A stretch of 64,000 nt of DNA from the NCBI GenBank assembly GCA_001442925.1, contig LDXX01000011.1, positions 1 through 64,000 on the forward strand. Reading direction: 5' to 3'. Of this stretch, positions 1 to 64,000 are shown one piece after another. The position numbers were made by a program, and so were the translations under genes. Under the pieces are notes generated by a model. It was not told where the DNA came from and did no database searches. It saw only the letters and a list, made by a program, of their open reading frames with translations. Numbering within the stretch: position 1 is the first letter of the stretch; every line of letters starts with the position of its first letter. The DNA comes from Candidatus Kryptonium thompsonii (GTDB lineage Bacteria > Bacteroidota > Ignavibacteria > Kryptoniales > Kryptoniaceae).

Positions 1-3000
1 GTATCAACCAAAACAAAACTAACCCTATGCCCATGATAATTATCAACTCTTAAAACTATCCTACCACTTTCACCCCAATTGTGCGGGTCATTATCCCTTG
101 GTGTAATCCTGAAAATAACATCACCATAATAACCCGGCAAATCCGCACCACTCCTCCACACCAAATATCCACTATACCCACCCCTGCCAACCAATGTATC
201 ACCAACTATACTAGCCCTATTCCAATCAACACCATTAACTGAATACTCAACCCTCAACCTCACACTATCCCCCTCAACATCACTCACAACATAATCTACC
301 CTCACATCCCCGCTTACCTCTCCCAATATATCGCTTAAAACTATACTCGGATTACTATTCCCATCATCAGGATAAAAGTCATAAATTTGCTCACCAGATA
401 CATTACCTACTAAATCTTTTATGTTCCTACAACTCAACGATATTAAACTATCTGCAGATGGCAAAACTTGACCAGATGAAAGGTGAAGATAATAAATATT
501 AGTTTTCAGATATATCGGAACTAACTCCGTCACTCCATCCAGCCTTCTCCAAGATAAACCAACAAAAGCATCGCCATAATATTCACTAAATTCTAATATT
601 ATTGGATAAATGCCAGCCCCATAATTTCTAGTTACACTTAGAGGATAAGATTTCCACCAATCATTCCACTGATTTATTAATGTATCTGAACCAACAATTA
701 ACCTAACACCATCATACTGTGAAGCATTAAGTGAAAATGTATAATCACCCGGTAACGGTATATAAATATATCCTTTGAATCTAACTGAAAAATAATCAAT
801 ATTTATCCCACTTTTAGGCGCACTATACCCCCAATTAAAATTAATTACAGATAAATCCCTAACCGTATCCTTAGAAACAAATGTTTCAAAGTTTGTGCCA
901 CTGTAATACTCAACAATATACCTCATATTTGGTTTTACTGAACCAACCTTTAACCCTAGATTCAATCTCCAATTTGATGTATCAATCACACTTGAAACAT
1001 CAACCGCCTCATTAAACTTAACAGTTATCACACTATCCCTTTGAACCCCAAATGCATACACCAACACAGGTGCCCTCGAATCTGAAACAACAGAATCTAA
1101 AACAACCACCGGTGACTTCCTCCCATCATACGATATAGCCCTTATACCAAACTTATAATACCCATCAGCAAAAATACCACTGTAACTTAAAACACTTGAA
1201 TCAACCTCAATTATTGCAAAATTCGTATCCAAAACCCCTGTCTGATTATCGCTATACAACGCATATCTTGATGCAAATGGATGCCTATCCCAACTAAACC
1301 TTACCTCCCCACCAGGCCTACTCTCTGCCCTAAACCCTGTAACCGCAAGCATACCCACCTTCTCACTATAATAAGGCTCAAACCTAACCCTAACTGTCAC
1401 TCCATCATCATAAAAATCATATATCTTCGAAATGATCTCATTCCTATCAGCTGTCCCCCACCAATTATATTTTGCATCTATTGAATCACTCGCCTGAAGC
1501 GTTGCCCTGAAATCATACTCAACATTACCATATATGTTGTTGTAATTAACAACCGGCTTACCCAATGTCTCTATACCATCTCCAAAATTATCGAAAATGT
1601 CATTATACAAAATCTGATTATTCCCCCTCGTATTTATCCCATCTCCTAAATTCCCACTTATCACATTCTCCCTTATGGATATACTCAAATTAGTCTGAAG
1701 TCCAACTCCCCCGTTATTTACAACCCTATTCCTCTCAAAATTAACACCACCATTATCCCATATGTATACACCCGAACCATTACCACTTACTAAATTGCCC
1801 CTTGCAACACCACCACTAACACCATACAAATACATACCCCAACCACTATTGTCTCTTATAACATTATTAACCACCTCAAGATATCCAACCCCGTAATTGT
1901 AATTTATCCCATTAACACCTGACTTAATCTCATTACCTATAACTTTAAGTGTCCCATATGTCCAACCATCAACATAAACACCATTCGAATTCCTCTCAAA
2001 CTTATTCCCACTAACCTCAACACTCCCACCATTTGCCCTTACCCCTACACTATTGCCAACAAAATTACTATATCTCACATACCCATTGCTTGAGTAAAAG
2101 TTAACCCCATCCGATGTATTCCCATCAAAAATACAACTATCAATTGATACATTTGAAACCGATGAAACCCTTACACCAACGCTATTCCTTAAAAACTTAC
2201 TCCCCCGAACTATCAAATTACTACTCGTATCGCTTATACCATATCCATTGCTCTCAAATATGCTATTGTAAACCTCTATCCCCGCTGAACCATTTGCCCA
2301 AATACCATTATCTGAATACTCCACCCTCGCATACCTGAAACTACCACTGCTACCACTCCTGAACCTTATCCCAGGATATCTCATCGTGTCAGGATATAAA
2401 CTCGTAAACACCACACTATCTCCTTCCGCACCCTCTACCTCAAGTATACCATCAACATTGAAATTATATCTGCCCTTGAACACTACCCTAACTCCAGACT
2501 CTATCCTCAACTTAACTCCCGCATCTACACCAATATGACCTGAAACTATGTATGGTGAATTAGACCTCGTCCAAACTGTGTTCTCAGTTATAACCCCACT
2601 TACATAATTACCACTATACCCAACTAACCTAACAACCAACCTCGGCTCCCTCGGATCATTGCTTAATATCATAAGTGAATCTATAAACTCACCAGAAACC
2701 GAAGGTGAAAAAACAACCTCAACACTATCCAAACCTAACGGTGGTATACTTAAACTCGCCCTTGAAACAGAAAATGGCAAATTAACACTTGGCAAAGAAA
2801 TTGATAATACACTATCCACACCATCATTATATATCTTTAAATACAAACTTTTCCTCCCACCAACTGAAACATCTCCAAATGATAAAATTTTCTTATCTAA
2901 ACTTATATCTGCACCCCGATTACTATTGCGAAGGATTGAAATAGTGTCTGAACCCCAATTTGCAACTACAATATCAACATCACCGTCACCATCTAAATCT

Positions 3001-5546
3001 GAGGTGTAGACTGAATAAGGCTCGCTCCCAACATTAATATCGCTTACCTTAACAAAACTTAAACTACCATCATTGCGAAATATTGACACCGTGTTTAAAT
3101 CCTCATTTGCAACTACAATATCAATATCTCCATCGCCATCTAAATCTGATGCGTGAACTGAACGAGGTCTAGCTCCAACACTAATATCACTTACCCTAAT
3201 AAAATTTAAACCACCATCATTGCGAAGTACTAATGCTGTGTATGAACCAGCAACCACAATATCAATATCTCTATCACCATCTAAATCCGATGTGTGAACA
3301 GACCAAGGCCTAGTTCCAACACTAATATCACTCACCTTAACAAAATTTAAACCACCATCATTGCGAAGGATTGATACTGTATTTGAACCCCAATTTGCAA
3401 CTATATCAATATCTCCATCGCCATCTAAATCTGATGTGTGGACTGAAGAAGAACCGCTCCCAACCCCAATATCACCTATCCTAACAAAACTTAAACCACC
3501 ATCATTACGAAGGATTGATACTGCGTTTGAAGAGGCATTTGCAACTATAATATCAACATCGCCATCTCCATCCAAATCTGATGTGTATACTGAAGAAGGC
3601 AAATTCCCAACCCCAATATCACCTACCCTAACAAAACTTAAACCACCATCATTACGAAGGATTGATACTGTGTACGAATACAAATTTGCAACCACAATAT
3701 CAATATCTCCATCACCATCTAAATCTGATGTGTGAACTGAGACAGGCCAACTTCCAACACTAATATCGCTTACCCTAACAAAACTTAAACCACCATCATT
3801 GCGAAGGATTGATACTGTGTATAAATCGCGATTTGCAACCACAATATCAATATCTCCATCGCCATCCAAATCCGATGTGTGAACCGAATGTGGAGCATCC
3901 CCAACCCCAATATCTCTTACCCTAACAAATGAACCACTCCCATCATCCACCTTCACAGTAAAACTCCAAGTATAAGAACTCGACATTGAATCACCGGTTG
4001 TGCTTCTTATGCCTCTTGTAAGAGTCACACTTACAACTTCGCCTTGTATAAAATCTTTGAGGGGATCAATCGTTGCTGTCTTCGTAGCCGAAGTATAGCT
4101 TATATTTGTCTGATGCAAACCACTCTGCGAACCCTGGATTTTTACCGTTGAACTTGTCAAAGTTGTTGGGTCAACATCTTTGCTAAATGTAACTTCAATA
4201 TTTGTTGCCTTATCTACATTCAACGCATTTTTACCCGGAAGGAAACTTATAGGTTTTAGTGTATCAACAACACCATTACCAACTAACTTTACATATAACT
4301 TCGGTTTATTTAGATCATTACTTGTAACAATAACTGAATCTTCAAATCTACTTTTACTTGTTGGCTTAAATGTTACACCGACACTATCAACCCCTAATCC
4401 TGGTATTGAAAAACTTGTCTTTGAAAGTGAAAATACTGAACCTAAACCTAAACTTAAATTACCTGTCAATGTGCTATCAATCCCATCATTATTTATTTTT
4501 AAATACAGTGTCTTACTTGAATCAACTTTAACATCTCCAAAGAAAAAAGAATTTGATGATAAAACTATATCCGCACTACGATTGCGATTCTTTAATACTG
4601 AAACTGTATTTGAATTATAATTTGCCACGGCAATATCCAAATCCCCATCATTATCTATGTCTCCTAATGATATACCCCGAGGAATACTTCCAACTCCATA
4701 ATCAACTTTTGCAGCATAAGTCCCATCTCCATTGTTCCTTAATACTGAAACTGTATTTGAATAATAATTTGTTACAGCAATATCTAAATCTCCATCACTA
4801 TCAATGTCCCCTAATGATATATCATTAGGCTCACTTCCAACTCCATAATCAACTTTTGCAGCGTAAGTTCCATCCCCATTGTTCCTTAATACTGAAACTG
4901 TAATTGAACTCCAATTTATCACAGCGATATCCAAATCTCCATCATTATCTATGTCTCCTAATGATATATCATGAGGATTAATTCCAACTCCATAATCAAC
5001 TTTTGCAGCATAAGTTCCATCCCCATTGTTCCTTAATACTGAAACTGTATTTGAACCATTATTTGCCACAGTAATATCCAAATCTCCATCTCCATCTATA
5101 TCTCCCAATGATATACCATAAGGCTGACTTCCAACTCCATAATCAACTTTTGCAGCATAAGTCCCACTTCCATCATCTACTTTAACAGTAAAACTCCAAA
5201 CATAGGAACTCAACATCGAATCACCACTCACGCTCCTTATTCCCCTCGTTAAAATTACACTTACTACCTCCCCAGGCTTAAAATCCTTAACAGGATCTAT
5301 CATCACTGTCCTTGTAGAGGAATCATAAGAAATCGTCGCACTGTAAAGCCCAGTCTGTGAACCATAAACTCGTATATTTGAACTCGTAAGCGTCGCAGGA
5401 TCGATATCCTGTGTAAACACCACAGAAATAACTACATCCCTATTTACATTTAACGCATTCCGAGATGGAACTGTTGTTACTATATTTAACTGAGCAAATG
5501 ACGAGCTAATGAAAACCAAAAGAAAAAGTATTAAAAACTTTCTCAT
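1..5546 (-). CDS. Giant secreted multidomain protein (FG-GAP propellers, choice-of-anchor D, beta-helix, PA14), 3' end outside window
   Basis: An uninterrupted reading frame of 1848 codons starts at the ATG at 5544-5546 and runs off the left edge. I checked the frame at several points. The N-terminus is a signal peptide ending near SSSFAQ. Domains in order, by residue: Big_5/SbsA-like Ig domain about 20-118; four FG-GAP/VCBS repeats about 123-318 with DIDGDGDLDI-type calcium loops; choice-of-anchor D domain about 320-422; a second Big_5 domain about 424-530; seven FG-GAP repeats about 531-870 (DLDGDGDIDI); a second choice-of-anchor D domain about 871-976; right-handed beta-helix about 982-1372, ending in a YNWWG motif; fibronectin-III-like region about 1389-1482; PA14-like domain about 1550-1672 (GDYTF, DGVRLIV). 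This architecture suggests an extracellular calcium- and carbohydrate-binding surface protein. The C-terminus, where a sorting or dockerin domain would lie, is not visible. The coding strand is very poor in C. No clear Shine-Dalgarno sequence is visible. Confidence 0.9.
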   Translation of the reverse strand, partial: MRKFLILFLLVFISSSFAQLNIVTTVPSRNALNVNRDVVISVVFTQDIDPATLTSSNIRVYGSQTGLYSATISYDSSTRTVMIDPVKDFKPGEVVSVILTRGIRSVSGDSMLSSYVWSFTVKVDDGSGTYAAKVDYGVGSQPYGISLGDIDGDGDLDITVANNGSNTVSVLRNNGDGTYAAKVDYGVGINPHDISLGDIDNDGDLDIAVINWSSITVSVLRNNGDGTYAAKVDYGVGSEPNDISLGDIDSDGDLDIAVTNYYSNTVSVLRNNGDGTYAAKVDYGVGSIPRGISLGDIDNDGDLDIAVANYNSNTVSVLKNRNRSADIVLSSNSFFFGDVKVDSSKTLYLKINNDGIDSTLTGNLSLGLGSVFSLSKTSFSIPGLGVDSVGVTFKPTSKSRFEDSVIVTSNDLNKPKLYVKLVGNGVVDTLKPISFLPGKNALNVDKATNIEVTFSKDVDPTTLTSSTVKIQGSQSGLHQTNISYTSATKTATIDPLKDFIQGEVVSVTLTRGIRSTTGDSMSSSYTWSFTVKVDDGSGSFVRVRDIGVGDAPHSVHTSDLDGDGDIDIVVANRDLYTVSILRNDGGLSFVRVSDISVGSWPVSVHTSDLDGDGDIDIVVANLYSYTVSILRNDGGLSFVRVGDIGVGNLPSSVYTSDLDGDGDVDIIVANASSNAVSILRNDGGLSFVRIGDIGVGSGSSSVHTSDLDGDGDIDIVANWGSNTVSILRNDGGLNFVKVSDISVGTRPWSVHTSDLDGDRDIDIVVAGSYTALVLRNDGGLNFIRVSDISVGARPRSVHASDLDGDGDIDIVVANEDLNTVSIFRNDGSLSFVKVSDINVGSEPYSVYTSDLDGDGDVDIVVANWGSDTISILRNSNRGADISLDKKILSFGDVSVGGRKSLYLKIYNDGVDSVLSISLPSVNLPFSVSRASLSIPPLGLDSVEVVFSPSVSGEFIDSLMILSNDPREPRLVVRLVGYSGNYVSGVITENTVWTRSNSPYIVSGHIGVDAGVKLRIESGVRVVFKGRYNFNVDGILEVEGAEGDSVVFTSLYPDTMRYPGIRFRSGSSGSFRYARVEYSDNGIWANGSAGIEVYNSIFESNGYGISDTSSNLIVRGSKFLRNSVGVRVSSVSNVSIDSCIFDGNTSDGVNFYSSNGYVRYSNFVGNSVGVRANGGSVEVSGNKFERNSNGVYVDGWTYGTLKVIGNEIKSGVNGINYNYGVGYLEVVNNVIRDNSGWGMYLYGVSGGVARGNLVSGNGSGVYIWDNGGVNFERNRVVNNGGVGLQTNLSISIRENVISGNLGDGINTRGNNQILYNDIFDNFGDGIETLGKPVVNYNNIYGNVEYDFRATLQASDSIDAKYNWWGTADRNEIISKIYDFYDDGVTVRVRFEPYYSEKVGMLAVTGFRAESRPGGEVRFSWDRHPFASRYALYSDNQTGVLDTNFAIIEVDSSVLSYSGIFADGYYKFGIRAISYDGRKSPVVVLDSVVSDSRAPVLVYAFGVQRDSVITVKFNEAVDVSSVIDTSNWRLNLGLKVGSVKPNMRYIVEYYSGTNFETFVSKDTVRDLSVINFNWGYSAPKSGINIDYFSVRFKGYIYIPLPGDYTFSLNASQYDGVRLIVGSDTLINQWNDWWKSYPLSVTRNYGAGIYPIILEFSEYYGDAFVGLSWRRLDGVTELVPIYLKTNIYYLHLSSGQVLPSADSLISLSCRNIKDLVGNVSGEQIYDFYPDDGNSNPSIVLSDILGEVSGDVRVDYVVSDVEGDSVRLRVEYSVNGVDWNRASIVGDTLVGRGGYSGYLVWRSGADLPGYYGDVIFRITPRDNDPHNWGESGRIVLRVDNYHGHRVSFVLVD
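2926..3965 (-). repeat. Seven tandem FG-GAP-encoding repeats, 141-147-nt period
   Basis: The landmark TTGCG/TTACG recurs at 2926, 3073, 3220, 3361, 3505, 3652 and 3799. Spacings are 147, 147, 141, 144, 147 and 147. The two short spacings correspond to units that lost one or two codons in frame. Seven units could form one seven-bladed propeller. Sequence similarity between units is strong enough for unequal recombination. Confidence 0.9.
4590..5180 (-). repeat. Four tandem FG-GAP-encoding repeats, 147-nt period
   Basis: The same landmark (CAACTCC on the plus strand) recurs at 4691, 4838, 4985 and 5132, exactly 147 bases apart. The units encode about 49 residues each and are highly similar at the DNA level. 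They form the first propeller-like block of the giant secreted protein. Confidence 0.9.
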
Positions 5547-5596
5547 AGTTTTGCATCAACTTTTGATTTTCATTTTTACTCACTTTTCTCCTTTTT

Positions 5597-5620
5597 CCCC
5601 TCTCTATTTATAGAGAGGGG
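5597..5620. other. Perfect 10-bp stem-loop between the cohesin lipoprotein and the giant gene
   Basis: The stem arms CCCCTCTCTA and TAGAGAGGGG flank a TTTA loop. Neither strand has a T-tract after the hairpin, so it is not a classical intrinsic terminator for the upstream minus-strand gene. It could be an RNA processing or stability element between the two cistrons. Confidence 0.6.
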
Positions 5621-5631
5621 CAAGGGGTGAG

Positions 5632-6465
5632 TTACCTCACCACCACTATCCCTTGAACAAGCTCTTTTATCTCAACTGTCCGATTCTCGCTATCTCTCAT
5701 AATTGAATTTGCACTATCAAAAGAAATTGTCTTTGTTTCCCCTGATCCAGATAAAACTTTAAACCTTATCCTACCAATTCGACCAGTTCCATTTACATCT
5801 GCAGGATTTCCCCCAGCAACAGCAACATTTATTTCAATTTTTCTATTAGTTTTATCTATAGCCACAAAATCGATGATATTACCTCCATTTTTAAGAAGAA
5901 GAGATACTGAATCTTTATAAATCTGCACATATTCAACATCAAATAGATTATCATAGGTAATTACCGTTTTAAGCCCCGCAAAGTTTGTCGCCTCTTCAAC
6001 TAAAATTTCAACATCAAAATATTGCCCCGCCGTGATTTCAACTTTCCTTGGGCGGAACATAAGCGCAGGTCCCTTAACAGCATCAACTGTGAAATCAACT
6101 TTCGCAGGCTCTTCCTGTTCAATGTTATTTATATATTTCGCCTTTACCATAAATGTATGTTTTCCTTCATCAAGATAAGTAAATGTCGCTTCCTTAACAT
6201 TGCTCCAATTAGACCAATTTTGATTGTCAAGTTTATAACTAAAAAGCATCAAACTATCCGCTTGATTCCCACGCCACTTGAATGTAACTGTATGCTCGGT
6301 AACAATGCTATTATTGCTTGGTCCATCTATGATTTCAGCTTTCGGCGGTTGAAACACTGGACTTTTTGGATCAATTGGATTTTCCCTCTCAGGTGGGGGT
6401 GGTTCAGTTACGATATTACAACTGATAAAAACCAGAGCAATCAAGAAAATGTAAAGATACCTCAT
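5632..6465 (-). CDS. Lipoprotein with an Ig-like region and a cohesin-like domain
   Basis: The 277-residue product begins with a lipoprotein signal peptide whose lipobox ends at Cys16 (VFISC), so it is expected to be lipid-anchored in the cell envelope. A proline-rich linker follows. Next comes an Ig/Y_Y_Y-like beta region about 40-128, and then a domain about 133-277 with the features of cohesin/carbohydrate-scaffold domains: an ITAGQYFDVEI strand, NFAGLKTVITYD, and a late GRIGRIRFKV strand. Cohesins bind dockerin modules, and this class of domain also occurs outside cellulosomes. The gene lies 54 bases after the caspase-like gene and 85 bases before the giant gene on the same strand, so the three are probably co-transcribed. 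The fold assignment rests on pattern recognition only; another immunoglobulin-like adhesin fold is possible. Confidence 0.75.
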   Translation of the reverse strand: MRYLYIFLIALVFISCNIVTEPPPPERENPIDPKSPVFQPPKAEIIDGPSNNSIVTEHTVTFKWRGNQADSLMLFSYKLDNQNWSNWSNVKEATFTYLDEGKHTFMVKAKYINNIEQEEPAKVDFTVDAVKGPALMFRPRKVEITAGQYFDVEILVEEATNFAGLKTVITYDNLFDVEYVQIYKDSVSLLLKNGGNIIDFVAIDKTNRKIEINVAVAGGNPADVNGTGRIGRIRFKVLSGSGETKTISFDSANSIMRDSENRTVEIKELVQGIVVVR

Positions 6466-6519
6466 AAAAACTTCTATCGTTTTTTATAAATCAACTTCAA
6501 CTCTATATGTAAAAAATCT

Positions 6520-8460
6520 TTAAAAATTAATGCTTACATTTACCGAATTACCCCTTATCCCTAATTTAAATGCCCTCTCGCTATACACCTTATCTGGCGA
6601 GAAAATAATCGCGTCAACGAGATTAAATAACCATATTGCAGATGCAACGCCTGAACCTATGAAAAAGTAATTCTTAAATTTCCTCATTGAATCGTAATTT
6701 TTCGTCATAAGCGAATAATAATTCTCCATCTCATTAATATCATCAGCTGAGAGATAAAGATTTCTATATCTTTCATACTCCTTTTTATAGCCCAAATATT
6801 TCGAAAAATAGTTAACAGTCAATGCTCCAGCCAATATCTCAGATACAGTTAAAGGCAACCCAATATCTTCCCTTCCCATATAAATCTGCCCAGCCCCTGG
6901 GAGAAAAGCAGAAAGAAGGATAGATGTAAACTTTGACTTTGGCTCAATTATCAAGGGGACATCCATTTCAGGCTTATCAACTTTTATTTTTCGAGTTGTG
7001 GAATGATAACCAAGTTTATTCAACTTGATTTCATACTCACCATAAACAAGTTCGATTTCCTTGGCAGGCAACCTGGAAATATTTTTCTCAATTCCCTCTC
7101 CCTTTATCAAGACATTAACATCACCTCTAAGTCCAACTAAGTTTACCTTCGAACGCATCTTTTCAAGTTTCACTTCGACCTTAGCCCTGTCAACCGAAAT
7201 TAAATCAACCTCTTGAGAATAATCCTGATAATCCGCAAGAGCAAGTTTGATAACATATTTATCCTTTTTAATCTTTGGAATGTAGAGAGGAGTTTTCCCT
7301 ACGAGTTTATCCTTCAAAATAACATCTGCTCCGGTTGGAGTGCTTACAACTTCAAGAAAACCAGCCTTTTCAAGTTTCACATTTAAATCGTGATAATCTT
7401 CACTAATCTCAACTTCACCCATATAATCAAAATAACCATCAAGTTTAAGTTCAACTTTATATTTTCCAAATTCATATACATCCACTTCCAAAGGCGTCTT
7501 ACCAAGTTTCTCCCCATTGATATAAATATCCGCTCCCTCTGGCTCCGATTTAACTTCAAGCATCGATACCCTCATTCTCGGTATGAAAACAAATTCACCA
7601 CCCCTATCTCCAACAAGTATTCCATATTGCGGTGTTTGCTGACCCTTTGATTCAGATGTAACCCTTGGAAGTATGTAGCTTGCGATCTCACTCGCTGTAA
7701 TTATACCATTTTTGTCGAGGTCAGCAAATCCCTCATCAAGCCCTTTAATAAAATGAAATGTGAAAACACTATGTCCACCTGGACCAGTGTCAAAAACAGG
7801 TTGATCTCTGCCACCCGCCGTCAATGCCTGCCTTGTTCTTCTTTTTGAAACGATCTCAACAAAGCTAACCGCATCAGCAGAGACGGTAGGCTGTGAACGA
7901 GCAAATATCAAACCACCGTAGCAAGCATCCATAACAAAATATAAATGCTTCGCAGGAATTGCCTCCGAGATTTCGTTTAGTTGGTCAGTTGATATAGCAG
8001 TTAGAACAGGCTGGGACGGGTCTGCATCGACAGGAAGAATATAACCTCTCTCTTTCCCTTCAGGCAAAGGCATCGTTATACCATGACCAGCGAAGAAAAC
8101 AAAAACCCTATCATCCTCAAAGGTTTCTTTTATCAATCTTTCAAACGCCTTAAGTATGTTATCCTTTGTAGCCTCGGAATCATAAAGCTTTATAACATAC
8201 TTCGAGCCAAAACCATACTTTTTAATCAAAAGATTTGCAATAGCCTCAGCATCATTTACCGCATACCTCAACTTATTTGCTTTAACATACTCATTAATAC
8301 CTATTATCAAAGCCCAACTTCTCTTAAAAAATGAACTACCCCCGCCAGTTTTTGTTCTCAAACCTATTCCCCTCAAAGATTCTGTTGTGTCCCTTTGCTG
8401 AGAGAGTAGTGGAATGAAAAATGAAAATAAGACCGATAAAACTAAAATAACGCGCCTCAT
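6520..8460 (-). CDS. Exported caspase-like (C14) peptidase with PEGA repeats and DUF5683-like C-terminus
   Basis: The 646-residue protein has a signal peptide (residues 1-20) and a caspase-fold domain about 45-290. The expected dyad is present: His126 in FFAGHG and Cys180 in DACYGG. An EF-hand-like stretch (DLDKNGIITASE) lies near the end of the domain. Three PEGA-like beta modules follow, about 300-370, 370-440 and 440-510, with SEPEGADIYING-type starts. The C-terminal part, about 515-620, has two hydrophobic segments and a PGAGQIYMG motif like DUF5683 proteins. Caspase-like bacterial proteases cut after basic or acidic residues and often act on envelope or signalling partners; the substrate here is unknown. 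A good promoter lies at 8497-8525 and a GGAGG sequence sits just before the ATG. It is probably the first gene of a unit with the cohesin lipoprotein and the giant protein. Confidence 0.88.
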   Translation of the reverse strand: MRRVILVLSVLFSFFIPLLSQQRDTTESLRGIGLRTKTGGGSSFFKRSWALIIGINEYVKANKLRYAVNDAEAIANLLIKKYGFGSKYVIKLYDSEATKDNILKAFERLIKETFEDDRVFVFFAGHGITMPLPEGKERGYILPVDADPSQPVLTAISTDQLNEISEAIPAKHLYFVMDACYGGLIFARSQPTVSADAVSFVEIVSKRRTRQALTAGGRDQPVFDTGPGGHSVFTFHFIKGLDEGFADLDKNGIITASEIASYILPRVTSESKGQQTPQYGILVGDRGGEFVFIPRMRVSMLEVKSEPEGADIYINGEKLGKTPLEVDVYEFGKYKVELKLDGYFDYMGEVEISEDYHDLNVKLEKAGFLEVVSTPTGADVILKDKLVGKTPLYIPKIKKDKYVIKLALADYQDYSQEVDLISVDRAKVEVKLEKMRSKVNLVGLRGDVNVLIKGEGIEKNISRLPAKEIELVYGEYEIKLNKLGYHSTTRKIKVDKPEMDVPLIIEPKSKFTSILLSAFLPGAGQIYMGREDIGLPLTVSEILAGALTVNYFSKYLGYKKEYERYRNLYLSADDINEMENYYSLMTKNYDSMRKFKNYFFIGSGVASAIWLFNLVDAIIFSPDKVYSERAFKLGIRGNSVNVSINF

Positions 8461-8496
8461 TTTATTGCCTCCCTCTATGTTTAGCTCTACACGAAG

Positions 8497-8525
8497 AATA
8501 TAAAAAACTCAAAAATAAAAGTCAA
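8497..8525 (-). promoter_or_regulatory. Sigma70-like promoter for the caspase-like gene
   Basis: On the minus strand, TTGACT (8525-8520) and TATATT (8502-8497) are separated by exactly 17 bases. Transcription would start near 8490, leaving a leader of about 30 bases that contains GGGAGG shortly before the ATG at 8460. Confidence 0.7.
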
Positions 8526-8640
8526 GAGGGTCCTCCCCAAAAGTCACGACACAGCTCCTTAAAACTTGCCCAAACTACCTCTTAACCCTCCCTAACACCA
8601 CCCAAACTTCTCAACATCCACTCCATTACACCCCAATTCG
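8526..8640. other. C-rich, G-poor intergenic block, possibly decayed foreign DNA
   Basis: The 245-base gap between the divergent genes holds a block unlike its AT-rich flanks. In 8551-8640 I count 39 C and 3 G on the plus strand. No ORF, hairpin or RNA gene is recognisable. The skew resembles that of the giant gene at 1-5546, so it may be a gene or insertion-element remnant; this is inference. Confidence 0.4.
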
Positions 8641-8705
8641 TTTTAATTCTTCCCTTAAATTTTTAAATTTACTTAGCCTTAAAATAAAATCAATTAAAAA
8701 ACGCT

Positions 8706-9254
8706 ATGATAAAACGAGCTTTAACTTTAATCGTGCTTATCCCAGCACTCTTACTTGCCCAACTCAAATCCCAAAGCAACGAAACTTCGAAAAATGATGA
8801 ATTTATCTCAAAAAGAAAACTTACCGCTTTAACCTACTCAACTTTTATCCCGGGCGCGGGACAATTTTACCTTGGACATAAAATAAAGGGAGTTTTCTTC
8901 ACTTTGACAGCCTTTGGTTCACTCGTCGTAACAATTGTCTCACAAAATAATCTCGTCGGGGGAAATGAACGACTTGAAAACCTTGAGATGCAATATGTAA
9001 GCACAATGAATTGGGAAAGAGCAGAACAAATTTGGCAAGAAATGGTTCGCGTCAAATCCGACATTGATAAAGATTATAAACGAAGGAATTTGTTTCTCGG
9101 CATAACTGCTGGGATATGGGTTGCAAATATAATTGATGTTTTATTCTTTACATCCGACAAAGGCGCCGGAGATATATTCGGATACAACAAATCATTGTTT
9201 GAAATTAAAAGCGGAAACAAAGAAATTATGCTTACGGTAAAACTTAACTTTTAA
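8706..9254 (+). CDS. DUF5683-family membrane protein
   Basis: The 182-residue protein has an N-terminal signal or membrane segment (residues 1-18), then a STFIPGAGQFYLG motif about 47-60 and two hydrophobic helices about 62-82 and 125-148. This is the pattern of DUF5683, an uncharacterised envelope family of the FCB group. A charged, helical stretch lies between the two helices. The C-terminus ends as a strand (IMLTVKLNF), which hints at an outer-membrane or beta context. The same module forms the C-terminus of the divergently transcribed caspase-like protein, including the paired PGAGQ motif and a VDxxFF/NxxDxxFF ending. The stop codon is 5 bases before larB, so it is likely the first gene of the larB-larA operon. 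Its function is unknown. Confidence 0.75.
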   Translation: MIKRALTLIVLIPALLLAQLKSQSNETSKNDEFISKRKLTALTYSTFIPGAGQFYLGHKIKGVFFTLTAFGSLVVTIVSQNNLVGGNERLENLEMQYVSTMNWERAEQIWQEMVRVKSDIDKDYKRRNLFLGITAGIWVANIIDVLFFTSDKGAGDIFGYNKSLFEIKSGNKEIMLTVKLNF

Positions 9255-9259
9255 AACTT

Positions 9260-10009
9260 ATGCGCGAAAAGATAGAAAAACTTTTAAACGATTACAAAAC
9301 TGGAAAAATCGATGTCGATGAATTTATAAATGAACTTCGATGGTTCCCCTTTGAGAATATTGAATTTGCACATGTCGACCATCATAGAACGTTAAAACAC
9401 AATTTCCCTGAGGTCATACTTTGCCAATGGAAGACACCGGAACAAGTTAAGGAAATTGCAAAGCGAATCCTTGAAAAATCAAATTTTCTCCTTGCGACAA
9501 GGGCAAATCCAGAACATTTCAACGCAGTAAAAAAAATTGCAAAAGACGCAAAGTATAATGAACTTGCAAGAACTATAACCGTCGCCCGAGGTGAAATAAA
9601 AAAAGACGATAAAAAAGGAAAAATCTTGATCATAACCGCTGGGACTGCGGATTTGCCCGTCGCTGAAGAAGCAAAAGTTACAGCTGAACTCCTCGGAAAT
9701 GAAGTTGAACTTCTATATGATGTTGGGGTTGCGGGGATACATCGTTTGCTTTCAAATCTTGATAAATTAAAAAGTGCAAGCGTGATAATTGTAGTTGCTG
9801 GAATGGAGGGGGCTTTGCCAAGCGTCGTAGGCGGACTTGTTGGGGTTCCGGTCATCGCAGTTCCAACCTCAGTCGGATACGGCGCGAACTTCAACGGTTT
9901 AGCTCCGCTCCTCACGATGCTTAACACCTGCGCCCCAGGGGTCGTTGTGGTAAACATCGACAATGGTTTCGGTGCAGCCTTTGCAGCAACACTTATGAAT
10001 AGAAAATGA
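9260..10009 (+). CDS. larB: Nickel-pincer cofactor biosynthesis protein LarB
   Basis: LarB carboxylates and hydrolyses nicotinic acid adenine dinucleotide, the first step of nickel-pincer nucleotide synthesis for LarA-type enzymes. The 249-residue protein has the family's N-terminal helical region and a C-terminal AIR-carboxylase-like domain from about residue 120 (ITAGTADLPVAEEA). It keeps the conserved LNTCAPG motif, with Cys224 as the candidate catalytic cysteine. Length and motif order match the family. The stop codon overlaps the larA start in an ATGA tetranucleotide, so the two are translationally coupled. larC and larE, needed for the later steps, are not in this window. Confidence 0.93.
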   Translation: MREKIEKLLNDYKTGKIDVDEFINELRWFPFENIEFAHVDHHRTLKHNFPEVILCQWKTPEQVKEIAKRILEKSNFLLATRANPEHFNAVKKIAKDAKYNELARTITVARGEIKKDDKKGKILIITAGTADLPVAEEAKVTAELLGNEVELLYDVGVAGIHRLLSNLDKLKSASVIIVVAGMEGALPSVVGGLVGVPVIAVPTSVGYGANFNGLAPLLTMLNTCAPGVVVVNIDNGFGAAFAATLMNRK

Positions 10010-11259
10010 AAACCGTGATGAAAAAAGTTAAATTAAAGTATGGAAAAACTGAATTAGAAATTGAACTCCCCGAACACGCTGAAATTTTAACACCAAAGCT
10101 AAAACCACCAGACCAAGACGAGCTCGAAATTCTAAACACCGCATTAGATAACCCCATTGACTCACAAAAGCTTGAGAATTTTTTACAAAAAGATGACAAA
10201 GTTTTGATAATCGTCCCTGATAAAACCAGGAAATCACGAGTTGACTTCATTTTGAAATCAATTTTAACCCGAATCAAAAACGACAATATAAAATTTTTAT
10301 TCGCGAACGGAACGCATGCTAAACAAACAGAAAACGAAAAAAGAGAAATTTTAAGCGACGAAATCTACGATAAATTTGAAGTTTTTGAAAATGACGCTTG
10401 GAGCGATGACTTCATCTACTTTGGGAAAACAAAATTTGGCACGGAAGTTTTTTTAAATAAACTTGTCTCCGAAGCCGATAAAATTTTGCTCATCGGTTCC
10501 ATAACTCACCATTACTTCGCTGGATTTGGCGGTGGGGCAAAACTGTTGGTCCCGGGTGTAGCGTCATATAAAACAGCAATTCAAAATCACAAACTCACAT
10601 TAACTCAAGACGGAGATATAAATCCAAACGCTACAAACTTGAAACTTGAAGGCAACCCAGTTTATGAAGATATAATTGAAGCATTTAAACTTTGTAGGCT
10701 TAAAGTGGTTCACCTTGGTGTCGTCCTAGATGAGACTGACAAAATCGTTGGTGCATTTTTCGGCGATGTAATTCAATCGCACAAAGCGGGTGCAGACTTT
10801 GTAAATAAATTTTTCACAATACCTGTGAACAAAAAATTTGATGTCGTGATTTCAAGCGCTGGTGGATTCCCAAAGGATGTCAACTTCATTCAAGCGCATA
10901 AATCTATCCATCATTCCCATTACATTTTAAAAGAAGGTGGCTACTTATTTTCGTTCATTGAATGCAGAGATGGGATCGGCTCAAAAACTTTCCTCGATTG
11001 GTTCAAGTTTAAAAACCCTGGCGAGATGAAAAAACATTTACTTGAAAATTACTCAATGAATGGGCATACCGCTTTATCGTTGCAAAATAAATTAAAAATC
11101 TGTAATATAATCGTGAGGTGTGAACTAAAGAATGATTTGCTCGAAATGATGGGATTAAGAACACTTGACAATTTTGATATGTTAAAAAACTTAGTCGGCT
11201 CAATAGCCGTGTTAACTAACGCTTCAATTTATTTACCAATTTATCAGGGAGCTTTATGA
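10006..11259 (+). CDS. larA: LarA-family nickel-dependent racemase/epimerase
   Basis: LarA enzymes use the nickel-pincer nucleotide to racemise or epimerise 2-hydroxy acids; lactate is the classical substrate, but many homologues act on others. The 417-residue protein has the family hallmarks: His104 in NGTHAK, His168-His169 in SITHHYFAGFGGGAK, Lys179 as the candidate residue for covalent cofactor attachment, and His195 (QNH) as a candidate nickel ligand. Two starts are close together (10006 and 10018). I keep 10006 because it overlaps the larB stop codon as ATGA. The stop codon overlaps the next gene in the same way. Substrate specificity cannot be read from the sequence, so the symbol denotes the family rather than proven lactate racemase. 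Confidence 0.88.
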   Translation: MKTVMKKVKLKYGKTELEIELPEHAEILTPKLKPPDQDELEILNTALDNPIDSQKLENFLQKDDKVLIIVPDKTRKSRVDFILKSILTRIKNDNIKFLFANGTHAKQTENEKREILSDEIYDKFEVFENDAWSDDFIYFGKTKFGTEVFLNKLVSEADKILLIGSITHHYFAGFGGGAKLLVPGVASYKTAIQNHKLTLTQDGDINPNATNLKLEGNPVYEDIIEAFKLCRLKVVHLGVVLDETDKIVGAFFGDVIQSHKAGADFVNKFFTIPVNKKFDVVISSAGGFPKDVNFIQAHKSIHHSHYILKEGGYLFSFIECRDGIGSKTFLDWFKFKNPGEMKKHLLENYSMNGHTALSLQNKLKICNIIVRCELKNDLLEMMGLRTLDNFDMLKNLVGSIAVLTNASIYLPIYQGAL

Positions 11260-12887
11260 CGAAAGAAACCATTAAATTTTTACAGCAAAACAAATTATTA
11301 GCTGGTGTCAGCGAAGATTTAATTAACGAAATCGCCCAAAATTTATTTATTGAAACTTTCAAACCAGGGGATATAATCATTCATGAAGGCGAGCCGGGGG
11401 ATAAAGTTTATTTGATCGCAAAGGGGAGAGTAAAAGTTGTAAAGCTCGCTGATTCATCGGGAAAAGTTTTAATGGAGCTAACAGATTCTGATTTCTTCGG
11501 TGAAATGGCTTTGATAGACTTACACCCTCGCTCGGCAAGTGTTGTGGCTTTAACAGATTGCGAAATTTTATCAATCCCCGGGGATTACTTCGAAAAACTT
11601 ATCCACGCCCATCCACAAATTTTGATCAACATTGCAAAGATATTAAGCGAGAGATTAAGGTTATCAAACGAAAAGATTTTGAGGGATTTCATCGAATATG
11701 AAAAGGAGGTCACTGAGCAAATAAACAGGTTAAATTATCTAATTGAAATAACAAAGCGTGTTAACTCAACAATAAACCTTGATGAACTTCTAAAAATCAT
11801 ACTTGAAATCGCCCTTGAAATTACAAATGCCGATAGAGGAACAGTTTATCTCGTCGATGAACTAAAAGGTGAAATTTGGTCAAAAGTTCTCGAAGGGAAT
11901 GAACTCACCGAGATTCGATTACCTATAGGAAAAGGTATCGCTGGGTATGTAGCCCAAACTGGGGAAACAGTGAATATTAAAGACGCTTACCAAGATCCAA
12001 GATTTAATCCAGAGATTGACCTGAAAACTGGGTATAAGACTAGAACGATATTGTGTATGCCCATAAAGGATAAAAGCGATAAAATAGTTGGTGTTTTTCA
12101 ATTGATAAATAAAAAAGATAGTTTCTTCACGAAGAAAGATGAAGAAATGCTGAATGCCCTTTCCATTCATGCATCAATTGCAATTCAAAACGCAAAGATG
12201 GCACAAGAGCTTGTAAATAACGAACGACTTGCCATAGTTGGAAAAATGGCAAGCTCAATCATCCACGATATAAAAAATCCGATGACGACGATAAAAGCAT
12301 ACGCTCAAGTTTTAAGGAAAAAAATTGGAGAGAGCGAAGCTATAAAACTTGTCGATGAGGTTATAAAGCAAATCGACCGACTCGTTAACATGACCCAAGA
12401 AATTCTTGACTTTTCACGCGGAGTGACAAGTATAGAGTTTTCGAAGATAAATCTTGGGGATTTCATTGATGGAGTAATTGCTTTCCTCAATGAGGACTTC
12501 AAGAAAAATAAAATTGAAATTGAAAAACAAATTGAATTTGACGGCGAGGTTGAAATCGATGTTGATAAAATGACACGGGTTGTCTTTAACATTGCTCACA
12601 ATTCAAGAGATGCTATGCCAGAAGGCGGAAAATTTATTATAAAAACATGGCGAGAAAACGATTCATTTTTTATGCAATTTACAGACACAGGGAAAGGGAT
12701 GCCTGAAGAAGTGAAGAAGAAACTATTTGAACCATTCGTCACATATGGCAAAAAACATGGCACAGGACTTGGAATGGCAATAGTTAAAAAAATTGTGACT
12801 GAACATAAAGGAGAAATCTTTGTTGAAAGTGAACTCGGCAAAGGAACAACTATAACTCTTCAACTCCCAATAGTTCAACAAAAATAA
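11256..12887 (+). CDS. Soluble sensor histidine kinase with cyclic-nucleotide-binding and GAF domains
   Basis: The 543-residue protein has no membrane segment. Domains in order: CRP-type cyclic-nucleotide-binding domain about 10-125, with a phosphate-binding cassette FGEMALIDLHPRSASV at 81-96; GAF domain about 165-315; HisKA dimerisation helix with phospho-acceptor His337 in IIHDIKNPM; HATPase domain with N-box NIAHNSRDAM (445-454), G1 box DTGKGM (477-482) and G2 box HGTGLGMAIV (501-510). It would autophosphorylate in response to a cytoplasmic ligand. No receiver domain or response regulator is fused or adjacent, so its partner is elsewhere. The start codon overlaps the larA stop (ATGA), which puts the kinase in the larBA operon and suggests a regulatory link with 2-hydroxy-acid metabolism; that link is inference. 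Confidence 0.88.
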   Translation: MTKETIKFLQQNKLLAGVSEDLINEIAQNLFIETFKPGDIIIHEGEPGDKVYLIAKGRVKVVKLADSSGKVLMELTDSDFFGEMALIDLHPRSASVVALTDCEILSIPGDYFEKLIHAHPQILINIAKILSERLRLSNEKILRDFIEYEKEVTEQINRLNYLIEITKRVNSTINLDELLKIILEIALEITNADRGTVYLVDELKGEIWSKVLEGNELTEIRLPIGKGIAGYVAQTGETVNIKDAYQDPRFNPEIDLKTGYKTRTILCMPIKDKSDKIVGVFQLINKKDSFFTKKDEEMLNALSIHASIAIQNAKMAQELVNNERLAIVGKMASSIIHDIKNPMTTIKAYAQVLRKKIGESEAIKLVDEVIKQIDRLVNMTQEILDFSRGVTSIEFSKINLGDFIDGVIAFLNEDFKKNKIEIEKQIEFDGEVEIDVDKMTRVVFNIAHNSRDAMPEGGKFIIKTWRENDSFFMQFTDTGKGMPEEVKKKLFEPFVTYGKKHGTGLGMAIVKKIVTEHKGEIFVESELGKGTTITLQLPIVQQK

Positions 12888-12902
12888 AACAATGGGAAAA
12901 CA

Positions 12903-13685
12903 ATGTTGGATAAAATTTTTTTCCTGTTGATCATAGCGATGATTTTATCAATTATCTTTACAATTCTCGCATTCACTCAGGAGAAGAAACTAAGCGTTGG
13001 AATACAAACGATAAAATTAAAGAGCGGTGATGAGGATATCTCTGCATTTTTGGCTGTTCCAAAAATTGAAGGTAAGTTTCCCGCAATAGTGTTAATTCAT
13101 GAATGGTGGGGTTTAACGGACTGGGAGAAGGAAAACGCAGTAAGGTTTGCAGGCAATGGATATGTAGCCATAGCTGTTGATCTTTACCGCGGAAAACTTG
13201 CCAAAACTCCAGAGGAAGCGCGAACATATATGCAATCGCTATCTGCGGATGTTGTCATAAGAGACATCAAATCAGCCGTTGAATACCTGAAATCAAGGGA
13301 GGATGTTCTACCTGATAAAATTGGAATAATTGGTTGGTGCATGGGCGGTGGGTTTGCTCTGAGAAGTTTGATCGAAATTCCCGACTTTTCAGCTGGGGTC
13401 ATCTGCTATGGTCGCCTCGTTGAAGATGAGAAACAACTTGAAAAAATTAACGCACCAATCCTTGGGATATTTGCTGAAAAAGACAGAGGAATCCCACCTG
13501 AAACGGTGAAAAAATTTGAAGAAAAGATGAAAAAACTAGGGAAAAAGATAGAGGTTAAAATCTATTCAGATGTTAACCACGCCTTCATGAACCCAAACAA
13601 TAAAAACAACTACGATGAGATATCAACTAAAAACGCATGGGATTTAATCGATAAATTTTTCAAAAAGAACTTAGCTAAAAAATGA
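12903..13685 (+). CDS. Dienelactone hydrolase-family protein, membrane-anchored or exported
   Basis: The 260-residue alpha/beta hydrolase begins with a hydrophobic segment (about 5-25) acting as a signal peptide or anchor. The dienelactone hydrolase triad is visible: Cys146 in GWCMGG, Asp194 in AEKDRGIPPE and His226 in DVNHAFMNP. The motif EWWGLTDWEKENA near residues 67-79 is also typical. Family members hydrolyse lactones or esters; the actual substrate is unknown. The gene follows the kinase by 15 bases and ends two bases before the convergent decarboxylase gene, so it is the probable last gene of the operon beginning at 8706. Confidence 0.88.
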   Translation: MLDKIFFLLIIAMILSIIFTILAFTQEKKLSVGIQTIKLKSGDEDISAFLAVPKIEGKFPAIVLIHEWWGLTDWEKENAVRFAGNGYVAIAVDLYRGKLAKTPEEARTYMQSLSADVVIRDIKSAVEYLKSREDVLPDKIGIIGWCMGGGFALRSLIEIPDFSAGVICYGRLVEDEKQLEKINAPILGIFAEKDRGIPPETVKKFEEKMKKLGKKIEVKIYSDVNHAFMNPNNKNNYDEISTKNAWDLIDKFFKKNLAKK

Positions 13686-13687
13686 CA

Positions 13688-15175
13688 TCAATCCTGAAAT
13701 AGTTCATTTACCAACAAATCAATATAGTTCACCCTCTCACTTATAGCATTCCAATGCTTTATGAAAACAGAGCGAAGCGACACGAGCGATTCATCGTCAA
13801 TTTCAAACTTCGGGTTGATTCTTTTAGCGGTTGAGCTATCAACAACAAATTTTGAAAGTATAAATTTTGGAGCTGAATTTTCAATTGAAAGTCGGTTGTA
13901 AATTTTAAGCGTATTTTCGTTTATCTCGCTCAATTTGAAACTTCCGTTATGCTTATAAAAACAAAATATATCAAGGTCGGGTTGCGTTAACGGCGAAAAC
14001 CCTTGAAGATTATTTATTTTCTCATAAAGGTAATTTGCCGATTTCAAAGTTTGCGTTAAAATTTTTCCAAACCCATTTTTATTAAGTGGGATAACTTTAT
14101 GCGTAAGCCATACAGCTCCAGCGGATGCCCCAGGCCTTGAACCCTCAAGCTGAAACATCCCAATGTTAGGTTTATCCTTCTTGTGATATGTGTAAGGTGA
14201 TGTGTTAAGTATCACCTGCCTTAAATTTTCATCTTTATATAAAACACCACCAGCCCCATACATCACAAGCCCATGCTTGTGCGGATCTATCGTTAGCGAA
14301 TCAGACTCGGATACTGCAATGAGATTGTCGTAAACAAATTTTTTCAATGGGGCTTCGACGTTTGAAAAATCAATTATCTTTCCCTGTTCATCAATTATCA
14401 ATGTTCGCATATAACCACCATAAGCCGCATCAATGTGAAGGTGAAAACCGTATTTTTCTTTTAATTTTAAAATCTCCATTACGGGATCGACAGCGCCAAC
14501 TCCTGTCGTCCCAAAATTTGCCATCACAAACATCACATTATTTTTCTTCAGGACATCCTCAAGTTGATTCAAATCAATTCTATAATTTTCATCCACATCA
14601 ATCTCAACAAAATCAACTTTTAAAATTGAGCAAATTCTTCTCCATGAATAATGCGAACCTTTCGAAAAGACAGCGATTCCATCTTTTCTAAAATCCCTCA
14701 CCGCCCACAAAGCTTCAAGATTTGCAAGCGATCCACCACTTGTCAAATGCCCCCACCCCTCTTTAAAACCGACGAGATTTAAAAGATCATCAACAACTTC
14801 CATCTCCATCTCAGTCGTCACAGGACCACCTTCATACGCGTGATTGTTCGGATTCGTAAGCATAGTTACGAAATAAGCAAGAAGCGCTGGAATTGATGGG
14901 TCTTTGAGCATCTGCGCAGAATACCGAGGATGAAAATACGGAAGATTTTTTTCAAATCGTTTTAAAAATTCATCAAAAATTTTCTCAAGTTTTTCAGATT
15001 CAACTTTGTAAATTTCAGATTCAAAAAAATTTTCAGGATAAATTGTCTCGTCATCAAAAAAATCCTCACGCCACTTCTTGTTCCATTCAATCGCCAAATT
15101 GATGAGCTTTTTGAAAAGCTCTGTATTTTCTCCTTTCGGACCGAGAAAATATGTGAATAATGTCTCCATTTTCAA
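13688..15175 (-). CDS. PLP-dependent (group II) amino acid decarboxylase family protein
   Basis: The 495-residue protein has the fold-type I PLP decarboxylase motifs: FHPRYSAQML near 81-90, NPNNHAYEGGPVTTEMEMEV near 108-127, HLTSGGSLANLEAL near 143-156, cofactor-stacking His175 (SHYSW), Asp249 in HIDAAYGG and Schiff-base Lys300 in DPHKHG. This group includes glutamate, aspartate, tyrosine and aromatic amino acid decarboxylases. The extended DPHKHG, rather than the usual plant/animal DPHKWL, suggests the bacterial tyrosine/glutamate-like branch. The substrate cannot be fixed. It stands alone, convergent with the dienelactone hydrolase gene and divergent from the M28 peptidase gene. Confidence 0.88.
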   Translation of the reverse strand: MKMETLFTYFLGPKGENTELFKKLINLAIEWNKKWREDFFDDETIYPENFFESEIYKVESEKLEKIFDEFLKRFEKNLPYFHPRYSAQMLKDPSIPALLAYFVTMLTNPNNHAYEGGPVTTEMEMEVVDDLLNLVGFKEGWGHLTSGGSLANLEALWAVRDFRKDGIAVFSKGSHYSWRRICSILKVDFVEIDVDENYRIDLNQLEDVLKKNNVMFVMANFGTTGVGAVDPVMEILKLKEKYGFHLHIDAAYGGYMRTLIIDEQGKIIDFSNVEAPLKKFVYDNLIAVSESDSLTIDPHKHGLVMYGAGGVLYKDENLRQVILNTSPYTYHKKDKPNIGMFQLEGSRPGASAGAVWLTHKVIPLNKNGFGKILTQTLKSANYLYEKINNLQGFSPLTQPDLDIFCFYKHNGSFKLSEINENTLKIYNRLSIENSAPKFILSKFVVDSSTAKRINPKFEIDDESLVSLRSVFIKHWNAISERVNYIDLLVNELFQD

Positions 15176-15231
15176 TTTCGATATTTTGTTTTTGCTTTTT
15201 AAAAATATAACAAATTTTTTGAAAACTTAAC

Positions 15232-15261
15232 TTGAACTATTGAGTTCTTTGTGATTATCTT
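15232..15261 (+). promoter_or_regulatory. Possible promoter for the M28 peptidase gene
   Basis: TTGAAC (15232-15237) and TATCTT (15256-15261) are 18 bases apart, about 28 bases before the chosen ATG at 15290. The -10 also reads TATCTTTG, which fits the Bacteroidota TAnnTTTG pattern. The match is weaker than the others listed in this window. Confidence 0.35.
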
Positions 15262-15289
15262 TGTGAAAACAAACAAATCGAATATCACG

Positions 15290-17431
15290 ATGCGAAAATT
15301 TGTTTACTTTATCCTGCTTTTAATTTTCAGTTTAAACCTTGTATACCCCCAACTTAAATTCGACTCGATCTCTGCATGGAACTTCAACAAAATCCTAACT
15401 TCTGAAAAATTTCAAGGGCGTAAATCTGGAACGCCAGGCGGTGAAAGAGCGAGCGAATGGATAGCAGAAAAATTTAAAGAATTTGGACTAAAACCATTTG
15501 GAGATAACGGGACATATTTTCAAAACTTTAAAATCCTTGCAACTCAAGATAAAGTTACTAAGTTAACATTGTTAAACGGCAGAAAAGGTAAAACACGATA
15601 TTCCCTTGGAGATGATTTCACAATCTTAACGAACAGCGGAAGCGGAAAGGTAAAGGCTAAAGTTGTTTTCGTCGGGTATGGAATTTCAGCACCGGAGAAA
15701 GGCAGGGATGATTATGAAAATGTCGATGTCAAAGGTAAAATAGCACTTATACTTGCTGGAACACCAAGCGATGAAGAGGAGAAATTTGAAGTTGAAGGTT
15801 CAAGAGGATACAAAATCCGAAAAGCTTTTGAAAAAGGAGCATCAGCGGTTTTTTATGTTCAAGGTGACAGACCAATAAGAGGTGGAGCAATCCCAGAGGA
15901 ATATTACACACCCGAATTGCCCGCATTATGGGTCGGAAGAAAAATTGTTGACGATATCTTTTACAATACCGGGATAAGTTTTGACGCTTTGAGAAGTGAA
16001 ATCAACTTTAAAACGAAATCCTTTGAAATTGACAAAATCTTCGAAATAGAAACGAAGGTAGAAAAACTCGACGGATGGACGAGAAATGTCATCGGATTAA
16101 TCCCCGGAAGCGATGAAAACTTAAAAGATGAATATATAGTCGTTGGGGCACATATGGATCATACCGGAGTTGACGCAGAGGGATTTATGTATCCAGGGGC
16201 TGATGATAATGCCTCAGGAACATGCCTTGTTATGGAACTTGCACGAAGTATGATGGCAAATAATGAGAAACCAAAACGCTCAATAATCTTTGCCCTATTC
16301 GCCGCGGAAGAGCAAGGTTTACTTGGCTCAAAATTCTTCGCTTCACATCTTCCAGTACCTGAAGAAAACATTGTAGCAATGTTTAACTTTGACATGGTTG
16401 GACGCGGAAATGGAAATATAAACATTGCTGGAACAGAAAATTTTCCAAAGATGTGGGAAATAATCAAGGAGTTCTTCCCGGAAAATAAACTTAAAAATCT
16501 CGGCAAATTCCGCGCGGGTGCAAATTCAGACCATTATCCATTTCAAGAGCGTGGAATTCCCGCTTTCTTTTTTATATCCGCGGGTCAACATCCAGAATAT
16601 CACCGAACCGATGACACAAACGATAAAATTCAACCCTTTGTCCTCGGCGAAGTTGGAAATACAGCATACGATGTGATCCTTGGACTTGCCAACTATCCTC
16701 AAAGCCTAAAGAAAAAAGATAGATATGTTGACTATATTTACAGCAATGCACAAACCGCGCTTTACATCCAACTTAGCCCAGATTCTCTAACCAAGGATTG
16801 GCTTTACAACCTTTGGAGAACATGCAAAAGTGATGGCATTGAAACTGTCATCCTTGAACTCAACTCAAAAAACATCAACGATATCTTCAGAGCAATTTAC
16901 TTGGTTGATTCATTGGCGACGCGAGATTACAGATTTTTTAATATCGTTTCAAATAAGTCTGATTTCATCACATCCCCAGATGTCTTGAACATAATTTTCT
17001 CAGCCAAAGCCGAAACCTTCTCAAATTTGACACAATCTTTGCCGATTTTATCAAAGTCGGGATTAAAACTTATTGTTTTTGATGAGCAAACTAAAATTGA
17101 AAATGTTAACAGCGTTGTTGACATCGTAAATGATTTTTACCTTGACATAACTCCAGTGCTCAAAGGAAACATAAAACAAAGTTTTAATTTCAAGAAAACA
17201 TCCATCGTTTTTGATCCCGACACAGTTGTGGATAAAGAAATGTTTTTCTACACTTTCACCAATCGCGAAAAATTTATTTCAATGCTTGATTTTATCAAAC
17301 CAGAAAAAGTATTCGTAAATTTACCACCTCAAGAATCAAAAGTTTTGATATCAAACTTGCGCGATAAAGGATGGGACATCAAAAAGATTCAAAAAATTTT
17401 TGGCAGAAATCTTTACGGATTTTTAAAATAA
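15290..17431 (+). CDS. Secreted M28-family aminopeptidase with PA domain and degenerate dipeptidase-like tail
   Basis: I chose the ATG at 15290 over an in-frame GTG at 15251 because it begins directly with a signal peptide (RKFVYFILLLIFSL). The 713-residue protein has a PA (protease-associated) domain about 100-260 and an M28 zinc peptidase domain about 275-460. The two-zinc site is complete: His288 and Asp290 in GAHMDHTG, Asp305/306 in GADDNASG, Glu340-Glu341 in FAAEEQG, Asp368 in NFDMVG and His438 in PEYHRTDD. Residues about 475-713 do not belong to M28. Their pattern (SDFITSPDVLNIIFSAKAE, LSKSGLKLIVFDE and the terminal KKIQKIFGRNLYGFL) resembles M19 membrane dipeptidases without their metal ligands. 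It probably acts in periplasmic peptide degradation. The next gene starts 14 bases after the stop. Confidence 0.9.
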   Translation: MRKFVYFILLLIFSLNLVYPQLKFDSISAWNFNKILTSEKFQGRKSGTPGGERASEWIAEKFKEFGLKPFGDNGTYFQNFKILATQDKVTKLTLLNGRKGKTRYSLGDDFTILTNSGSGKVKAKVVFVGYGISAPEKGRDDYENVDVKGKIALILAGTPSDEEEKFEVEGSRGYKIRKAFEKGASAVFYVQGDRPIRGGAIPEEYYTPELPALWVGRKIVDDIFYNTGISFDALRSEINFKTKSFEIDKIFEIETKVEKLDGWTRNVIGLIPGSDENLKDEYIVVGAHMDHTGVDAEGFMYPGADDNASGTCLVMELARSMMANNEKPKRSIIFALFAAEEQGLLGSKFFASHLPVPEENIVAMFNFDMVGRGNGNINIAGTENFPKMWEIIKEFFPENKLKNLGKFRAGANSDHYPFQERGIPAFFFISAGQHPEYHRTDDTNDKIQPFVLGEVGNTAYDVILGLANYPQSLKKKDRYVDYIYSNAQTALYIQLSPDSLTKDWLYNLWRTCKSDGIETVILELNSKNINDIFRAIYLVDSLATRDYRFFNIVSNKSDFITSPDVLNIIFSAKAETFSNLTQSLPILSKSGLKLIVFDEQTKIENVNSVVDIVNDFYLDITPVLKGNIKQSFNFKKTSIVFDPDTVVDKEMFFYTFTNREKFISMLDFIKPEKVFVNLPPQESKVLISNLRDKGWDIKKIQKIFGRNLYGFLK

Positions 17432-17445
17432 ACTTAAATCAAACA

Positions 17446-19329
17446 ATGACGACAAAAATTAAATTCCTTCTCGCTTCATTAATTTTAACGTTTAACCTCT
17501 TTTCCCAAAACTCTGAGCACAGGGGTGTGTGGTATGTTCCGAGAGATGGTAATGCTTATAAGACGAAGCCGAAAATTGCAGCGGACATGGATAGCATAGC
17601 TAAGAATAATTTTAACGCGGTCTATGTTCTTGTTTGGGCAAGAGGTTATCCACTTTTTAAGAGTGAAGTTTTTTATAGAGAAACAGGACTTTACACCGAT
17701 CCACAACTTGGGGATAGAGATTTACTTCAAGAGATGATCGCAGAAGCGCACAGAGCTGGACTTGAAGTTTACGCATGGTTTGAATACGGATTTATCGGAG
17801 GTTGGGGCGGATATTTGCCGGGAAATAGTGGGAAGGGTAAAATTTTTGATGCTCATCCGGAGTGGCTCGCTAAAAGAAATGATGGAACGGATGCTGGCTC
17901 TTCAGAGGATCAGATAACGCAAAGTTTCTATTGGATGGCGCACGCCAATCCAAATGTTCAAAATTTTTTGATTCAACTGATCCTTGAGATGGTAAAAAAA
18001 TATGACCTTGACGGATTTGAGCTTGACAGGATTCGGTATCCTGACCCAAATTGCGGATATGACAGCGTAACAGTTGAAATTTACAAACAAGAACATAACG
18101 AAACCCCACCACCGTATGATTACAATAATTCTGAATGGAAAAATTGGCGAATTCAAAAATTAAATCAATTCGCAAAGGCTGTTTATGATTCCGTAAAATT
18201 TTATCGGAGTGATATGAGGCTTACAAACGCAGTTGGGGTCAGCCCAGATTGGGCAAAATCTGAAAAACTTCAAGATTGGGTGACTTGGATCAACAACGGC
18301 TGGCTTGATTATGTTGAGCCGATGAACTATAGAAATACAGCAAGTCAATTTATCGGAGAATGTGTTAACATCTTTGGCAAAGTTAGAGATAAAAATAAAA
18401 TCCTATTCGGGATTAGCAGTCAAAATGTGCCTACATCAGAGTTTTTAAAGATGATCCAATATGTGAGACAACAGAACTTGAAGGGCTTCGTTGTTTGGTA
18501 TTATGGCTCGCTTTCTGATCACTTAGACTCATTAAAAACACTACTTAACACAAAAGTACCTGTCCCAGATAGACCCGAAAATTGGAGAATTCCAGCAATC
18601 ATAGTTGACGACGCCGATACAAACAATGTTTTTTACTCTAACGGTTGGGTGAATCAATCTGCTTACACCCATTGGGGCAATAGATATCTTGCGACACAAT
18701 CAAATTCCGAATGGATAGAATACTATGCCGATATTCCAGAAGATGCTTATTATGAGCTTTATGCTTTCGTAGTTCGTTCGACTTCAAAAAATGCGGTTTA
18801 CTATGTCTATGACTCATCAGGTGTAGAAAGAAAATTTACAGTTGATCAAACTAATCAATACATCTATGATGGGTGGTATAAAATTGGTGATTTCTATTTT
18901 AAGAAAGGCAGGAAGAAAATATTGAAGATAACAAGCGAAAACTTAAACACGCCCGGGTTTATGACAGCTGACGCAGTGATGTTGATTTTAAACCGACGGT
19001 TGACACCACTTATAACTTCAATAAAAGATGGAAAAAGTGAACTCATACCCAAAAACTTTGAAATAAATGTCTATCCCAACCCTTTTAATTCAACGACAAA
19101 TATAAGCATTTCACTACCGTTTGATTCATTTTTAAAAGTCGATATTTACAATGTGTTGGGTCAGAATCTTTCTAATTTAGCCAGTGGAAAATTCCCCGCC
19201 GGGAAACATACATTTACATTTTCGCCGGAAGCATTCGCCTCCGGCATCTACTTTATTAAAACCGTGATAAAATCTGAGCAAATGCCCGAAGTATATACAG
19301 CTTCCAAAAAACTTATCCTGCTAAAATAA
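17446..19329 (+). CDS. Secreted GHL10-type glycoside hydrolase-like protein with golvesin-like and T9SS-type C-terminal domains
   Basis: The frame is open from 17371, but the ATG at 17446 starts a clear signal peptide (KIKFLLASLILTFNLFSQ), giving 627 residues. Residues about 25-390 match the GHL10/DUF187 family (HRGVWYVPRDG at the start; DGFELDRIRYP; WLDYVEPMNYR; GFVVWYYGSL at the barrel end), a TIM-barrel family thought to hydrolyse peptidoglycan or polysaccharide linkages. A beta domain about 400-535 (VDDADTNNVFYSNGW, SEWIEYYADIPEDAYYELY) resembles the golvesin C-terminal/xanthan-lyase-associated domain. The last 85 residues begin YPNPFNSTT and end with SGIYFIKT and a basic, hydrophobic tail, the pattern of T9SS type A sorting domains. 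It follows the M28 peptidase gene by 14 bases and is probably co-transcribed with it. Confidence 0.85.
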   Translation: MTTKIKFLLASLILTFNLFSQNSEHRGVWYVPRDGNAYKTKPKIAADMDSIAKNNFNAVYVLVWARGYPLFKSEVFYRETGLYTDPQLGDRDLLQEMIAEAHRAGLEVYAWFEYGFIGGWGGYLPGNSGKGKIFDAHPEWLAKRNDGTDAGSSEDQITQSFYWMAHANPNVQNFLIQLILEMVKKYDLDGFELDRIRYPDPNCGYDSVTVEIYKQEHNETPPPYDYNNSEWKNWRIQKLNQFAKAVYDSVKFYRSDMRLTNAVGVSPDWAKSEKLQDWVTWINNGWLDYVEPMNYRNTASQFIGECVNIFGKVRDKNKILFGISSQNVPTSEFLKMIQYVRQQNLKGFVVWYYGSLSDHLDSLKTLLNTKVPVPDRPENWRIPAIIVDDADTNNVFYSNGWVNQSAYTHWGNRYLATQSNSEWIEYYADIPEDAYYELYAFVVRSTSKNAVYYVYDSSGVERKFTVDQTNQYIYDGWYKIGDFYFKKGRKKILKITSENLNTPGFMTADAVMLILNRRLTPLITSIKDGKSELIPKNFEINVYPNPFNSTTNISISLPFDSFLKVDIYNVLGQNLSNLASGKFPAGKHTFTFSPEAFASGIYFIKTVIKSEQMPEVYTASKKLILLK

Positions 19330-19341
19330 ATTCTGGGCAAA

Positions 19342-20376
19342 TCAACCAAATAGTTTATAGAAAATTTCAACCGCTTGCTTTATATCTTCCATTGAGACAT
19401 CAAGATGAGTGACCGCACGAATTTTCATATAACTTCCTGAACTTAACAGAACGCCGTTATCTTTGAGCATTTTTAAAATTTCATCGGGTGTCTTGCCTGT
19501 CTTTTCAACGCCTATTATGACGATATTAGTCTGAACAGTTTCCAGATTTATATCAAAAACTTTTAACTTTGAAATTTCCTCAGCGAAAAATCTCGCCTTT
19601 TGATGATCTTCTTTCAATCTATCAATGTTATGTTCAATTGCATAAATCCCAGCTGCCGCTAAAATTCCAACCTGTCTCATCCCACCGCCAAAAATTTTTC
19701 TATATCTCCTGACCTTTTCAATAAACTCCCTATCGCCAGCAACGACGGAGCCAACTGGCGCACCAAGACCTTTGGAAAGGCAAACAAGCACAGAATCAAA
19801 ATACTGTGCATATTCCTTCGGACTTATACCAGTTGCAACGCAGGCATTCCATAAGCGAGCACCGTCAAGATGCATTTTAATTCCATTTTCAAGCGCAAAC
19901 TCCCGAATTTTCTTTATCTCATCAATAGGATAAATCGTTCCGCCAGCACGATTGTGCGTATTTTCAAGGCAAATAAGCCGTGTCCTTGGCATATAATATG
20001 CTTTTGGTCTCACAGCCTTCTTTATTTGGTCAACAGTTATAACACCATATTTACCTTGAATTGGGTAAAGTTGAACCCCCGAAAGCATCGATGGAGCTGC
20101 TGTCTCATAATTCATTATATGTGATTCGGCTTCAACGATCACCTCATCGCCGGGTTCGGTGTGAGCTTTTATCGCGGTTTGATTCCCCATAACACCGCTT
20201 GGCACAAAAAGAGCGGATTCCTTCCCAAGTAGTTCAGCAACCATTTCTTGAAGTTTATTAACAGTTGGGTCCTCACCAAAGACATCATCCCCAACCTCTG
20301 CTTCCATCATAAACTTTCTCATCTCCGGTGATGGTTTCGTAACAGTGTCACTTCTCAAGTCAATATATTTTTGCAT
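19342..20376 (-). CDS. ltaE: Low-specificity L-threonine aldolase
   Basis: The 344-residue fold-type I PLP enzyme cleaves L-threonine or allo-threonine to glycine and acetaldehyde. Family motifs are present: [15 protein letters not shown] at 6-20, [15 protein letters not shown] at 29-43, [10 protein letters not shown] at 57-66, ENTHNRAGG at 138-146, [10 protein letters not shown] at 169-178 and Schiff-base Lys202 in [11 protein letters not shown]. Length matches the family. It lies downstream of fhs on the same strand, so glycine production and one-carbon metabolism are neighbours, although a terminator separates them. It is convergent with the GHL10-type gene. Confidence 0.92.
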
Positions 20377-20415
20377 CTTTCAAATCCTATTTAGTTTTTA
20401 AATATAAAACTCACA

Positions 20416-20435
20416 GGGGGCGAGATTTCGCCCCC
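20416..20435 (-). terminator. Intrinsic terminator after fhs
   Basis: An 8-bp GC stem (GGGGGCGA with TCGCCCCC, loop GATT) lies 9 bases after the fhs stop. On the minus strand it is followed by a T-rich run (GAGTTTTATATTT). Confidence 0.75.
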
Positions 20436-20443
20436 GTTTAATT

Positions 20444-22111
20444 TTAAAACAACCCAATTATGTTCCCATATTCATCAACATCCATGTTAAATGCAGCCGG
20501 ATTTTTTGAAAGCCCCGGCATAAGCATTATATCACCGCAAATTGCAACGACAAAACCAGCCCCTGCAAACAAACGAGCATCGGTTACCGTTAAAGTCCAT
20601 CCTTTTGGAACACCGACAAGCTTCGGATTATCACTTATTGAGTTTGGTGTCTTCGCAATACAAACCGGAAGATGATCATACCCATGCTCTATGTATTTCT
20701 CAAGCTTCCTCATCGCTTTCCTTTCAATATAAACATCATCAGCACCATAAATTTCAGTTGCGATAAGCTTTATTTTCTCAATTAACGGAACGGATAACCT
20801 ATAAAGGGGCTTAAAATCAGAAGGAGTTGTTTCAGTTATTTTGACAATCTTTTCAGCTAATTCAATACCACCTTCTCCACCTTTTGTAAAGAACTCTGTA
20901 ACGGAACACTCAACCCCAAGCTCAGCGCATTTTTCTTTGATCAAATCAATCTCAACTTCCAAATCCGTTTCAAACTTATTTATTGAAACAACAGCAGGAA
21001 CACCAAACTTGCGGACATTTTTTACGTGGAACTCAAGATTTTCGAGTCCCTTTTTAAACTTCTCAACTGTGAAATCGTCTTTGGATTTTATCCCACCATG
21101 ATATCTTATCGCTTTAGCCGAAACAACTATGACCGCAGCGTCCGGCTTAAGGCGGTGAATTTGAGAAACTATGTCAAAAAATTTCTCAGCTCCAAGATCA
21201 GAACCAAACCCAGTTTCAACGACAACATAATCAGCAAGTTTAAGTGCGATTTTATCTGCTATAACACTGTTGGTCCCATGAGCTATATTTGCAAACGGTC
21301 CACCATGAATGATTGCTGGAGTATGTTCTGTAGTCTGCACAAGGTTTGGCATTATCGCTTCGTTAAGTAAAACCATCATTGCTCCGCATGCTTTTAAATC
21401 CCTCGCTCTCACAGGTTTTCCATCAAGATCATAGCCAATTACAATCTCACACAGTCTTCGTTTTAAGTCCATCCTTGAACTTGCCATACATAGAATTGCC
21501 ATAGTCTCGGATGCAGCGGTGATCACAAATCCGGATTCCCGTGGGACGCCGTTTACTTTGCCACCGAGACCTATCACAATATGACGCAAAGCCCTATCAT
21601 TCATATCAATTGTCCTTTCCCAAGTGATGTTGTTGACATCAATCCTCAACTCGTTTCCATGGTGAATGTGAGCATCGATTAAAGCTGCAAGTAGATTATG
21701 AGCTGAGGCAACCGCATGGATATCGCCATTGAAATGAAGGTTAATAAGTTCCGATGGGATAACTTGTGACTTTCCACCACCTGTAGCTCCACCTTTAATT
21801 CCAAAAATAGGTCCAAGCGACGGCTCACGTAGGGTAACGATTGATTTTTTACCAATTTTGTTTAAAGCCTGACTTAAACCGATTGATGTTAAGGTTTTAC
21901 CCTCGCCCGAAGGGGTTGGAGTTATCGCAGTAACAATTATCAACTTACCATCAGGCTTATCCTTCAGTTTTTCCATTACTTCAAGTCGAATCTTCCCTGT
22001 AAATTTCCCATAATACTCAAAATCATCGTCGGTTAATCCGATTTGTTCCATTATGTGCTTGATGTGGAGTGGTTTAACTTTTTCCTCAACTGCGATTGAA
22101 TTTGGCGTCAT
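20444..22111 (-). CDS. fhs: Formate--tetrahydrofolate ligase
   Basis: The enzyme makes 10-formyl-tetrahydrofolate from formate, ATP and tetrahydrofolate. The 555-residue sequence is full length and shows the P-loop-like TPTPSGEGKTLTSIG near residues 64-78, REPSLGPIFGIKGGATGGG near 95-113, HFNGDIHAVASAHNLLAA near 129-146, and TVTDARLFAGAGFVV near the end. Fhs serves purine synthesis in organisms lacking other routes and also the Wood-Ljungdahl methyl branch; no other genes of that pathway are in the window. It is flanked by terminators on both sides and is probably monocistronic. Confidence 0.96.
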   Translation of the reverse strand: MTPNSIAVEEKVKPLHIKHIMEQIGLTDDDFEYYGKFTGKIRLEVMEKLKDKPDGKLIIVTAITPTPSGEGKTLTSIGLSQALNKIGKKSIVTLREPSLGPIFGIKGGATGGGKSQVIPSELINLHFNGDIHAVASAHNLLAALIDAHIHHGNELRIDVNNITWERTIDMNDRALRHIVIGLGGKVNGVPRESGFVITAASETMAILCMASSRMDLKRRLCEIVIGYDLDGKPVRARDLKACGAMMVLLNEAIMPNLVQTTEHTPAIIHGGPFANIAHGTNSVIADKIALKLADYVVVETGFGSDLGAEKFFDIVSQIHRLKPDAAVIVVSAKAIRYHGGIKSKDDFTVEKFKKGLENLEFHVKNVRKFGVPAVVSINKFETDLEVEIDLIKEKCAELGVECSVTEFFTKGGEGGIELAEKIVKITETTPSDFKPLYRLSVPLIEKIKLIATEIYGADDVYIERKAMRKLEKYIEHGYDHLPVCIAKTPNSISDNPKLVGVPKGWTLTVTDARLFAGAGFVVAICGDIMLMPGLSKNPAAFNMDVDEYGNIIGLF

Positions 22112-22142
22112 TTTTTCACCGCACTTTTATTTTTAAATAAAA

Positions 22143-22167
22143 AAATCCCGACTTTTGGTCGGGATTT
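22143..22167 (-). terminator. Strong intrinsic terminator after clpX
   Basis: A perfect 10-bp stem (AAATCCCGAC with GTCGGGATTT, 5-base loop) lies about 50 bases after the clpX stop. On the minus strand it runs straight into a T-rich tract (TTTTATTTAAAAATAAAAG follows the stem). Confidence 0.88.
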
Positions 22168-22219
22168 GAATTTTTAAACTCTGTTAAAACATGAACAGGT
22201 GCTTTTTTGATTTATAAAG

Positions 22220-23506
22220 CTACGCTGAAAGTCTCTGCTCGTTATAAACAAAAATAGGTTCAGCCCTTTCATAAATTGTCTCTTTTGTAATTATACACTT
22301 TGAAATCGGCTGTTCTTTAAGTTTAGAAGGTAACTCAAACATTATATCAAGCATAATTTCTTCAATTATCGCTCTCAAACCACGAGCCCCAGTGCCACGC
22401 TTTAGTGCAAGTTCAGCGACAGCTTCAAGCGCATCGGGTTCAAATTCAAGCTCAACCCCGTCATACTCAAACAATTTCTTATATTGCTTTACAATTGCAT
22501 TTTTCGGCTCAGTTAAAATTTTTATCAAAGCATCCTTAGATAGCGAATGAAGCGTTGCTATCACAGGAAGACGACCTATAAATTCAGGGATAAATCCGAA
22601 TTTTAAAAGATCTTCTGGTTCAACCAACGGTAAAAGTTCATCTATCATTTCATTCTTATCACCTCGGATTTCGGCTGTAAAACCAATTGAATTTCTATTT
22701 ACTCTATTTGCGATGATTTTTTCAAGTCCTTCAAAAGCTCCTCCACAGATGAAAAGTATATTCTTTGTGTTGATGTAGATCAAACTTTGCTCAGGATGTT
22801 TCCGCCCTCCTTTGGGTGGAACACCAGCGATTGTGCCCTCGAGAATTTTTAAAAGCGCCTGTTGAACACCTTCACCTGAAACATCACGAGTTATCGAAGG
22901 ACTGCTTGTTTTCCTTGCAATTTTATCTATCTCATCAATGTAAACTATACCACGCTCAGCCCTTGCAACATCATAATTCGCATTTTGCAAAAGATAAAGG
23001 AGTATAGTTTCAACATCATCGCCAACATAACCAGCTTCTGTAAGAGTTGTAGCATCAGCAATTGCAAATGGAACATCAAGAATTTTTGCGAGCGTTTGAG
23101 CAAGGAGCGTTTTACCAGTGCCAGTTGGACCTATCAAAAGTATGTTGCTTTTTTCTATCTCAACATTATCAATCAAATTTTTCACATGGTCGTTTGACTC
23201 GAGATTATTTTCAATCCTTTTGTAATGATTATAAACCGCAACGGATAAAATTTTCTTCGCCCTTTCCTGTCCAACCACATATTCATCAAGAGCCTTCTTT
23301 ATGGCAACCGGTGTAAGCGGTATCTTGCTACTTCTACTACGAGATGAGTAAGCGGACATATTGTTTCTTAAAATATCAACCGACTCACTCACACAAATAT
23401 CACAAATGTAAACATCTGGTCCAGCGATCATATTTCCAACCTCGTCAACACTTCTACCGCAAAATGAACAAGATGGCTTTACCCTAAACTCCGGTTTTTC
23501 TGGCAT
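22220..23506 (-). CDS. clpX: ATP-dependent Clp protease ATP-binding subunit ClpX
   Basis: ClpX unfolds substrates and feeds them to ClpP. The 428-residue protein has an N-terminal four-cysteine zinc-binding domain (SCSFCGRS and CDICV, residues about 12-40), Walker A GPTGTGKT near 126-133, pore loop AGYVGDDVE near 158-166, Walker [10 protein letters not shown] near 188-196, sensor region [12 protein letters not shown] and a C-terminal helical domain with the [10 protein letters not shown] sensor-2 motif. It follows clpP by 6 bases in the standard tig-clpP-clpX order and ends the operon at a strong terminator. Confidence 0.97.
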
Positions 23507-23512
23507 CTACCT

Positions 23513-24136
23513 TTACCTCTTTTTTGTTGATGGGATTTCCCTTTTCACAAGTATCTGATCAATTATACCATATTCCTTCGCCTCCTCAGCAGACATGTAG
23601 TAATCACGATCTGTATCTTTTTCTATTTGTTCAATCGGTCTTCCGGTGTGCTTTGCCAGTATCTCATTTATCTTTTTTTTCATCCTCAAAATTTCCTCTG
23701 CTTGGATTCTTATATCCGCAGCTGTTCCTTGAACTCCACCCCATGGCTGATGGATCATAATTCTTGAATTTGGAAGAGCAGTTCTTTTACCTTTTGCACC
23801 GCCAGCAAGTATAACAGCAGCCATGCTCGCAGCCATACCAATGCAAATCGTTGCAACATCTGGTTTTATATACTGCATCGTATCATAAATCGCAAGCCCC
23901 GCTGAAATTACGCCACCCGGACTATTTATGTAAAGGTAAATATCCTTATCCGGATCCTCCGACTCAAGGAAAAGCAACTGGGCGATCACCAAACTTGCAA
24001 CTGTATCGTCGATAGGTGTCCCTATGAAAACAATTCTTTCCTTTAAAAGTCGTGAGAAAATATCATACGCTCTCTCACCCCTGCTTGTCTGCTCAACAAC
24101 AATTGGAACAAGTTGATCATAAATCTTGGTGCTCAT
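23513..24136 (-). CDS. clpP: ATP-dependent Clp protease proteolytic subunit ClpP
   Basis: The 207-residue serine protease forms the barrel that degrades substrates delivered by ClpX. The catalytic triad is visible as Ser104 in GMAASMAA, His129 in [10 protein letters not shown] and Asp178 in DTDRDYYMS. The N-terminus ([20 protein letters not shown]) is the usual mature start region with essentially no long propeptide. Length is normal. It lies between tig and clpX. Confidence 0.97.
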
Positions 24137-24182
24137 AACCGGTCAATCAATTTTGTTTTTACATCTCCGTTTAAATTAAACA

Positions 24183-25430
24183 TTAAACAAATTTTTCAAC
24201 AACCTTGACTTTATCTTTCAAAAATTGCAAAACTTTTCTATTCAATATCTTCTCTTTTATATGCTCCGACCTTTTATAAAACGAAATGAGTTTGTCCTTT
24301 TCAATTCCAATCTCGGCTGAATCTTCCTCAGCCAGCTTTTCAAAATCCTCATCCGTCACATTGATTCCCTCAACTTGTGCGATCCTGTTTTTTATAATAT
24401 ACCATTTGGCGTTAAAAATAGCATCTGCTCTTTTTTTCTGTCTGAAAAATTGCTCATCAAAATTTTGTGGTAATTTACCATCCGGATATTTGCTCCTTTC
24501 CTCATCGAGCATACTCTGAATGAAATCCTCAATCAAACTTTCCGGGACGGTGAAATCATTCGTCCTGACAAGCTCAGAAACTATTGAATCATAAAACCTG
24601 ATCTCGCTATACTCATTCCACCATTTCTGAAGCTCCTCTTTAAGATAATTCCTCAACCCTTCAACAGTGTTAACCTTGCCACCTGTAATTTTTGAAGCAA
24701 ACTCATCATTCAAATCCGGCAAAATTTTCTTTTCTATCTTTTTAACATTAACTCTCACCTTTTCAGGTTTATTGTCAACTGTGAGCTCGATTATAAACTC
24801 ATCATCTTTCCTCGCTTTTAAAAGCCTCTGCCTTAAACTTTCAACAACCGATTCATCGTCAAGATCAATTACGACATCCTCACTTCTCCTCCCAAGCACC
24901 GGTAAATTATTCTGATCAACCCCTTGAAGGTCAACCGTCACTCGATAAAGTTCACCCTGCACCTCATTTGCTTCCTCATAGGTCGCATTTGCAATTAGCA
25001 ACCGTCTAATTTCATCTTCAACCTCTTTATCATCGACAGTATGAACTATCTTCTCAACTTGCAAATTGCTATAGTTTGAAATTTCAACCTCAGGTAAAAT
25101 CTCATATTTTATTTTAAATGTCAACGACTCACCTCGTTTATAATCAACATCAACAAGTTCAGGTGTTCCAATCACCTCAATTTTTTTATCCCTAACGAGA
25201 TTCTGATAAACATCATTTACAATATCATCAAGCGCATCGTATTCAATTTGTTCCCCGAATTGTCTTTTTATTAATTCAAGCGGTGCCTTCCCTTTCCTGA
25301 AGCCTTTGATCTCAGCCTCAGCCTGAAATTTCTTGTACGCCTCCTCAAAGTAAGGTGCAAGTTCATCCCAAGTTAGTTTTATCTCTGCCTCTTGTTCGGT
25401 TTGGCTCAGTTTGTTGATATTGAGTTCCAC
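24183..25430 (-). CDS. tig: Trigger factor, ribosome-associated chaperone
   Basis: Trigger factor binds nascent chains at the ribosome exit tunnel. The 415-residue protein has the N-terminal ribosome-binding domain with the GFRKGKAPLELIKRQFG signature near residues 43-60. A PPIase-like middle region (about 155-240) follows, without the classical FKBP catalytic residues being obvious, and then a charged helical C-terminal arm. It is the first protein gene of tig-clpP-clpX. The tRNA-Leu gene and its promoter lie just upstream on the same strand, so tig may be read from the same transcript. Confidence 0.94.
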   Translation of the reverse strand: MELNINKLSQTEQEAEIKLTWDELAPYFEEAYKKFQAEAEIKGFRKGKAPLELIKRQFGEQIEYDALDDIVNDVYQNLVRDKKIEVIGTPELVDVDYKRGESLTFKIKYEILPEVEISNYSNLQVEKIVHTVDDKEVEDEIRRLLIANATYEEANEVQGELYRVTVDLQGVDQNNLPVLGRRSEDVVIDLDDESVVESLRQRLLKARKDDEFIIELTVDNKPEKVRVNVKKIEKKILPDLNDEFASKITGGKVNTVEGLRNYLKEELQKWWNEYSEIRFYDSIVSELVRTNDFTVPESLIEDFIQSMLDEERSKYPDGKLPQNFDEQFFRQKKRADAIFNAKWYIIKNRIAQVEGINVTDEDFEKLAEEDSAEIGIEKDKLISFYKRSEHIKEKILNRKVLQFLKDKVKVVEKFV

Positions 25431-25467
25431 CAGTGTTGCTCTCTATTTATTTTTAATAAATTTTCAG

Positions 25468-25550
25468 TGGGCACGGGGGGATTCGAACCCCCACGGGGGT
25501 TACCCACTGGATCCTAAGTCCAGCGCGTCTACCAATTCCGCCACGTGCCC
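25468..25550 (-). tRNA. tRNA-Leu, anticodon UAG
   Basis: The minus strand from 25550 gives a complete cloverleaf. Acceptor arms are GGGCACG and CGTGCCC with discriminator A; the anticodon stem CTGGA/TCCAG encloses loop CTTAGGA, with anticodon TAG at its centre. A long class II variable arm follows, then a T-arm GGGGG-TTCGAAT-CCCCC. The 3' CCA is not encoded (CTG follows the discriminator). Length is 83 nt. Confidence 0.96.
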
Positions 25551-25574
25551 AAAAGAACTTAATTTCGCTTGAAA

Positions 25575-25603
25575 AATATAACGCTTTTTTAAGTAAAGTT
25601 CAA
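25575..25603 (-). promoter_or_regulatory. Promoter for tRNA-Leu (and possibly tig-clpP-clpX)
   Basis: On the minus strand, TTGAAC (25603-25598) and TATATT (25580-25575) are 17 bases apart. The start of transcription would be near 25568, about 18 bases before the tRNA 5' end. Confidence 0.7.
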
Positions 25604-25671
25604 AATTGTGAAAATTTTGGGGATTTTTTAAATTCAATTCACAAGCAACAAAACAAATTGCCAATTTTTGA

Positions 25672-26490
25672 ATGAGAATCGAGTTCTTCAAAATGACCGG
25701 CGCGGGAAACGACTTCATAATGTTTGACAATCGCGATGGAAAAATAAAAAATCCAGTTGAACTTGCCAGGTGGGTTTGCGATAGACACTTTGGTGTGGGC
25801 GCAGATGGTATAATTCTAATTGAAAAAAGTGAAACCGCCGACTTCAAAATGGTTTACTACAACTCCGACGGAAGCTTTGGCGGAATGTGCGGAAACGGCG
25901 GAAGATGCGTCGCAAAACTTGCATATATGTTAGGCATAGCGAAAGAAAAAATGAAATTTGAAGCGAACAAAAAATTATACTTCGCCGAGATAATTGACGA
26001 TGAAAAAGTTAAATTGTACTTGCCAAACCCTCGCAAAAGAGAATTTAATTTAAAACTCAAACTTGATAAAAAATTTTTCAAGGCTCATTTCGTTGACTCA
26101 GGCGCACCACATCTTGTAGTTTTCACAGATGAAAACGGAATAAAAAACATTGAAAAGATCAATATAAATAACCTCGGCAAGAAACTGCGCTTCCATCCCC
26201 GATTCAAGCATGGAACAAATGTAAACTTCGTTTCAATTATCGCAGAAGACACGATCAGAATGAGAACATATGAGCGCGGTGTTGAAGGAGAAACGCTCGC
26301 CTGCGGAACTGGCTCCGTGGCGAGCGTCATCGCCTCAGTAGAAAAAAGAAATATAAAAATTCCCGTCAAGGTGAAAACTTCAAGCGGTGAAATTTTAACA
26401 GTCGGATGGGACGCCCAAAAACCTAAATTTATCTACCTTGAGGGAAGCGCAAAACTTATCTGCCAAGGATATTTAAACTATGACTCCTGA
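25672..26490 (+). CDS. dapF: Diaminopimelate epimerase
   Basis: DapF interconverts LL- and meso-diaminopimelate for lysine and peptidoglycan synthesis. The 272-residue protein starts with FFKMTGAGNDFIMFDN and carries both catalytic cysteines: Cys73 in MCGNGGRC and Cys211 in ACGTGSVAS. Length and motif spacing are normal. The end overlaps the following zincin gene by 11 bases, so the two are likely co-translated. Confidence 0.96.
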   Translation: MRIEFFKMTGAGNDFIMFDNRDGKIKNPVELARWVCDRHFGVGADGIILIEKSETADFKMVYYNSDGSFGGMCGNGGRCVAKLAYMLGIAKEKMKFEANKKLYFAEIIDDEKVKLYLPNPRKREFNLKLKLDKKFFKAHFVDSGAPHLVVFTDENGIKNIEKININNLGKKLRFHPRFKHGTNVNFVSIIAEDTIRMRTYERGVEGETLACGTGSVASVIASVEKRNIKIPVKVKTSSGEILTVGWDAQKPKFIYLEGSAKLICQGYLNYDS

Positions 26491-26854
26491 GGAATTCGAA
26501 AAAATAATCGAAGAAACAATTGAAAATCTCCCGGACGAGATAAAACAAAAACTTGACAATGTTGTATTCATTGTGCAAGATTACCCTGACGCTGAAGAGT
26601 TAAAAAGAGCAAAAACGAGCAAACATAATCTTCTCGGACTTTACACTGGTATACCTCTTTCAAAAAGAGGGACAAGCTACGGTATGTATCCTACAACTCC
26701 TGATCGAATTTTTATCTTCAAAGCAAATATTGAAAGAATTTGCAAAACGGAAAGTGAATTACGAAATAAGATAAAAGAAGTTGTGCTTCACGAAATAGGT
26801 CACTATCTTGGAATGAGTGAAGCAGAAGTCAGAAGGGCGTTGAAAGATTTCTAA
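26480..26854 (+). CDS. Small zincin-like metallopeptidase family protein
   Basis: The 124-residue protein carries HEIGH at residues 104-108 near its C-terminus, preceded by EVVL, the layout of the small zincin_1-type family (PF06262). The third metal ligand is not obvious. The N-terminal half (EFEKIIEETIENLPDEI) also fits this family. No signal peptide is visible, so it should be cytoplasmic. It overlaps dapF by 11 bases. Peptidase activity has rarely been demonstrated for this family, so function remains uncertain. Confidence 0.82.
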   Translation: MTPEEFEKIIEETIENLPDEIKQKLDNVVFIVQDYPDAEELKRAKTSKHNLLGLYTGIPLSKRGTSYGMYPTTPDRIFIFKANIERICKTESELRNKIKEVVLHEIGHYLGMSEAEVRRALKDF

Positions 26855-26921
26855 AAAGTGTTGCTCAAACCTTTAGCCACGCAAGGATTGAAGAAATTTA
26901 AAAATCAAAGCAGGTTAAAAA

Positions 26922-27734
26922 ATGCATGTTAAATTTTTATTTTTTATCATCATTTTCACAACGACGCTTTTTTCAAAAGATGAACCTGAACTTATTGTTA
27001 AACCGAAACCTCAACCCCTTCAACTTCAAACCACACTTGGATTTACGCTCACAGCTGGAAACTCTGACACAAGAATTTTGACATTTGATACAAATGTTAA
27101 AAAGCCATTTGAGAGATTTACCTGGTATGCGAAATCAAACTTAGCTTATGGAACATCTCGTTATGGAAACGGTCCAAGAATTGAAACGACAAACAATTGG
27201 TCGATCTCAACACGACTTGACTGGTTCACCTCTGATAAAAGAAGGGGTTATCTTTTCATCTCAGGAGGTTTGTCAGGGAATAAATTCCGCGGATATTGGT
27301 CAAGAAGAAATGCACAACTTGGTGCAGGCTACAATTTTTTTCACAATGTTGATACACTTAAACTAAGCATTGGGCTTGGCGTTGATTACTCAAAAGATAA
27401 TTTAGTCGTCAAAGGAAGTTCGGATGATGAGATTTTCTTTGCCATTTTAAAACCTGAATTCGAAATATTCCTAAACAAAAATGTAAAACTTGGTACCAAC
27501 TCAAACTTTTTTATCGATTTCCAAGAGTTAAAAAATTACCGCATAAATTCGCAGACATACTTAAGCTTAAAAGTTACAACTCGACTCGCTATAAATCTAA
27601 ACTTCAACCTTAACTATGATAACAAACCAAGGATAGTCCCAGAAATTGGGGATAACGGAAAACCAACGGGAAAATTTATACCCGCAAAACCAGCCGATAA
27701 AATCTTCAACACAGGAATTTCAATAACTGTGTGA
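26922..27734 (+). CDS. DUF481-family outer-membrane beta-barrel protein
   Basis: The 270-residue protein has a signal peptide (residues 1-18, ending LFSK). A series of alternating beta strands starts with LGFTLTAGNSDTRILTFD at about 39-56 (the family start), then RFTWYAKSNLAYGTS, WSISTRLDWFTSDKR and LSIGLGVDYSKDN. This matches DUF481 (YdiY-like) barrels. It ends in a beta strand (ISITV). Its role is unknown. Its last codons overlap the comEC GTG start by 4 bases. Confidence 0.82.
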   Translation: MHVKFLFFIIIFTTTLFSKDEPELIVKPKPQPLQLQTTLGFTLTAGNSDTRILTFDTNVKKPFERFTWYAKSNLAYGTSRYGNGPRIETTNNWSISTRLDWFTSDKRRGYLFISGGLSGNKFRGYWSRRNAQLGAGYNFFHNVDTLKLSIGLGVDYSKDNLVVKGSSDDEIFFAILKPEFEIFLNKNVKLGTNSNFFIDFQELKNYRINSQTYLSLKVTTRLAINLNFNLNYDNKPRIVPEIGDNGKPTGKFIPAKPADKIFNTGISITV

Positions 27735-30199
27735 GAAATAAACCAGCTTTAAAATTTTCGCTTGCTCTAACTTTCGGAATCTTAGCTCAGCATTTCTTTG
27801 ACTTCAAGTTTGAGACTCTTGCACTACTATCCCTACTTTTGTTAGCCGTTTATTTTATCTTCACACTTTTAAAAATTGAATTACTAAAATTCCTCTCAAT
27901 TTATTCTCTCGTCTTAATCGTCGGCGCCTTGAAATATACATCTGATACCAAATTTCAACCTAAAGATTCAATTGTTAATTTCACAGATGACACAGCGATT
28001 GTAAAAATTCAAGGTAAACTCATCTCGCTACCTGAAGTTAAAAATGGTAGAACAAATTTAGTCATCTCTACAAGCAAAGTTTTCAAACAGAACAAGGTGA
28101 TTGATGTTTCAGGTGATGTGTTTGTTTCAATAAGAAAAGGGAAATCGCCATTTGATAGTTTACCCAAAATTGGATATGGAGATGAGATACAAATCATAGG
28201 GATTTTAAAAGAGCCGATAAAATCAAGAAATCCTGAGGAATTCGATTTCGCAAAATATTTGAAGATAAACGACATTGATGCAGTTTTACTTTCCTACATG
28301 TTCAGCCATATCAAAATCACGCAAAGATTTAATTTTGACATTCTCAGCCCTCTTGAATTCCTTCAAAGAATCACATTTACAGTTAGAAGTTATGGTTTAC
28401 AAATTTTTGATAAACTTCTACCCCTTGAAGAAGCATCCTTTGTTAAAGGTTTAGTTCTCGGCTACAGGGGTGAAATTTCAAAAGATGTTCAGCAATACTT
28501 TATCAACACTGGAACATATCACATCCTTGCTGTTTCAGGGTTGCATGTCGGCATAATAACTTCAATGTTTTTCGCCTTAACAGGTTTTCTAAAGGTCAAC
28601 CTTACATTCCGAGTTCTTTTGACCATATTCGGTCTAATTTTTTATGCCTTTACCGTTGGCTTACCACCATCGGTTGTAAGGGCGACTTTGATGGCTTCAA
28701 TCTTTTTGCTCGGAATGGCAATTGAAAGAAGGGTTGATATCTTTAATCTTCTCGGTTTTTCAGCAATCATAATTTTACTTTTTGATTCAAAACAAATTTT
28801 TCATCCCGGTTTTCAACTTTCATTTTCAGCGGTTGCCTCGCTTGTTTATTTCTATCCCAAAATCTTCAAATTCCTTTCCAAAGCTTTTCCGTTCGTCGCT
28901 CGAAAATACATCCTTCCGGTTGCGACACTACTTGTGGTCTCGATGAGTGCACAAATTTTAACATTGCCCTTTACAATTTCATACTTCAACAAAATTTCCA
29001 TTATCTCAATCGTTGCAAATGTTTTCATTGTCCCTCTCGTTGGACTTGCTGTACCACTTGGTTTCGCGGTGCTTTTATTTTACCCTCTATCAAATTTCGT
29101 TGCCCAGATATTTGCTAACAGTCTTTGGTTAGTTTTGAAGTTAACCCTTGCCATTGCGAAATTTTTTGCTCAATTTCCATTCGCTTATATTGAAGTAGAT
29201 GAAACATTGACGATTTATCTTTTTTTACTTATCTGCTTTTTCATTTTCTTACTGACAATAAAATTTCAAAGCACCATGAAAAGAATAATTTTTGCATTTC
29301 TAATCCTGGCGAACATTTATATTTACTTTGCCCCGAACGGTGTTATCTCAACCTTAACAGATAAGTTTATACCTGAAAATTCAAACCTTGAGATCACAGT
29401 TTTAGATGTTGGTCAAGGCGATGCCATCTTTGTTCAATTTCCCGATGGGAAAAATCTTTTAATTGACGGCGGAAATAAAACCTTCAATTTTGACCCTGGA
29501 CAAAGAATAATTGAACCATTCTTAAAGAAAAAAGGAGTTAAAAAAATTGATGCAATACTTGTAACACACCCGCACAACGATCACATTGGTGGAATTCCAT
29601 ACATCCTTGAAAAATTTGATGTCGGAGCTGTAATTGACAATGGTATGGATTACAATTCTTCAATTTACAAAAAATATATCGAGATCATCCAAAGCAAAGG
29701 AATAACTCACATGACAGCAAGGGCAGGCAATAGAATTGAAATAACAGAGCAAGCAAGAATTTATGTTCTTCATCCGATAGAGCCATTTATCAGAAATTTT
29801 GATAAAGAAGATAGATACGGAGCGGGACATGATGTGAATAATTCATCGGTCGTAATAAAAATCCAATACCGTGATAAATCATTTCTTTTTACAGGGGACG
29901 CAGAAAAGGAGGCGGAGGAGTCGATGATAAAAATTTATGATACATTTTTAAAAAGCGACTGGATAAAGGTTGGACATCATGGAAGCGAGACAAGTAGCTC
30001 ACCTGCGTTTGTTTTAAAAGTAAAACCAGAATGGGCTGTAATTTCGGTTGGAAAGTATAACAAATATAATCATCCATCTGATATAGTTTTGAGAAGATAT
30101 AAATTAATTGGCACAAAAATTCACAGAACCGACGAAGAAGGGGCTGGCGTTTTTAGGTCAAATGGAAAGGATATTGAGAAAATCCAATGGAGAAATTGA
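27731..30199 (+). CDS. comEC: ComEC/Rec2-type DNA internalisation protein
   Basis: ComEC is the inner-membrane channel for transforming single-stranded DNA. The 822-residue protein uses a GTG start overlapping the previous stop (GTGA). It has a DUF4131 N-terminal region with an OB-like insert (about 1-190), the Competence multi-helix domain (about 215-500; YHILAVSGLHVGIITSMFF is diagnostic) and a C-terminal metallo-beta-lactamase-fold domain (about 545-810) with HPHNDH at 613-618 and DVGQGDAIFVQFP before it. All three modules are present, as in full-length ComEC proteins. No other competence genes are in the window. Confidence 0.95.
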   Translation: MRNKPALKFSLALTFGILAQHFFDFKFETLALLSLLLLAVYFIFTLLKIELLKFLSIYSLVLIVGALKYTSDTKFQPKDSIVNFTDDTAIVKIQGKLISLPEVKNGRTNLVISTSKVFKQNKVIDVSGDVFVSIRKGKSPFDSLPKIGYGDEIQIIGILKEPIKSRNPEEFDFAKYLKINDIDAVLLSYMFSHIKITQRFNFDILSPLEFLQRITFTVRSYGLQIFDKLLPLEEASFVKGLVLGYRGEISKDVQQYFINTGTYHILAVSGLHVGIITSMFFALTGFLKVNLTFRVLLTIFGLIFYAFTVGLPPSVVRATLMASIFLLGMAIERRVDIFNLLGFSAIIILLFDSKQIFHPGFQLSFSAVASLVYFYPKIFKFLSKAFPFVARKYILPVATLLVVSMSAQILTLPFTISYFNKISIISIVANVFIVPLVGLAVPLGFAVLLFYPLSNFVAQIFANSLWLVLKLTLAIAKFFAQFPFAYIEVDETLTIYLFLLICFFIFLLTIKFQSTMKRIIFAFLILANIYIYFAPNGVISTLTDKFIPENSNLEITVLDVGQGDAIFVQFPDGKNLLIDGGNKTFNFDPGQRIIEPFLKKKGVKKIDAILVTHPHNDHIGGIPYILEKFDVGAVIDNGMDYNSSIYKKYIEIIQSKGITHMTARAGNRIEITEQARIYVLHPIEPFIRNFDKEDRYGAGHDVNNSSVVIKIQYRDKSFLFTGDAEKEAEESMIKIYDTFLKSDWIKVGHHGSETSSSPAFVLKVKPEWAVISVGKYNKYNHPSDIVLRRYKLIGTKIHRTDEEGAGVFRSNGKDIEKIQWRN

Positions 30200-30224
30200 T
30201 AAATCAAAGGTTAATTGTTATATT
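30196..30224 (+). promoter_or_regulatory. Promoter for hpf-hprK
   Basis: TTGATA (30196-30201) and TATATT (30219-30224) are 17 bases apart. The start of transcription would be near 30231, 28 bases before the hpf ATG. The -35 overlaps the comEC stop codon. Confidence 0.65.
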
Positions 30225-30258
30225 TACTTATGAAAACAAAAATTAACTTGGAACTCTT

Positions 30259-30558
30259 ATGGCAGTTAGAATTACGGGCCATCATGTTGAAATGACAGAA
30301 CAAATCAAAAATTATATTGAAAAAGAGGTAACACGACTTGATAAATTCTTCAATGGAATTATCGATGTCGAGGTAATACTCAGGCAGGACACAAAGCACA
30401 ACCATTTAAAAGAAGTTGGGATAATGGTTAAGGTCTACGAGCATAAACTTACGGCAAAAGCTACCGACCAAGACATACTCAAAGCTTTTGATAAATCTTT
30501 AACAAAGGTTGAAAAACAACTCATAAAGTTCAAGGATAAACTAAAATCACACAGATAG
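30259..30558 (+). CDS. hpf: Ribosome hibernation promoting factor, short form
   Basis: The 99-residue protein matches the N-terminal domain of HPF/RaiA (VRITGHHVEMTEQIKNYIEKEV; later VEVILRQDTKHNHLKEVGI), which binds the small ribosomal subunit and inactivates ribosomes under stress or starvation. It lacks the C-terminal dimerisation domain of long HPF, so it is the short form. It has its own promoter and is 4 bases before hprK. Confidence 0.92.
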   Translation: MAVRITGHHVEMTEQIKNYIEKEVTRLDKFFNGIIDVEVILRQDTKHNHLKEVGIMVKVYEHKLTAKATDQDILKAFDKSLTKVEKQLIKFKDKLKSHR

Positions 30559-30562
30559 AAAA

Positions 30563-31594
30563 ATGTTCAATAAAGAATTCAAAGAAATCCAAAAGACGCA
30601 TATAACTGTTGGTTTCTTTTACGAATCGGGGAAAGAACTATTTAAACTTAAATCGCTTAATGGTGAGGTTGGTTTTGATAGAAAAATCACAGATAAAAAC
30701 ATTCATCGCCCTGGGCTTGCGCTTGCTGGTTATGTCGAGCTATTTACATACAATCGAATTCAAGTGTTTGGAAATACAGAAATAAAATATCTTCAAAGTT
30801 TATCACCTGAGGAGAGAATCAAATCGATCAAAAACATTTTACAGTTTGAAATTCCTTGCGTCGTCATAACTAATGATAATCTCTTACCAGACAACTTGCT
30901 CGACCTTTTCACAGAAAAACAGGTAGCGGTTTTTCAAACGCCTCTTGAGACAACGAAACTTGTTTACTTCATCAGCGATTTTCTGGATGACCAATTCGCC
31001 CCTCAAACCGTCGTTCACGGCGACCTCGTTGATGTCTACGGCATAGGCCTTCTCTTCGTAGGTCGCTCTGGAATTGGAAAAAGCGAAATAGCGCTTGATC
31101 TCGTTGAAAGAGGACATAGACTCGTCGCAGATGATGTAGTCCTCATAACGAAAAAAGGCGAAAACATTTTAATTGGGACTTGCAATTCGGTGACCAAACA
31201 TTTTATGGAAATAAGAGGACTTGGCATAATCGATGTGAAAAATATGTTTGGGATAAGGGCGATCCGTTACCAAAAAAGGGTTGAAGTCGTTGTTGAGCTC
31301 CTTGACTGGGATCCTAAGGAAGAATACACACGAACAGGGCTTGATGAAGAACATATTTCAATACTTGGCGTTGAAATCCCCCTCATTAAACTCCCCATTT
31401 TCCCAGGGAAAAACATCACTGTAATTGCAGAGGTTATAGCGCTTAATCATCTTTTAAAACATTACGGATATGATTCCGCAAAAGAATTTAACAAAAATCT
31501 TGAAACCATTTTAAGGCAAAAAGCGTCAACTATAAAAACCGCCGATATCCCGATTGAAAGAATAACAAGATATTTTGAACATGACTTTGAATAA
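30563..31594 (+). CDS. hprK: HPr kinase/phosphorylase
   Basis: HprK phosphorylates HPr at serine; in many FCB bacteria it occurs without sugar PTS permeases and its targets are unclear. The 343-residue protein has the N-terminal domain (about 1-135) and the C-terminal kinase domain, with His152 in VVHGDLVDV, Walker A GRSGIGKS at 167-174 and the HprK signature MEIRGLGIIDV near 216-226. Length is close to the family norm. It is tightly linked to hpf, which suggests coupled control by energy state. Confidence 0.94.
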   Translation: MFNKEFKEIQKTHITVGFFYESGKELFKLKSLNGEVGFDRKITDKNIHRPGLALAGYVELFTYNRIQVFGNTEIKYLQSLSPEERIKSIKNILQFEIPCVVITNDNLLPDNLLDLFTEKQVAVFQTPLETTKLVYFISDFLDDQFAPQTVVHGDLVDVYGIGLLFVGRSGIGKSEIALDLVERGHRLVADDVVLITKKGENILIGTCNSVTKHFMEIRGLGIIDVKNMFGIRAIRYQKRVEVVVELLDWDPKEEYTRTGLDEEHISILGVEIPLIKLPIFPGKNITVIAEVIALNHLLKHYGYDSAKEFNKNLETILRQKASTIKTADIPIERITRYFEHDFE

Positions 31595-31610
31595 TAAAAA
31601 GATAAATTAA

Positions 31611-33203
31611 ATGCGGATTAATCATCTTCTGTTCTTTTTATCATTGATCACACTAATTACCCTTGCAAGTTGCACAAAGGAAATTGAGAAAAATTACATA
31701 ATAATAGGAAGTACGATTGATATTGATTCATTCAACCCTTATCTTAGCACTTCGCTTTTCACGCAAGACTTGCTTGATAGAGTATATTTGCGCCTCGCGA
31801 CTGAACAAGAGGATTATAAGACATTTACCCCACTCCTTGCAAAGCGTTGGGAATGGTCAAAGGATTCAACACAAATAACCTTTTATCTTCGAAACGACGT
31901 TTACTGGACCGACGGGGTCAAAACAACTGCCTATGATGTTGAATTCAGTTTTAAAGTGGCAACATCACCTGAAGTCGCCTGGCTGAACGCTGAAGACATA
32001 ATTAGAAACATCGAATTTGTAAAAGCCTTGAATGAAACAACTTTGATCGTTAAATATCGCTATGTCTACCCATATCAACTGACCGATATAAACGATGTTT
32101 GGATAATTCCAAGACATATTTATGAAAAAGTTCCTTTTTCTGAATGGAGAAGAAATGGTTATTTTGATGAAAAGCCAGTTACAAATGGACCATATAAAGT
32201 TGCCCGCTGGGAAAGAGGACAAGTAATTGAGCTTATAAAAAACGAAAATTACTTTGACAAAAATTATCCCAAAATTCCAAGGATTTTTGTTAAAATAGTT
32301 CCAAATGAATCAAATTTGCTTCTTCAATTCTTAAATGGTGAAATTGATGTTTTACCGTCAATCCCCCCAGCAGTTGCGGAAAAATACGAAAACAATCCAA
32401 ATGTTAAATTCATAAAATATCCCTTCCTTGCCTATGAATATATCGGATGGAATCAAAGAAATCAGATTTTCGCTGATAAAAGAGTTCGACAGGCGTTATC
32501 CTATGGTATAAATGTTGACGAAATAATTAAAGTTATATTGAGGGGAAATGCAGTTCGTGCTACTTCACCATTTCCATCAATTTTTTGGGCTCACAATGAG
32601 AAATTGAAACCATATCCATATAACCCCGAAAAAGCCAAAAAACTTTTATCCGAAGCTGGTTGGAAAGACAGCGATGGCGATGGAATCCTTGACAAAATAA
32701 TAAATAACAAGAAAGTCGACTTCAAATTTACACTGATAACAAATGCGGAAAATCTAACGAGGAAAGAAGTTGCAACTGCCATCCAAAATGATTTATTAAA
32801 ACTTGGCATAAAAATGGAAATTCAAGTTTTCGAATTCAACACATTTATGCGTCATATACTAAACAGAAACTTTGATGCGGTTCTTTCAGGGTGGAGAGTT
32901 GCTACAAAACCAGACTTGGCAACCCTATTCCACTCCGAGGCAATAAAAACAGGGCATAATATCGTATCATATTCAAATCCATACTTCGATAAATTGAACG
33001 ATTCAGCTGCGGTTTTGAACAATCTTTCACAAGCAAAGATATTATGGGATAAGGTTCAAGAGATAATTTACGATGATCAGCCTTACACCTTTCTCTATGA
33101 GCCAGTGCGAATAAATGGTATAAGCAAGCGGATAGATTTAAAAACAGTGCGGATGAACAGCATAAGTTTTCTCTATAACCTACACGAGTGGGAATTAAAA
33201 TAA
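31611..33203 (+). CDS. ABC transporter substrate-binding lipoprotein, peptide/nickel family (SBP_bac_5)
   Basis: The 530-residue protein has a lipoprotein signal with Cys21 (ITLASC). The body shows family-5 solute-binding features: DSFNPYLSTSLFTQDLLDRVYLRLA near the start, LAKRWEWSKDSTQITFYLRNDVYWTDG, VTNGPYKVARWERGQVIELIKNENYF, and VRQALSYGINVDEIIKVILRGNA. These proteins deliver oligopeptides or other ligands to Dpp/Opp-type permeases. Two matching permease genes follow at once. Confidence 0.92.
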   Translation: MRINHLLFFLSLITLITLASCTKEIEKNYIIIGSTIDIDSFNPYLSTSLFTQDLLDRVYLRLATEQEDYKTFTPLLAKRWEWSKDSTQITFYLRNDVYWTDGVKTTAYDVEFSFKVATSPEVAWLNAEDIIRNIEFVKALNETTLIVKYRYVYPYQLTDINDVWIIPRHIYEKVPFSEWRRNGYFDEKPVTNGPYKVARWERGQVIELIKNENYFDKNYPKIPRIFVKIVPNESNLLLQFLNGEIDVLPSIPPAVAEKYENNPNVKFIKYPFLAYEYIGWNQRNQIFADKRVRQALSYGINVDEIIKVILRGNAVRATSPFPSIFWAHNEKLKPYPYNPEKAKKLLSEAGWKDSDGDGILDKIINNKKVDFKFTLITNAENLTRKEVATAIQNDLLKLGIKMEIQVFEFNTFMRHILNRNFDAVLSGWRVATKPDLATLFHSEAIKTGHNIVSYSNPYFDKLNDSAAVLNNLSQAKILWDKVQEIIYDDQPYTFLYEPVRINGISKRIDLKTVRMNSISFLYNLHEWELK

Positions 33204-33212
33204 CAAATACCC

Positions 33213-34178
33213 ATGGGCTTCATTTTAAAACGGCTTATAAATTCCATATTTTTATCATTCGGAATTGCTATTGTCGTTTTTTTACTGTTAAGAATTTTAC
33301 CATCTGTATCTTTCTCGGATATTTATCTTAACCCCAGATTATCCGAAGAGATGATCCGAAGGATAAAATCTGCATATGGACTTGATGAGCCCATCTCCAT
33401 TCAATTTTTAAACTGGCTTAAAGAAATTATAACTGGAAATCTAGGCTTCTCGTTCATCTATCGCAAGCCCGTCATAAATTGCATTATGGAATCTTTAAGC
33501 TCAACTTTGACGATAGGAATTCCAGCTTTAGTTTTTAGCTTTGGGGTAGGAATTTTAATTGGGATTCAATCTGCTCGCAACCGTGGCAAATTAATTGACC
33601 GCATCACTACCTCATCACTTCTCGTTTTATATTCAATTCCGTCGTTCTGGCTTGGGATAATTTTAATTCTTCTGTTTAGTTACACATTTAGATTATTTCC
33701 GCCGTCGGGACTTCACTCTTTCAATTTCAACGAGCTGAATTTCTTTGAAAAAATTTTTGATCTTCTCAGACATATATTTCTACCAGCTTTAACATTGGGA
33801 ACCCCACCAATGGCAGCAATTGCAAGATTCACAAGAAATACAATGCTAAAAGTTTTATCCCAAACATACATAAAAACAGCTATAGCAAAAGGTCTTGACC
33901 AGAAAACAATTTTTTACAGACATATTTTGCCTAACGCTCTTCTACCGGTCATAACCCTTTTTGGGCTTTATCTTCCAATTTTCTTTGCAGGTTCAATAGT
34001 GATTGAGGAAATCTTCTCAATCCCGGGAATTGGTAAATCAACGGTTGATTCCATCCTTCAAAGAGATTATCCCTTAACCGTTGGGATAACACTATTTGTT
34101 TCATTTATCGTAATCTTGGGAAACCTAATTTCAGATATTTTATATTCAATTTTTGATCCAAGAATAAGGTTGAAATGA
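33213..34178 (+). CDS. ABC transporter permease, DppB type
   Basis: The 321-residue integral membrane protein has six predicted membrane segments and the permease EAA-type loop (KTAIAKGLDQKTIFYRHILPNALLPV). Its N-terminus resembles DppB/OppB (GFILKRLINSIFLSFGIAIVVFLLLRILP). Its last 4 bases overlap the next permease gene (ATGA). Confidence 0.92.
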   Translation: MGFILKRLINSIFLSFGIAIVVFLLLRILPSVSFSDIYLNPRLSEEMIRRIKSAYGLDEPISIQFLNWLKEIITGNLGFSFIYRKPVINCIMESLSSTLTIGIPALVFSFGVGILIGIQSARNRGKLIDRITTSSLLVLYSIPSFWLGIILILLFSYTFRLFPPSGLHSFNFNELNFFEKIFDLLRHIFLPALTLGTPPMAAIARFTRNTMLKVLSQTYIKTAIAKGLDQKTIFYRHILPNALLPVITLFGLYLPIFFAGSIVIEEIFSIPGIGKSTVDSILQRDYPLTVGITLFVSFIVILGNLISDILYSIFDPRIRLK

Positions 34179-35110
34179 AAACACAAAGAAAAATACTTGC
34201 GATTGCAATTTCAATTATTTTGTACCTATCTTTCGCCGATATAATAATTCCATTTGATCCAATCGCCTCACCTGATAAGCAAAACCTTTCAAACCTGCCC
34301 CCTTTTTCAAAAGCATATGAATTAACATTTGAAACCGGAGAAAAAATATTCGTTCTCAACTATAGAATTTACGATGGCTTTATATACTATGATCAAAAAT
34401 TTTCATCTGGAAAGATTGAGATTAAGAAACTTAAAAAGATCAAAACGCTTTTGTTTATCTTTGGCACAGATAACCTTGGGAGAGATGTTCTCAGCAGAAC
34501 AATTTATGGTGGCAAATTTTCATTGATAATTGGAATTCTTTCATCTTTGTTCGCTTTTTTGATGGGCACTTTTGTTGGAACTATTTCAGGGTATTTCGGT
34601 GGAATCATTGATAAAATTTTGATGCGGGCAACAGATGTGTTTCTTGCCTTCCCGAAATTATTTTTAATTTTAGTTATTGTTGCATTTATCCCCAATCAAA
34701 CAATTTTCTCGCTCATACTCATACTTTCATTGCTAAATTGGATGTCAATTGCACGATTTGTAAGAGCTGAATTTCTAAGACTTAAAGAAATGGAATTTAT
34801 ACTTGCCCTTGAATCAATCGGTTTGCCTGGATTAAGAATAGCGATGAAACATATCCTTCCCAATGCTATTGCCCCAGCCCTAATAAATATTCCATTAATG
34901 GTAGGAGATATTATACTCACAGAATCAATTTTAAGTTTTCTCGGTTTTGGAATTCAACCGCCAACTCCAACCTGGGGAAACATGATAAGCGAAGCGGAGA
35001 AAAGCTTGATTTCAACTTGGTGGTTGCCAATTTTGCCTGGAATTTTAATTTCTGGAACTGTTTTGATAATGAATTGGATTTCAGACATAACTTTTGAATC
35101 AAGAACTTGA
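34175..35110 (+). CDS. ABC transporter permease, DppC type, with enlarged periplasmic segment
   Basis: The 311-residue protein has one N-terminal membrane helix (about 5-25), a soluble segment of roughly 65 residues, then the conserved DppC core from FGTDNLGRDVLSRTIYGG and an EAA-type loop (LALESIGLPGLRIAMKHILPNA). The soluble segment between helix 1 and the core is longer than in the best-known DppC proteins. No ATP-binding subunit genes follow; the next gene is an unrelated small lipoprotein. The transporter must borrow ATPases encoded elsewhere. Confidence 0.9.
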   Translation: MKTQRKILAIAISIILYLSFADIIIPFDPIASPDKQNLSNLPPFSKAYELTFETGEKIFVLNYRIYDGFIYYDQKFSSGKIEIKKLKKIKTLLFIFGTDNLGRDVLSRTIYGGKFSLIIGILSSLFAFLMGTFVGTISGYFGGIIDKILMRATDVFLAFPKLFLILVIVAFIPNQTIFSLILILSLLNWMSIARFVRAEFLRLKEMEFILALESIGLPGLRIAMKHILPNAIAPALINIPLMVGDIILTESILSFLGFGIQPPTPTWGNMISEAEKSLISTWWLPILPGILISGTVLIMNWISDITFESRT

Positions 35111-35147
35111 TGTACCCTCCAAGCCAACCCCAGAATCAGATTACCTT

Positions 35148-35176
35148 TTGATTTTTTAACTTCTCTTTTTTAAACT
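35148..35176 (+). promoter_or_regulatory. Possible promoter for the duplicated small-protein/ribD locus
   Basis: TTGATT (35148-35153) and TAAACT (35171-35176) are 17 bases apart, with the ATG 30 bases downstream at 35206. Confidence 0.45.
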
Positions 35177-35205
35177 TAATTAAATAAAAGATTCGTCCAA
35201 GAGCT

Positions 35206-35631
35206 ATGAAATTTAACATGCTTATAGCAATTATATTTATAGCGTTTATAATCGTTGGATGCAGTTCGCTTGAAGCACCTGAAGATGAATATATTTACAG
35301 CAAGATTTCCATTGAAAAAGTCTTAATTAAAGATGAAACTGGTAAAATTACGGATACAATAAAAATTAATCATAGGTTCACAACTGAAATACATGGTTGG
35401 CTCCCAAACACATGTTGGGAAGTTTACAAAATTGATGTTCAAGAGTTTGAAAATGAATTTAAGATAACTCCCATGTCAAGAATGAAAAAATCTAGCGTTT
35501 GCCTCCAGATTATAGTCGCATGTTCAGCATCCGTTGACCTTATTGCCAGAACTACTGCTGATACGCTTAGAATTTCAGCTATCGGCGTTGATAAAACAAT
35601 TACCAAAACAATTAAGGTCATACAAGAGTAA
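35206..35631 (+). CDS. Small lipoprotein of unknown function, copy 1
   Basis: The 141-residue protein has a lipobox ending at Cys19 (IIVGC). The mature part is an Ig-like beta sequence (KINHRFTTEIHGWLPNTCWEVYKIDVQEF) with cysteines in CWEVYK, VCLQII and VACSASVDL. I do not recognise a named family. A paralogue (copy 2) begins 577 bases downstream and shares about half of its residues, including the C-terminal TKTIKVIQE. The downstream sequence is a duplicated start of ribD. Confidence 0.75.
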   Translation: MKFNMLIAIIFIAFIIVGCSSLEAPEDEYIYSKISIEKVLIKDETGKITDTIKINHRFTTEIHGWLPNTCWEVYKIDVQEFENEFKITPMSRMKKSSVCLQIIVACSASVDLIARTTADTLRISAIGVDKTITKTIKVIQE

Positions 35632-35633
35632 AC

Positions 35634-35786
35634 ATGCCACCTAATATTGAAATTGAAAAGCCTGATGAATTTTACCCTACAAGATGCGTTCAGCTTGCAC
35701 TAAAAGGTATCAGCTCGGATTCACTGGTTGAACACATAATTGTAAAAACAATAGAAATTCACTCAAACTATAAAAATTTAACATGA
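35634..35786 (+). pseudogene. Truncated 5' copy of ribD (50-codon remnant ORF)
   Basis: An ATG at 35634 opens a 50-codon frame ending at TGA 35784-35786. Its first 22 residues align with the ribD N-terminus (shared IEKxDEFYxxRCxQLALKG), after which similarity stops. The deaminase core is absent. Its position between two paralogous small-protein genes shows it came from the same tandem duplication. Its stop overlaps the start of copy 2 (ATGA), so it could still be translated as a coupling leader; that is speculation. Confidence 0.65.
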
Positions 35787-36202
35787 ACACAGCAATTATT
35801 TTCTTTACATCGTGCATAATCATCGGATATGCTTTAACAGAGGCGCAAGGCAATCAATATATTTACGATAAAATTTTAGATATTGAAAAAATCGTAATTA
35901 AAGATAAAACTGGCGAAATTATTGACACGATAAAAATCAATCACAAGTTCACACTTGAAATATATGGTTACCTTCCAGACCCATGCTGGGAAGTTTACAA
36001 AACCGATCTTAAAGAACTTAAAAATGAATTTAAAATAAACCCGATGGCGAGAAGGCAAAAAGCTAAAGTTTGCATTCAAGTTATACAACCATGCACTGTA
36101 TCTGTAGATCTTATCGCAAAAAGCACATCTGATACGCTTAAAATTTCAGTTATCAGCAAAATTAAAACAGTTACTAAAACAATTAAAATCATACAAGAGT
36201 AA
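35783..36202 (+). CDS. Small exported protein of unknown function, copy 2
   Basis: This 139-residue paralogue of copy 1 keeps the mature domain (KINHKFTLEIYGYLPDPCWEVYKTDLKEL) and its cysteines. The signal region changed: the position of the copy 1 lipobox cysteine is Tyr (IIIGYALTEA). A cysteine occurs earlier at residue 11 (FFTSC), and the n-region has no positive charge. It may therefore no longer be a canonical lipoprotein. It starts inside the stop region of the ribD fragment and ends 2 bases before intact ribD. Confidence 0.72.
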   Translation: MNTAIIFFTSCIIIGYALTEAQGNQYIYDKILDIEKIVIKDKTGEIIDTIKINHKFTLEIYGYLPDPCWEVYKTDLKELKNEFKINPMARRQKAKVCIQVIQPCTVSVDLIAKSTSDTLKISVISKIKTVTKTIKIIQE

Positions 36203-36204
36203 CC

Positions 36205-37311
36205 ATGCCTTCTCAAATTGAAAAGCGAGATGAATTTTACCTCGCAAGATGTATTCAACTTGCGTTGAAAGGTAAAGGTTATGTCAGCCCTAATCCAATG
36301 GTTGGATGCGTAATTGTCAAAGATAACAAAATCATCGGTGAAGGGTATCACGCAAAATATGGGGAAGAACATGCCGAAGTAAATGCGATAAAGAACGCCA
36401 CTGAAAGCGTTGAAGGTGCAACTTTATATGTCAACCTTGAGCCATGCGTCCATTACGGAAAGACACCACCTTGTGTTGACTTGATCATCGAATCAAAAAT
36501 TAAGAAAGTTGTAATTGGAACTCTTGATCCAAATCCACTCGTAAACGGAAAGGGGGTTGAAAAGCTTAAGAAAGCGGGGATTGAAGTTAAGGTTGGAGTT
36601 TTTGAAGAGGAATCAAAAAAATTAAACGAAGCATTTTTCAAATATATAACTCAAAAGATTCCATTTGTAGCTCTTAAAATTGCCCAAACAATAGATGGAA
36701 AAATCGCTGATATCGAAGGAAACTCAAAATGGATAACATGTGAACAATCACTTCACTTTGTTCATCAATTAAGAAGTGAATATGACGCCGTTTTAATAGG
36801 CAGTCGCACCGCAAGGCTTGACAATCCAAATCTCACCGTTAGACTCGTTGAAGGCAGAAATCCCTACAGAGTTATACTTGACTCCGCCCTTAGCTTACCA
36901 CTTGAGTTAAATGTATTCTCGGATAAGTTCACAGATAAAACCATCGTCTTTACTTCGGTAAATTCGCTTAAAGCAAAAAAGGAAAAAATCGAAAAACTCA
37001 ATTCACTTGGGATAGAAGTTTTAACCGCAAAATCAATGAGAAGAAAACTTGATTTAAAAGATGTGCTTGAAAAACTTGCACAGAAAGGAATAACTTCAGT
37101 TCTTGTTGAAGGTGGTGGGAAAATTTTCACTGAGTTTATAAAACAAAAACTTGCTGATAAGGTCTTTGTTTTCATCGCTCCCAAAATTCTTGGTAAAGGG
37201 ATCCAAAGTATAAGCGATGTTGGAATAAAGTCAATTCGAGATATAATAACCTTGAAGGAAATCTCGGTTCAAAGCTTCGGGGATGATGTTTTAATAACAG
37301 GCTATCTTTAA
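36205..37311 (+). CDS. ribD: Bifunctional riboflavin biosynthesis deaminase/reductase RibD
   Basis: RibD deaminates and then reduces the pyrimidine intermediate of riboflavin synthesis. The 368-residue protein has an N-terminal zinc deaminase domain (about 10-150) with HAEVNAI and the PCVHYGKTPPC zinc-cysteine motif, and a C-terminal reductase domain (about 150-368) with ALKIAQTIDGKIAD and VEGGGKIFTEFI. The intact copy is full length. Its last 4 bases overlap the convergent PAP2 gene. Confidence 0.95.
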   Translation: MPSQIEKRDEFYLARCIQLALKGKGYVSPNPMVGCVIVKDNKIIGEGYHAKYGEEHAEVNAIKNATESVEGATLYVNLEPCVHYGKTPPCVDLIIESKIKKVVIGTLDPNPLVNGKGVEKLKKAGIEVKVGVFEEESKKLNEAFFKYITQKIPFVALKIAQTIDGKIADIEGNSKWITCEQSLHFVHQLRSEYDAVLIGSRTARLDNPNLTVRLVEGRNPYRVILDSALSLPLELNVFSDKFTDKTIVFTSVNSLKAKKEKIEKLNSLGIEVLTAKSMRRKLDLKDVLEKLAQKGITSVLVEGGGKIFTEFIKQKLADKVFVFIAPKILGKGIQSISDVGIKSIRDIITLKEISVQSFGDDVLITGYL

Positions 37312-38054
37312 TGTTGTTTATGAGCATTAACAATATAAACTCCCGTAAAATATCCAATAGCAGAGCCAAGGAAAACATCCGAAAACCAATGCTGATTGTT
37401 ATAGACACGAGCAAGCGCAGTCAAAACAGCTGGGGTATAAATTAAAAATTTGATAAATTTACTCTCAAATTTTGAAGCTATTACCGTTGAAACAGCAAAG
37501 CTCAAGGTTGCATGTCCTGACGGTAATGAATAAAATTTATTCCCACCGAAACTAAATGGATGAAATTTAAATTTTTCTCCGCTTACATATGGTCTCTCTC
37601 TACCAAAAGCAATTTTTAAACATGTCGTCACAAACCCAGATAAAGCACCAGCTTCAAAAACCATAAGCCCTGTTTCCCTGATTTTGTCATTTCCCGATAA
37701 AATTCCCGAAGAGTATAATGTTCCCCCTATTAAACCCCACATCCATACAGTTCCATAATAATTATCGATCTTCATCGCAGTTTTAAATGTGGCATTGTCA
37801 ATTTTTTGAAAGTCTTTGTTAAAATGGTCGAAATTAAAAAGAAAAATTGTCCCAGCTCCTACAATGGATACACGAATGATATCCTTATTATCAAATCTTA
37901 ACGGAGAAGATAGATAATTCACAGAATTCTTTGCGAAAATCTTAACATCATAATTCAATTTATCAAGCAAATTTTGAGATGAAGAAATCCCAAGCAAAAG
38001 TTGAAGATGTAAAATTAACGAAAAAATCAAAATTAAAATTTTTCTCAGCCTCAT
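37308..38054 (-). CDS. PAP2-family membrane-associated phosphatase
   Basis: The 248-residue protein has an N-terminal signal or membrane segment and the three phosphatase motifs: KIAFGRERPY, SLPSGHATLSFA and ARVYNNQHWFSDVFLG. These give the Lys-Arg, Ser-Gly-His and His-Asp residues for catalysis. Family members dephosphorylate lipid phosphates such as undecaprenyl or phosphatidylglycerol phosphate; the substrate is not evident. It is divergent from the TPR lipoprotein gene. Confidence 0.9.
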   Translation of the reverse strand: MRLRKILILIFSLILHLQLLLGISSSQNLLDKLNYDVKIFAKNSVNYLSSPLRFDNKDIIRVSIVGAGTIFLFNFDHFNKDFQKIDNATFKTAMKIDNYYGTVWMWGLIGGTLYSSGILSGNDKIRETGLMVFEAGALSGFVTTCLKIAFGRERPYVSGEKFKFHPFSFGGNKFYSLPSGHATLSFAVSTVIASKFESKFIKFLIYTPAVLTALARVYNNQHWFSDVFLGSAIGYFTGVYIVNAHKQH

Positions 38055-38071
38055 TTTTTACCTGCCTTTAT

Positions 38072-38100
38072 TTGACTTTTACCTTCACCGAGTTTAAATT
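38072..38100 (+). promoter_or_regulatory. Promoter for the TPR lipoprotein gene
   Basis: TTGACT (38072-38077) and TAAATT (38095-38100) are 17 bases apart, with the ATG at 38127. Confidence 0.65.
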
Positions 38101-38126
38101 TTATCAAAAAACAAAAGCACAAAGAG

Positions 38127-38591
38127 ATGAAAATTAAGAACCTTATCTTAGTCGTCCTTCTGCTCCTAACAAGTTGCAGTAAAAAAGAAGACATATCCTT
38201 GCTTGAAAGAGCCGACAAGGAATATCAAAAGAAGAACTTAAAAACAGCAATTGAGCTTTACAATAACTTCGTCCAAAAATATCCTCAAAATTTAAAATCA
38301 GCCGAAGCGCTTTTCAAACTTTCACAGATTTATTTAAGCGAACTTCGCATGCCAAAAGAAGCGATAAAATTCTTAGAACAAATCATTCAAAATTATCCGA
38401 ACACGAAGGAAGCGATGAACGCCCTCTTCATGCTTGGTTTCATCCATGCCAATGAAATCCACAATTACGAAAAGGCAAAGGAATACTATCAAAAATTCCT
38501 TGAGTTATATCCGAACTCCGAGCTTGCAGTGTCTGCGAAATTTGAACTTGAAAATCTTGGCAAAGAACCGCAAAAAATCATAACCAAGTAA
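38127..38591 (+). CDS. Tetratricopeptide lipoprotein, BamD/YbgF-like
   Basis: The 154-residue protein has a lipobox ending at about Cys17 (LLTSC) followed by three TPR-like helical pairs (LERADKEYQKKNLKTAIELYNN; AEALFKLSQIYLSEL; AMNALFMLGFIHANE; YEKAKEYYQKFLELYPNSE). Such outer-membrane or periplasmic TPR lipoproteins act as scaffolds, for example in barrel assembly or envelope maintenance. At this length it is shorter than BamD. The stop codon is 3 bases from the convergent bshC stop. Confidence 0.8.
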   Translation: MKIKNLILVVLLLLTSCSKKEDISLLERADKEYQKKNLKTAIELYNNFVQKYPQNLKSAEALFKLSQIYLSELRMPKEAIKFLEQIIQNYPNTKEAMNALFMLGFIHANEIHNYEKAKEYYQKFLELYPNSELAVSAKFELENLGKEPQKIITK

Positions 38592-38594
38592 ACC

Positions 38595-40238
38595 TCACAG
38601 ATAAAGTATCTGGTGATTAAACTCGAACATCTCAAGATCATCAAACAGTCTATTTATTAAACTTGGTCCATATTTGTTGAGAAAATAGGTTATATTTAAA
38701 ACTCTTTCTTGGAGTTCATCCTCAGGGAGCAAGTTAAGTTTTAGCTTTTCAATCTGCTTTGCTACAATTTCGTTTCGTTTTTGATTCATGTTTATCGTTT
38801 TTTCATAGATGCTATTTATGTGATAAAGAATTTTACTGCTCGAGTTATCAACGGCTCCACCAAGCGATGGTTCTATATTAGAAACGAAATCTTTGATCTC
38901 CCCAAGAAGTGATTCAATCCTCGATCTTACGGTATGGAAAAATCCATCGATGTCAACATCTAAACTCTCAGCCGTAATCTTCTTCGCAACAGACGGAAAA
39001 TCGGAAAAAATCTCATGAATATTAATGTTGTATTTCTCTAAAACCTTTCTAACCTTTGGTTCAATTAGAGTTGCACTTATCCTTGGGAAAATGACAGGCA
39101 TTGGAACTCCGAAGTAAACATAGGCAGGTTTAAGTTGTGCGAAGTAAGCAATTTCAGATGGACCCGCAATGTAAGAAATCGTCGGTAAAAGCGTATCTTG
39201 ACATATTGGCCTTAAGATTACATTGGGGCTCAACGCCTGCGGATTTGTCTCAAGTATATGTTTAAGTTCCCCCTTGCTAAATTTAAACCTCACACCCTTC
39301 AATCTGAACATTCCTTCTTCATCGGCTGGTTCAATTGGATACCGCCCACCCCTGTAAAGTAAAAATAAATTAATAGCTCTGGGTTTAGCTTGAGCATGAT
39401 AATTTCTTTTCTCAAGTTCAGCGCTTACATCAATTATTCGATTGGAAAGTTTCGGGTGCTCATCTATCTCTTTTTCAAAAACGGGTGTGAGAAGTTTCTT
39501 TAAATTAGCATCGTTTGGGTTCAAAAAGATCAGACCGAAATTTTTGAAAAGCTCACCAACATATCTTGCGAACGCCTCAACAAAGCTAATATCTTTTTGA
39601 TACGCCGAGTTAACAAGGCTTAAAACAGCTTCTTTAAACTCGCTGTCTTGAAGTTCATCTTTAAGTTTTTGTAAAACATTTTCGATCCCGTCATCAAATT
39701 TGATTTCTCCAACAGGACCATAATTTTCCTTAAACCCATCGGCAGGGACAAATTCAACCTTAATTAGTTCGTTATTTGCATTAAAAATTTTAGCATGGTT
39801 TGCTTCAAAGAAATCATGATCTTCACTTTCAAGATAAAAAACTGGCACAAAATTATAATCGGGAAATTTTTCGGACAAAAAGTGAGAAAGTTTTATCGCC
39901 GTTATAATCTTATAAATCGTGTAAAGTGGACCTGAGAGAAATCCAACTTGTTGCCCTGTGACCACCGCAAGGGTGTTATCACGAGAAAGAAGTTCAAGAT
40001 TTTCACTGGCGTAATGATTTCCATAAGAGAAGTTTTGCCTCTTTAAAACTTGGACAACTTCCCCCCTATTTTTGTAATTCTTCAAAACCGTTTCAATTAA
40101 ACTAGGCAAATTATCAAAATCGTTAAAATCATGGTTGTAAAACTCTTTAACGCTCTTAAAGTTATAGATATAATCAATGAACAAAAGCGTCAATCCGCCA
40201 TAATTTGGAAAAAGATAGCGAAAATTTACAGGTTGCAT
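38595..40238 (-). CDS. bshC: Putative bacillithiol synthesis cysteine-adding enzyme BshC
   Basis: BshC is thought to attach cysteine to glucosaminyl-malate, the last step of bacillithiol synthesis. The frame is open from 40277, but that start would overlap upstream coding sequence. The ATG at 40238 (MQPVNFRYLFPNYGGL) aligns better with the usual family start and gives 547 residues. Diagnostic segments are VVTGQQVGFLSGPLYTIYKI, VFYLESEDHDFFE, PEIAYFAQLKP-type sequence (here SEIAYFAQLKPAYVYFGVP) and a C-terminal coiled coil. bshA and bshB are not in the window. Confidence 0.9.
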   Translation of the reverse strand: MQPVNFRYLFPNYGGLTLLFIDYIYNFKSVKEFYNHDFNDFDNLPSLIETVLKNYKNRGEVVQVLKRQNFSYGNHYASENLELLSRDNTLAVVTGQQVGFLSGPLYTIYKIITAIKLSHFLSEKFPDYNFVPVFYLESEDHDFFEANHAKIFNANNELIKVEFVPADGFKENYGPVGEIKFDDGIENVLQKLKDELQDSEFKEAVLSLVNSAYQKDISFVEAFARYVGELFKNFGLIFLNPNDANLKKLLTPVFEKEIDEHPKLSNRIIDVSAELEKRNYHAQAKPRAINLFLLYRGGRYPIEPADEEGMFRLKGVRFKFSKGELKHILETNPQALSPNVILRPICQDTLLPTISYIAGPSEIAYFAQLKPAYVYFGVPMPVIFPRISATLIEPKVRKVLEKYNINIHEIFSDFPSVAKKITAESLDVDIDGFFHTVRSRIESLLGEIKDFVSNIEPSLGGAVDNSSSKILYHINSIYEKTINMNQKRNEIVAKQIEKLKLNLLPEDELQERVLNITYFLNKYGPSLINRLFDDLEMFEFNHQILYL

Positions 40239-40260
40239 TGTTTTAAATTTATATTTGATT

Positions 40261-41622
40261 TCAAATTTCCTCGACAATTATTTCAGGTTTAACAAGCTCC
40301 TTTGGTATCAGCGTTGGCCAATACGCAATGACTTCGCTTGGATGTGGGCGACCACCACCAAAACCAGTCACGCCAGGAGGACCTGTCAATATCAAAGCTG
40401 GCACCTCACGACCAAATCTATCAACAGCTTCAAAACTTTTACCACGAACAGCAATTCTTAACACAACTTCGTTTGGTTCTTCAATCTTATGCGCAAGAGG
40501 ACCATGGCATGAATTATAACCAAGAAATTCTGTATGTATCTCTTCAAACTCAAGTCCGAGATCCTTCAACCTCGCCCTTATTATTTCATCCGCCTTTTTT
40601 GCCTTCTCGAGGGCATCAGGCCATGAATATGTCAAAGTTCCAACAGCCATGTAACCATCGAAATAAGACATCGAAACTTTATAAAATTTGGTTGGTGGTT
40701 TTCCCTTAACACCGTAAACTCTAACTCTATCTTTCCCTACCTGTTCAAGTTTTATCGTTGTAAAATCAGCAATAACTTCGGGGGTTATGTAGTTCGTCGG
40801 GTCGCCAATTTCATATACAAGCTGTTCTGTGACACTTTGAACGGTTACAAGTCCACCTGTGTTTTCATGCTTCGTTATGATGATCTCCCCGTTCGGATAA
40901 GCCTCGGCGATTGGAAAACCAATATGAGCCATATCCGGGACGGAGCGCCAATCATATGAAAAATTACCACCGGTTGCTTGAGCTCCACACTCAAGTATAT
41001 GACCTGCGACTATTCCACTGGCAAGCTTGTCATAGTCAGTTTCGCTCCACCCGAATTCATAAATCATCGGTGCAAGCGTGATACCTGTATCAGTTACCCT
41101 TCCAGTAATTACAATTTGAGCGCCCTGTTTTAAAGCCTCAGCGACCGGAAAAGCGCCGAAATAAACATTTGCGCTTGTTATTCTGTCACGGATCTTTTCA
41201 ATTGGTTCACCCGTGTCCATATTTTTGAAGTCAACGCCCATCTTGATGAAATCATCAATTTTATCAAGTATGTCATCCCCAAACACAACTCCTATTTTTA
41301 AGCCCCTTATCCCAAGCTTTTGTGCAACTTTAAAAATTACATCTCTACATGCGATTGGGTTAACACCTCCGCCGTTCGTTATAACCTTAATGTTTTTCTC
41401 AACAATTATCGGCAAAATTCTTTCCATCAAATTTACAAAATCACGAGCATAGCCAAGGTTTGGATCTTTTTTCTTTTGCTTCTGCAAGATCGACATTGTG
41501 ACCTCAGCAAGATAATCCATCACAAGATAATCCACAGGTCCTTTTGTGACCTGATGGACTGGGGCTTCAAGCCAATCCCCCCAAAATCCCTGCCCCGATG
41601 CGATTCTTATTTTTTCCTTCAT
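40261..41622 (-). CDS. AtuA/DUF1446-family protein
   Basis: The 453-residue protein matches the AtuA (acyclic terpene utilisation)/DUF1446 family: IRIASGQGFWGDWLEAP at the start, DYLVMDYLAEVTM, VITNGGGVNPIAC near 79-91, ITGRVTDTGITLAPMIYEFGW and GHILECGAQATGGNFSYDW. Some members occur in acyl-CoA carboxylase gene clusters for terpenoid or branched-chain degradation, but the biochemical role is not settled. Here it lies with a prenyltransferase and an acyl-CoA mutase on the same strand, which fits acyl-CoA metabolism loosely. The stop is 22 bases before the bshC start chosen here. Confidence 0.85.
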   Translation of the reverse strand: MKEKIRIASGQGFWGDWLEAPVHQVTKGPVDYLVMDYLAEVTMSILQKQKKKDPNLGYARDFVNLMERILPIIVEKNIKVITNGGGVNPIACRDVIFKVAQKLGIRGLKIGVVFGDDILDKIDDFIKMGVDFKNMDTGEPIEKIRDRITSANVYFGAFPVAEALKQGAQIVITGRVTDTGITLAPMIYEFGWSETDYDKLASGIVAGHILECGAQATGGNFSYDWRSVPDMAHIGFPIAEAYPNGEIIITKHENTGGLVTVQSVTEQLVYEIGDPTNYITPEVIADFTTIKLEQVGKDRVRVYGVKGKPPTKFYKVSMSYFDGYMAVGTLTYSWPDALEKAKKADEIIRARLKDLGLEFEEIHTEFLGYNSCHGPLAHKIEEPNEVVLRIAVRGKSFEAVDRFGREVPALILTGPPGVTGFGGGRPHPSEVIAYWPTLIPKELVKPEIIVEEI

Positions 41623-41641
41623 TTCACCAATGTTAATTTCT

Positions 41642-42604
41642 TTAAAATTCTATCCCCAAAAATTTAAGGATCTGCCAACGGTAAATTATGACTATGCAAG
41701 CAATAAGCCACAGAAAGATGTTAGCAATTATGCCAATATCGCCCAAAATCACATCTGTTGGATTTTCCCCGCTTTTCTTTTGGTAAATTAAATACATATA
41801 TCTGAAAATCCCGTAAAGAACGAAAACAGTTGTATATATCAACGCTTCGGTTTTAAAAAGGGAAACTGTTCTTTCTGAAATGGTGTAAAGAGCGTAAGAG
41901 ATAACCGCACCACCTGCAGCTATGCCAAGCATTTGATCAGTAAACTTTATGTTGTATTCATCGAGAACTTTCCTTTGCTCAGTTAAGCCTGAATTTGGAT
42001 TTTGAATTGAAAAATAAAGTTCCATTCTTCTTTTTGAAATAGCAAGGAAAAGTGAAAGGAAAAGCGTCGTTATAAAAAGCCACTTTGAAACGACCACATT
42101 AATTGCATATGCTCCCACAAGAACTCTAAACATAAAACCAATCGCTATGACAAAAACATCAACAAGAACGATCTGCTTTAATTTGAAAGAGTAAAGGAGC
42201 ATAAGCAAAAAATAGAGAATGATCAAAAGTCCCGCCTTTAATGGAAGTTGCAAAACTAAAGCGAAACCAACGACAAAAAGCGAAATTGAAAATAGCAAAC
42301 CCTGCCATACCTTAACACGACCAGAAGCAATCGGCCGATTTCTTTTTACGGGATGAGCCCTGTCCGATTCCCTATCAGCGATGTCATTTATCACATAAAT
42401 TGATGAAGCTACCAAAGAAAAGGAAAGAAAGGCTATAAATTCAATTTTTACCTTTTCAAAATCTAACAAATGATGCGAAAAAATAAGCGGAGCAAAGATA
42501 AAGAAATTTTTTAGCCATTGCTTTATCCTTGCAAGCCTAACATAATCAAAAAACAAATCTTTTCCACTCTTTGGTTTGATTTTATCTATCAGCTTGCGTT
42601 TCAA
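41642..42604 (-). CDS. UbiA-family prenyltransferase, decaprenyl-phosphate phosphoribosyltransferase-like
   Basis: The 320-residue membrane protein has about eight hydrophobic segments and the UbiA aspartate motifs NDIADRESDRAHPVKRNRP (residues about 72-90) and a second region around EYNIKFTDQML. The N-terminus (ARIKQWLKNFFIFAPLIFSH) is typical of 5-phosphoribosyl-1-diphosphate:decaprenyl-phosphate transferases, which start synthesis of a polyprenyl-phosphate ribose/arabinose donor. Without the partner epimerase genes nearby this assignment stays at subfamily level. It starts 15 bases after the mutase stop. Confidence 0.82.
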   Translation of the reverse strand: MKRKLIDKIKPKSGKDLFFDYVRLARIKQWLKNFFIFAPLIFSHHLLDFEKVKIEFIAFLSFSLVASSIYVINDIADRESDRAHPVKRNRPIASGRVKVWQGLLFSISLFVVGFALVLQLPLKAGLLIILYFLLMLLYSFKLKQIVLVDVFVIAIGFMFRVLVGAYAINVVVSKWLFITTLFLSLFLAISKRRMELYFSIQNPNSGLTEQRKVLDEYNIKFTDQMLGIAAGGAVISYALYTISERTVSLFKTEALIYTTVFVLYGIFRYMYLIYQKKSGENPTDVILGDIGIIANIFLWLIACIVIIYRWQILKFLGIEF

Positions 42605-42619
42605 TCACAAACTTAACAA

Positions 42620-44302
42620 TCAAAATACAAGTGGTTCTTGATAAACTCCCCAAACCTCCTTCAGCGTGGCTGTCATCTCACCGAGAGTACAATAAGCCCT
42701 CACACAATCAAGTATCTTTGGCATAAGCGGTTGATCCTCTTCAGCAGCTTTTTTAAGCTCAGCAAGCGCTCTCTCCACCTCCGCTTGATTTCTCGTCGCT
42801 CTTACTTCCGCAAGCCTCTTCTTTTGCTTATCCGCTACTTCTGGCGGTATCCTTAGAATTGGAATTTCAACGGGCTCATCCTCAACGAATTCATTTACAC
42901 CGACAATTATTCTTTCCTTTCTGTCAAGTTCCTGTTGATATCTATAAGCTGATTCAGCGATCTCACGCTGGAAGAAACCATCTTCAATTCCTTTTATAAC
43001 ACCTTCAAGCATTGAACCATTTGATGAGTATGCCTCAATTTTTCGGAAATACTTCTCTACTTCCTCTTCAATTTTATTTGTCAGCGATTCAATGTAATAA
43101 CTCCCACCAAGCGGATCAATCACATTTGCCACGCCAATTTCATAAGCTATAATTTGCTGAGTCCTCAAAGCTATCTTCGCAGCTTTTTCGGTTGGGAGAG
43201 CGTAAGTTTCATCCATTGAGTTTGTATGCAGGCTTTGTGTTCCACCAAGAACTGCAGCAAGAGCCTCAAACGCTGTCCTAACGATATTATTTTCTGGCTG
43301 CTGCGCTGTAAGCGAGCATCCAGCTGTTTGAGTATGGAATCTCAACATCCAAGATCTTGGATTTTTCGCTCCGTATCTTTCACGCATATATCTTGCCCAA
43401 ATTCTACGAGCTGCTCTGAACTTGGCAATTTCTTCAAAAAAGTCAAGGTGAGAATTAAAGAAGAAAGACAACCTTGGAGCAAATTCATCAACATCCATTC
43501 CAGCATTAATACATGCTTCAACATATGCAAAACCATCTGCAAGTGTGAAAGCAAGTTCCTGAACAGCAGTTGCCCCGGCTTCACGAATGTGATAACCACT
43601 TATCGAAATCGGGTTCCACTGCGGGACATAATCTTTGGCAAATCTTATGGTGTCAACGATCAACTTAATTGATGGCTCAGGTGGATAAATCCACTCCTTT
43701 TGAGCAATGTATTCCTTCAAAATATCATTTTGGATTGTTCCTCTAAGCTGGTTAAATTTAACGCCCTGTTTTTCCGCCGTAACAAGATACATAGCCCAAA
43801 TCATCGCAGCTGGAGCATTGATTGTCATAGAAGTTGAAACCTGATCAAGGGGTATATCTTTAAAAACGATCTCCATATCTGCAAGCGAACTCACAGATAC
43901 ACCACAGACGCCGACTTCACCTTCAGCCATAGGGTCATCTGCATCTATCCCCATCAAAGTTGGCAGATCAAAAGCAACACTTAAACCCGTTTCCCCGTGT
44001 TTCAGCAAAAACTTAAATCTTTGATTTGTATCCTCGGGTGTCCCAAAGCCCGCAAATTGTCTCATGGTCCATAATCTACCACGGTACATGTTATAATGGA
44101 TTCCCCGGGTGTAGGGATATTCACCCGGAAAACCAAGTTTTTCCATATAATCAAACCCCTCAAGGTCATCAGGGGTGTAAAGCATCTGAACTTCTATATC
44201 GCTAATCGTTGTAAACTTTATCCCGGTTCTCTTCATTGAAGAATTTTCAGCTTTTTCAAGCCACCTCTTCTTTGCCTCACGGATTTTGTCCGTGTTGTTC
44301 AT
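42620..44302 (-). CDS. Acyl-CoA mutase (methylmalonyl-CoA mutase-type) large subunit
   Basis: The family catalyses B12-dependent carbon-skeleton rearrangement, usually methylmalonyl-CoA to succinyl-CoA. I chose the ATG at 44302 because GGAG lies 9 bases upstream, although the frame is open to 44341; this gives 560 residues. Visible substrate-domain motifs are [63 protein letters not shown] and [14 protein letters not shown]. The protein stops after the TIM barrel and linker and lacks the C-terminal cobalamin-binding DxHxxG domain. It therefore needs a separate small subunit, which is not in the window. It has its own promoter at 44351-44378. Confidence 0.92.
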
Positions 44303-44350
44303 GGTGTTGCTCCTTTTTTCTTTTAGTTTTGCAGGTTGCAACTTCTTTTA

Positions 44351-44378
44351 AATTTACATAATTGCCATCCTTTGTCAA
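44351..44378 (-). promoter_or_regulatory. Promoter for the acyl-CoA mutase gene
   Basis: On the minus strand, a consensus TTGACA (44378-44373) and TAAATT (44356-44351) are 16 bases apart, about 50 bases before the ATG at 44302. Confidence 0.6.
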
Positions 44379-44381
44379 AAC

Positions 44382-44915
44382 TTACTTCAGAGAGGAAAGA
44401 ACTTTTTGCAACTCTTCAAAGTGTTTCGGGTCCCTAACATTATAGCGCCAATTTATATAAGCTATTTTCCCATTTTTATCTATGACAAAAATTGTTCGCT
44501 TGTTATATCCAGAAGCCTCATCGTAGGAATCATAAAGCTTTGCAACCTCATGTTTATGATCGCTTAAAAGCTTAAATTGTAAATTCAAATGCTTTGCCCA
44601 TTCATGGTGCGAAAAGACATAATCCCCACTTATTCCGAGAACCTCTGCATCAAGCTTTGAAAGTTCAGCGAAGTTATCCCTAAATGTACACATCTCAGTT
44701 GTGCAACCGCCACTCCAATCAGCTGGGTAGAAAGCAAGAACAATATTTCTTTTCCCGATCAACTCAGACAAGCTAATCCCGCTAAAAACAATCGTGTCCT
44801 TTGTAGCATACGGCAATTTAAAATCAATAGCTTTATCCCCAACTTTTAAAGATTGTGAACTAACATTTAAAAAGAGAAAGATTAATAACAAAGTAAGATA
44901 AATTATCCTGCGCAT
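44382..44915 (-). CDS. Exported peroxiredoxin (AhpC/TSA-Bcp-like)
   Basis: The 177-residue thioredoxin-fold protein has a signal peptide (residues 1-20, ending NVSSQ), so it should act outside the cytoplasm. The peroxidatic cysteine is probably Cys71 in ADWSGGCTTEMC, with Cys76 as a possible nearby resolving residue; the surrounding LAFYPADWSGGCTTE resembles the usual FYPxDxTxxCTxE. Later motifs FVIDKNGKIAYINW support the family. It would reduce peroxides at the envelope. Confidence 0.9.
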   Translation of the reverse strand: MRRIIYLTLLLIFLFLNVSSQSLKVGDKAIDFKLPYATKDTIVFSGISLSELIGKRNIVLAFYPADWSGGCTTEMCTFRDNFAELSKLDAEVLGISGDYVFSHHEWAKHLNLQFKLLSDHKHEVAKLYDSYDEASGYNKRTIFVIDKNGKIAYINWRYNVRDPKHFEELQKVLSSLK

Positions 44916-44939
44916 AAGCCTTATCCTTTTTTGGTTTTA

Positions 44940-44969
44940 AATTTACATTTTTTCTTAGATAAGTTTCAA
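44940..44969 (-). promoter_or_regulatory. Possible promoter for the peroxiredoxin gene
   Basis: On the minus strand, TTGAAA (44969-44964) and TAAATT (44945-44940) are 18 bases apart, about 25 bases before the ATG. Confidence 0.45.
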
Positions 44970-45070
44970 CCTTCACATTATCAATCTATCCGACCGACAA
45001 TGTCAAAATCACGGCAAAGTTTCAAAAAGACAATTTTATTTATCTCAAGCGGACCTATCAAAAAATTTAC

Positions 45071-45099
45071 TTGAATAATTTCAATAAAAAATTTATCTT
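45071..45099 (+). promoter_or_regulatory. Possible promoter for the beta-lactamase-like gene
   Basis: TTGAAT (45071-45076) and TATCTT (45094-45099) are 17 bases apart. The region is very AT-rich, which lowers confidence. Transcription would start near 45106, inside the palindrome at 45098-45122. Confidence 0.4.
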
Positions 45100-45122
45100 T
45101 TCAAAAAACGCCTTTTTGAAAA
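45098..45122 (+). promoter_or_regulatory. Perfect 10-bp inverted repeat over the start of the beta-lactamase-like gene
   Basis: Arms TTTTCAAAAA (45098-45107) and TTTTTGAAAA (45113-45122) flank a 5-base centre. It spans the predicted transcription start and touches the ATG at 45122. It could be an operator or, if transcribed, a start-blocking hairpin. No T-tract follows, so it is not a terminator. Confidence 0.45.
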
Positions 45123-46039
45123 TGCGATACCTTTACTTAATCATGCTTGCTTCTTTACTTTCAGCATGCACCACATCAAAGTTAACACTTACAAACGATG
45201 AAATAGTTTCAAAAATCAATCAAATCGGGAAAAAATACGGGGTAGGTAGACTTGGGGTTTCAGCAAAAAATTTCATCACTGGTGAAACAATTCAAATCAA
45301 CGCTGACTCCCTTTTCCCAACCGCAAGCGTGATAAAGGTGCCAATACTTGTAGAACTATTCTATAAGTTTGAAGAAGGAAAATTGAAAAAAGACACACTC
45401 ATTTCATTTGATGATTCGCTTAAATATGGTGGTTCGGGTGTTTTACAATACTTTTACGATGGAGCTAAGCTTAAGTTGATAGATGTCGCAGTTTTAATGA
45501 TAATTTTAAGTGATAACACCGCAACGAATCTTGTACTTGATTGCTTTGCCGACGAACACGACGCAAAACTTGAAGCCGTAAATAACAGGATGAAGGAACT
45601 TGGACTTAACAATACAAAAATTTTAAATAAGTTAATGTCCTTCAAAACCAAAAAGAAAACACCAGAAGCAATGAGATTCGGCGTTGGCTATACAACCCCA
45701 AACGATATGGTTAAACTCCTCGAACTTCTCGCAAATGGGAAAGTTATAAACCCCGAGATATCTGCTGAGATAATTAACATAATGAAAAACAATCAAGACT
45801 ATGAAATGATGAAAAGATATTTATCTGAAAATGTCACCGTCGCAAATAAATCTGGTTCAATTGATAAAATGAAAGCAGATATCGGGATTGTTTATGCGAA
45901 ATGTGTTACCTATGCTGTTGCAATTTTTTGTGATGAGCTTTCTGAAGTTTCATACGCCGTTGACAATAAAGGACATCTCGCAGTCGCTGAAATCTCAAAA
46001 CTTATATTCGATTACTTCACAAAAGGAAATTGCAAATAA
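45122..46039 (+). CDS. Class A beta-lactamase-like serine hydrolase, lipoprotein
   Basis: I chose the ATG at 45122 rather than a TTG at 45071, because it starts a lipoprotein signal peptide ending at Cys16 (LLSAC). The 305-residue protein has the class A serine motifs: S69-V-I-K72 in TASVIKVP, SDN at 130-132 and KSG at 243-245. The omega-loop ExxLN motif that carries the deacylating glutamate is not evident; the region reads NNTKILNKLMSFK. It may therefore be a penicillin-binding or slow hydrolase rather than a resistance enzyme. The hybrid kinase gene follows 15 bases after the stop. Confidence 0.85.
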   Translation: MRYLYLIMLASLLSACTTSKLTLTNDEIVSKINQIGKKYGVGRLGVSAKNFITGETIQINADSLFPTASVIKVPILVELFYKFEEGKLKKDTLISFDDSLKYGGSGVLQYFYDGAKLKLIDVAVLMIILSDNTATNLVLDCFADEHDAKLEAVNNRMKELGLNNTKILNKLMSFKTKKKTPEAMRFGVGYTTPNDMVKLLELLANGKVINPEISAEIINIMKNNQDYEMMKRYLSENVTVANKSGSIDKMKADIGIVYAKCVTYAVAIFCDELSEVSYAVDNKGHLAVAEISKLIFDYFTKGNCK

Positions 46040-46054
46040 ACTATAAGACAAAAA

Positions 46055-49000
46055 ATGAAACCGCCGAACTCATCCAATAATTTAAGCAAGTATGAACAAA
46101 GTTTTGCTGATTTCGCCTGCGATTATTCAATTAAAGCGAGGGCGATCGCCTCAGTTTCACTCGCATTAACTTTTATAGCTTTAAACTTCATTTTCAAACT
46201 TTCACTTCCAATTCATATCTTCACAATTGCTGCTTTATTTCAATCTTTGATAAACCAACCATATCGTTTTCTGCGAAATCTGTTAAAATCGAGCGACAAA
46301 GTTCTGTTTATAACAAACATCATCGACATAATTGTTATTAGCATCGTTGTTTACTATGTAGGGGGATTATCTTTTACATTTGCAGGTTTTCTTTATTTAA
46401 TTGTCATAGTTTTTAATGGAATTTTTGGGGGAACGACAAGAGCGTTGGTACTGGCAATTCTAAGTTCACTTGCAGTTATATTTCTTTACATCTTTGAAAC
46501 ACTTGAAATCCTTTATCACCCTACACTTATCACATTTCAAATCTCGGAACTTCAAAAAGTTGTACTTTTAATATCTTATATAGCCATTTTCTTTATTTTC
46601 GCAGTTCTTGCTCATATACCTTCGCAAAGGTTAAAACATGAACTTGTAAAACAGCGCGAAATTACCGCACAACTCGAACAGGAACATTTTATAACTGAAA
46701 TGCTTTATGAGATTACAAACACAGTTATACGAGCCGAATCAATTGAAGAAGTTTATCAGCAAACATTAGATGGAATCACAAAAGCTTTAAATATAAACAA
46801 GGCATCCATTCTTTTATTTGACCCTGATGGTATTATGAGATTTAAGGCATGGGTTGGGCTATCGGAAAATTACAGGAAAGCAGTTGAAGGACATTCGCCA
46901 TGGAAACCGGATGATCCCAATCCACAACCAATCTTTATAAGCAATGTAGAGAAGGATAGAACTCTTAACGAGAACCTAAAAAAGATAATTTTAAATGAAG
47001 GAATTAGGTCGCTTGGATTCATACCACTTGTTTTCAAAGGTAAGCTTCTTGGAAAATTTATGATCTATTATGAGCAACCGCACGAATTCACGCAGAGGGA
47101 AATAACTTTAATTCTCGCAATAGCAATACAGATATCTCTCTCGATAGGAAGAAAATTAATTGAAATTGAACTTACAAACTGGAGGGACAAATTCGAGAAG
47201 ATAGTTCTTGCAATGAAAGAGGTCGTTTATGAATGGGATTTTGAGAATGACACGACAACTTGGGAGGGGGATCTCGAGGCTATCTTCGGTATAAAAAAAG
47301 AAGAGCTTAAAGAAAGAAAGTTTAGTTGGCAGGAATTTATTCACCCAGATGATGTTAATCTCATTATGCCAAAAATCAGCGATGCAATAAAAGGCACCGT
47401 TTCAACACTTGAGACGGAATACAGAATTAGAAGGAAAGATGGCAGTTCTATTTACTGCCTCGATTACGCTTATATAATTCGAGATGAAAACGGGAAAGCT
47501 ATCAAAACAATCGGAATAATTTTTGATATAACCACACTTAAAGAAACGGAACAAAAGCTTTTAAAGAGAGAGAAAGTTTTAAAAGTGATAAACTATGCAG
47601 CGGGCATTTTAATAAAAACGATTGACTGGGAAAAAGAGATAGGCAAACTTATTGAAGCCCTCGGGGAATCAGCAGAGGTAAATTCTGTTTATCTATTCAA
47701 AAATCAGGAAAGAAACGGAGAACTTACAACAGGTTTAGTTGCAAGGTGGTACTCCTCAAATTTAGAGAAACAGGTAGAGGATTCACAATTACAAAACATA
47801 TCATATAAGCTGAGTGGATTTGAAAGATGGCTTGATGTACTTGGAAGAAAAGAGGTTATACATGGATTTGTAAAAAACCTTCCCTTTAGAGAATATCTAT
47901 TTTTAAGCTTTCTTGGAGTTAAGTCAATCCTTGTGGTTCCAATTTTCGTTGGTGATAAATGGTGGGGCTTTATAAGCTTAAACGACTGCAGGATTGAAAG
48001 AAAATGGGATGAGGCAGAAATTAATGCTATAAAAACATTCGCAGATATACTTGGGCTTACAATTCAAAGAAGCGAAAACGAAAAAGCGCTCCGTGAATCA
48101 GAGCAAAGATATAGAAAATTGTTCGAGGATTCAAAGGACCCAATTTACATAAGCACACCCGAAGGAAAGCTCGTAGATGTAAACCCAGCGTTTGTTGAAC
48201 TTTTTGGATACTCATCAAAGGAGGAAATTTTAAAAGTTGATATACCAACAGAACTATACGAAAATCCAGAAGATAGAAAGAAAAATCTTGAAGCGATTGA
48301 AACACAAGGATATATAAAAGATTACGAACTTCATCTTAAGACAAAAGATGGCCGTAAACTTATAGTTTACGACACATCAACACCAATTTATGATGACAAG
48401 GGAAATATAATTGCATATCAGGGGATATTGCGTGATGTAACAAAAATTAAAATGCTTGAACAACAACTACTTCAATCTCAGAAAATGGAGTCGCTTGGAA
48501 GATTAACCGCTGGGATTGCTCATGACATTAACAATGCTTTAACTGTTATACTTGGAAACACACAGCTTGCAAAGCGACTTCTCACCCAAGGGGATATTGA
48601 AAAAGTTAATGAAAAATTTACAGAGATTGAAAATACAATAAGAAGAACAGGTGAATTTACGAAAAAGCTCTTGATATTCAGCAGAGAACAACCAGCAGTA
48701 ATGAAAATAAGCGACCTGAATAGCATAGTAAATGATTTCACCAAAGTCATGCTAAAAGCTCTTCGTGAAAACATTAAAATCGAACTCATACTTGCACCAA
48801 AACTTCCAAATGTTAAAGTTGACCCTGCGCTGATAAATCAACTTCTTTTAAACCTTATAATTAACGCTCAAGAGGCAATCTATGGCGAAGGAAGGATAAT
48901 AATTGAAACATACACAAGGTATATCGATCAAGAATATTGTGATTATCACCTCGAAGCAAAACCCGGCGAATATGTTGTTCTTTCAGTGTCTGATACTGGG

Positions 49001-49603
49001 ATTGGAATAAGCAAAGAGATACTGCCAAGGATCTTTGAACCATTTTTCACAACAAAAGAACATGGAACGGGGCTTGGACTTTCAATAGTCTATGGAATTG
49101 TGAAACAACATGGTGGATTTATAAATGTTTACAGTGAGGTAAATCAGGGAACAATCTTCAGAATTTACTTCCCCGCGGTTTATGAATACGAAGAAGAGCG
49201 AGAAGCTAAAGAAGAAGCGAAACCTGAAATAAAGGGTGGCACCGAGACAATCCTTATAGCAGAAGATGAGGAAAAACTAAGAACAACCGTGATAGACATG
49301 TTACAAAGCCTTGGTTATAAGGTTTACTCAGCGAGCAATGGGCTTGAAGCAATTGAGATATTCAAAGAAAAAGCCAACGAAATTGATCTTGTCTTTCTTG
49401 ATATTGTCATGCCAGTTTTAGGTGGTTACGAAGCGATGAAAGAAATCGTAAAAATAAAACCATCGATTAAGGTAATCTTTGCAACTGGATACAGCTTAAA
49501 TGGGCTAAATTTAGAGTTTATTAAAGGTTTTGACCTGATTCAAAAACCATATTCCTACGAGACAATCGCTGTGAAAGTCAGAGAAGTTCTTGATAGAAAA
49601 TGA
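46055..49603 (+). CDS. Large hybrid sensor histidine kinase (TM, GAF, PAS, GAF, PAS, HisKA, HATPase, REC)
   Basis: The 1182-residue membrane protein has about six N-terminal hydrophobic segments (residues about 30-190) and a short coiled coil. Sensory domains follow: GAF about 215-370, PAS about 385-495 (DFENDTTTWEGDLEAIFG), GAF about 510-680, PAS about 685-810 (EGKLVDVNPAFVELFGYSS). The kinase core has phospho-acceptor His823 in AGIAHDINNALTVILG, N-box NLIINAQEA, G1 DTGIGI and G2 HGTGLGLSIVYG. A C-terminal receiver domain (about 1067-1182) has Asp1116 in FLDIVMP. This is a NtrB-type hybrid kinase whose output must pass through another protein. The stimulus is unknown. Its neighbours are a beta-lactamase-like gene and a mannosidase gene. 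Confidence 0.93.
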   Translation: MKPPNSSNNLSKYEQSFADFACDYSIKARAIASVSLALTFIALNFIFKLSLPIHIFTIAALFQSLINQPYRFLRNLLKSSDKVLFITNIIDIIVISIVVYYVGGLSFTFAGFLYLIVIVFNGIFGGTTRALVLAILSSLAVIFLYIFETLEILYHPTLITFQISELQKVVLLISYIAIFFIFAVLAHIPSQRLKHELVKQREITAQLEQEHFITEMLYEITNTVIRAESIEEVYQQTLDGITKALNINKASILLFDPDGIMRFKAWVGLSENYRKAVEGHSPWKPDDPNPQPIFISNVEKDRTLNENLKKIILNEGIRSLGFIPLVFKGKLLGKFMIYYEQPHEFTQREITLILAIAIQISLSIGRKLIEIELTNWRDKFEKIVLAMKEVVYEWDFENDTTTWEGDLEAIFGIKKEELKERKFSWQEFIHPDDVNLIMPKISDAIKGTVSTLETEYRIRRKDGSSIYCLDYAYIIRDENGKAIKTIGIIFDITTLKETEQKLLKREKVLKVINYAAGILIKTIDWEKEIGKLIEALGESAEVNSVYLFKNQERNGELTTGLVARWYSSNLEKQVEDSQLQNISYKLSGFERWLDVLGRKEVIHGFVKNLPFREYLFLSFLGVKSILVVPIFVGDKWWGFISLNDCRIERKWDEAEINAIKTFADILGLTIQRSENEKALRESEQRYRKLFEDSKDPIYISTPEGKLVDVNPAFVELFGYSSKEEILKVDIPTELYENPEDRKKNLEAIETQGYIKDYELHLKTKDGRKLIVYDTSTPIYDDKGNIIAYQGILRDVTKIKMLEQQLLQSQKMESLGRLTAGIAHDINNALTVILGNTQLAKRLLTQGDIEKVNEKFTEIENTIRRTGEFTKKLLIFSREQPAVMKISDLNSIVNDFTKVMLKALRENIKIELILAPKLPNVKVDPALINQLLLNLIINAQEAIYGEGRIIIETYTRYIDQEYCDYHLEAKPGEYVVLSVSDTGIGISKEILPRIFEPFFTTKEHGTGLGLSIVYGIVKQHGGFINVYSEVNQGTIFRIYFPAVYEYEEEREAKEEAKPEIKGGTETILIAEDEEKLRTTVIDMLQSLGYKVYSASNGLEAIEIFKEKANEIDLVFLDIVMPVLGGYEAMKEIVKIKPSIKVIFATGYSLNGLNLEFIKGFDLIQKPYSYETIAVKVREVLDRK

Positions 49604-49658
49604 ACCTGCCAAAGAAATCAACGGCTAAGTTAAATTAAAAAATAAAAAGTTAAGAGAA

Positions 49659-52600
49659 ATGCTAAAGGGACTAATTCCCATTATCTTTATTGGAATTGCA
49701 AATCTTGCACTCTCACAAAGAAAAACGGAAGTTGACACGGTAACATCGATCCTCGACTCATTAAGCACAATTTCAATCCGAACCTGGAAAGCCAGCCCTG
49801 ATATTAAATGTCTCACCGGTGAAAAAGCCGAAGAAGTATTTACCAAAATTAACTTTGACGATTCAAAATGGGAGACATTAAGAATAGGGCAACGGATTTA
49901 TGTTGATTCATGCTGGTTACGAACAAAGTTTACGCTACCTGAAAAAATGTTTGGGAAAGATGTAAGTGGAAGAATTATTTTCAAAGTCACTGTTGATGAT
50001 TTGGGCTATCTGTGGGTAAATGAAAAGTATATTGGCTACATCCAATGGAGTGCGGAGTTTGATTTAACAGATATAGTTAAACCAGGTCAGGAATTTTTAA
50101 TTGCAATTAAAGCGATCAATAGAGCAGGTCCCTTGAGAATTATAATGGCTGAGTTTGAAGTTGAAAGCTTAAAAGATTTTCTAAAGGAAATAAAAAATTT
50201 CTCACTTAGTTTAAAAGTTGGGCAAAAACTTTTAAGTTTTGATACCTACCAAGCAAATGATATGACCCGATACGATCCTGGCATAGATCGCTCAACGATT
50301 GATAAAAAAGAAAGAATAAAACTTAATTCTATTCTGCAAAGCGCAGTTAAAGAAATTGATTTAAATTCACTTACTTTGGGAGATGTTGAAAAGTTTAATA
50401 TCTCACTTGAAAAAACAAGAGCGAAGTTAAAACCAGTTAGCGAATTCGCTAAAAAATTTACGCTTGTTTTTGTGTCCAATGCTCACATAGACGCTGCATG
50501 GCTGTGGCGTTCAAAAGAAACCGTCGAGGTGTGTAAAAATACCTTTAACTCTGTGATCAACCTTATGAGAAAATATCCACATTTAACCTATACACAAAGT
50601 TCGGCGGTTTACTATGAGTGGATGCGAACGCTTTACCCTGAACTTTTCAATAATATCAAAGAACAAATAAAATTGGGAAGATGGGAAGTTGTCGGTGGAA
50701 CATGGATTGAGCCTGACTGCAATCTCCCAGGGGGTGAGTCATGGATGCATAACCTTTTGTATTCACAACGATATTTTAAAAAAGTTTTAGGTGTAAAACC
50801 CATTATCGGTTGGTTCCCCGACTCCTTCGGATATAACTGGAACTTGCCAACATTTCTCGCAAATGCAGATATAACTTATTTTATAACACAGAAATTAAAC
50901 TGGAATGAAAAGAATGTTTTTCCCTACCGATTTTTCTGGTGGGAAAGTTTGGACGGTTCAAGGGTTTTGACTTACTTCCCATTTAGTTATGTTAATACGA
51001 TTGAAAATCCATTCCGTCTTATCGATTGGCTAAGGCAGTTTGAGGCAAACACCGGGTTAAGGGAACTGCTTGTCCTTTTCGGGGTTGGCGACCATGGCGG
51101 TGGGCCAACGGAAGAAATGCTTAAAAGAATAGATGAACTTAAAAAACTTGACATTTTCCCAAATGTTAAATTTTCAACGGTTGAGGATTACCTTAAAACG
51201 ATAGATAAAGAAATCCTAAAAAAACTACCAGTATGGAAGGACGAACTTTACCTTGAATATCACCAAGGTACATATACAACGCAATCAGACATCAAAAAAT
51301 ATAATCGTAAACTTGAAATTGCATTATCAAACGCCGAAAAATTTTCAACAATTGCAACACTGTTTAATTCAAATTATGATAATGAACTTTTTGAGAAATA
51401 CTGGCTCAAATTTATATTTAATCAATTCCATGACATTCTGCCCGGTTCAAGCATAAGAGAAGTCTATTTTGATGCAAAAAAGGATTATGCGGAGATTGAG
51501 GAATTTACGAACTTTCAAATAAGAAAATCGCTTGACAAAATCGTTCAAAACATAAACACAGCTGAACTTAAAGAAGGAAACCCGCTTGTAGTTTTTAATC
51601 CAAGCTCTTGGCCAAGAACAGATCTTGTTGTAATTGAACTACAACCATTTGATAAAAATGAATATTCTATTTTCACTCTTTCCGGTGAAGAAATACCAAC
51701 TCAAATAATAACCGATGGAAATAAAGCAAAGCTTATCTTCATAGCTGAAAATGTTCCACCACTTGGCTACAGAACCTATATCATAAAAAATCAAAAACCA
51801 TCTGCGTTTAATAGCGAGATTAAAATTTCAAATAGAAGCATTGAAAATAAGTTCTTCAAAATTGAAATCGATACATCAACCGGATGGATAAAGGAAATTT
51901 TTGATAAAAGATTTAACAGGCAGATTTTAAATGGACATGGCAATAAACTACAACTTCTTGAAGATAAACCCACTGCATGGGATGCATGGAACATTGGTTT
52001 AACTGGGGTTGAGTTTGAGTCAAACTTTAAAAATTGTGAAGTGATTGAATCAGGACCAGTTTGTGCAGTCTTAAAACTTGAAAGGGAGTTTAGAAAACCA
52101 GATACGAGGTCATATCCACCCACTGAAACATTTCCAACAAGCTTTTTCACCCAGTATATAATTCTCTACGATAAAATCGAAAGGATAGACTTTACAACGG
52201 ACGTGGATTGGTGGGAAGAGAATGTAATGCTCAAAGTTGCATTTCCGCTTACGGTTAAAGATACATTTGCAACTTATGAAATTCCCTACGGGCATATTAA
52301 AAGGTCAACCCAATTAAAAAATTCGTGGGATAGTGCAAAAGTTGAAGTGCCTGCTTTGAGGTGGGCTGATTTATCAGAAAAAGATTACGGGGTTAGCTTA
52401 ATTAATGATTCAAAATATGGCTACGATTGTAAAGGCTCAACAATGCGTTTATCACTTCTGCGTTCACCGAAATGGCCAGATCCAACTGCCGACAGAGGTT
52501 TTCACAGAATTAAATATTCACTTTACCCACACAAAGGGACATGGAAAGAAGCAAAGACGCCAAATATCGCCTACGACTTCAACAATCCTCTCGTTCCAAT

Positions 52601-52901
52601 TTTAACCGATAAACACGCTGGAAATCTACCACTTGAAAATTACTCTTTTATTAAACTCTCACCTGAAAACTTGATTTTAACAGTTTTGAAAAAATCGGAA
52701 GATTCAAATTCATGGACAATTCAATTTTACGAATCCCAAGGCGAGGAAACCGAAGCACAACTTGTTTTACCCTTCATCCCCTCGAAAGTTTTCAAATCTA
52801 ATTTCCTTGAAGAAGATCGAGAAGAATTAAAATTCAATGGGGAAAGAATAACTCTTAAAGTTAAAGCAAACTCAATTACAACCCTAAAAATTTACAGATA
52901 A
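49659..52901 (+). CDS. Exported GH38-family alpha-mannosidase
   Basis: GH38 enzymes hydrolyse alpha-mannosides with a zinc-assisted retaining mechanism. The 1080-residue protein has a signal peptide (residues 1-19), an N-terminal beta region with galactose-binding-like character (about 60-165), the catalytic domain from about residue 265 (NAHIDAAWLW with His276 and Asp278 as zinc ligands; GGTWIEPDCNLPGGE; WFPDSFGYNW with Asp388 as the candidate nucleophile) and the long C-terminal beta domains. LVLFGVGDHGGGP and FNQFHDILPGSS are further GH38 hallmarks. It should process mannose-containing glycans in the periplasm or outside the cell. Confidence 0.95.
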   Translation: MLKGLIPIIFIGIANLALSQRKTEVDTVTSILDSLSTISIRTWKASPDIKCLTGEKAEEVFTKINFDDSKWETLRIGQRIYVDSCWLRTKFTLPEKMFGKDVSGRIIFKVTVDDLGYLWVNEKYIGYIQWSAEFDLTDIVKPGQEFLIAIKAINRAGPLRIIMAEFEVESLKDFLKEIKNFSLSLKVGQKLLSFDTYQANDMTRYDPGIDRSTIDKKERIKLNSILQSAVKEIDLNSLTLGDVEKFNISLEKTRAKLKPVSEFAKKFTLVFVSNAHIDAAWLWRSKETVEVCKNTFNSVINLMRKYPHLTYTQSSAVYYEWMRTLYPELFNNIKEQIKLGRWEVVGGTWIEPDCNLPGGESWMHNLLYSQRYFKKVLGVKPIIGWFPDSFGYNWNLPTFLANADITYFITQKLNWNEKNVFPYRFFWWESLDGSRVLTYFPFSYVNTIENPFRLIDWLRQFEANTGLRELLVLFGVGDHGGGPTEEMLKRIDELKKLDIFPNVKFSTVEDYLKTIDKEILKKLPVWKDELYLEYHQGTYTTQSDIKKYNRKLEIALSNAEKFSTIATLFNSNYDNELFEKYWLKFIFNQFHDILPGSSIREVYFDAKKDYAEIEEFTNFQIRKSLDKIVQNINTAELKEGNPLVVFNPSSWPRTDLVVIELQPFDKNEYSIFTLSGEEIPTQIITDGNKAKLIFIAENVPPLGYRTYIIKNQKPSAFNSEIKISNRSIENKFFKIEIDTSTGWIKEIFDKRFNRQILNGHGNKLQLLEDKPTAWDAWNIGLTGVEFESNFKNCEVIESGPVCAVLKLEREFRKPDTRSYPPTETFPTSFFTQYIILYDKIERIDFTTDVDWWEENVMLKVAFPLTVKDTFATYEIPYGHIKRSTQLKNSWDSAKVEVPALRWADLSEKDYGVSLINDSKYGYDCKGSTMRLSLLRSPKWPDPTADRGFHRIKYSLYPHKGTWKEAKTPNIAYDFNNPLVPILTDKHAGNLPLENYSFIKLSPENLILTVLKKSEDSNSWTIQFYESQGEETEAQLVLPFIPSKVFKSNFLEEDREELKFNGERITLKVKANSITTLKIYR

Positions 52902-52906
52902 ACAAA

Positions 52907-52930
52907 AAGGGCGTGGGAAACCACGCCCTT
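52907..52930 (-). terminator. Terminator between the mannosidase and FG-GAP genes
   Basis: A perfect 10-bp stem (AAGGGCGTGG with CCACGCCCTT) closes a four-base loop (GAAA on the plus strand). On the minus strand it is followed by TTTGTTTATC, making it a good terminator for the gene ending at 52940. The hairpin may also serve the plus-strand mannosidase gene. Confidence 0.85.
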
Positions 52931-52939
52931 AACCAAATC

Positions 52940-54814
52940 TTACTTGACTAACATCATTTTCCTCGTTTTCTCAAAATTACCAAACTTAAGCTTATACAAA
53001 TAAATCCCACTTGAAACTGGTTTCCCGTTTTTATCTTTCCCATCCCACGTCACCGTATGCTTACCTTTCGGGAATTCCTGTTCATCAATTAATCGGACGA
53101 CCTCACGACCAGTGACATCATAAATTATCAAGCTGATTTTCTTATCAACTGGCAGATAGAAAGATATATTTGTCGTAGGGTTAAACGGATTTGGATAATT
53201 CTGGTAAAGTTCATAATCATCTAGGGTTATAACTGTGATATCTCTAACCTTTACGCTTGTTGCAACATCAGATTCAATAACTCTAATTATTCTTCTATTG
53301 AATGTATTTACAGTTCTAACAACCGAATCAGTTACATATGCGTTTGTGTTCGGGTCAAAACGCATATATTTTATTGTTATGCTATCAGGAATACTTTGAT
53401 AGCAAAAGGCCAACTCACGCTTCATATTGTTATCAAGGTCAATTCCACCAGCAACTAAGCGAGGAACGAAAAATTGTTCATTTCTAAGAACTCGCTTTAC
53501 CTTAATCCCAAGAGAATCTATCACATAAAGGGTATCTCTTGGATTATGTGTTGGAGTTATAACATCCAGAGAATCTCCTGAATATAAAACTCTGATTGAA
53601 TAGCTACTTGAATCTAAAATATTGCCACCATTGTAAGTTATTTCAATTATATCAAACCCAGTTATACCGGCAACATACAAATTGGGTTTATTATCCCCAT
53701 CTTGATTTCCAGCGAAAACAGAAAACACAGTACTCCCACCTGATACATGCTGGAATAGTTTAACAACTTTTGTCGAATCCACTTCAAGCACATTATCCCC
53801 AGGGCTATAGTTAACAATATATAATTCATCTGCTGGATACCTAACAAGGAAAACTTCATCGTTTCCATCTTTATCAATATCTGCTACAGCAGCTCCAAGT
53901 AAGCTAACACCGTCAAGACCAGGAGATGCTTGATAAAAGCGTTTCGGTGAGCTTGTATCCGCAAGAACATAAGTATCAGGGCTTGGAACCTTAACTATGA
54001 AAACATTTTGATAGTTATATGAATTAAAAACAATCTCCTTTTTCCCATCGCCATCAAGATCTGCCACAGCAAAAGTCCAAGGACTACCGCTACCATAACC
54101 AGCCCTGGGACTGATATAAAACTCAGTTTTTAAGGTAGCAAATGGATCATTAACCTCAGTGCCATCAAGGGAATAAATTATATAGACATCTTCTCTAGTA
54201 GTGTTGGCATCATCTTTAGCTACAATTAATTCCTGTTTATTATCCCCATCAACATCATAAGCCGCAAGTGCTTGAACTGTAAATCTAGCAAATGAATCTG
54301 GCGGGGCGTAATAAAGAGATGCATAGAAAAATTGTTCCTTCGTTGGATCTCCATATTTATTTTCTCCCACATTACCATTCCATTCATAAACATATATCCC
54401 CCTTATAGGTATTTCCGATGCATCAACATTACCTATTGCAAAAGTTATTTCAGGAAGCCCATTGCCATCTAAATCTGTGATAACAACATCTCTTGGCGTT
54501 GAATTACGACCAACCCTTGCAGCTCCGATTGGCGGGGATGACCACACAAGTTCAAGTGTATCCTTTCCAACATACTCAAACAGATGAACTCTGGAGTAAT
54601 AGTAATCAGTTGCTATCAGTTCTAATTTCCCATCTTTATCGGTATCAAATCCTGCCTTTATGGAGCGTACGTGTAAAGGTCCACCAGCAGCATACCATTT
54701 AGTCGTATCTTTAACAGGTGGAGCATAAGTAGCTTTCCAATGAAATCCTGTCTGTGATACGACAACTTCAGATAACAAGAACAAAATAGTAAGTAAAGAA
54801 ATTAACCTCTTCAT
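52940..54814 (-). CDS. Secreted FG-GAP-repeat protein with T9SS-type sorting domain, copy A
   Basis: A TTG start at 54829 is possible, but the ATG at 54814 has GGAGG upstream and starts the signal peptide (KRLISLLTILFLLSEVVVSQ), giving 624 residues. The body has repeated calcium-loop motifs: DTDKDGKLEL, DLDGNGLPEI, DVDGDNKQEL, DLDGDGKKEI, DIDKDGNDEV. The repeats suggest a beta-propeller. The last about 90 residues start YPNPFNPTT and contain DVTGREVVRL and SGIYLYKLKFG, the T9SS/FlgD-like sorting domain. It has a good promoter and its own terminator. Its neighbour at 54991 is a paralogue. Function is unknown. Confidence 0.87.
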   Translation of the reverse strand: MKRLISLLTILFLLSEVVVSQTGFHWKATYAPPVKDTTKWYAAGGPLHVRSIKAGFDTDKDGKLELIATDYYYSRVHLFEYVGKDTLELVWSSPPIGAARVGRNSTPRDVVITDLDGNGLPEITFAIGNVDASEIPIRGIYVYEWNGNVGENKYGDPTKEQFFYASLYYAPPDSFARFTVQALAAYDVDGDNKQELIVAKDDANTTREDVYIIYSLDGTEVNDPFATLKTEFYISPRAGYGSGSPWTFAVADLDGDGKKEIVFNSYNYQNVFIVKVPSPDTYVLADTSSPKRFYQASPGLDGVSLLGAAVADIDKDGNDEVFLVRYPADELYIVNYSPGDNVLEVDSTKVVKLFQHVSGGSTVFSVFAGNQDGDNKPNLYVAGITGFDIIEITYNGGNILDSSSYSIRVLYSGDSLDVITPTHNPRDTLYVIDSLGIKVKRVLRNEQFFVPRLVAGGIDLDNNMKRELAFCYQSIPDSITIKYMRFDPNTNAYVTDSVVRTVNTFNRRIIRVIESDVATSVKVRDITVITLDDYELYQNYPNPFNPTTNISFYLPVDKKISLIIYDVTGREVVRLIDEQEFPKGKHTVTWDGKDKNGKPVSSGIYLYKLKFGNFEKTRKMMLVK

Positions 54815-54859
54815 TTTTAACCTCCGCAAGTTTGTTTGTCAATAACCATCTTTGAACTT

Positions 54860-54888
54860 AATATAAGAAAGCATATATTGAATGTCAA
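54860..54888 (-). promoter_or_regulatory. Promoter for FG-GAP protein copy A
   Basis: On the minus strand, consensus TTGACA (54888-54883) and TATATT (54865-54860) are 17 bases apart. The leader is about 40 bases with GGAGG before the ATG at 54814. Confidence 0.78.
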
Positions 54889-54953
54889 CAAGAAAATTCA
54901 GAATTCCCCCATAATTAAAAATTTTTCATTTGAGCCAGTGAAAAAACAAAAAA

Positions 54954-54977
54954 GGGTGTGGCAATTCAACCACACCC
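54954..54977 (-). terminator. Intrinsic terminator after FG-GAP protein copy B
   Basis: An 8-bp stem (GGGTGTGG with CCACACCC, 8-base loop) is followed on the minus strand by TTTTTTGTTTTTTC. Confidence 0.9.
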
Positions 54978-54990
54978 CAGTTATCTTAAT

Positions 54991-56658
54991 TCACTTCAAA
55001 AGAATCATTCTCCTTGAAACCTCAAATTTACCCGCTTTAATTTTGTAAATATAAACTCCACTTGCAACCCTTGCTCCACTTTCATCAGTTCCATCCCAAC
55101 TCAACCTATGTCTTCCAGCTACGAAATGCGTATTTTCCACCAAGGTTTTAACCAATCTTCCATCGATTGTGTAAATTTTTAATGTTACAAATTCATCCTT
55201 CGGCAAATTGAATTCAATCCATGTCGTCGGGTTAAATGGGTTTGGATAGTTTTGAGCAAGATAATAACCCGTTAAAATTTCGTCATTTTGGGCTTGAACC
55301 TTCACAGCCACATCACTTTCAAACACAATGAAAAATCCCCTCGTTGAATCAGGTCTTTGCAATGAGCCAATGACAACTTCTCTTTTACCGTCTCCATCCA
55401 TATCTACCCCTGGAATGCTAACATAATAATATCTTGGGGTTCCAATTGTATCATCAAGGAATACACTCCATTCCCAACTTGTCGAGTCAGCGAAAGAACC
55501 AGAACCTTTATATTCAATGTGGTAAACATTTCGATAATTCCCAGCCACAATTATATCTAAATTTCCATCACCATCCAAATCCCCATAATCAGCTCCTCGA
55601 GTATAATCCCAACCACCAACTTTACGGAAGTAGGTTGAATCAATCTCACTCACATCATTTGGTTTCTTATTCTCAATAAATACAAGCTGCCCATTTGTTG
55701 CCATTGCAAATCCTTCTGGGTAACCATCGTTATCCATATCCATAAATTTCAAATTTCTTAATGTTCCAACCGTAGTTCCTGAACCAATGTGCGAATTTCT
55801 GACAACTTTTTTAATAACATAATTATCAGGTCCTTCAGCTTCAACTATTACCCATGTAAAATCAGTCCATGTTCCAAACCAAATTTCCTTCTTCCCGTCT
55901 TTATCAAAGTCTGTTACCGCAATATCAAATGCCCAAGTTGCGGTAAGAGAACTATCTTTAAATTCAACCTTGAATGTAGAAAAGGGTCCAAGGTCATTTC
56001 CATCAAGTGAGATTATCCAAGTGTGAATTCCTGATGTTCTGTCTATCAATGCTATCTCTTGCTTGCCATCGGCGTCAAAATCATCAGGCAAAAGATATGT
56101 TAACCTAAACCCAGCATCGCCATCCGCCGAATAGTCTAAATTCCAACTGAACGTTGGTTCACTTGGGAATGTTCCAGATTGAGAATCAAATTCATAAAAA
56201 AATATCTTATCTGGATTTGAAATCCCTGAGTTAGGGTCAGCATTAGAGGGGTTAACAAAACAAATTTCATAATTCCCATCCCCATCAACGTCTGTAATAT
56301 TTACGCCAGGAAAACTATAACCCGTCGTAACCGATGTCAAAGGTAATCCAACAGACCACAAAAGTTTGTAATTATCATTACCATTATTCTCAAACCAAAA
56401 AATCCATTTCGTCGTATCTCCCGAAGATGGGCTTGAAACAGTCGGATCATTTATCGCAAGTATTTCAAGTTTCCCATTCTTGTTTAAATCTAAACCAGCG
56501 ATGACGTCATCACAACCATCAATCTTAGGGATAACTGGATAATTCGCTACATAAGAGACATGGAAACCTGATTTCAAGTAATACAATGGATATTGAACTT
56601 GAGCCAAGGAAACTGAAACCAACGAGAGTAAAATAAGTAAAGCAAGAGTTTTTTTCAT
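54991..56658 (-). CDS. Secreted FG-GAP-repeat protein with T9SS-type sorting domain, copy B
   Basis: The 555-residue protein has a signal peptide ending VSLAQ and GGGAGG 8 bases before the ATG. FG-GAP-type motifs repeat through the body (DLNKNGKLEI, DVDGDGNYEI, DFDADGKQEI, DFDKDGKKEI, DLDGDGNLDI, DMDGDGKREV). The C-terminus starts YPNPFNPTTWIEFNLPKDE and ends SGVYIYKIKAGKFEVSRRMILLK-like, a T9SS/FlgD-type sorting domain. It is a paralogue of the adjacent copy A. Each copy has its own promoter and terminator, so they are separate units. Function is unknown. Confidence 0.87.
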   Translation of the reverse strand: MKKTLALLILLSLVSVSLAQVQYPLYYLKSGFHVSYVANYPVIPKIDGCDDVIAGLDLNKNGKLEILAINDPTVSSPSSGDTTKWIFWFENNGNDNYKLLWSVGLPLTSVTTGYSFPGVNITDVDGDGNYEICFVNPSNADPNSGISNPDKIFFYEFDSQSGTFPSEPTFSWNLDYSADGDAGFRLTYLLPDDFDADGKQEIALIDRTSGIHTWIISLDGNDLGPFSTFKVEFKDSSLTATWAFDIAVTDFDKDGKKEIWFGTWTDFTWVIVEAEGPDNYVIKKVVRNSHIGSGTTVGTLRNLKFMDMDNDGYPEGFAMATNGQLVFIENKKPNDVSEIDSTYFRKVGGWDYTRGADYGDLDGDGNLDIIVAGNYRNVYHIEYKGSGSFADSTSWEWSVFLDDTIGTPRYYYVSIPGVDMDGDGKREVVIGSLQRPDSTRGFFIVFESDVAVKVQAQNDEILTGYYLAQNYPNPFNPTTWIEFNLPKDEFVTLKIYTIDGRLVKTLVENTHFVAGRHRLSWDGTDESGARVASGVYIYKIKAGKFEVSRRMILLK

Positions 56659-56773
56659 ATCGTCCTCCCATTTTTAGTTTTAACTTTAGAACCAGAGTGT
56701 GAAAAACAGGTAGGTGCTTTTGATTATCTTCCTACTTTAAAAAATGATATTAAGGTGCTACCTTCTAAATCTA

Positions 56774-56802
56774 AAAATAGAAAACCCGATAAACTTTGTC
56801 AA
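56774..56802 (-). promoter_or_regulatory. Promoter for FG-GAP protein copy B
   Basis: On the minus strand, consensus TTGACA (56802-56797) and TATTTT (56779-56774) are 17 bases apart. The predicted leader is about 110 bases. Confidence 0.7.
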
Positions 56803-56848
56803 GGGAAAACTTATAAATTTCAAGGTACTTAAAAATTCTCTAAGAATA

Positions 56849-56874
56849 ACCCTCGTTCGAGTCCAGAAGAGGGT
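56849..56874 (-). terminator. Terminator after the GWxTD gene
   Basis: The minus strand reads ACCCTCTTC, a 7-base loop, GAA, one bulged C, then GAGGGT, followed by a T-rich stretch (TATTCTT). It lies just after the stop at 56881. Confidence 0.65.
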
Positions 56875-56880
56875 GTGATT

Positions 56881-58224
56881 TTATCTTTGCATTAAAAGAT
56901 ACATCCACTCTTCATTCTTTATCTCGCCGACAAGCGTTGAATGCAAAAGCTCATACGAACCAAAACCTGTTCTATCTCCAAATACAAATATAACTCCGCC
57001 TTGCAAATTATAATAATGCCAAATTTCATACGGTTTCATATTTTCAGAATATGGATACCTTTCTACTTCATCGGGGGGTCCGTAAATAATGTAAACTCTT
57101 CCTCTATCAGTTCTCCAGCCTGGTGTCAACCTGGTTGCAAACTTTACATTTGCTTGCTCAACCCTTTCAAGGTATTTTTTTCTAAATTCAACACCGCCTC
57201 TCCTTGCCCAGAAAGCCCCAAGAAACCTACGCTTTGCATCAACACCTTTTAATTGCGAATATATACTTGCTTCCTCCTGAGTTGAGATATAAACTGCCTT
57301 CGAAAATTCGTCATCAAGGGATTTCTCATCAATCCCCAATAGTTCAGCTGTGATCGATGATGTATCAATTCTCGGCGCTACACTAGGATTATAGATGAAA
57401 AATTTTCTCCTGTTTTCTGCAAGAATTGACCCATCAACTTCAGATATAACGACATCAAGATAATAAATACCTGTTGGCAACATATTAACATTAACAGTTC
57501 CAACCTCAACAACAGAATTGTAAACTTTATTCCTTACAAATTTTCTCTCCCTGATATCAGGCACTTTGTTTTGATTGTTGTCAAGAACGCTTATGTTAAT
57601 ATGAAATTGCTCTCCTTTAACCCCGCTCAAAACATTGTAAAGTTCAAAATAGTAATAAAGCACTGGAACATTTAAACCGTATAAAGCCGTTGGATTTGGA
57701 ACAACCCTATAAGAATTCTTGTAAAAAACATCCGTTGTGTCCGTTGACTTGCTTATCGAGTAACAAAATTCTAAACTGCTTATCATTAATTTATCCTTGC
57801 TATCAAACACAGGGACATTAACATCAAATGAGACACTATCATAATTTTGAGTATTGTGAAGGTCAAGAGCTCTCATAATTATCCGATATTTCCCGCTTGG
57901 GACATAAAACCTCAAAACATCCACAATATCCTCGCCAGCAACTTTACTTGTATCTTCAAAGCTTGTCTCCACCTTCCAACCTTTTCTAATCAAAGTTGAA
58001 TCTTTCTCAATATTAATAACATCAAGCCGTAAATATGCTGAAATGTTATATCTACCATTTTTAAATTCGTATAAAAACTTTGACTTCTGAAGCGAATAAA
58101 ATATCTCAAGGTAACTTTCTCTTTCGGAATGACGAAATACGGAGTAATCAACATTTAAACCAAGTCTTCCCTCAACGAAAAGATTCGCAAACAAACCAAT
58201 GAAGGTGAAAAGCAATAGATTCAT
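56881..58224 (-). CDS. GWxTD-domain protein
   Basis: The 447-residue protein has a weak N-terminal signal (LLLFTFIGLFANLFVEG) and a long beta-rich region. Its C-terminal domain is diagnostic of GWxTD proteins: QLKGVDAKRRFLGAFWARR, then GWRTD at residues 369-373 followed by RGRVYIIYGPPDEVER. This domain is found in FCB and related bacteria on exported proteins of unknown function, often near PorV-like and secreted-protein genes, as here. A terminator follows. Confidence 0.88.
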   Translation of the reverse strand: MNLLLFTFIGLFANLFVEGRLGLNVDYSVFRHSERESYLEIFYSLQKSKFLYEFKNGRYNISAYLRLDVINIEKDSTLIRKGWKVETSFEDTSKVAGEDIVDVLRFYVPSGKYRIIMRALDLHNTQNYDSVSFDVNVPVFDSKDKLMISSLEFCYSISKSTDTTDVFYKNSYRVVPNPTALYGLNVPVLYYYFELYNVLSGVKGEQFHINISVLDNNQNKVPDIRERKFVRNKVYNSVVEVGTVNVNMLPTGIYYLDVVISEVDGSILAENRRKFFIYNPSVAPRIDTSSITAELLGIDEKSLDDEFSKAVYISTQEEASIYSQLKGVDAKRRFLGAFWARRGGVEFRKKYLERVEQANVKFATRLTPGWRTDRGRVYIIYGPPDEVERYPYSENMKPYEIWHYYNLQGGVIFVFGDRTGFGSYELLHSTLVGEIKNEEWMYLLMQR

Positions 58225-58275
58225 CGTGATTTTTTGGCTTTATTTAGTTTGGCAAATTTGTACTTAAATAAAAAA

Positions 58276-58308
58276 GGGTGAGCCCAGAACTTTATTCCGA
58301 GCCCACCC
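58276..58308 (-). terminator. Terminator after the PorV-like gene
   Basis: As minus-strand RNA, a 14-bp stem with three G-U pairs (GGGUGGGCUCGGAA with UUCUGGGCUCACCC, 5-base loop) is followed by UUUUUUAUUU. The wobble pairs hide it at the DNA level. Confidence 0.88.
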
Positions 58309-58342
58309 CAAACCTCAACTTAACAGTTCAGAGAAAGTAAGG

Positions 58343-59362
58343 TTACATTGCAACTCTAACTGTAAGGAATTGATTGTTGTTGAAGAATTTAACCTTTCTG
58401 TATGTATACTCAACGCTTGCCTCAAGAGTTCCACCAAGCGGTATATTTAGACCAACGCCAAAAGATGGCGAATTAAATATGTAATCAGCTTCATTAACAT
58501 AAGAATACCCAAGCCTCAGGAAAAGCATATTGTTGAACGAATACTCAAGCCCTCCCTTATATTCATCAAGCGTGAAGTTATTATTTTGGAAGCTTCCAGC
58601 AAGTGTAAGCGAATGTGCCTCACCAACTTTCAAATTGTAAGCAAATCCGAGCTCAAACGCAGCAGGAAGCTCAAATTCTTGAAGTGGCACTCTTAAAGAC
58701 CTCACGGGTGCACCTGGTTCAGAACCTGGGATAACAACACCCCATTCAAGGTCTGGTCCATCAAATCTCATGTTTCCACCCACATTTTTCATAACCGCAC
58801 CAAATCTCAAACCGCTTTCAAGGCGATACTGTAAACCTATATCAACCGCAAAGCCAACTGCTGACTCTCTTAAAATTCTCTCGCTTATAAGTTTGAAGTT
58901 TGCTCCAACATAAATTCTGTCAGTCATCCTTCTTGAATATGAAAGCGCAGCTGTAAGATAGTTCGGGCTAAATGTTTCACCCGTCCCATCAGGTGCATCA
59001 ACGGTCGTAAGTGGAATCTGACCGAAATCAAGCGACTTTAAACTTAAACCAAATACACCAACACCACCAAAATTAGCAATCACAGCGAGATAATTCACCT
59101 TCAAATCAGCGATAAATGAAACATGTGAAAACATTGCTTCTGCTGACTTATTCACAAAGCTTGCTCCAGCTGGATTCCAGAACAATGCATCAACTCCATT
59201 TGCTTCAGCAACAACTCCACCACCAAGTGCGACACCTCTTGAACCCACAGGAATTCTCAACTCCTCTGCCCCTGCTGTCCCTTTACGCTTGCTTGTCCCT
59301 GCTTCAAGCGATGTCAAAATTATTGCTAAACTTATGAATATTAATGTTATTTTTTTCAACAT
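58343..59362 (-). CDS. PorV/PorQ-family outer-membrane barrel protein
   Basis: The 339-residue protein has a signal peptide (residues 1-21) and the PorV/PorQ start region GTAGAEELRIPVGSRGVALGGGVVAEANGVDALFWNPAGA near residues 28-68. About a dozen amphipathic strands follow, ending in a terminal strand with aromatic residues (FFNNQFLTVRVAM). PorV shuttles T9SS cargo between the translocon and the attachment complex, whereas other family members have no proven role. It sits directly downstream of a large T9SS-like secreted protein, which fits a cargo-related function by inference. Confidence 0.85.
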   Translation of the reverse strand: MLKKITLIFISLAIILTSLEAGTSKRKGTAGAEELRIPVGSRGVALGGGVVAEANGVDALFWNPAGASFVNKSAEAMFSHVSFIADLKVNYLAVIANFGGVGVFGLSLKSLDFGQIPLTTVDAPDGTGETFSPNYLTAALSYSRRMTDRIYVGANFKLISERILRESAVGFAVDIGLQYRLESGLRFGAVMKNVGGNMRFDGPDLEWGVVIPGSEPGAPVRSLRVPLQEFELPAAFELGFAYNLKVGEAHSLTLAGSFQNNNFTLDEYKGGLEYSFNNMLFLRLGYSYVNEADYIFNSPSFGVGLNIPLGGTLEASVEYTYRKVKFFNNNQFLTVRVAM

Positions 59363-59411
59363 CTCTCTTACTCCGTTGTTTATTTTTTAATTTTTAAAAC
59401 CTATAAAAAGC

Positions 59412-59436
59412 CCCGGCGCAGGCAAATGCACCGGGG
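59412..59436 (-). terminator. Terminator after the large secreted protein gene
   Basis: Stem CCCCGG/CCGGGG, extended by GCA/TGC across a small bulge, is followed on the minus strand by CTTTTTATAG. Confidence 0.8.
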
Positions 59437-59445
59437 AACTCTTTA

Positions 59446-62400
59446 TTAGAAGTATCTCAATCTCTCCTCTCTCTGGAAGACAACAACTTTCAAAATCTTG
59501 CTGCCAACGCCAGGCACATCAACATGAACGATATAAATTCCGCTTGCCACAGGCACACCAGCTTCATTTCTCAAATCCCACCTCGCATAAGGACTATCGT
59601 CATCCTTCTGAATTGTTCTAATAAGGTCTCCAGCAACTGTGAATATCCTTATTGTGCACTTATTAGGTAATCTTGTGAATGTAATGAATGCTTCGGTTAT
59701 ATCCTTCTCAAGTGGTGATGCTCCAAAGTATGGATTCGGGAATGCATTAACTTTTTCAAGGTCAGATTTCGCAGTCTCAACTGAATATGTCGGTGCAGAA
59801 GGAGCAGTTATCTCGAACACATCGTTAACAGTGTTTGGATGATTCGCATATATCTCTAACTCATCACCGCTGCTAAATGCAACATTACCCCTGCGATTCC
59901 ATGTAGCCATATACATAACGGGCAAATCGTTGCTCAATATATCCACTGATAAATTCGGATCTTGTGTCTCACTATAAGCAACATCAAATATAAACAGCCA
60001 TTCACGAGGTCCTGAAGCTGCAATATTATCATAAACATTAAAATCACCAGGCCAATATTTTCCGTCTACAAGTCCGTTTGTAGCATTATTCTCCAAAAAT
60101 CCAACAGCAAGTCTCCTTGGTGGATTCGCCTCTATGTCATACACAGCGAGCGGAACATTCTTTTGTCCATTCAAACCGAACTCCTGAAATGCATATCCTC
60201 CATCTGGGTTCTTTATATATGGCGCAAATTCTGGCTTTGCCGGAGCTGCATTTGCCCTTCTTAAATATCTATACCCAAACGATGCATTTTCTGGAGCACC
60301 TGTAATATTACCATCAGTATCAGTATTAGCGAAGACAATTCTTATATTCCTTAACTTATCAGGAGTAACAACATCACTGTGCTCATTACCGCTCACAAAC
60401 AAGCCATATGGTGAAATATATCCAAATGCACCATTGAATGTAAACAAATGTTCTGGCAAACCAAAACCTGTCATAATATCCGCATTAGCCCATGTCAACT
60501 TTCTCGTTCCCTTGGTCCACGCCCAACCTTTCGGCCCAGGTAGTGGTCCAACAACTTTAAATTGAATTCCATCTACAACGGTATAGTTACCATCGCCACT
60601 CTGATTTGTCTGCCCGCTTAACTTAACTTGATTTGTATTAAGATCAATGAGTTTCCATGTGATTTCACCAGCCACTTCTTCAAATCGTACTTCATACTTA
60701 TGTCCGGTTAACTTTGTCGGATCAACCACAAGACCAAACACTTCACCATCACTCACACCTTGCTTGTGAATACCTCTTACAGTATCACCAACCGCGCTTG
60801 TATACCTTACACCAGGGCTAACAGGCTTTGGCGTAACAGTTATTATATTTCTTGCGCTTTCATAGAATCTTGGCACGCCATATGGGTTATATGCATAGGC
60901 AGTTACCGCAAAGTAATAAGGTCTTCCATTGACGAGAGGTTTATCATTAAGGTAATCTTTCTTTATTCTTATAGTTCTTTCAATTCCACTGTCAGTTCCT
61001 TTGACAACGGTAACTTCAATATTTTCACCTCTCGCTGGATCAAATACCCAATCCTTTATGTCCTTAACATCATTCACAACATCAAAAACTGCAATCCTTG
61101 TCCATTTTGTTGGTTGAGTTGGTGAATCAAACTGATAAACAATAAATCCTTCAAAGTTATATCTTGTCGGATTTCCATCTGGATCACGGTCAATTAAGTC
61201 TATCTCGCTATATTCATCGATATTTTTGTCATAAGGCCAATAGAGAATGATCTCTCTGTCAAGCTCTGCAACTTGAACATTTGGAGCTGGTGGTGTCGGT
61301 GGAAGTTGGAAATCAATATCATAAGCTATCTGCGCTTGCCTGTCGACAAGTTTTAAAACCGTCACACTATTAACATTGCTTGAACCTCTCGCAATAAGCA
61401 AACCGAAAACGATTTCCTGTGTATCACCAGGGGCAAGTGTAAATGGACCATTTGACATCAAAAATCTTCTATCACCCGGCGATAAGGTCGTAGGACCAAC
61501 TCTTGTCCCATCAAGCCAACCTGTTCTTGCCTCTGGATCGCCTGGGAAAACAAATCTCGTTGCTTGATTTGTGTTAGGATCAACATAAGGTGTTCCATCT
61601 GCAAGATATCCTTTCATAAAGTTATACGCTTCATCTGCAAATTCAGGATCACGATACGGGAACGGTGCACCATTCCAGTAGAATGTAAACGCATACATCG
61701 GGAGGTTCTTATATCCTTTCCACCATTTACCAAATGCCTTTGCTGAATCATTCGGATTGCCAGTGTATACTCTTACCCCTTGGAAGAAGTCCCTTCCAAT
61801 TGCTGGCGGTGCAGAACCATAAACATTATCTGTATTACTTGCGTTATAGCAATATCCCAAGCTCAATGTTGTATCACATCCAACATAATCATCACCTGCA
61901 TATCCAAGGTCAGGGTCATCCCAAAGTGCGACAAATGTTGAATCGTATGTATTGTTGCCTTTATTGATTATTAAACACTTCACAAACATCATATCACCAA
62001 ATGCGTCAACCCTATTATATCCCCAAATCGTCATTTGAACTTCAAGTCCCATCGGTGCAGTTTTAAAGATATTGTGCGCAGCTGGATTAGCATCATTAAA
62101 TACCATCCACAATGTTTGATCACCCATCAAAAGAGGTCTATCAACGCCCCTTGTGAAAACACCATCACCATTAACATCCTCCCATGGAGCTCCGTCCTCA
62201 ACGGGCCAATTCAGGTAATCATCACTTGGGTTATAAAGATCTGTCTTATTGATTTTCCAAATTTTATACCTCGGATTATCTGGATTATCCGGCTGACCAT
62301 TCGGAAGTATCTTACCAGGTTCAAATTCAACTTGATATTCAGCAGCGGCTGTTCTTAATTCACCTGTTCCTCTTACTTTACCTGCAACCCAAACTCCAGC

Positions 62401-62652
62401 AGCAAAATCGGCCGTCTTATGAGACCCCTTGGGCCACTCAAGTCCAGCATCACCCGTCCTGTGATAGCTCACATATTGACCGGTATTTTCAACATCATTT
62501 GAAATTCTGTTAACATCAAATTTTTCCAGAACTAAAACATTTGATTTCAATATCGATGCAATTTTCCCACGTTCGCTGTTTCTTTCTTTAGCTGCTACTG
62601 TTAAGGTAAAGGCAAAGATAAACAATGTTAAAATTACAATTAACCTTCGCAT
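59446..62652 (-). CDS. Very large secreted protein with FlgD/T9SS-like C-terminal domain
   Basis: The 1068-residue protein has a signal peptide (residues 1-21, ending LTVAA) and GGAGG before its ATG. Most of the body is not a family I can name: it is beta-rich with tryptophan-rich stretches (GLEWPKGSHKTADFAAGVWVAGKV; MGDQTLWMVFNDANPAAHN; DDPDLGYAGDDYVGCDT). A fibronectin-III-like segment (about 445-610) ends in RPYYFAVTAYAYNP. The C-terminal about 85 residues start AFPNPYFGASPLEKD and contain IRIFTVAGDLIRTI and SGIYIVHVDVPG, a FlgD-like/T9SS type fold with an atypical RLRYF end. It lies between the TonB receptor and PorV-like genes, probably as surface-exposed or secreted cargo of that cluster. 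Confidence 0.82.
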   Translation of the reverse strand: MRRLIVILTLFIFAFTLTVAAKERNSERGKIASILKSNVLVLEKFDVNRISNDVENTGQYVSYHRTGDAGLEWPKGSHKTADFAAGVWVAGKVRGTGELRTAAAEYQVEFEPGKILPNGQPDNPDNPRYKIWKINKTDLYNPSDDYLNWPVEDGAPWEDVNGDGVFTRGVDRPLLMGDQTLWMVFNDANPAAHNIFKTAPMGLEVQMTIWGYNRVDAFGDMMFVKCLIINKGNNTYDSTFVALWDDPDLGYAGDDYVGCDTTLSLGYCYNASNTDNVYGSAPPAIGRDFFQGVRVYTGNPNDSAKAFGKWWKGYKNLPMYAFTFYWNGAPFPYRDPEFADEAYNFMKGYLADGTPYVDPNTNQATRFVFPGDPEARTGWLDGTRVGPTTLSPGDRRFLMSNGPFTLAPGDTQEIVFGLLIARGSSNVNSVTVLKLVDRQAQIAYDIDFQLPPTPPAPNVQVAELDREIILYWPYDKNIDEYSEIDLIDRDPDGNPTRYNFEGFIVYQFDSPTQPTKWTRIAVFDVVNDVKDIKDWVFDPARGENIEVTVVKGTDSGIERTIRIKKDYLNDKPLVNGRPYYFAVTAYAYNPYGVPRFYESARNIITVTPKPVSPGVRYTSAVGDTVRGIHKQGVSDGEVFGLVVDPTKLTGHKYEVRFEEVAGEITWKLIDLNTNQVKLSGQTNQSGDGNYTVVDGIQFKVVGPLPGPKGWAWTKGTRKLTWANADIMTGFGLPEHLFTFNGAFGYISPYGLFVSGNEHSDVVTPDKLRNIRIVFANTDTDGNITGAPENASFGYRYLRRANAAPAKPEFAPYIKNPDGGYAFQEFGLNGQKNVPLAVYDIEANPPRRLAVGFLENNATNGLVDGKYWPGDFNVYDNIAASGPREWLFIFDVAYSETQDPNLSVDILSNDLPVMYMATWNRRGNVAFSSGDELEIYANHPNTVNDVFEITAPSAPTYSVETAKSDLEKVNAFPNPYFGASPLEKDITEAFITFTRLPNKCTIRIFTVAGDLIRTIQKDDDSPYARWDLRNEAGVPVASGIYIVHVDVPGVGSKILKVVVFQREERLRYF

Positions 62653-62694
62653 ACTTGTTCCTCCGGAATTTATTTTTTAAAAATCAACCGAAAG

Positions 62695-62720
62695 CGGGCA
62701 CGCTTTTTAAGGCGTGCCCG
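62695..62720 (-). terminator. Hairpin after the TonB receptor gene, partial terminator or attenuator
   Basis: A perfect 9-bp stem (CGGGCACGC with GCGTGCCCG, 8-base loop) lies between the TonB receptor stop and the next gene. On the minus strand it is followed by CTTTCGG before a later TTTTT run, so termination may be incomplete and allow read-through into the downstream gene. Confidence 0.65.
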
Positions 62721-62736
62721 AGGTAACTAAAAAATC

Positions 62737-64000
62737 TTACAAATCAATTCTGAACCCAAATCTTACTTGTCTTGGCTCGCCCCAGTTATATGGATGTGCA
62801 AGCATATAATTATACAACTTCACAGCCTCTGGACCATGGTTCTCAGCCCATGTAGCACCTTCAGGTGTTCTAAACCATCCATCGGCATCAGGCAAGCCAG
62901 TTGAGTTGTAAACACTCAAAACATTCTTGCTGTCGAATAAGTTGATCACCCACAGATAAACGTCAAAATTAACTCTTCCGATCTTAATTAACTTATCAAC
63001 CTTCAAGTCAAGCTGGCTGGTCCAAGGACCATAACCTGAGTTAACCGCTGCCTTCGGAATCTGCCATCCTGGACCATAGATATAGCTCCTGTACTCAACT
63101 GGTGTGTAAGGCAACCCACTTCCAAATCTGAACAAGAGGTTAATTCCAAAGTATTCAAATGGCTTAACTCCAAATACTGTTGGACCATCACCTTTTTCAG
63201 TTCTAAAGTCAACATTGATGCTACCCGTATGACGCTGATCGAAATCAAGTGGCGCTACAAATGTCGGGAAGTTTCCACCAAGCCATGCGATGTTAAAGTT
63301 CGTCGTCGCTGCTGAACCAGTTCCAGCAGCATATTGCAGTGTGTAGTTTACAACAGCAGCAACTCTATTTGTACGTCTCAAATTGAAGCTAAACGATAAT
63401 CCCTTTATCGTTCCATAGTCGCCGTTTACATACATTGCGTAAGCCGTTGGAGTGGCAAGAATATTTTGTATCTGGATAAGGTCTCTTGTTTCCTTATAGT
63501 ATGCGGTGATATCAAGGCTTGCATTTCTTGTAATTTGTTGAGCAAAGCCAACCTCATAAGCAATTGTCTTCGGAGGTCTCAAGTTCGGATTACCAGCACG
63601 GATATAGTTACCAGATCTAATGTACTGCGCAAACAATATCGTGCTTGTGTAGAACAAGTTCAACTGTGGTGCTTGGCTAAACACACCATACTGAGCATGG
63701 AATACCGTTCTGTCTGTAACAGGGAATGAAATACCTAATCTCGGAGCAAAGATATAATATGGCTTCGATGCCTTAAAGTTGGCGTCCGCCATATCATACC
63801 AGTCACCCTTTGACTCAAGGATAATCTTGGTAGGATCGACAAGCTGATCCGTATTTGGGTTGACGTAATCAACACGCAAACCAAGGTTCAAGATCAACTC
63901 CGGCAACTCAATTTTATCCTGAATATAAGCTGCTCCAACGATCGGATGCTTTGCTCCATTTCTACCAGTGTTAATTTCGGTCTTACCGGTTACATCATAA
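62737..64000 (-). CDS. TonB-dependent receptor, 3' part only
   Basis: The frame is open to the right edge, so only the C-terminal about 421 residues are visible; a TTG at 63906 is not a real start. The sequence is typical of the TonB receptor barrel: PELILNLGLRVDYVNPNTD, FAPRLGISFPVTDRTVFHAQYG, GNPNLRPPKTIAYEVGF, ASLDITAYYKETRDLI, and FDQRHTGSINVDFR, ending in a terminal beta strand (RQVRFGFRIDL). The plug domain and any TonB box lie outside the window. The ligand is unknown. It heads a cluster with the large secreted protein and the PorV-like protein. Confidence 0.93.
   Translation of the reverse strand, partial: YDVTGKTEINTGRNGAKHPIVGAAYIQDKIELPELILNLGLRVDYVNPNTDQLVDPTKIILESKGDWYDMADANFKASKPYYIFAPRLGISFPVTDRTVFHAQYGVFSQAPQLNLFYTSTILFAQYIRSGNYIRAGNPNLRPPKTIAYEVGFAQQITRNASLDITAYYKETRDLIQIQNILATPTAYAMYVNGDYGTIKGLSFSFNLRRTNRVAAVVNYTLQYAAGTGSAATTNFNIAWLGGNFPTFVAPLDFDQRHTGSINVDFRTEKGDGPTVFGVKPFEYFGINLLFRFGSGLPYTPVEYRSYIYGPGWQIPKAAVNSGYGPWTSQLDLKVDKLIKIGRVNFDVYLWVINLFDSKNVLSVYNSTGLPDADGWFRTPEGATWAENHGPEAVKLYNYMLAHPYNWGEPRQVRFGFRIDL

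Follow-up and report, generated by a model that had tools for sequence, protein, structure and literature searches.

Cellulosomes are the main setting in which cohesin-dockerin pairs are known, and the usual view of T9SS cargo is that its sorting tail anchors it. In Ca. Stygibacter (Cloacimonadota), a cellulosome-like set includes a large cohesin protein with a C-terminal sorting domain; there, the cohesins sit in a scaffoldin, and hydrolases and peptidases bear the dockerins (PMC8542988). For Ca. Kryptonia, 811 proteins with T9SS type A sorting tails (Por_Secre_tail/TIGR04183) have been reported (PMC4737851), and the cellulases of Melioribacter were reported to be devoid of dockerins (PMC3534657). 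We searched the family libraries and, for cohesins or dockerins in connection with T9SS, Ignavibacteria, Kryptonia, caspases or PEGA repeats, the open-licence literature, and found no description of such a cassette. The gene cassette presented here is conserved and apparently undescribed.

The three genes of the locus

The window, that is, the whole stretch of 64,000 nucleotides that was analyzed, starts at base 1 of contig C11 (genome G000, 2.59 Mb, 98% complete). Base 1 is also the end of the contig, and the last of three minus-strand open reading frames (646, 277 and at least 1848 aa) is open there at its 3′ end. The original prediction had described three consecutive minus-strand genes separated by 54 and 85 bp, and our ORF calls reproduced coordinates and gaps exactly. 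We refer to the genes as CASP, LIPO and GIANT; their features are as follows.

6520..8460 (-): CASP, exported caspase-like (C14) protein with PEGA repeats and a DUF5683-type membrane tail, 646 aa (ORF, Pfam, homologue alignment, PDB profile)
7624..8322 (-): C14 caspase domain of CASP, residues 47-279, with His126 at 8083-8085 and Cys180 at 7921-7923 (Pfam, alignment)
7366..7563 (-): PEGA domain of CASP, best stretch, residues 300-365 (Pfam)
6601..6927 (-): DUF5683-like membrane tail of CASP, residues 512-620 (Pfam)
5632..6465 (-): LIPO, lipoprotein with an Ig-like Y_Y_Y domain and a cohesin domain, 277 aa (ORF, Pfam, alignment)
6085..6252 (-): Ig-like Y_Y_Y domain of LIPO, residues 72-127 (Pfam)
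5671..6045 (-): cohesin domain of LIPO, residues 141-265 (Pfam 20.2 bits, PDB profile, AlphaFold/Foldseek)
5597..5620 (.): perfect palindrome CCCCTCTC-N8-GAGAGGGG in the LIPO/GIANT gap, a dispersed-repeat copy (repeat and hairpin analysis)
3..5546 (-): GIANT, N-terminal 1848 aa of a giant secreted protein with signal peptide, Big_5, FG-GAP propeller repeats, ASH/HYDIN Ig, beta-helix and PA14 (ORF, Pfam, comparison with relatives)
2964..3146 (-): best FG-GAP stretch of GIANT, residues 801-861, out of 11 stretches (Pfam)
1929..2372 (-): right-handed beta-helix region of GIANT, residues 1059-1206 (Pfam)
525..908 (-): PA14 domain of GIANT, residues 1547-1674 (Pfam)

Two details of the original prediction were not upheld. 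The good promoter placed ahead of the genes is at chance level, as we counted 10 sigma-70-like sites where 10.0 were expected, by a consensus that may not apply in this lineage. Neither could the three genes be confirmed as one transcription unit: the dispersed repeat between LIPO and GIANT forms a strong hairpin (z = -6), which leaves a single transcript unproven. Further copies of this repeat (CTCACCCC..CCCCTCTC-N8-GAGAGGGG) are found on contigs C1, C2, C10 and C17 of G000; they lie mostly directly 3′ of stop codons, often those of genes for T9SS-tail proteins, and the repeat is present within both CASP-LIPO loci of the genome. Elsewhere in the window, positions 8706-9254 code for a divergent 182-aa DUF5683 protein resembling the membrane tail of CASP, kept in the same place in G002, a genome of the same genus, and tandem genes at 52943-54829 and 54994-56658 code for FG-GAP proteins with T9SS tails and without the dockerin-like module described below. 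A search for a plasmid-borne origin gave no match.

CASP conforms to what had been predicted, an exported C14 protease with His126/Cys180, PEGA repeats and a membrane tail. Pfam matched Peptidase_C14 (78 bits), PEGA (110 bits in two stretches) and the DUF5683 tail, and both His126, within AGHG, and Cys180, within DACYGG, are invariant across eight aligned homologues; by profile, its best PDB relatives are metacaspases. A third PEGA/caspase homologue (G000:C2:16796-18145) stands directly behind a T9SS-tail gene, with no adjoining LIPO. When genomes were scanned with the caspase alignment, the other matches were generic caspases in unrelated phyla, with neither LIPO nor the module in the part of the surrounding DNA that was covered. 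A defense system was also considered and rejected, the PADLOC match being to the generic 'caspase' model only.

The prediction of a lipid-anchored protein with a cohesin-like domain was likewise borne out. In Pfam, LIPO matched Y_Y_Y and, at 20.2 bits and thus under the cut-off of 24.1, Cohesin (PF00963); NCBIfam holds no family for it. A family profile built from ten homologues and compared with the PDB placed solved cohesins first (ScaB, E=4e-13), and in a Foldseek search with the AlphaFold model (five sequences, pLDDT 74.5) cohesins led the list, with target-normalized TM-scores of up to 0.80. Profile and model of 5632-6465 agree in assigning the domain a cohesin fold, and the domain would bind a dockerin. 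The lipobox reads VFISC, with Cys16 invariant in the ten-member alignment; in the listed homologues this cysteine follows a hydrophobic stretch, the lipobox being loose in some. In two 1887-aa proteins, encoded on G344:C105 and G296:C154, a LIPO-type cohesin stretch and a dockerin-like module occur within a single polypeptide.

The probable C-terminus of GIANT and its dockerin-like module

Pfam matches to Big_5, FG-GAP (11 stretches), ASH, Beta_helix and PA14 confirmed the propellers, beta-helix and PA14 predicted for GIANT, a protein of at least 1848 residues with a signal peptide. For the missing end we turned to a 2318-residue fragment of G003 (L144), whose first 1340 residues align to residues 477-1848 of GIANT (58%) and whose last 630 residues are 77% identical to an ORF that runs off the right end of contig C5 in G000, a candidate C-terminal part of GIANT at G000:C5:357090-358994(-). 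About 345 residues of Ig repeats in L144 correspond to the gap between C11 and C5, and the genes downstream of the giant's end follow in G002 an order identical to that of C5. We looked for an exact overlap between the ends of C5 and C11 and found none; because of the G003 orthology and the G002 synteny, the two contigs most likely meet inside GIANT, whose C-terminus would thus lie on C5 and whose gene would span roughly 2,830 codons (1848 + about 345 + 635).

In G003, PA14 and Ig repeats are followed by a dockerin-like module, a Pfam Cohesin match (31 bits, cut-off 24.1) and a T9SS tail. On C5, too, Ig repeats lead into a dockerin-like double loop, followed by a second cohesin domain, which exceeds the Pfam cut-off, and by a T9SS tail. 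Its tail scores 15 bits in Pfam and 19.7 in TIGR04183, both under the cut-off, and has a typical NYPNPFNP motif; scores above the cut-off were obtained for the partner protein on C1 (31-37 bits) and the giant of G597 (34.5 bits). Judged by these matches, GIANT carries a predicted T9SS type A sorting domain. Extension of the 3′ end, as the original prediction had proposed, therefore yielded both a dockerin-like module, if a divergent one, and a T9SS domain on the likely C5 end. Among giants in general, the outer parts differ (propellers, cadherin, Big_1, Reelin-like) and the tail end is constant.

The module was first noticed by reading the proteins that accompany LIPO, after a Dockerin_1 search had given nothing. 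With Pfam Dockerin_1 (PF00404), no match was obtained in G000 at E<=0.001, and none in the giant even at E=1; the best score in relatives was 16.5 bits against a cut-off of 22.9. Membership in PF00404 was rejected on these scores, and we named the module dockerin-like instead. In the C-terminal part on C5 it reads as a double loop, DYNLDKKVNIEDL...PDGKVDFEDL..., and the Kryptonia giants have two loops of the D-x-N/D-x-D-x(5)-D type. Module profiles compared with the PDB placed dockerins first (E=0.0018 with 6 modules, E=7e-4 with 20), and the NCBIfam model dockerin_GC spans both loops (E=5e-4, 20.3 bits, under its cut-off of 29). A Trp is invariant in each of the two helices, with a long linker. 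One or both loops lack the acids in G009, G019 and several members of families f10 and f22. A single-sequence AlphaFold model of the dockerin-cohesin-tail segment of G019 was unusable (pLDDT 33). At G003:C12:430910-437433, apart from LIPO, a cluster of large proteins has two weak dockerin-like matches and a cohesin match.

Conservation of the cassette and its possible role

Genome G000 codes for about 48 T9SS-tail proteins, yet it gave only two module matches, and both were assigned to LIPO-linked proteins. One is GIANT, with the contig gap in between; the other has 1016 aa and is encoded on C1, next to a CASP and a LIPO of its own. Class-wide, among 391 genomes, LIPO (E<1e-20) was present in 27 and the module in 28, with 23 genomes holding both (Fisher p=2e-28, uncorrected for phylogeny); LIPO without the module was seen in four genomes, and the module without LIPO in five. 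Outside the genus the figures were 20, 22 and 17 (p=2e-22, kinship uncorrected). The giant adjoins LIPO or is one gene further in 23 of the 38 LIPO loci, several of the others stopping at a contig edge; at L223 (G314:C210), LIPO lies between two giant genes, one of 2836+ aa with the module and the other of 2201+ aa. Outside the class, the window's order of PEGA protein, LIPO and giant recurs in G597, G458 (two loci) and G499; in G597, a member of another class of the phylum, the caspase is intact and the giant has 26 FG-GAP stretches. The linkage is therefore kept far beyond the genus. A cohesin fold, a dockerin-like module, though a divergent one, ahead of an otherwise ordinary T9SS sorting domain, and conserved gene order were all found, so that none of the outcomes named as contrary to the original prediction (a different fold, an ordinary sorting domain with no dockerin, no linkage) was seen.

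The LIPO tree and the module tree each have one strongly supported split, into types A and B, and the two splits match. Among the same-contig LIPO-module pairs (n=17), 12 were BB, 5 were AA and none was mixed; G000 holds one A and one B pair, and matched A sub-pairs also occur in two genomes of f17. G003 is an exception: its LIPO is of type B, one module, probably that of the giant next to it, is of type A, and another module, of type B, is unlinked.

We consider it fairly probable that the locus is a conserved surface-display cassette in which the LIPO cohesin holds a T9SS-exported giant at the outer membrane and the PEGA/caspase protein plays an accessory part. Its backing consists of the LIPO domain fold, the dockerin-like sequence, the T9SS tail, the conserved linkage and the matched A/B lineages; physical LIPO-giant binding, surface location and the role of the PEGA/caspase protein are inferred. 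The giant would be exported by T9SS with a dockerin-like double calcium-loop module near its C-terminus, before the sorting tail, and the neighboring lipid-anchored LIPO would catch this module through its cohesin, so that the giant would be held or positioned at the outer membrane. Counting against docking are the scores of the dockerin, which stay under the library cut-offs, the loops that lack their acids in some relatives, the unlike types in G003, and the genomes that have LIPO or the module alone. A T9SS tail by itself is also able to anchor proteins, and a cohesin-like domain of the giant, next to its dockerin, could allow pairing within or between giants. The main rivals are an export escort and the giant's own cohesin-dockerin self-pairing. 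As a periplasmic escort or receptor, LIPO would take the module before export and hand the giant to the T9SS channel, with no later anchoring. One dedicated LIPO per giant, with matched subtypes, suits this role, and the giant's own tail could do the anchoring; nevertheless, most of the T9SS-tail proteins of G000 have no such partner, and calcium-stabilized dockerins usually work outside the cytoplasm and on folded proteins, and we regard an escort as unlikely. Somewhat more doubtful still is that the dockerin binds the cohesin-like domain immediately following it, as a cis cap near the sorting tail or in a trans head-to-tail polymer, leaving LIPO as an end-cap or unrelated. The two domains do lie side by side in the giants of G000, G003 and G597, but Pfam detects no second cohesin in the tested giants of f17, f22 and f4, and self-pairing leaves unexplained why the presence, position and subtype of LIPO track the module.

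If docking is correct, the PEGA-repeat protein with its membrane tail would be an envelope accessory whose caspase domain is intact in the window's lineage; repeats and tail would probably tether or scaffold, with proteolysis optional. The original prediction had instead suggested proteolytic maturation by the caspase-like enzyme, which would cut the giant or LIPO. Consistent with this, a caspase with its His/Cys motifs kept in at least one copy adjoins LIPO in the window's lineage, G019, G161, G297, G207 and G597. As a general rule the suggestion fails, however: a PEGA/tail protein adjoins LIPO in 24 of the 38 loci, in 16 of them with a caspase domain. In the f17 genomes G315, G120 and G251, pseudocaspases still adjoin LIPO (L219 7322-9343, L220 7111-9141 and L224 7648-9681) but have GRG in place of GHG and no catalytic Cys; G120-C46, G251-C7, G006-C3, G005-C160, G458 and G499 have only the PEGA and membrane-tail part; and the f10/f22 giant-LIPO pairs have no caspase or PEGA/tail protein adjoining. 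With the domain dead or missing, or the whole gene absent, in relatives, proteolysis is not a defining function of the cassette, and a maturation protease seems very unlikely. More speculatively, the cassette may be a dedicated giant-assembly system of Bacteroidota, in which a calcium-dependent cohesin LIPO would receive each giant via a private dockerin subtype and the PEGA protein, its caspase active or dead, would link this outer-membrane dock with the inner envelope and sense or edit what is loaded; we see this as a tentative idea with a low but appreciable chance of being right.

That a LIPO-giant pair is conserved in at least two classes, with its subtypes inherited together, points to a separate docking route dedicated to giant T9SS proteins. 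Being small, the pairs lend themselves to in vitro work, and they would give new thermostable cohesin-dockerin couples. What exported bacterial caspases do also becomes testable, since their active site was lost repeatedly next to a PEGA/tail protein that was kept.

Comparison with known systems

The cassette shares with the cellulosome pairs of Clostridium/Acetivibrio (type I/II scaffoldins) the cohesin fold and, probably, a two-loop dockerin-like module and a surface-anchored cohesin for a secreted dockerin protein. It differs from them in having one cohesin per lipid anchor, with no scaffoldin array and no enzymes; its proposed partner is a giant T9SS-exported propeller/Ig/beta-helix protein, and its dockerin is divergent, with a conserved Trp in both helices and a long linker. 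A cellulosome was rejected because there is no scaffoldin and no enzyme with the module: each LIPO has one cohesin, the module occurs in G000 only in the two LIPO-linked giants, and no enzyme domains were detected in these two proteins. Non-cellulosomal cohesin/dockerin proteins, such as the Archaeoglobus cohesin 2xdh, likewise fall outside classical cellulosomes. As in T9SS type A surface proteins, the giants have a tail and a signal peptide, whereas a module before the tail and a dedicated adjoining cohesin lipoprotein are not part of that system as described. CASP resembles prokaryotic C14/metacaspase proteins in its caspase domain with His/Cys motifs but is exported, has PEGA repeats and a membrane tail, and is tied to a cohesin lipoprotein, its caspase being dispensable in relatives. 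The nearest described relative of the cassette is the cellulosome-like set of Cloacimonadota (PMC8542988), from which it differs in that the cohesin is on a small lipoprotein, the dockerin is on the giant, and a PEGA/caspase gene is linked to both.
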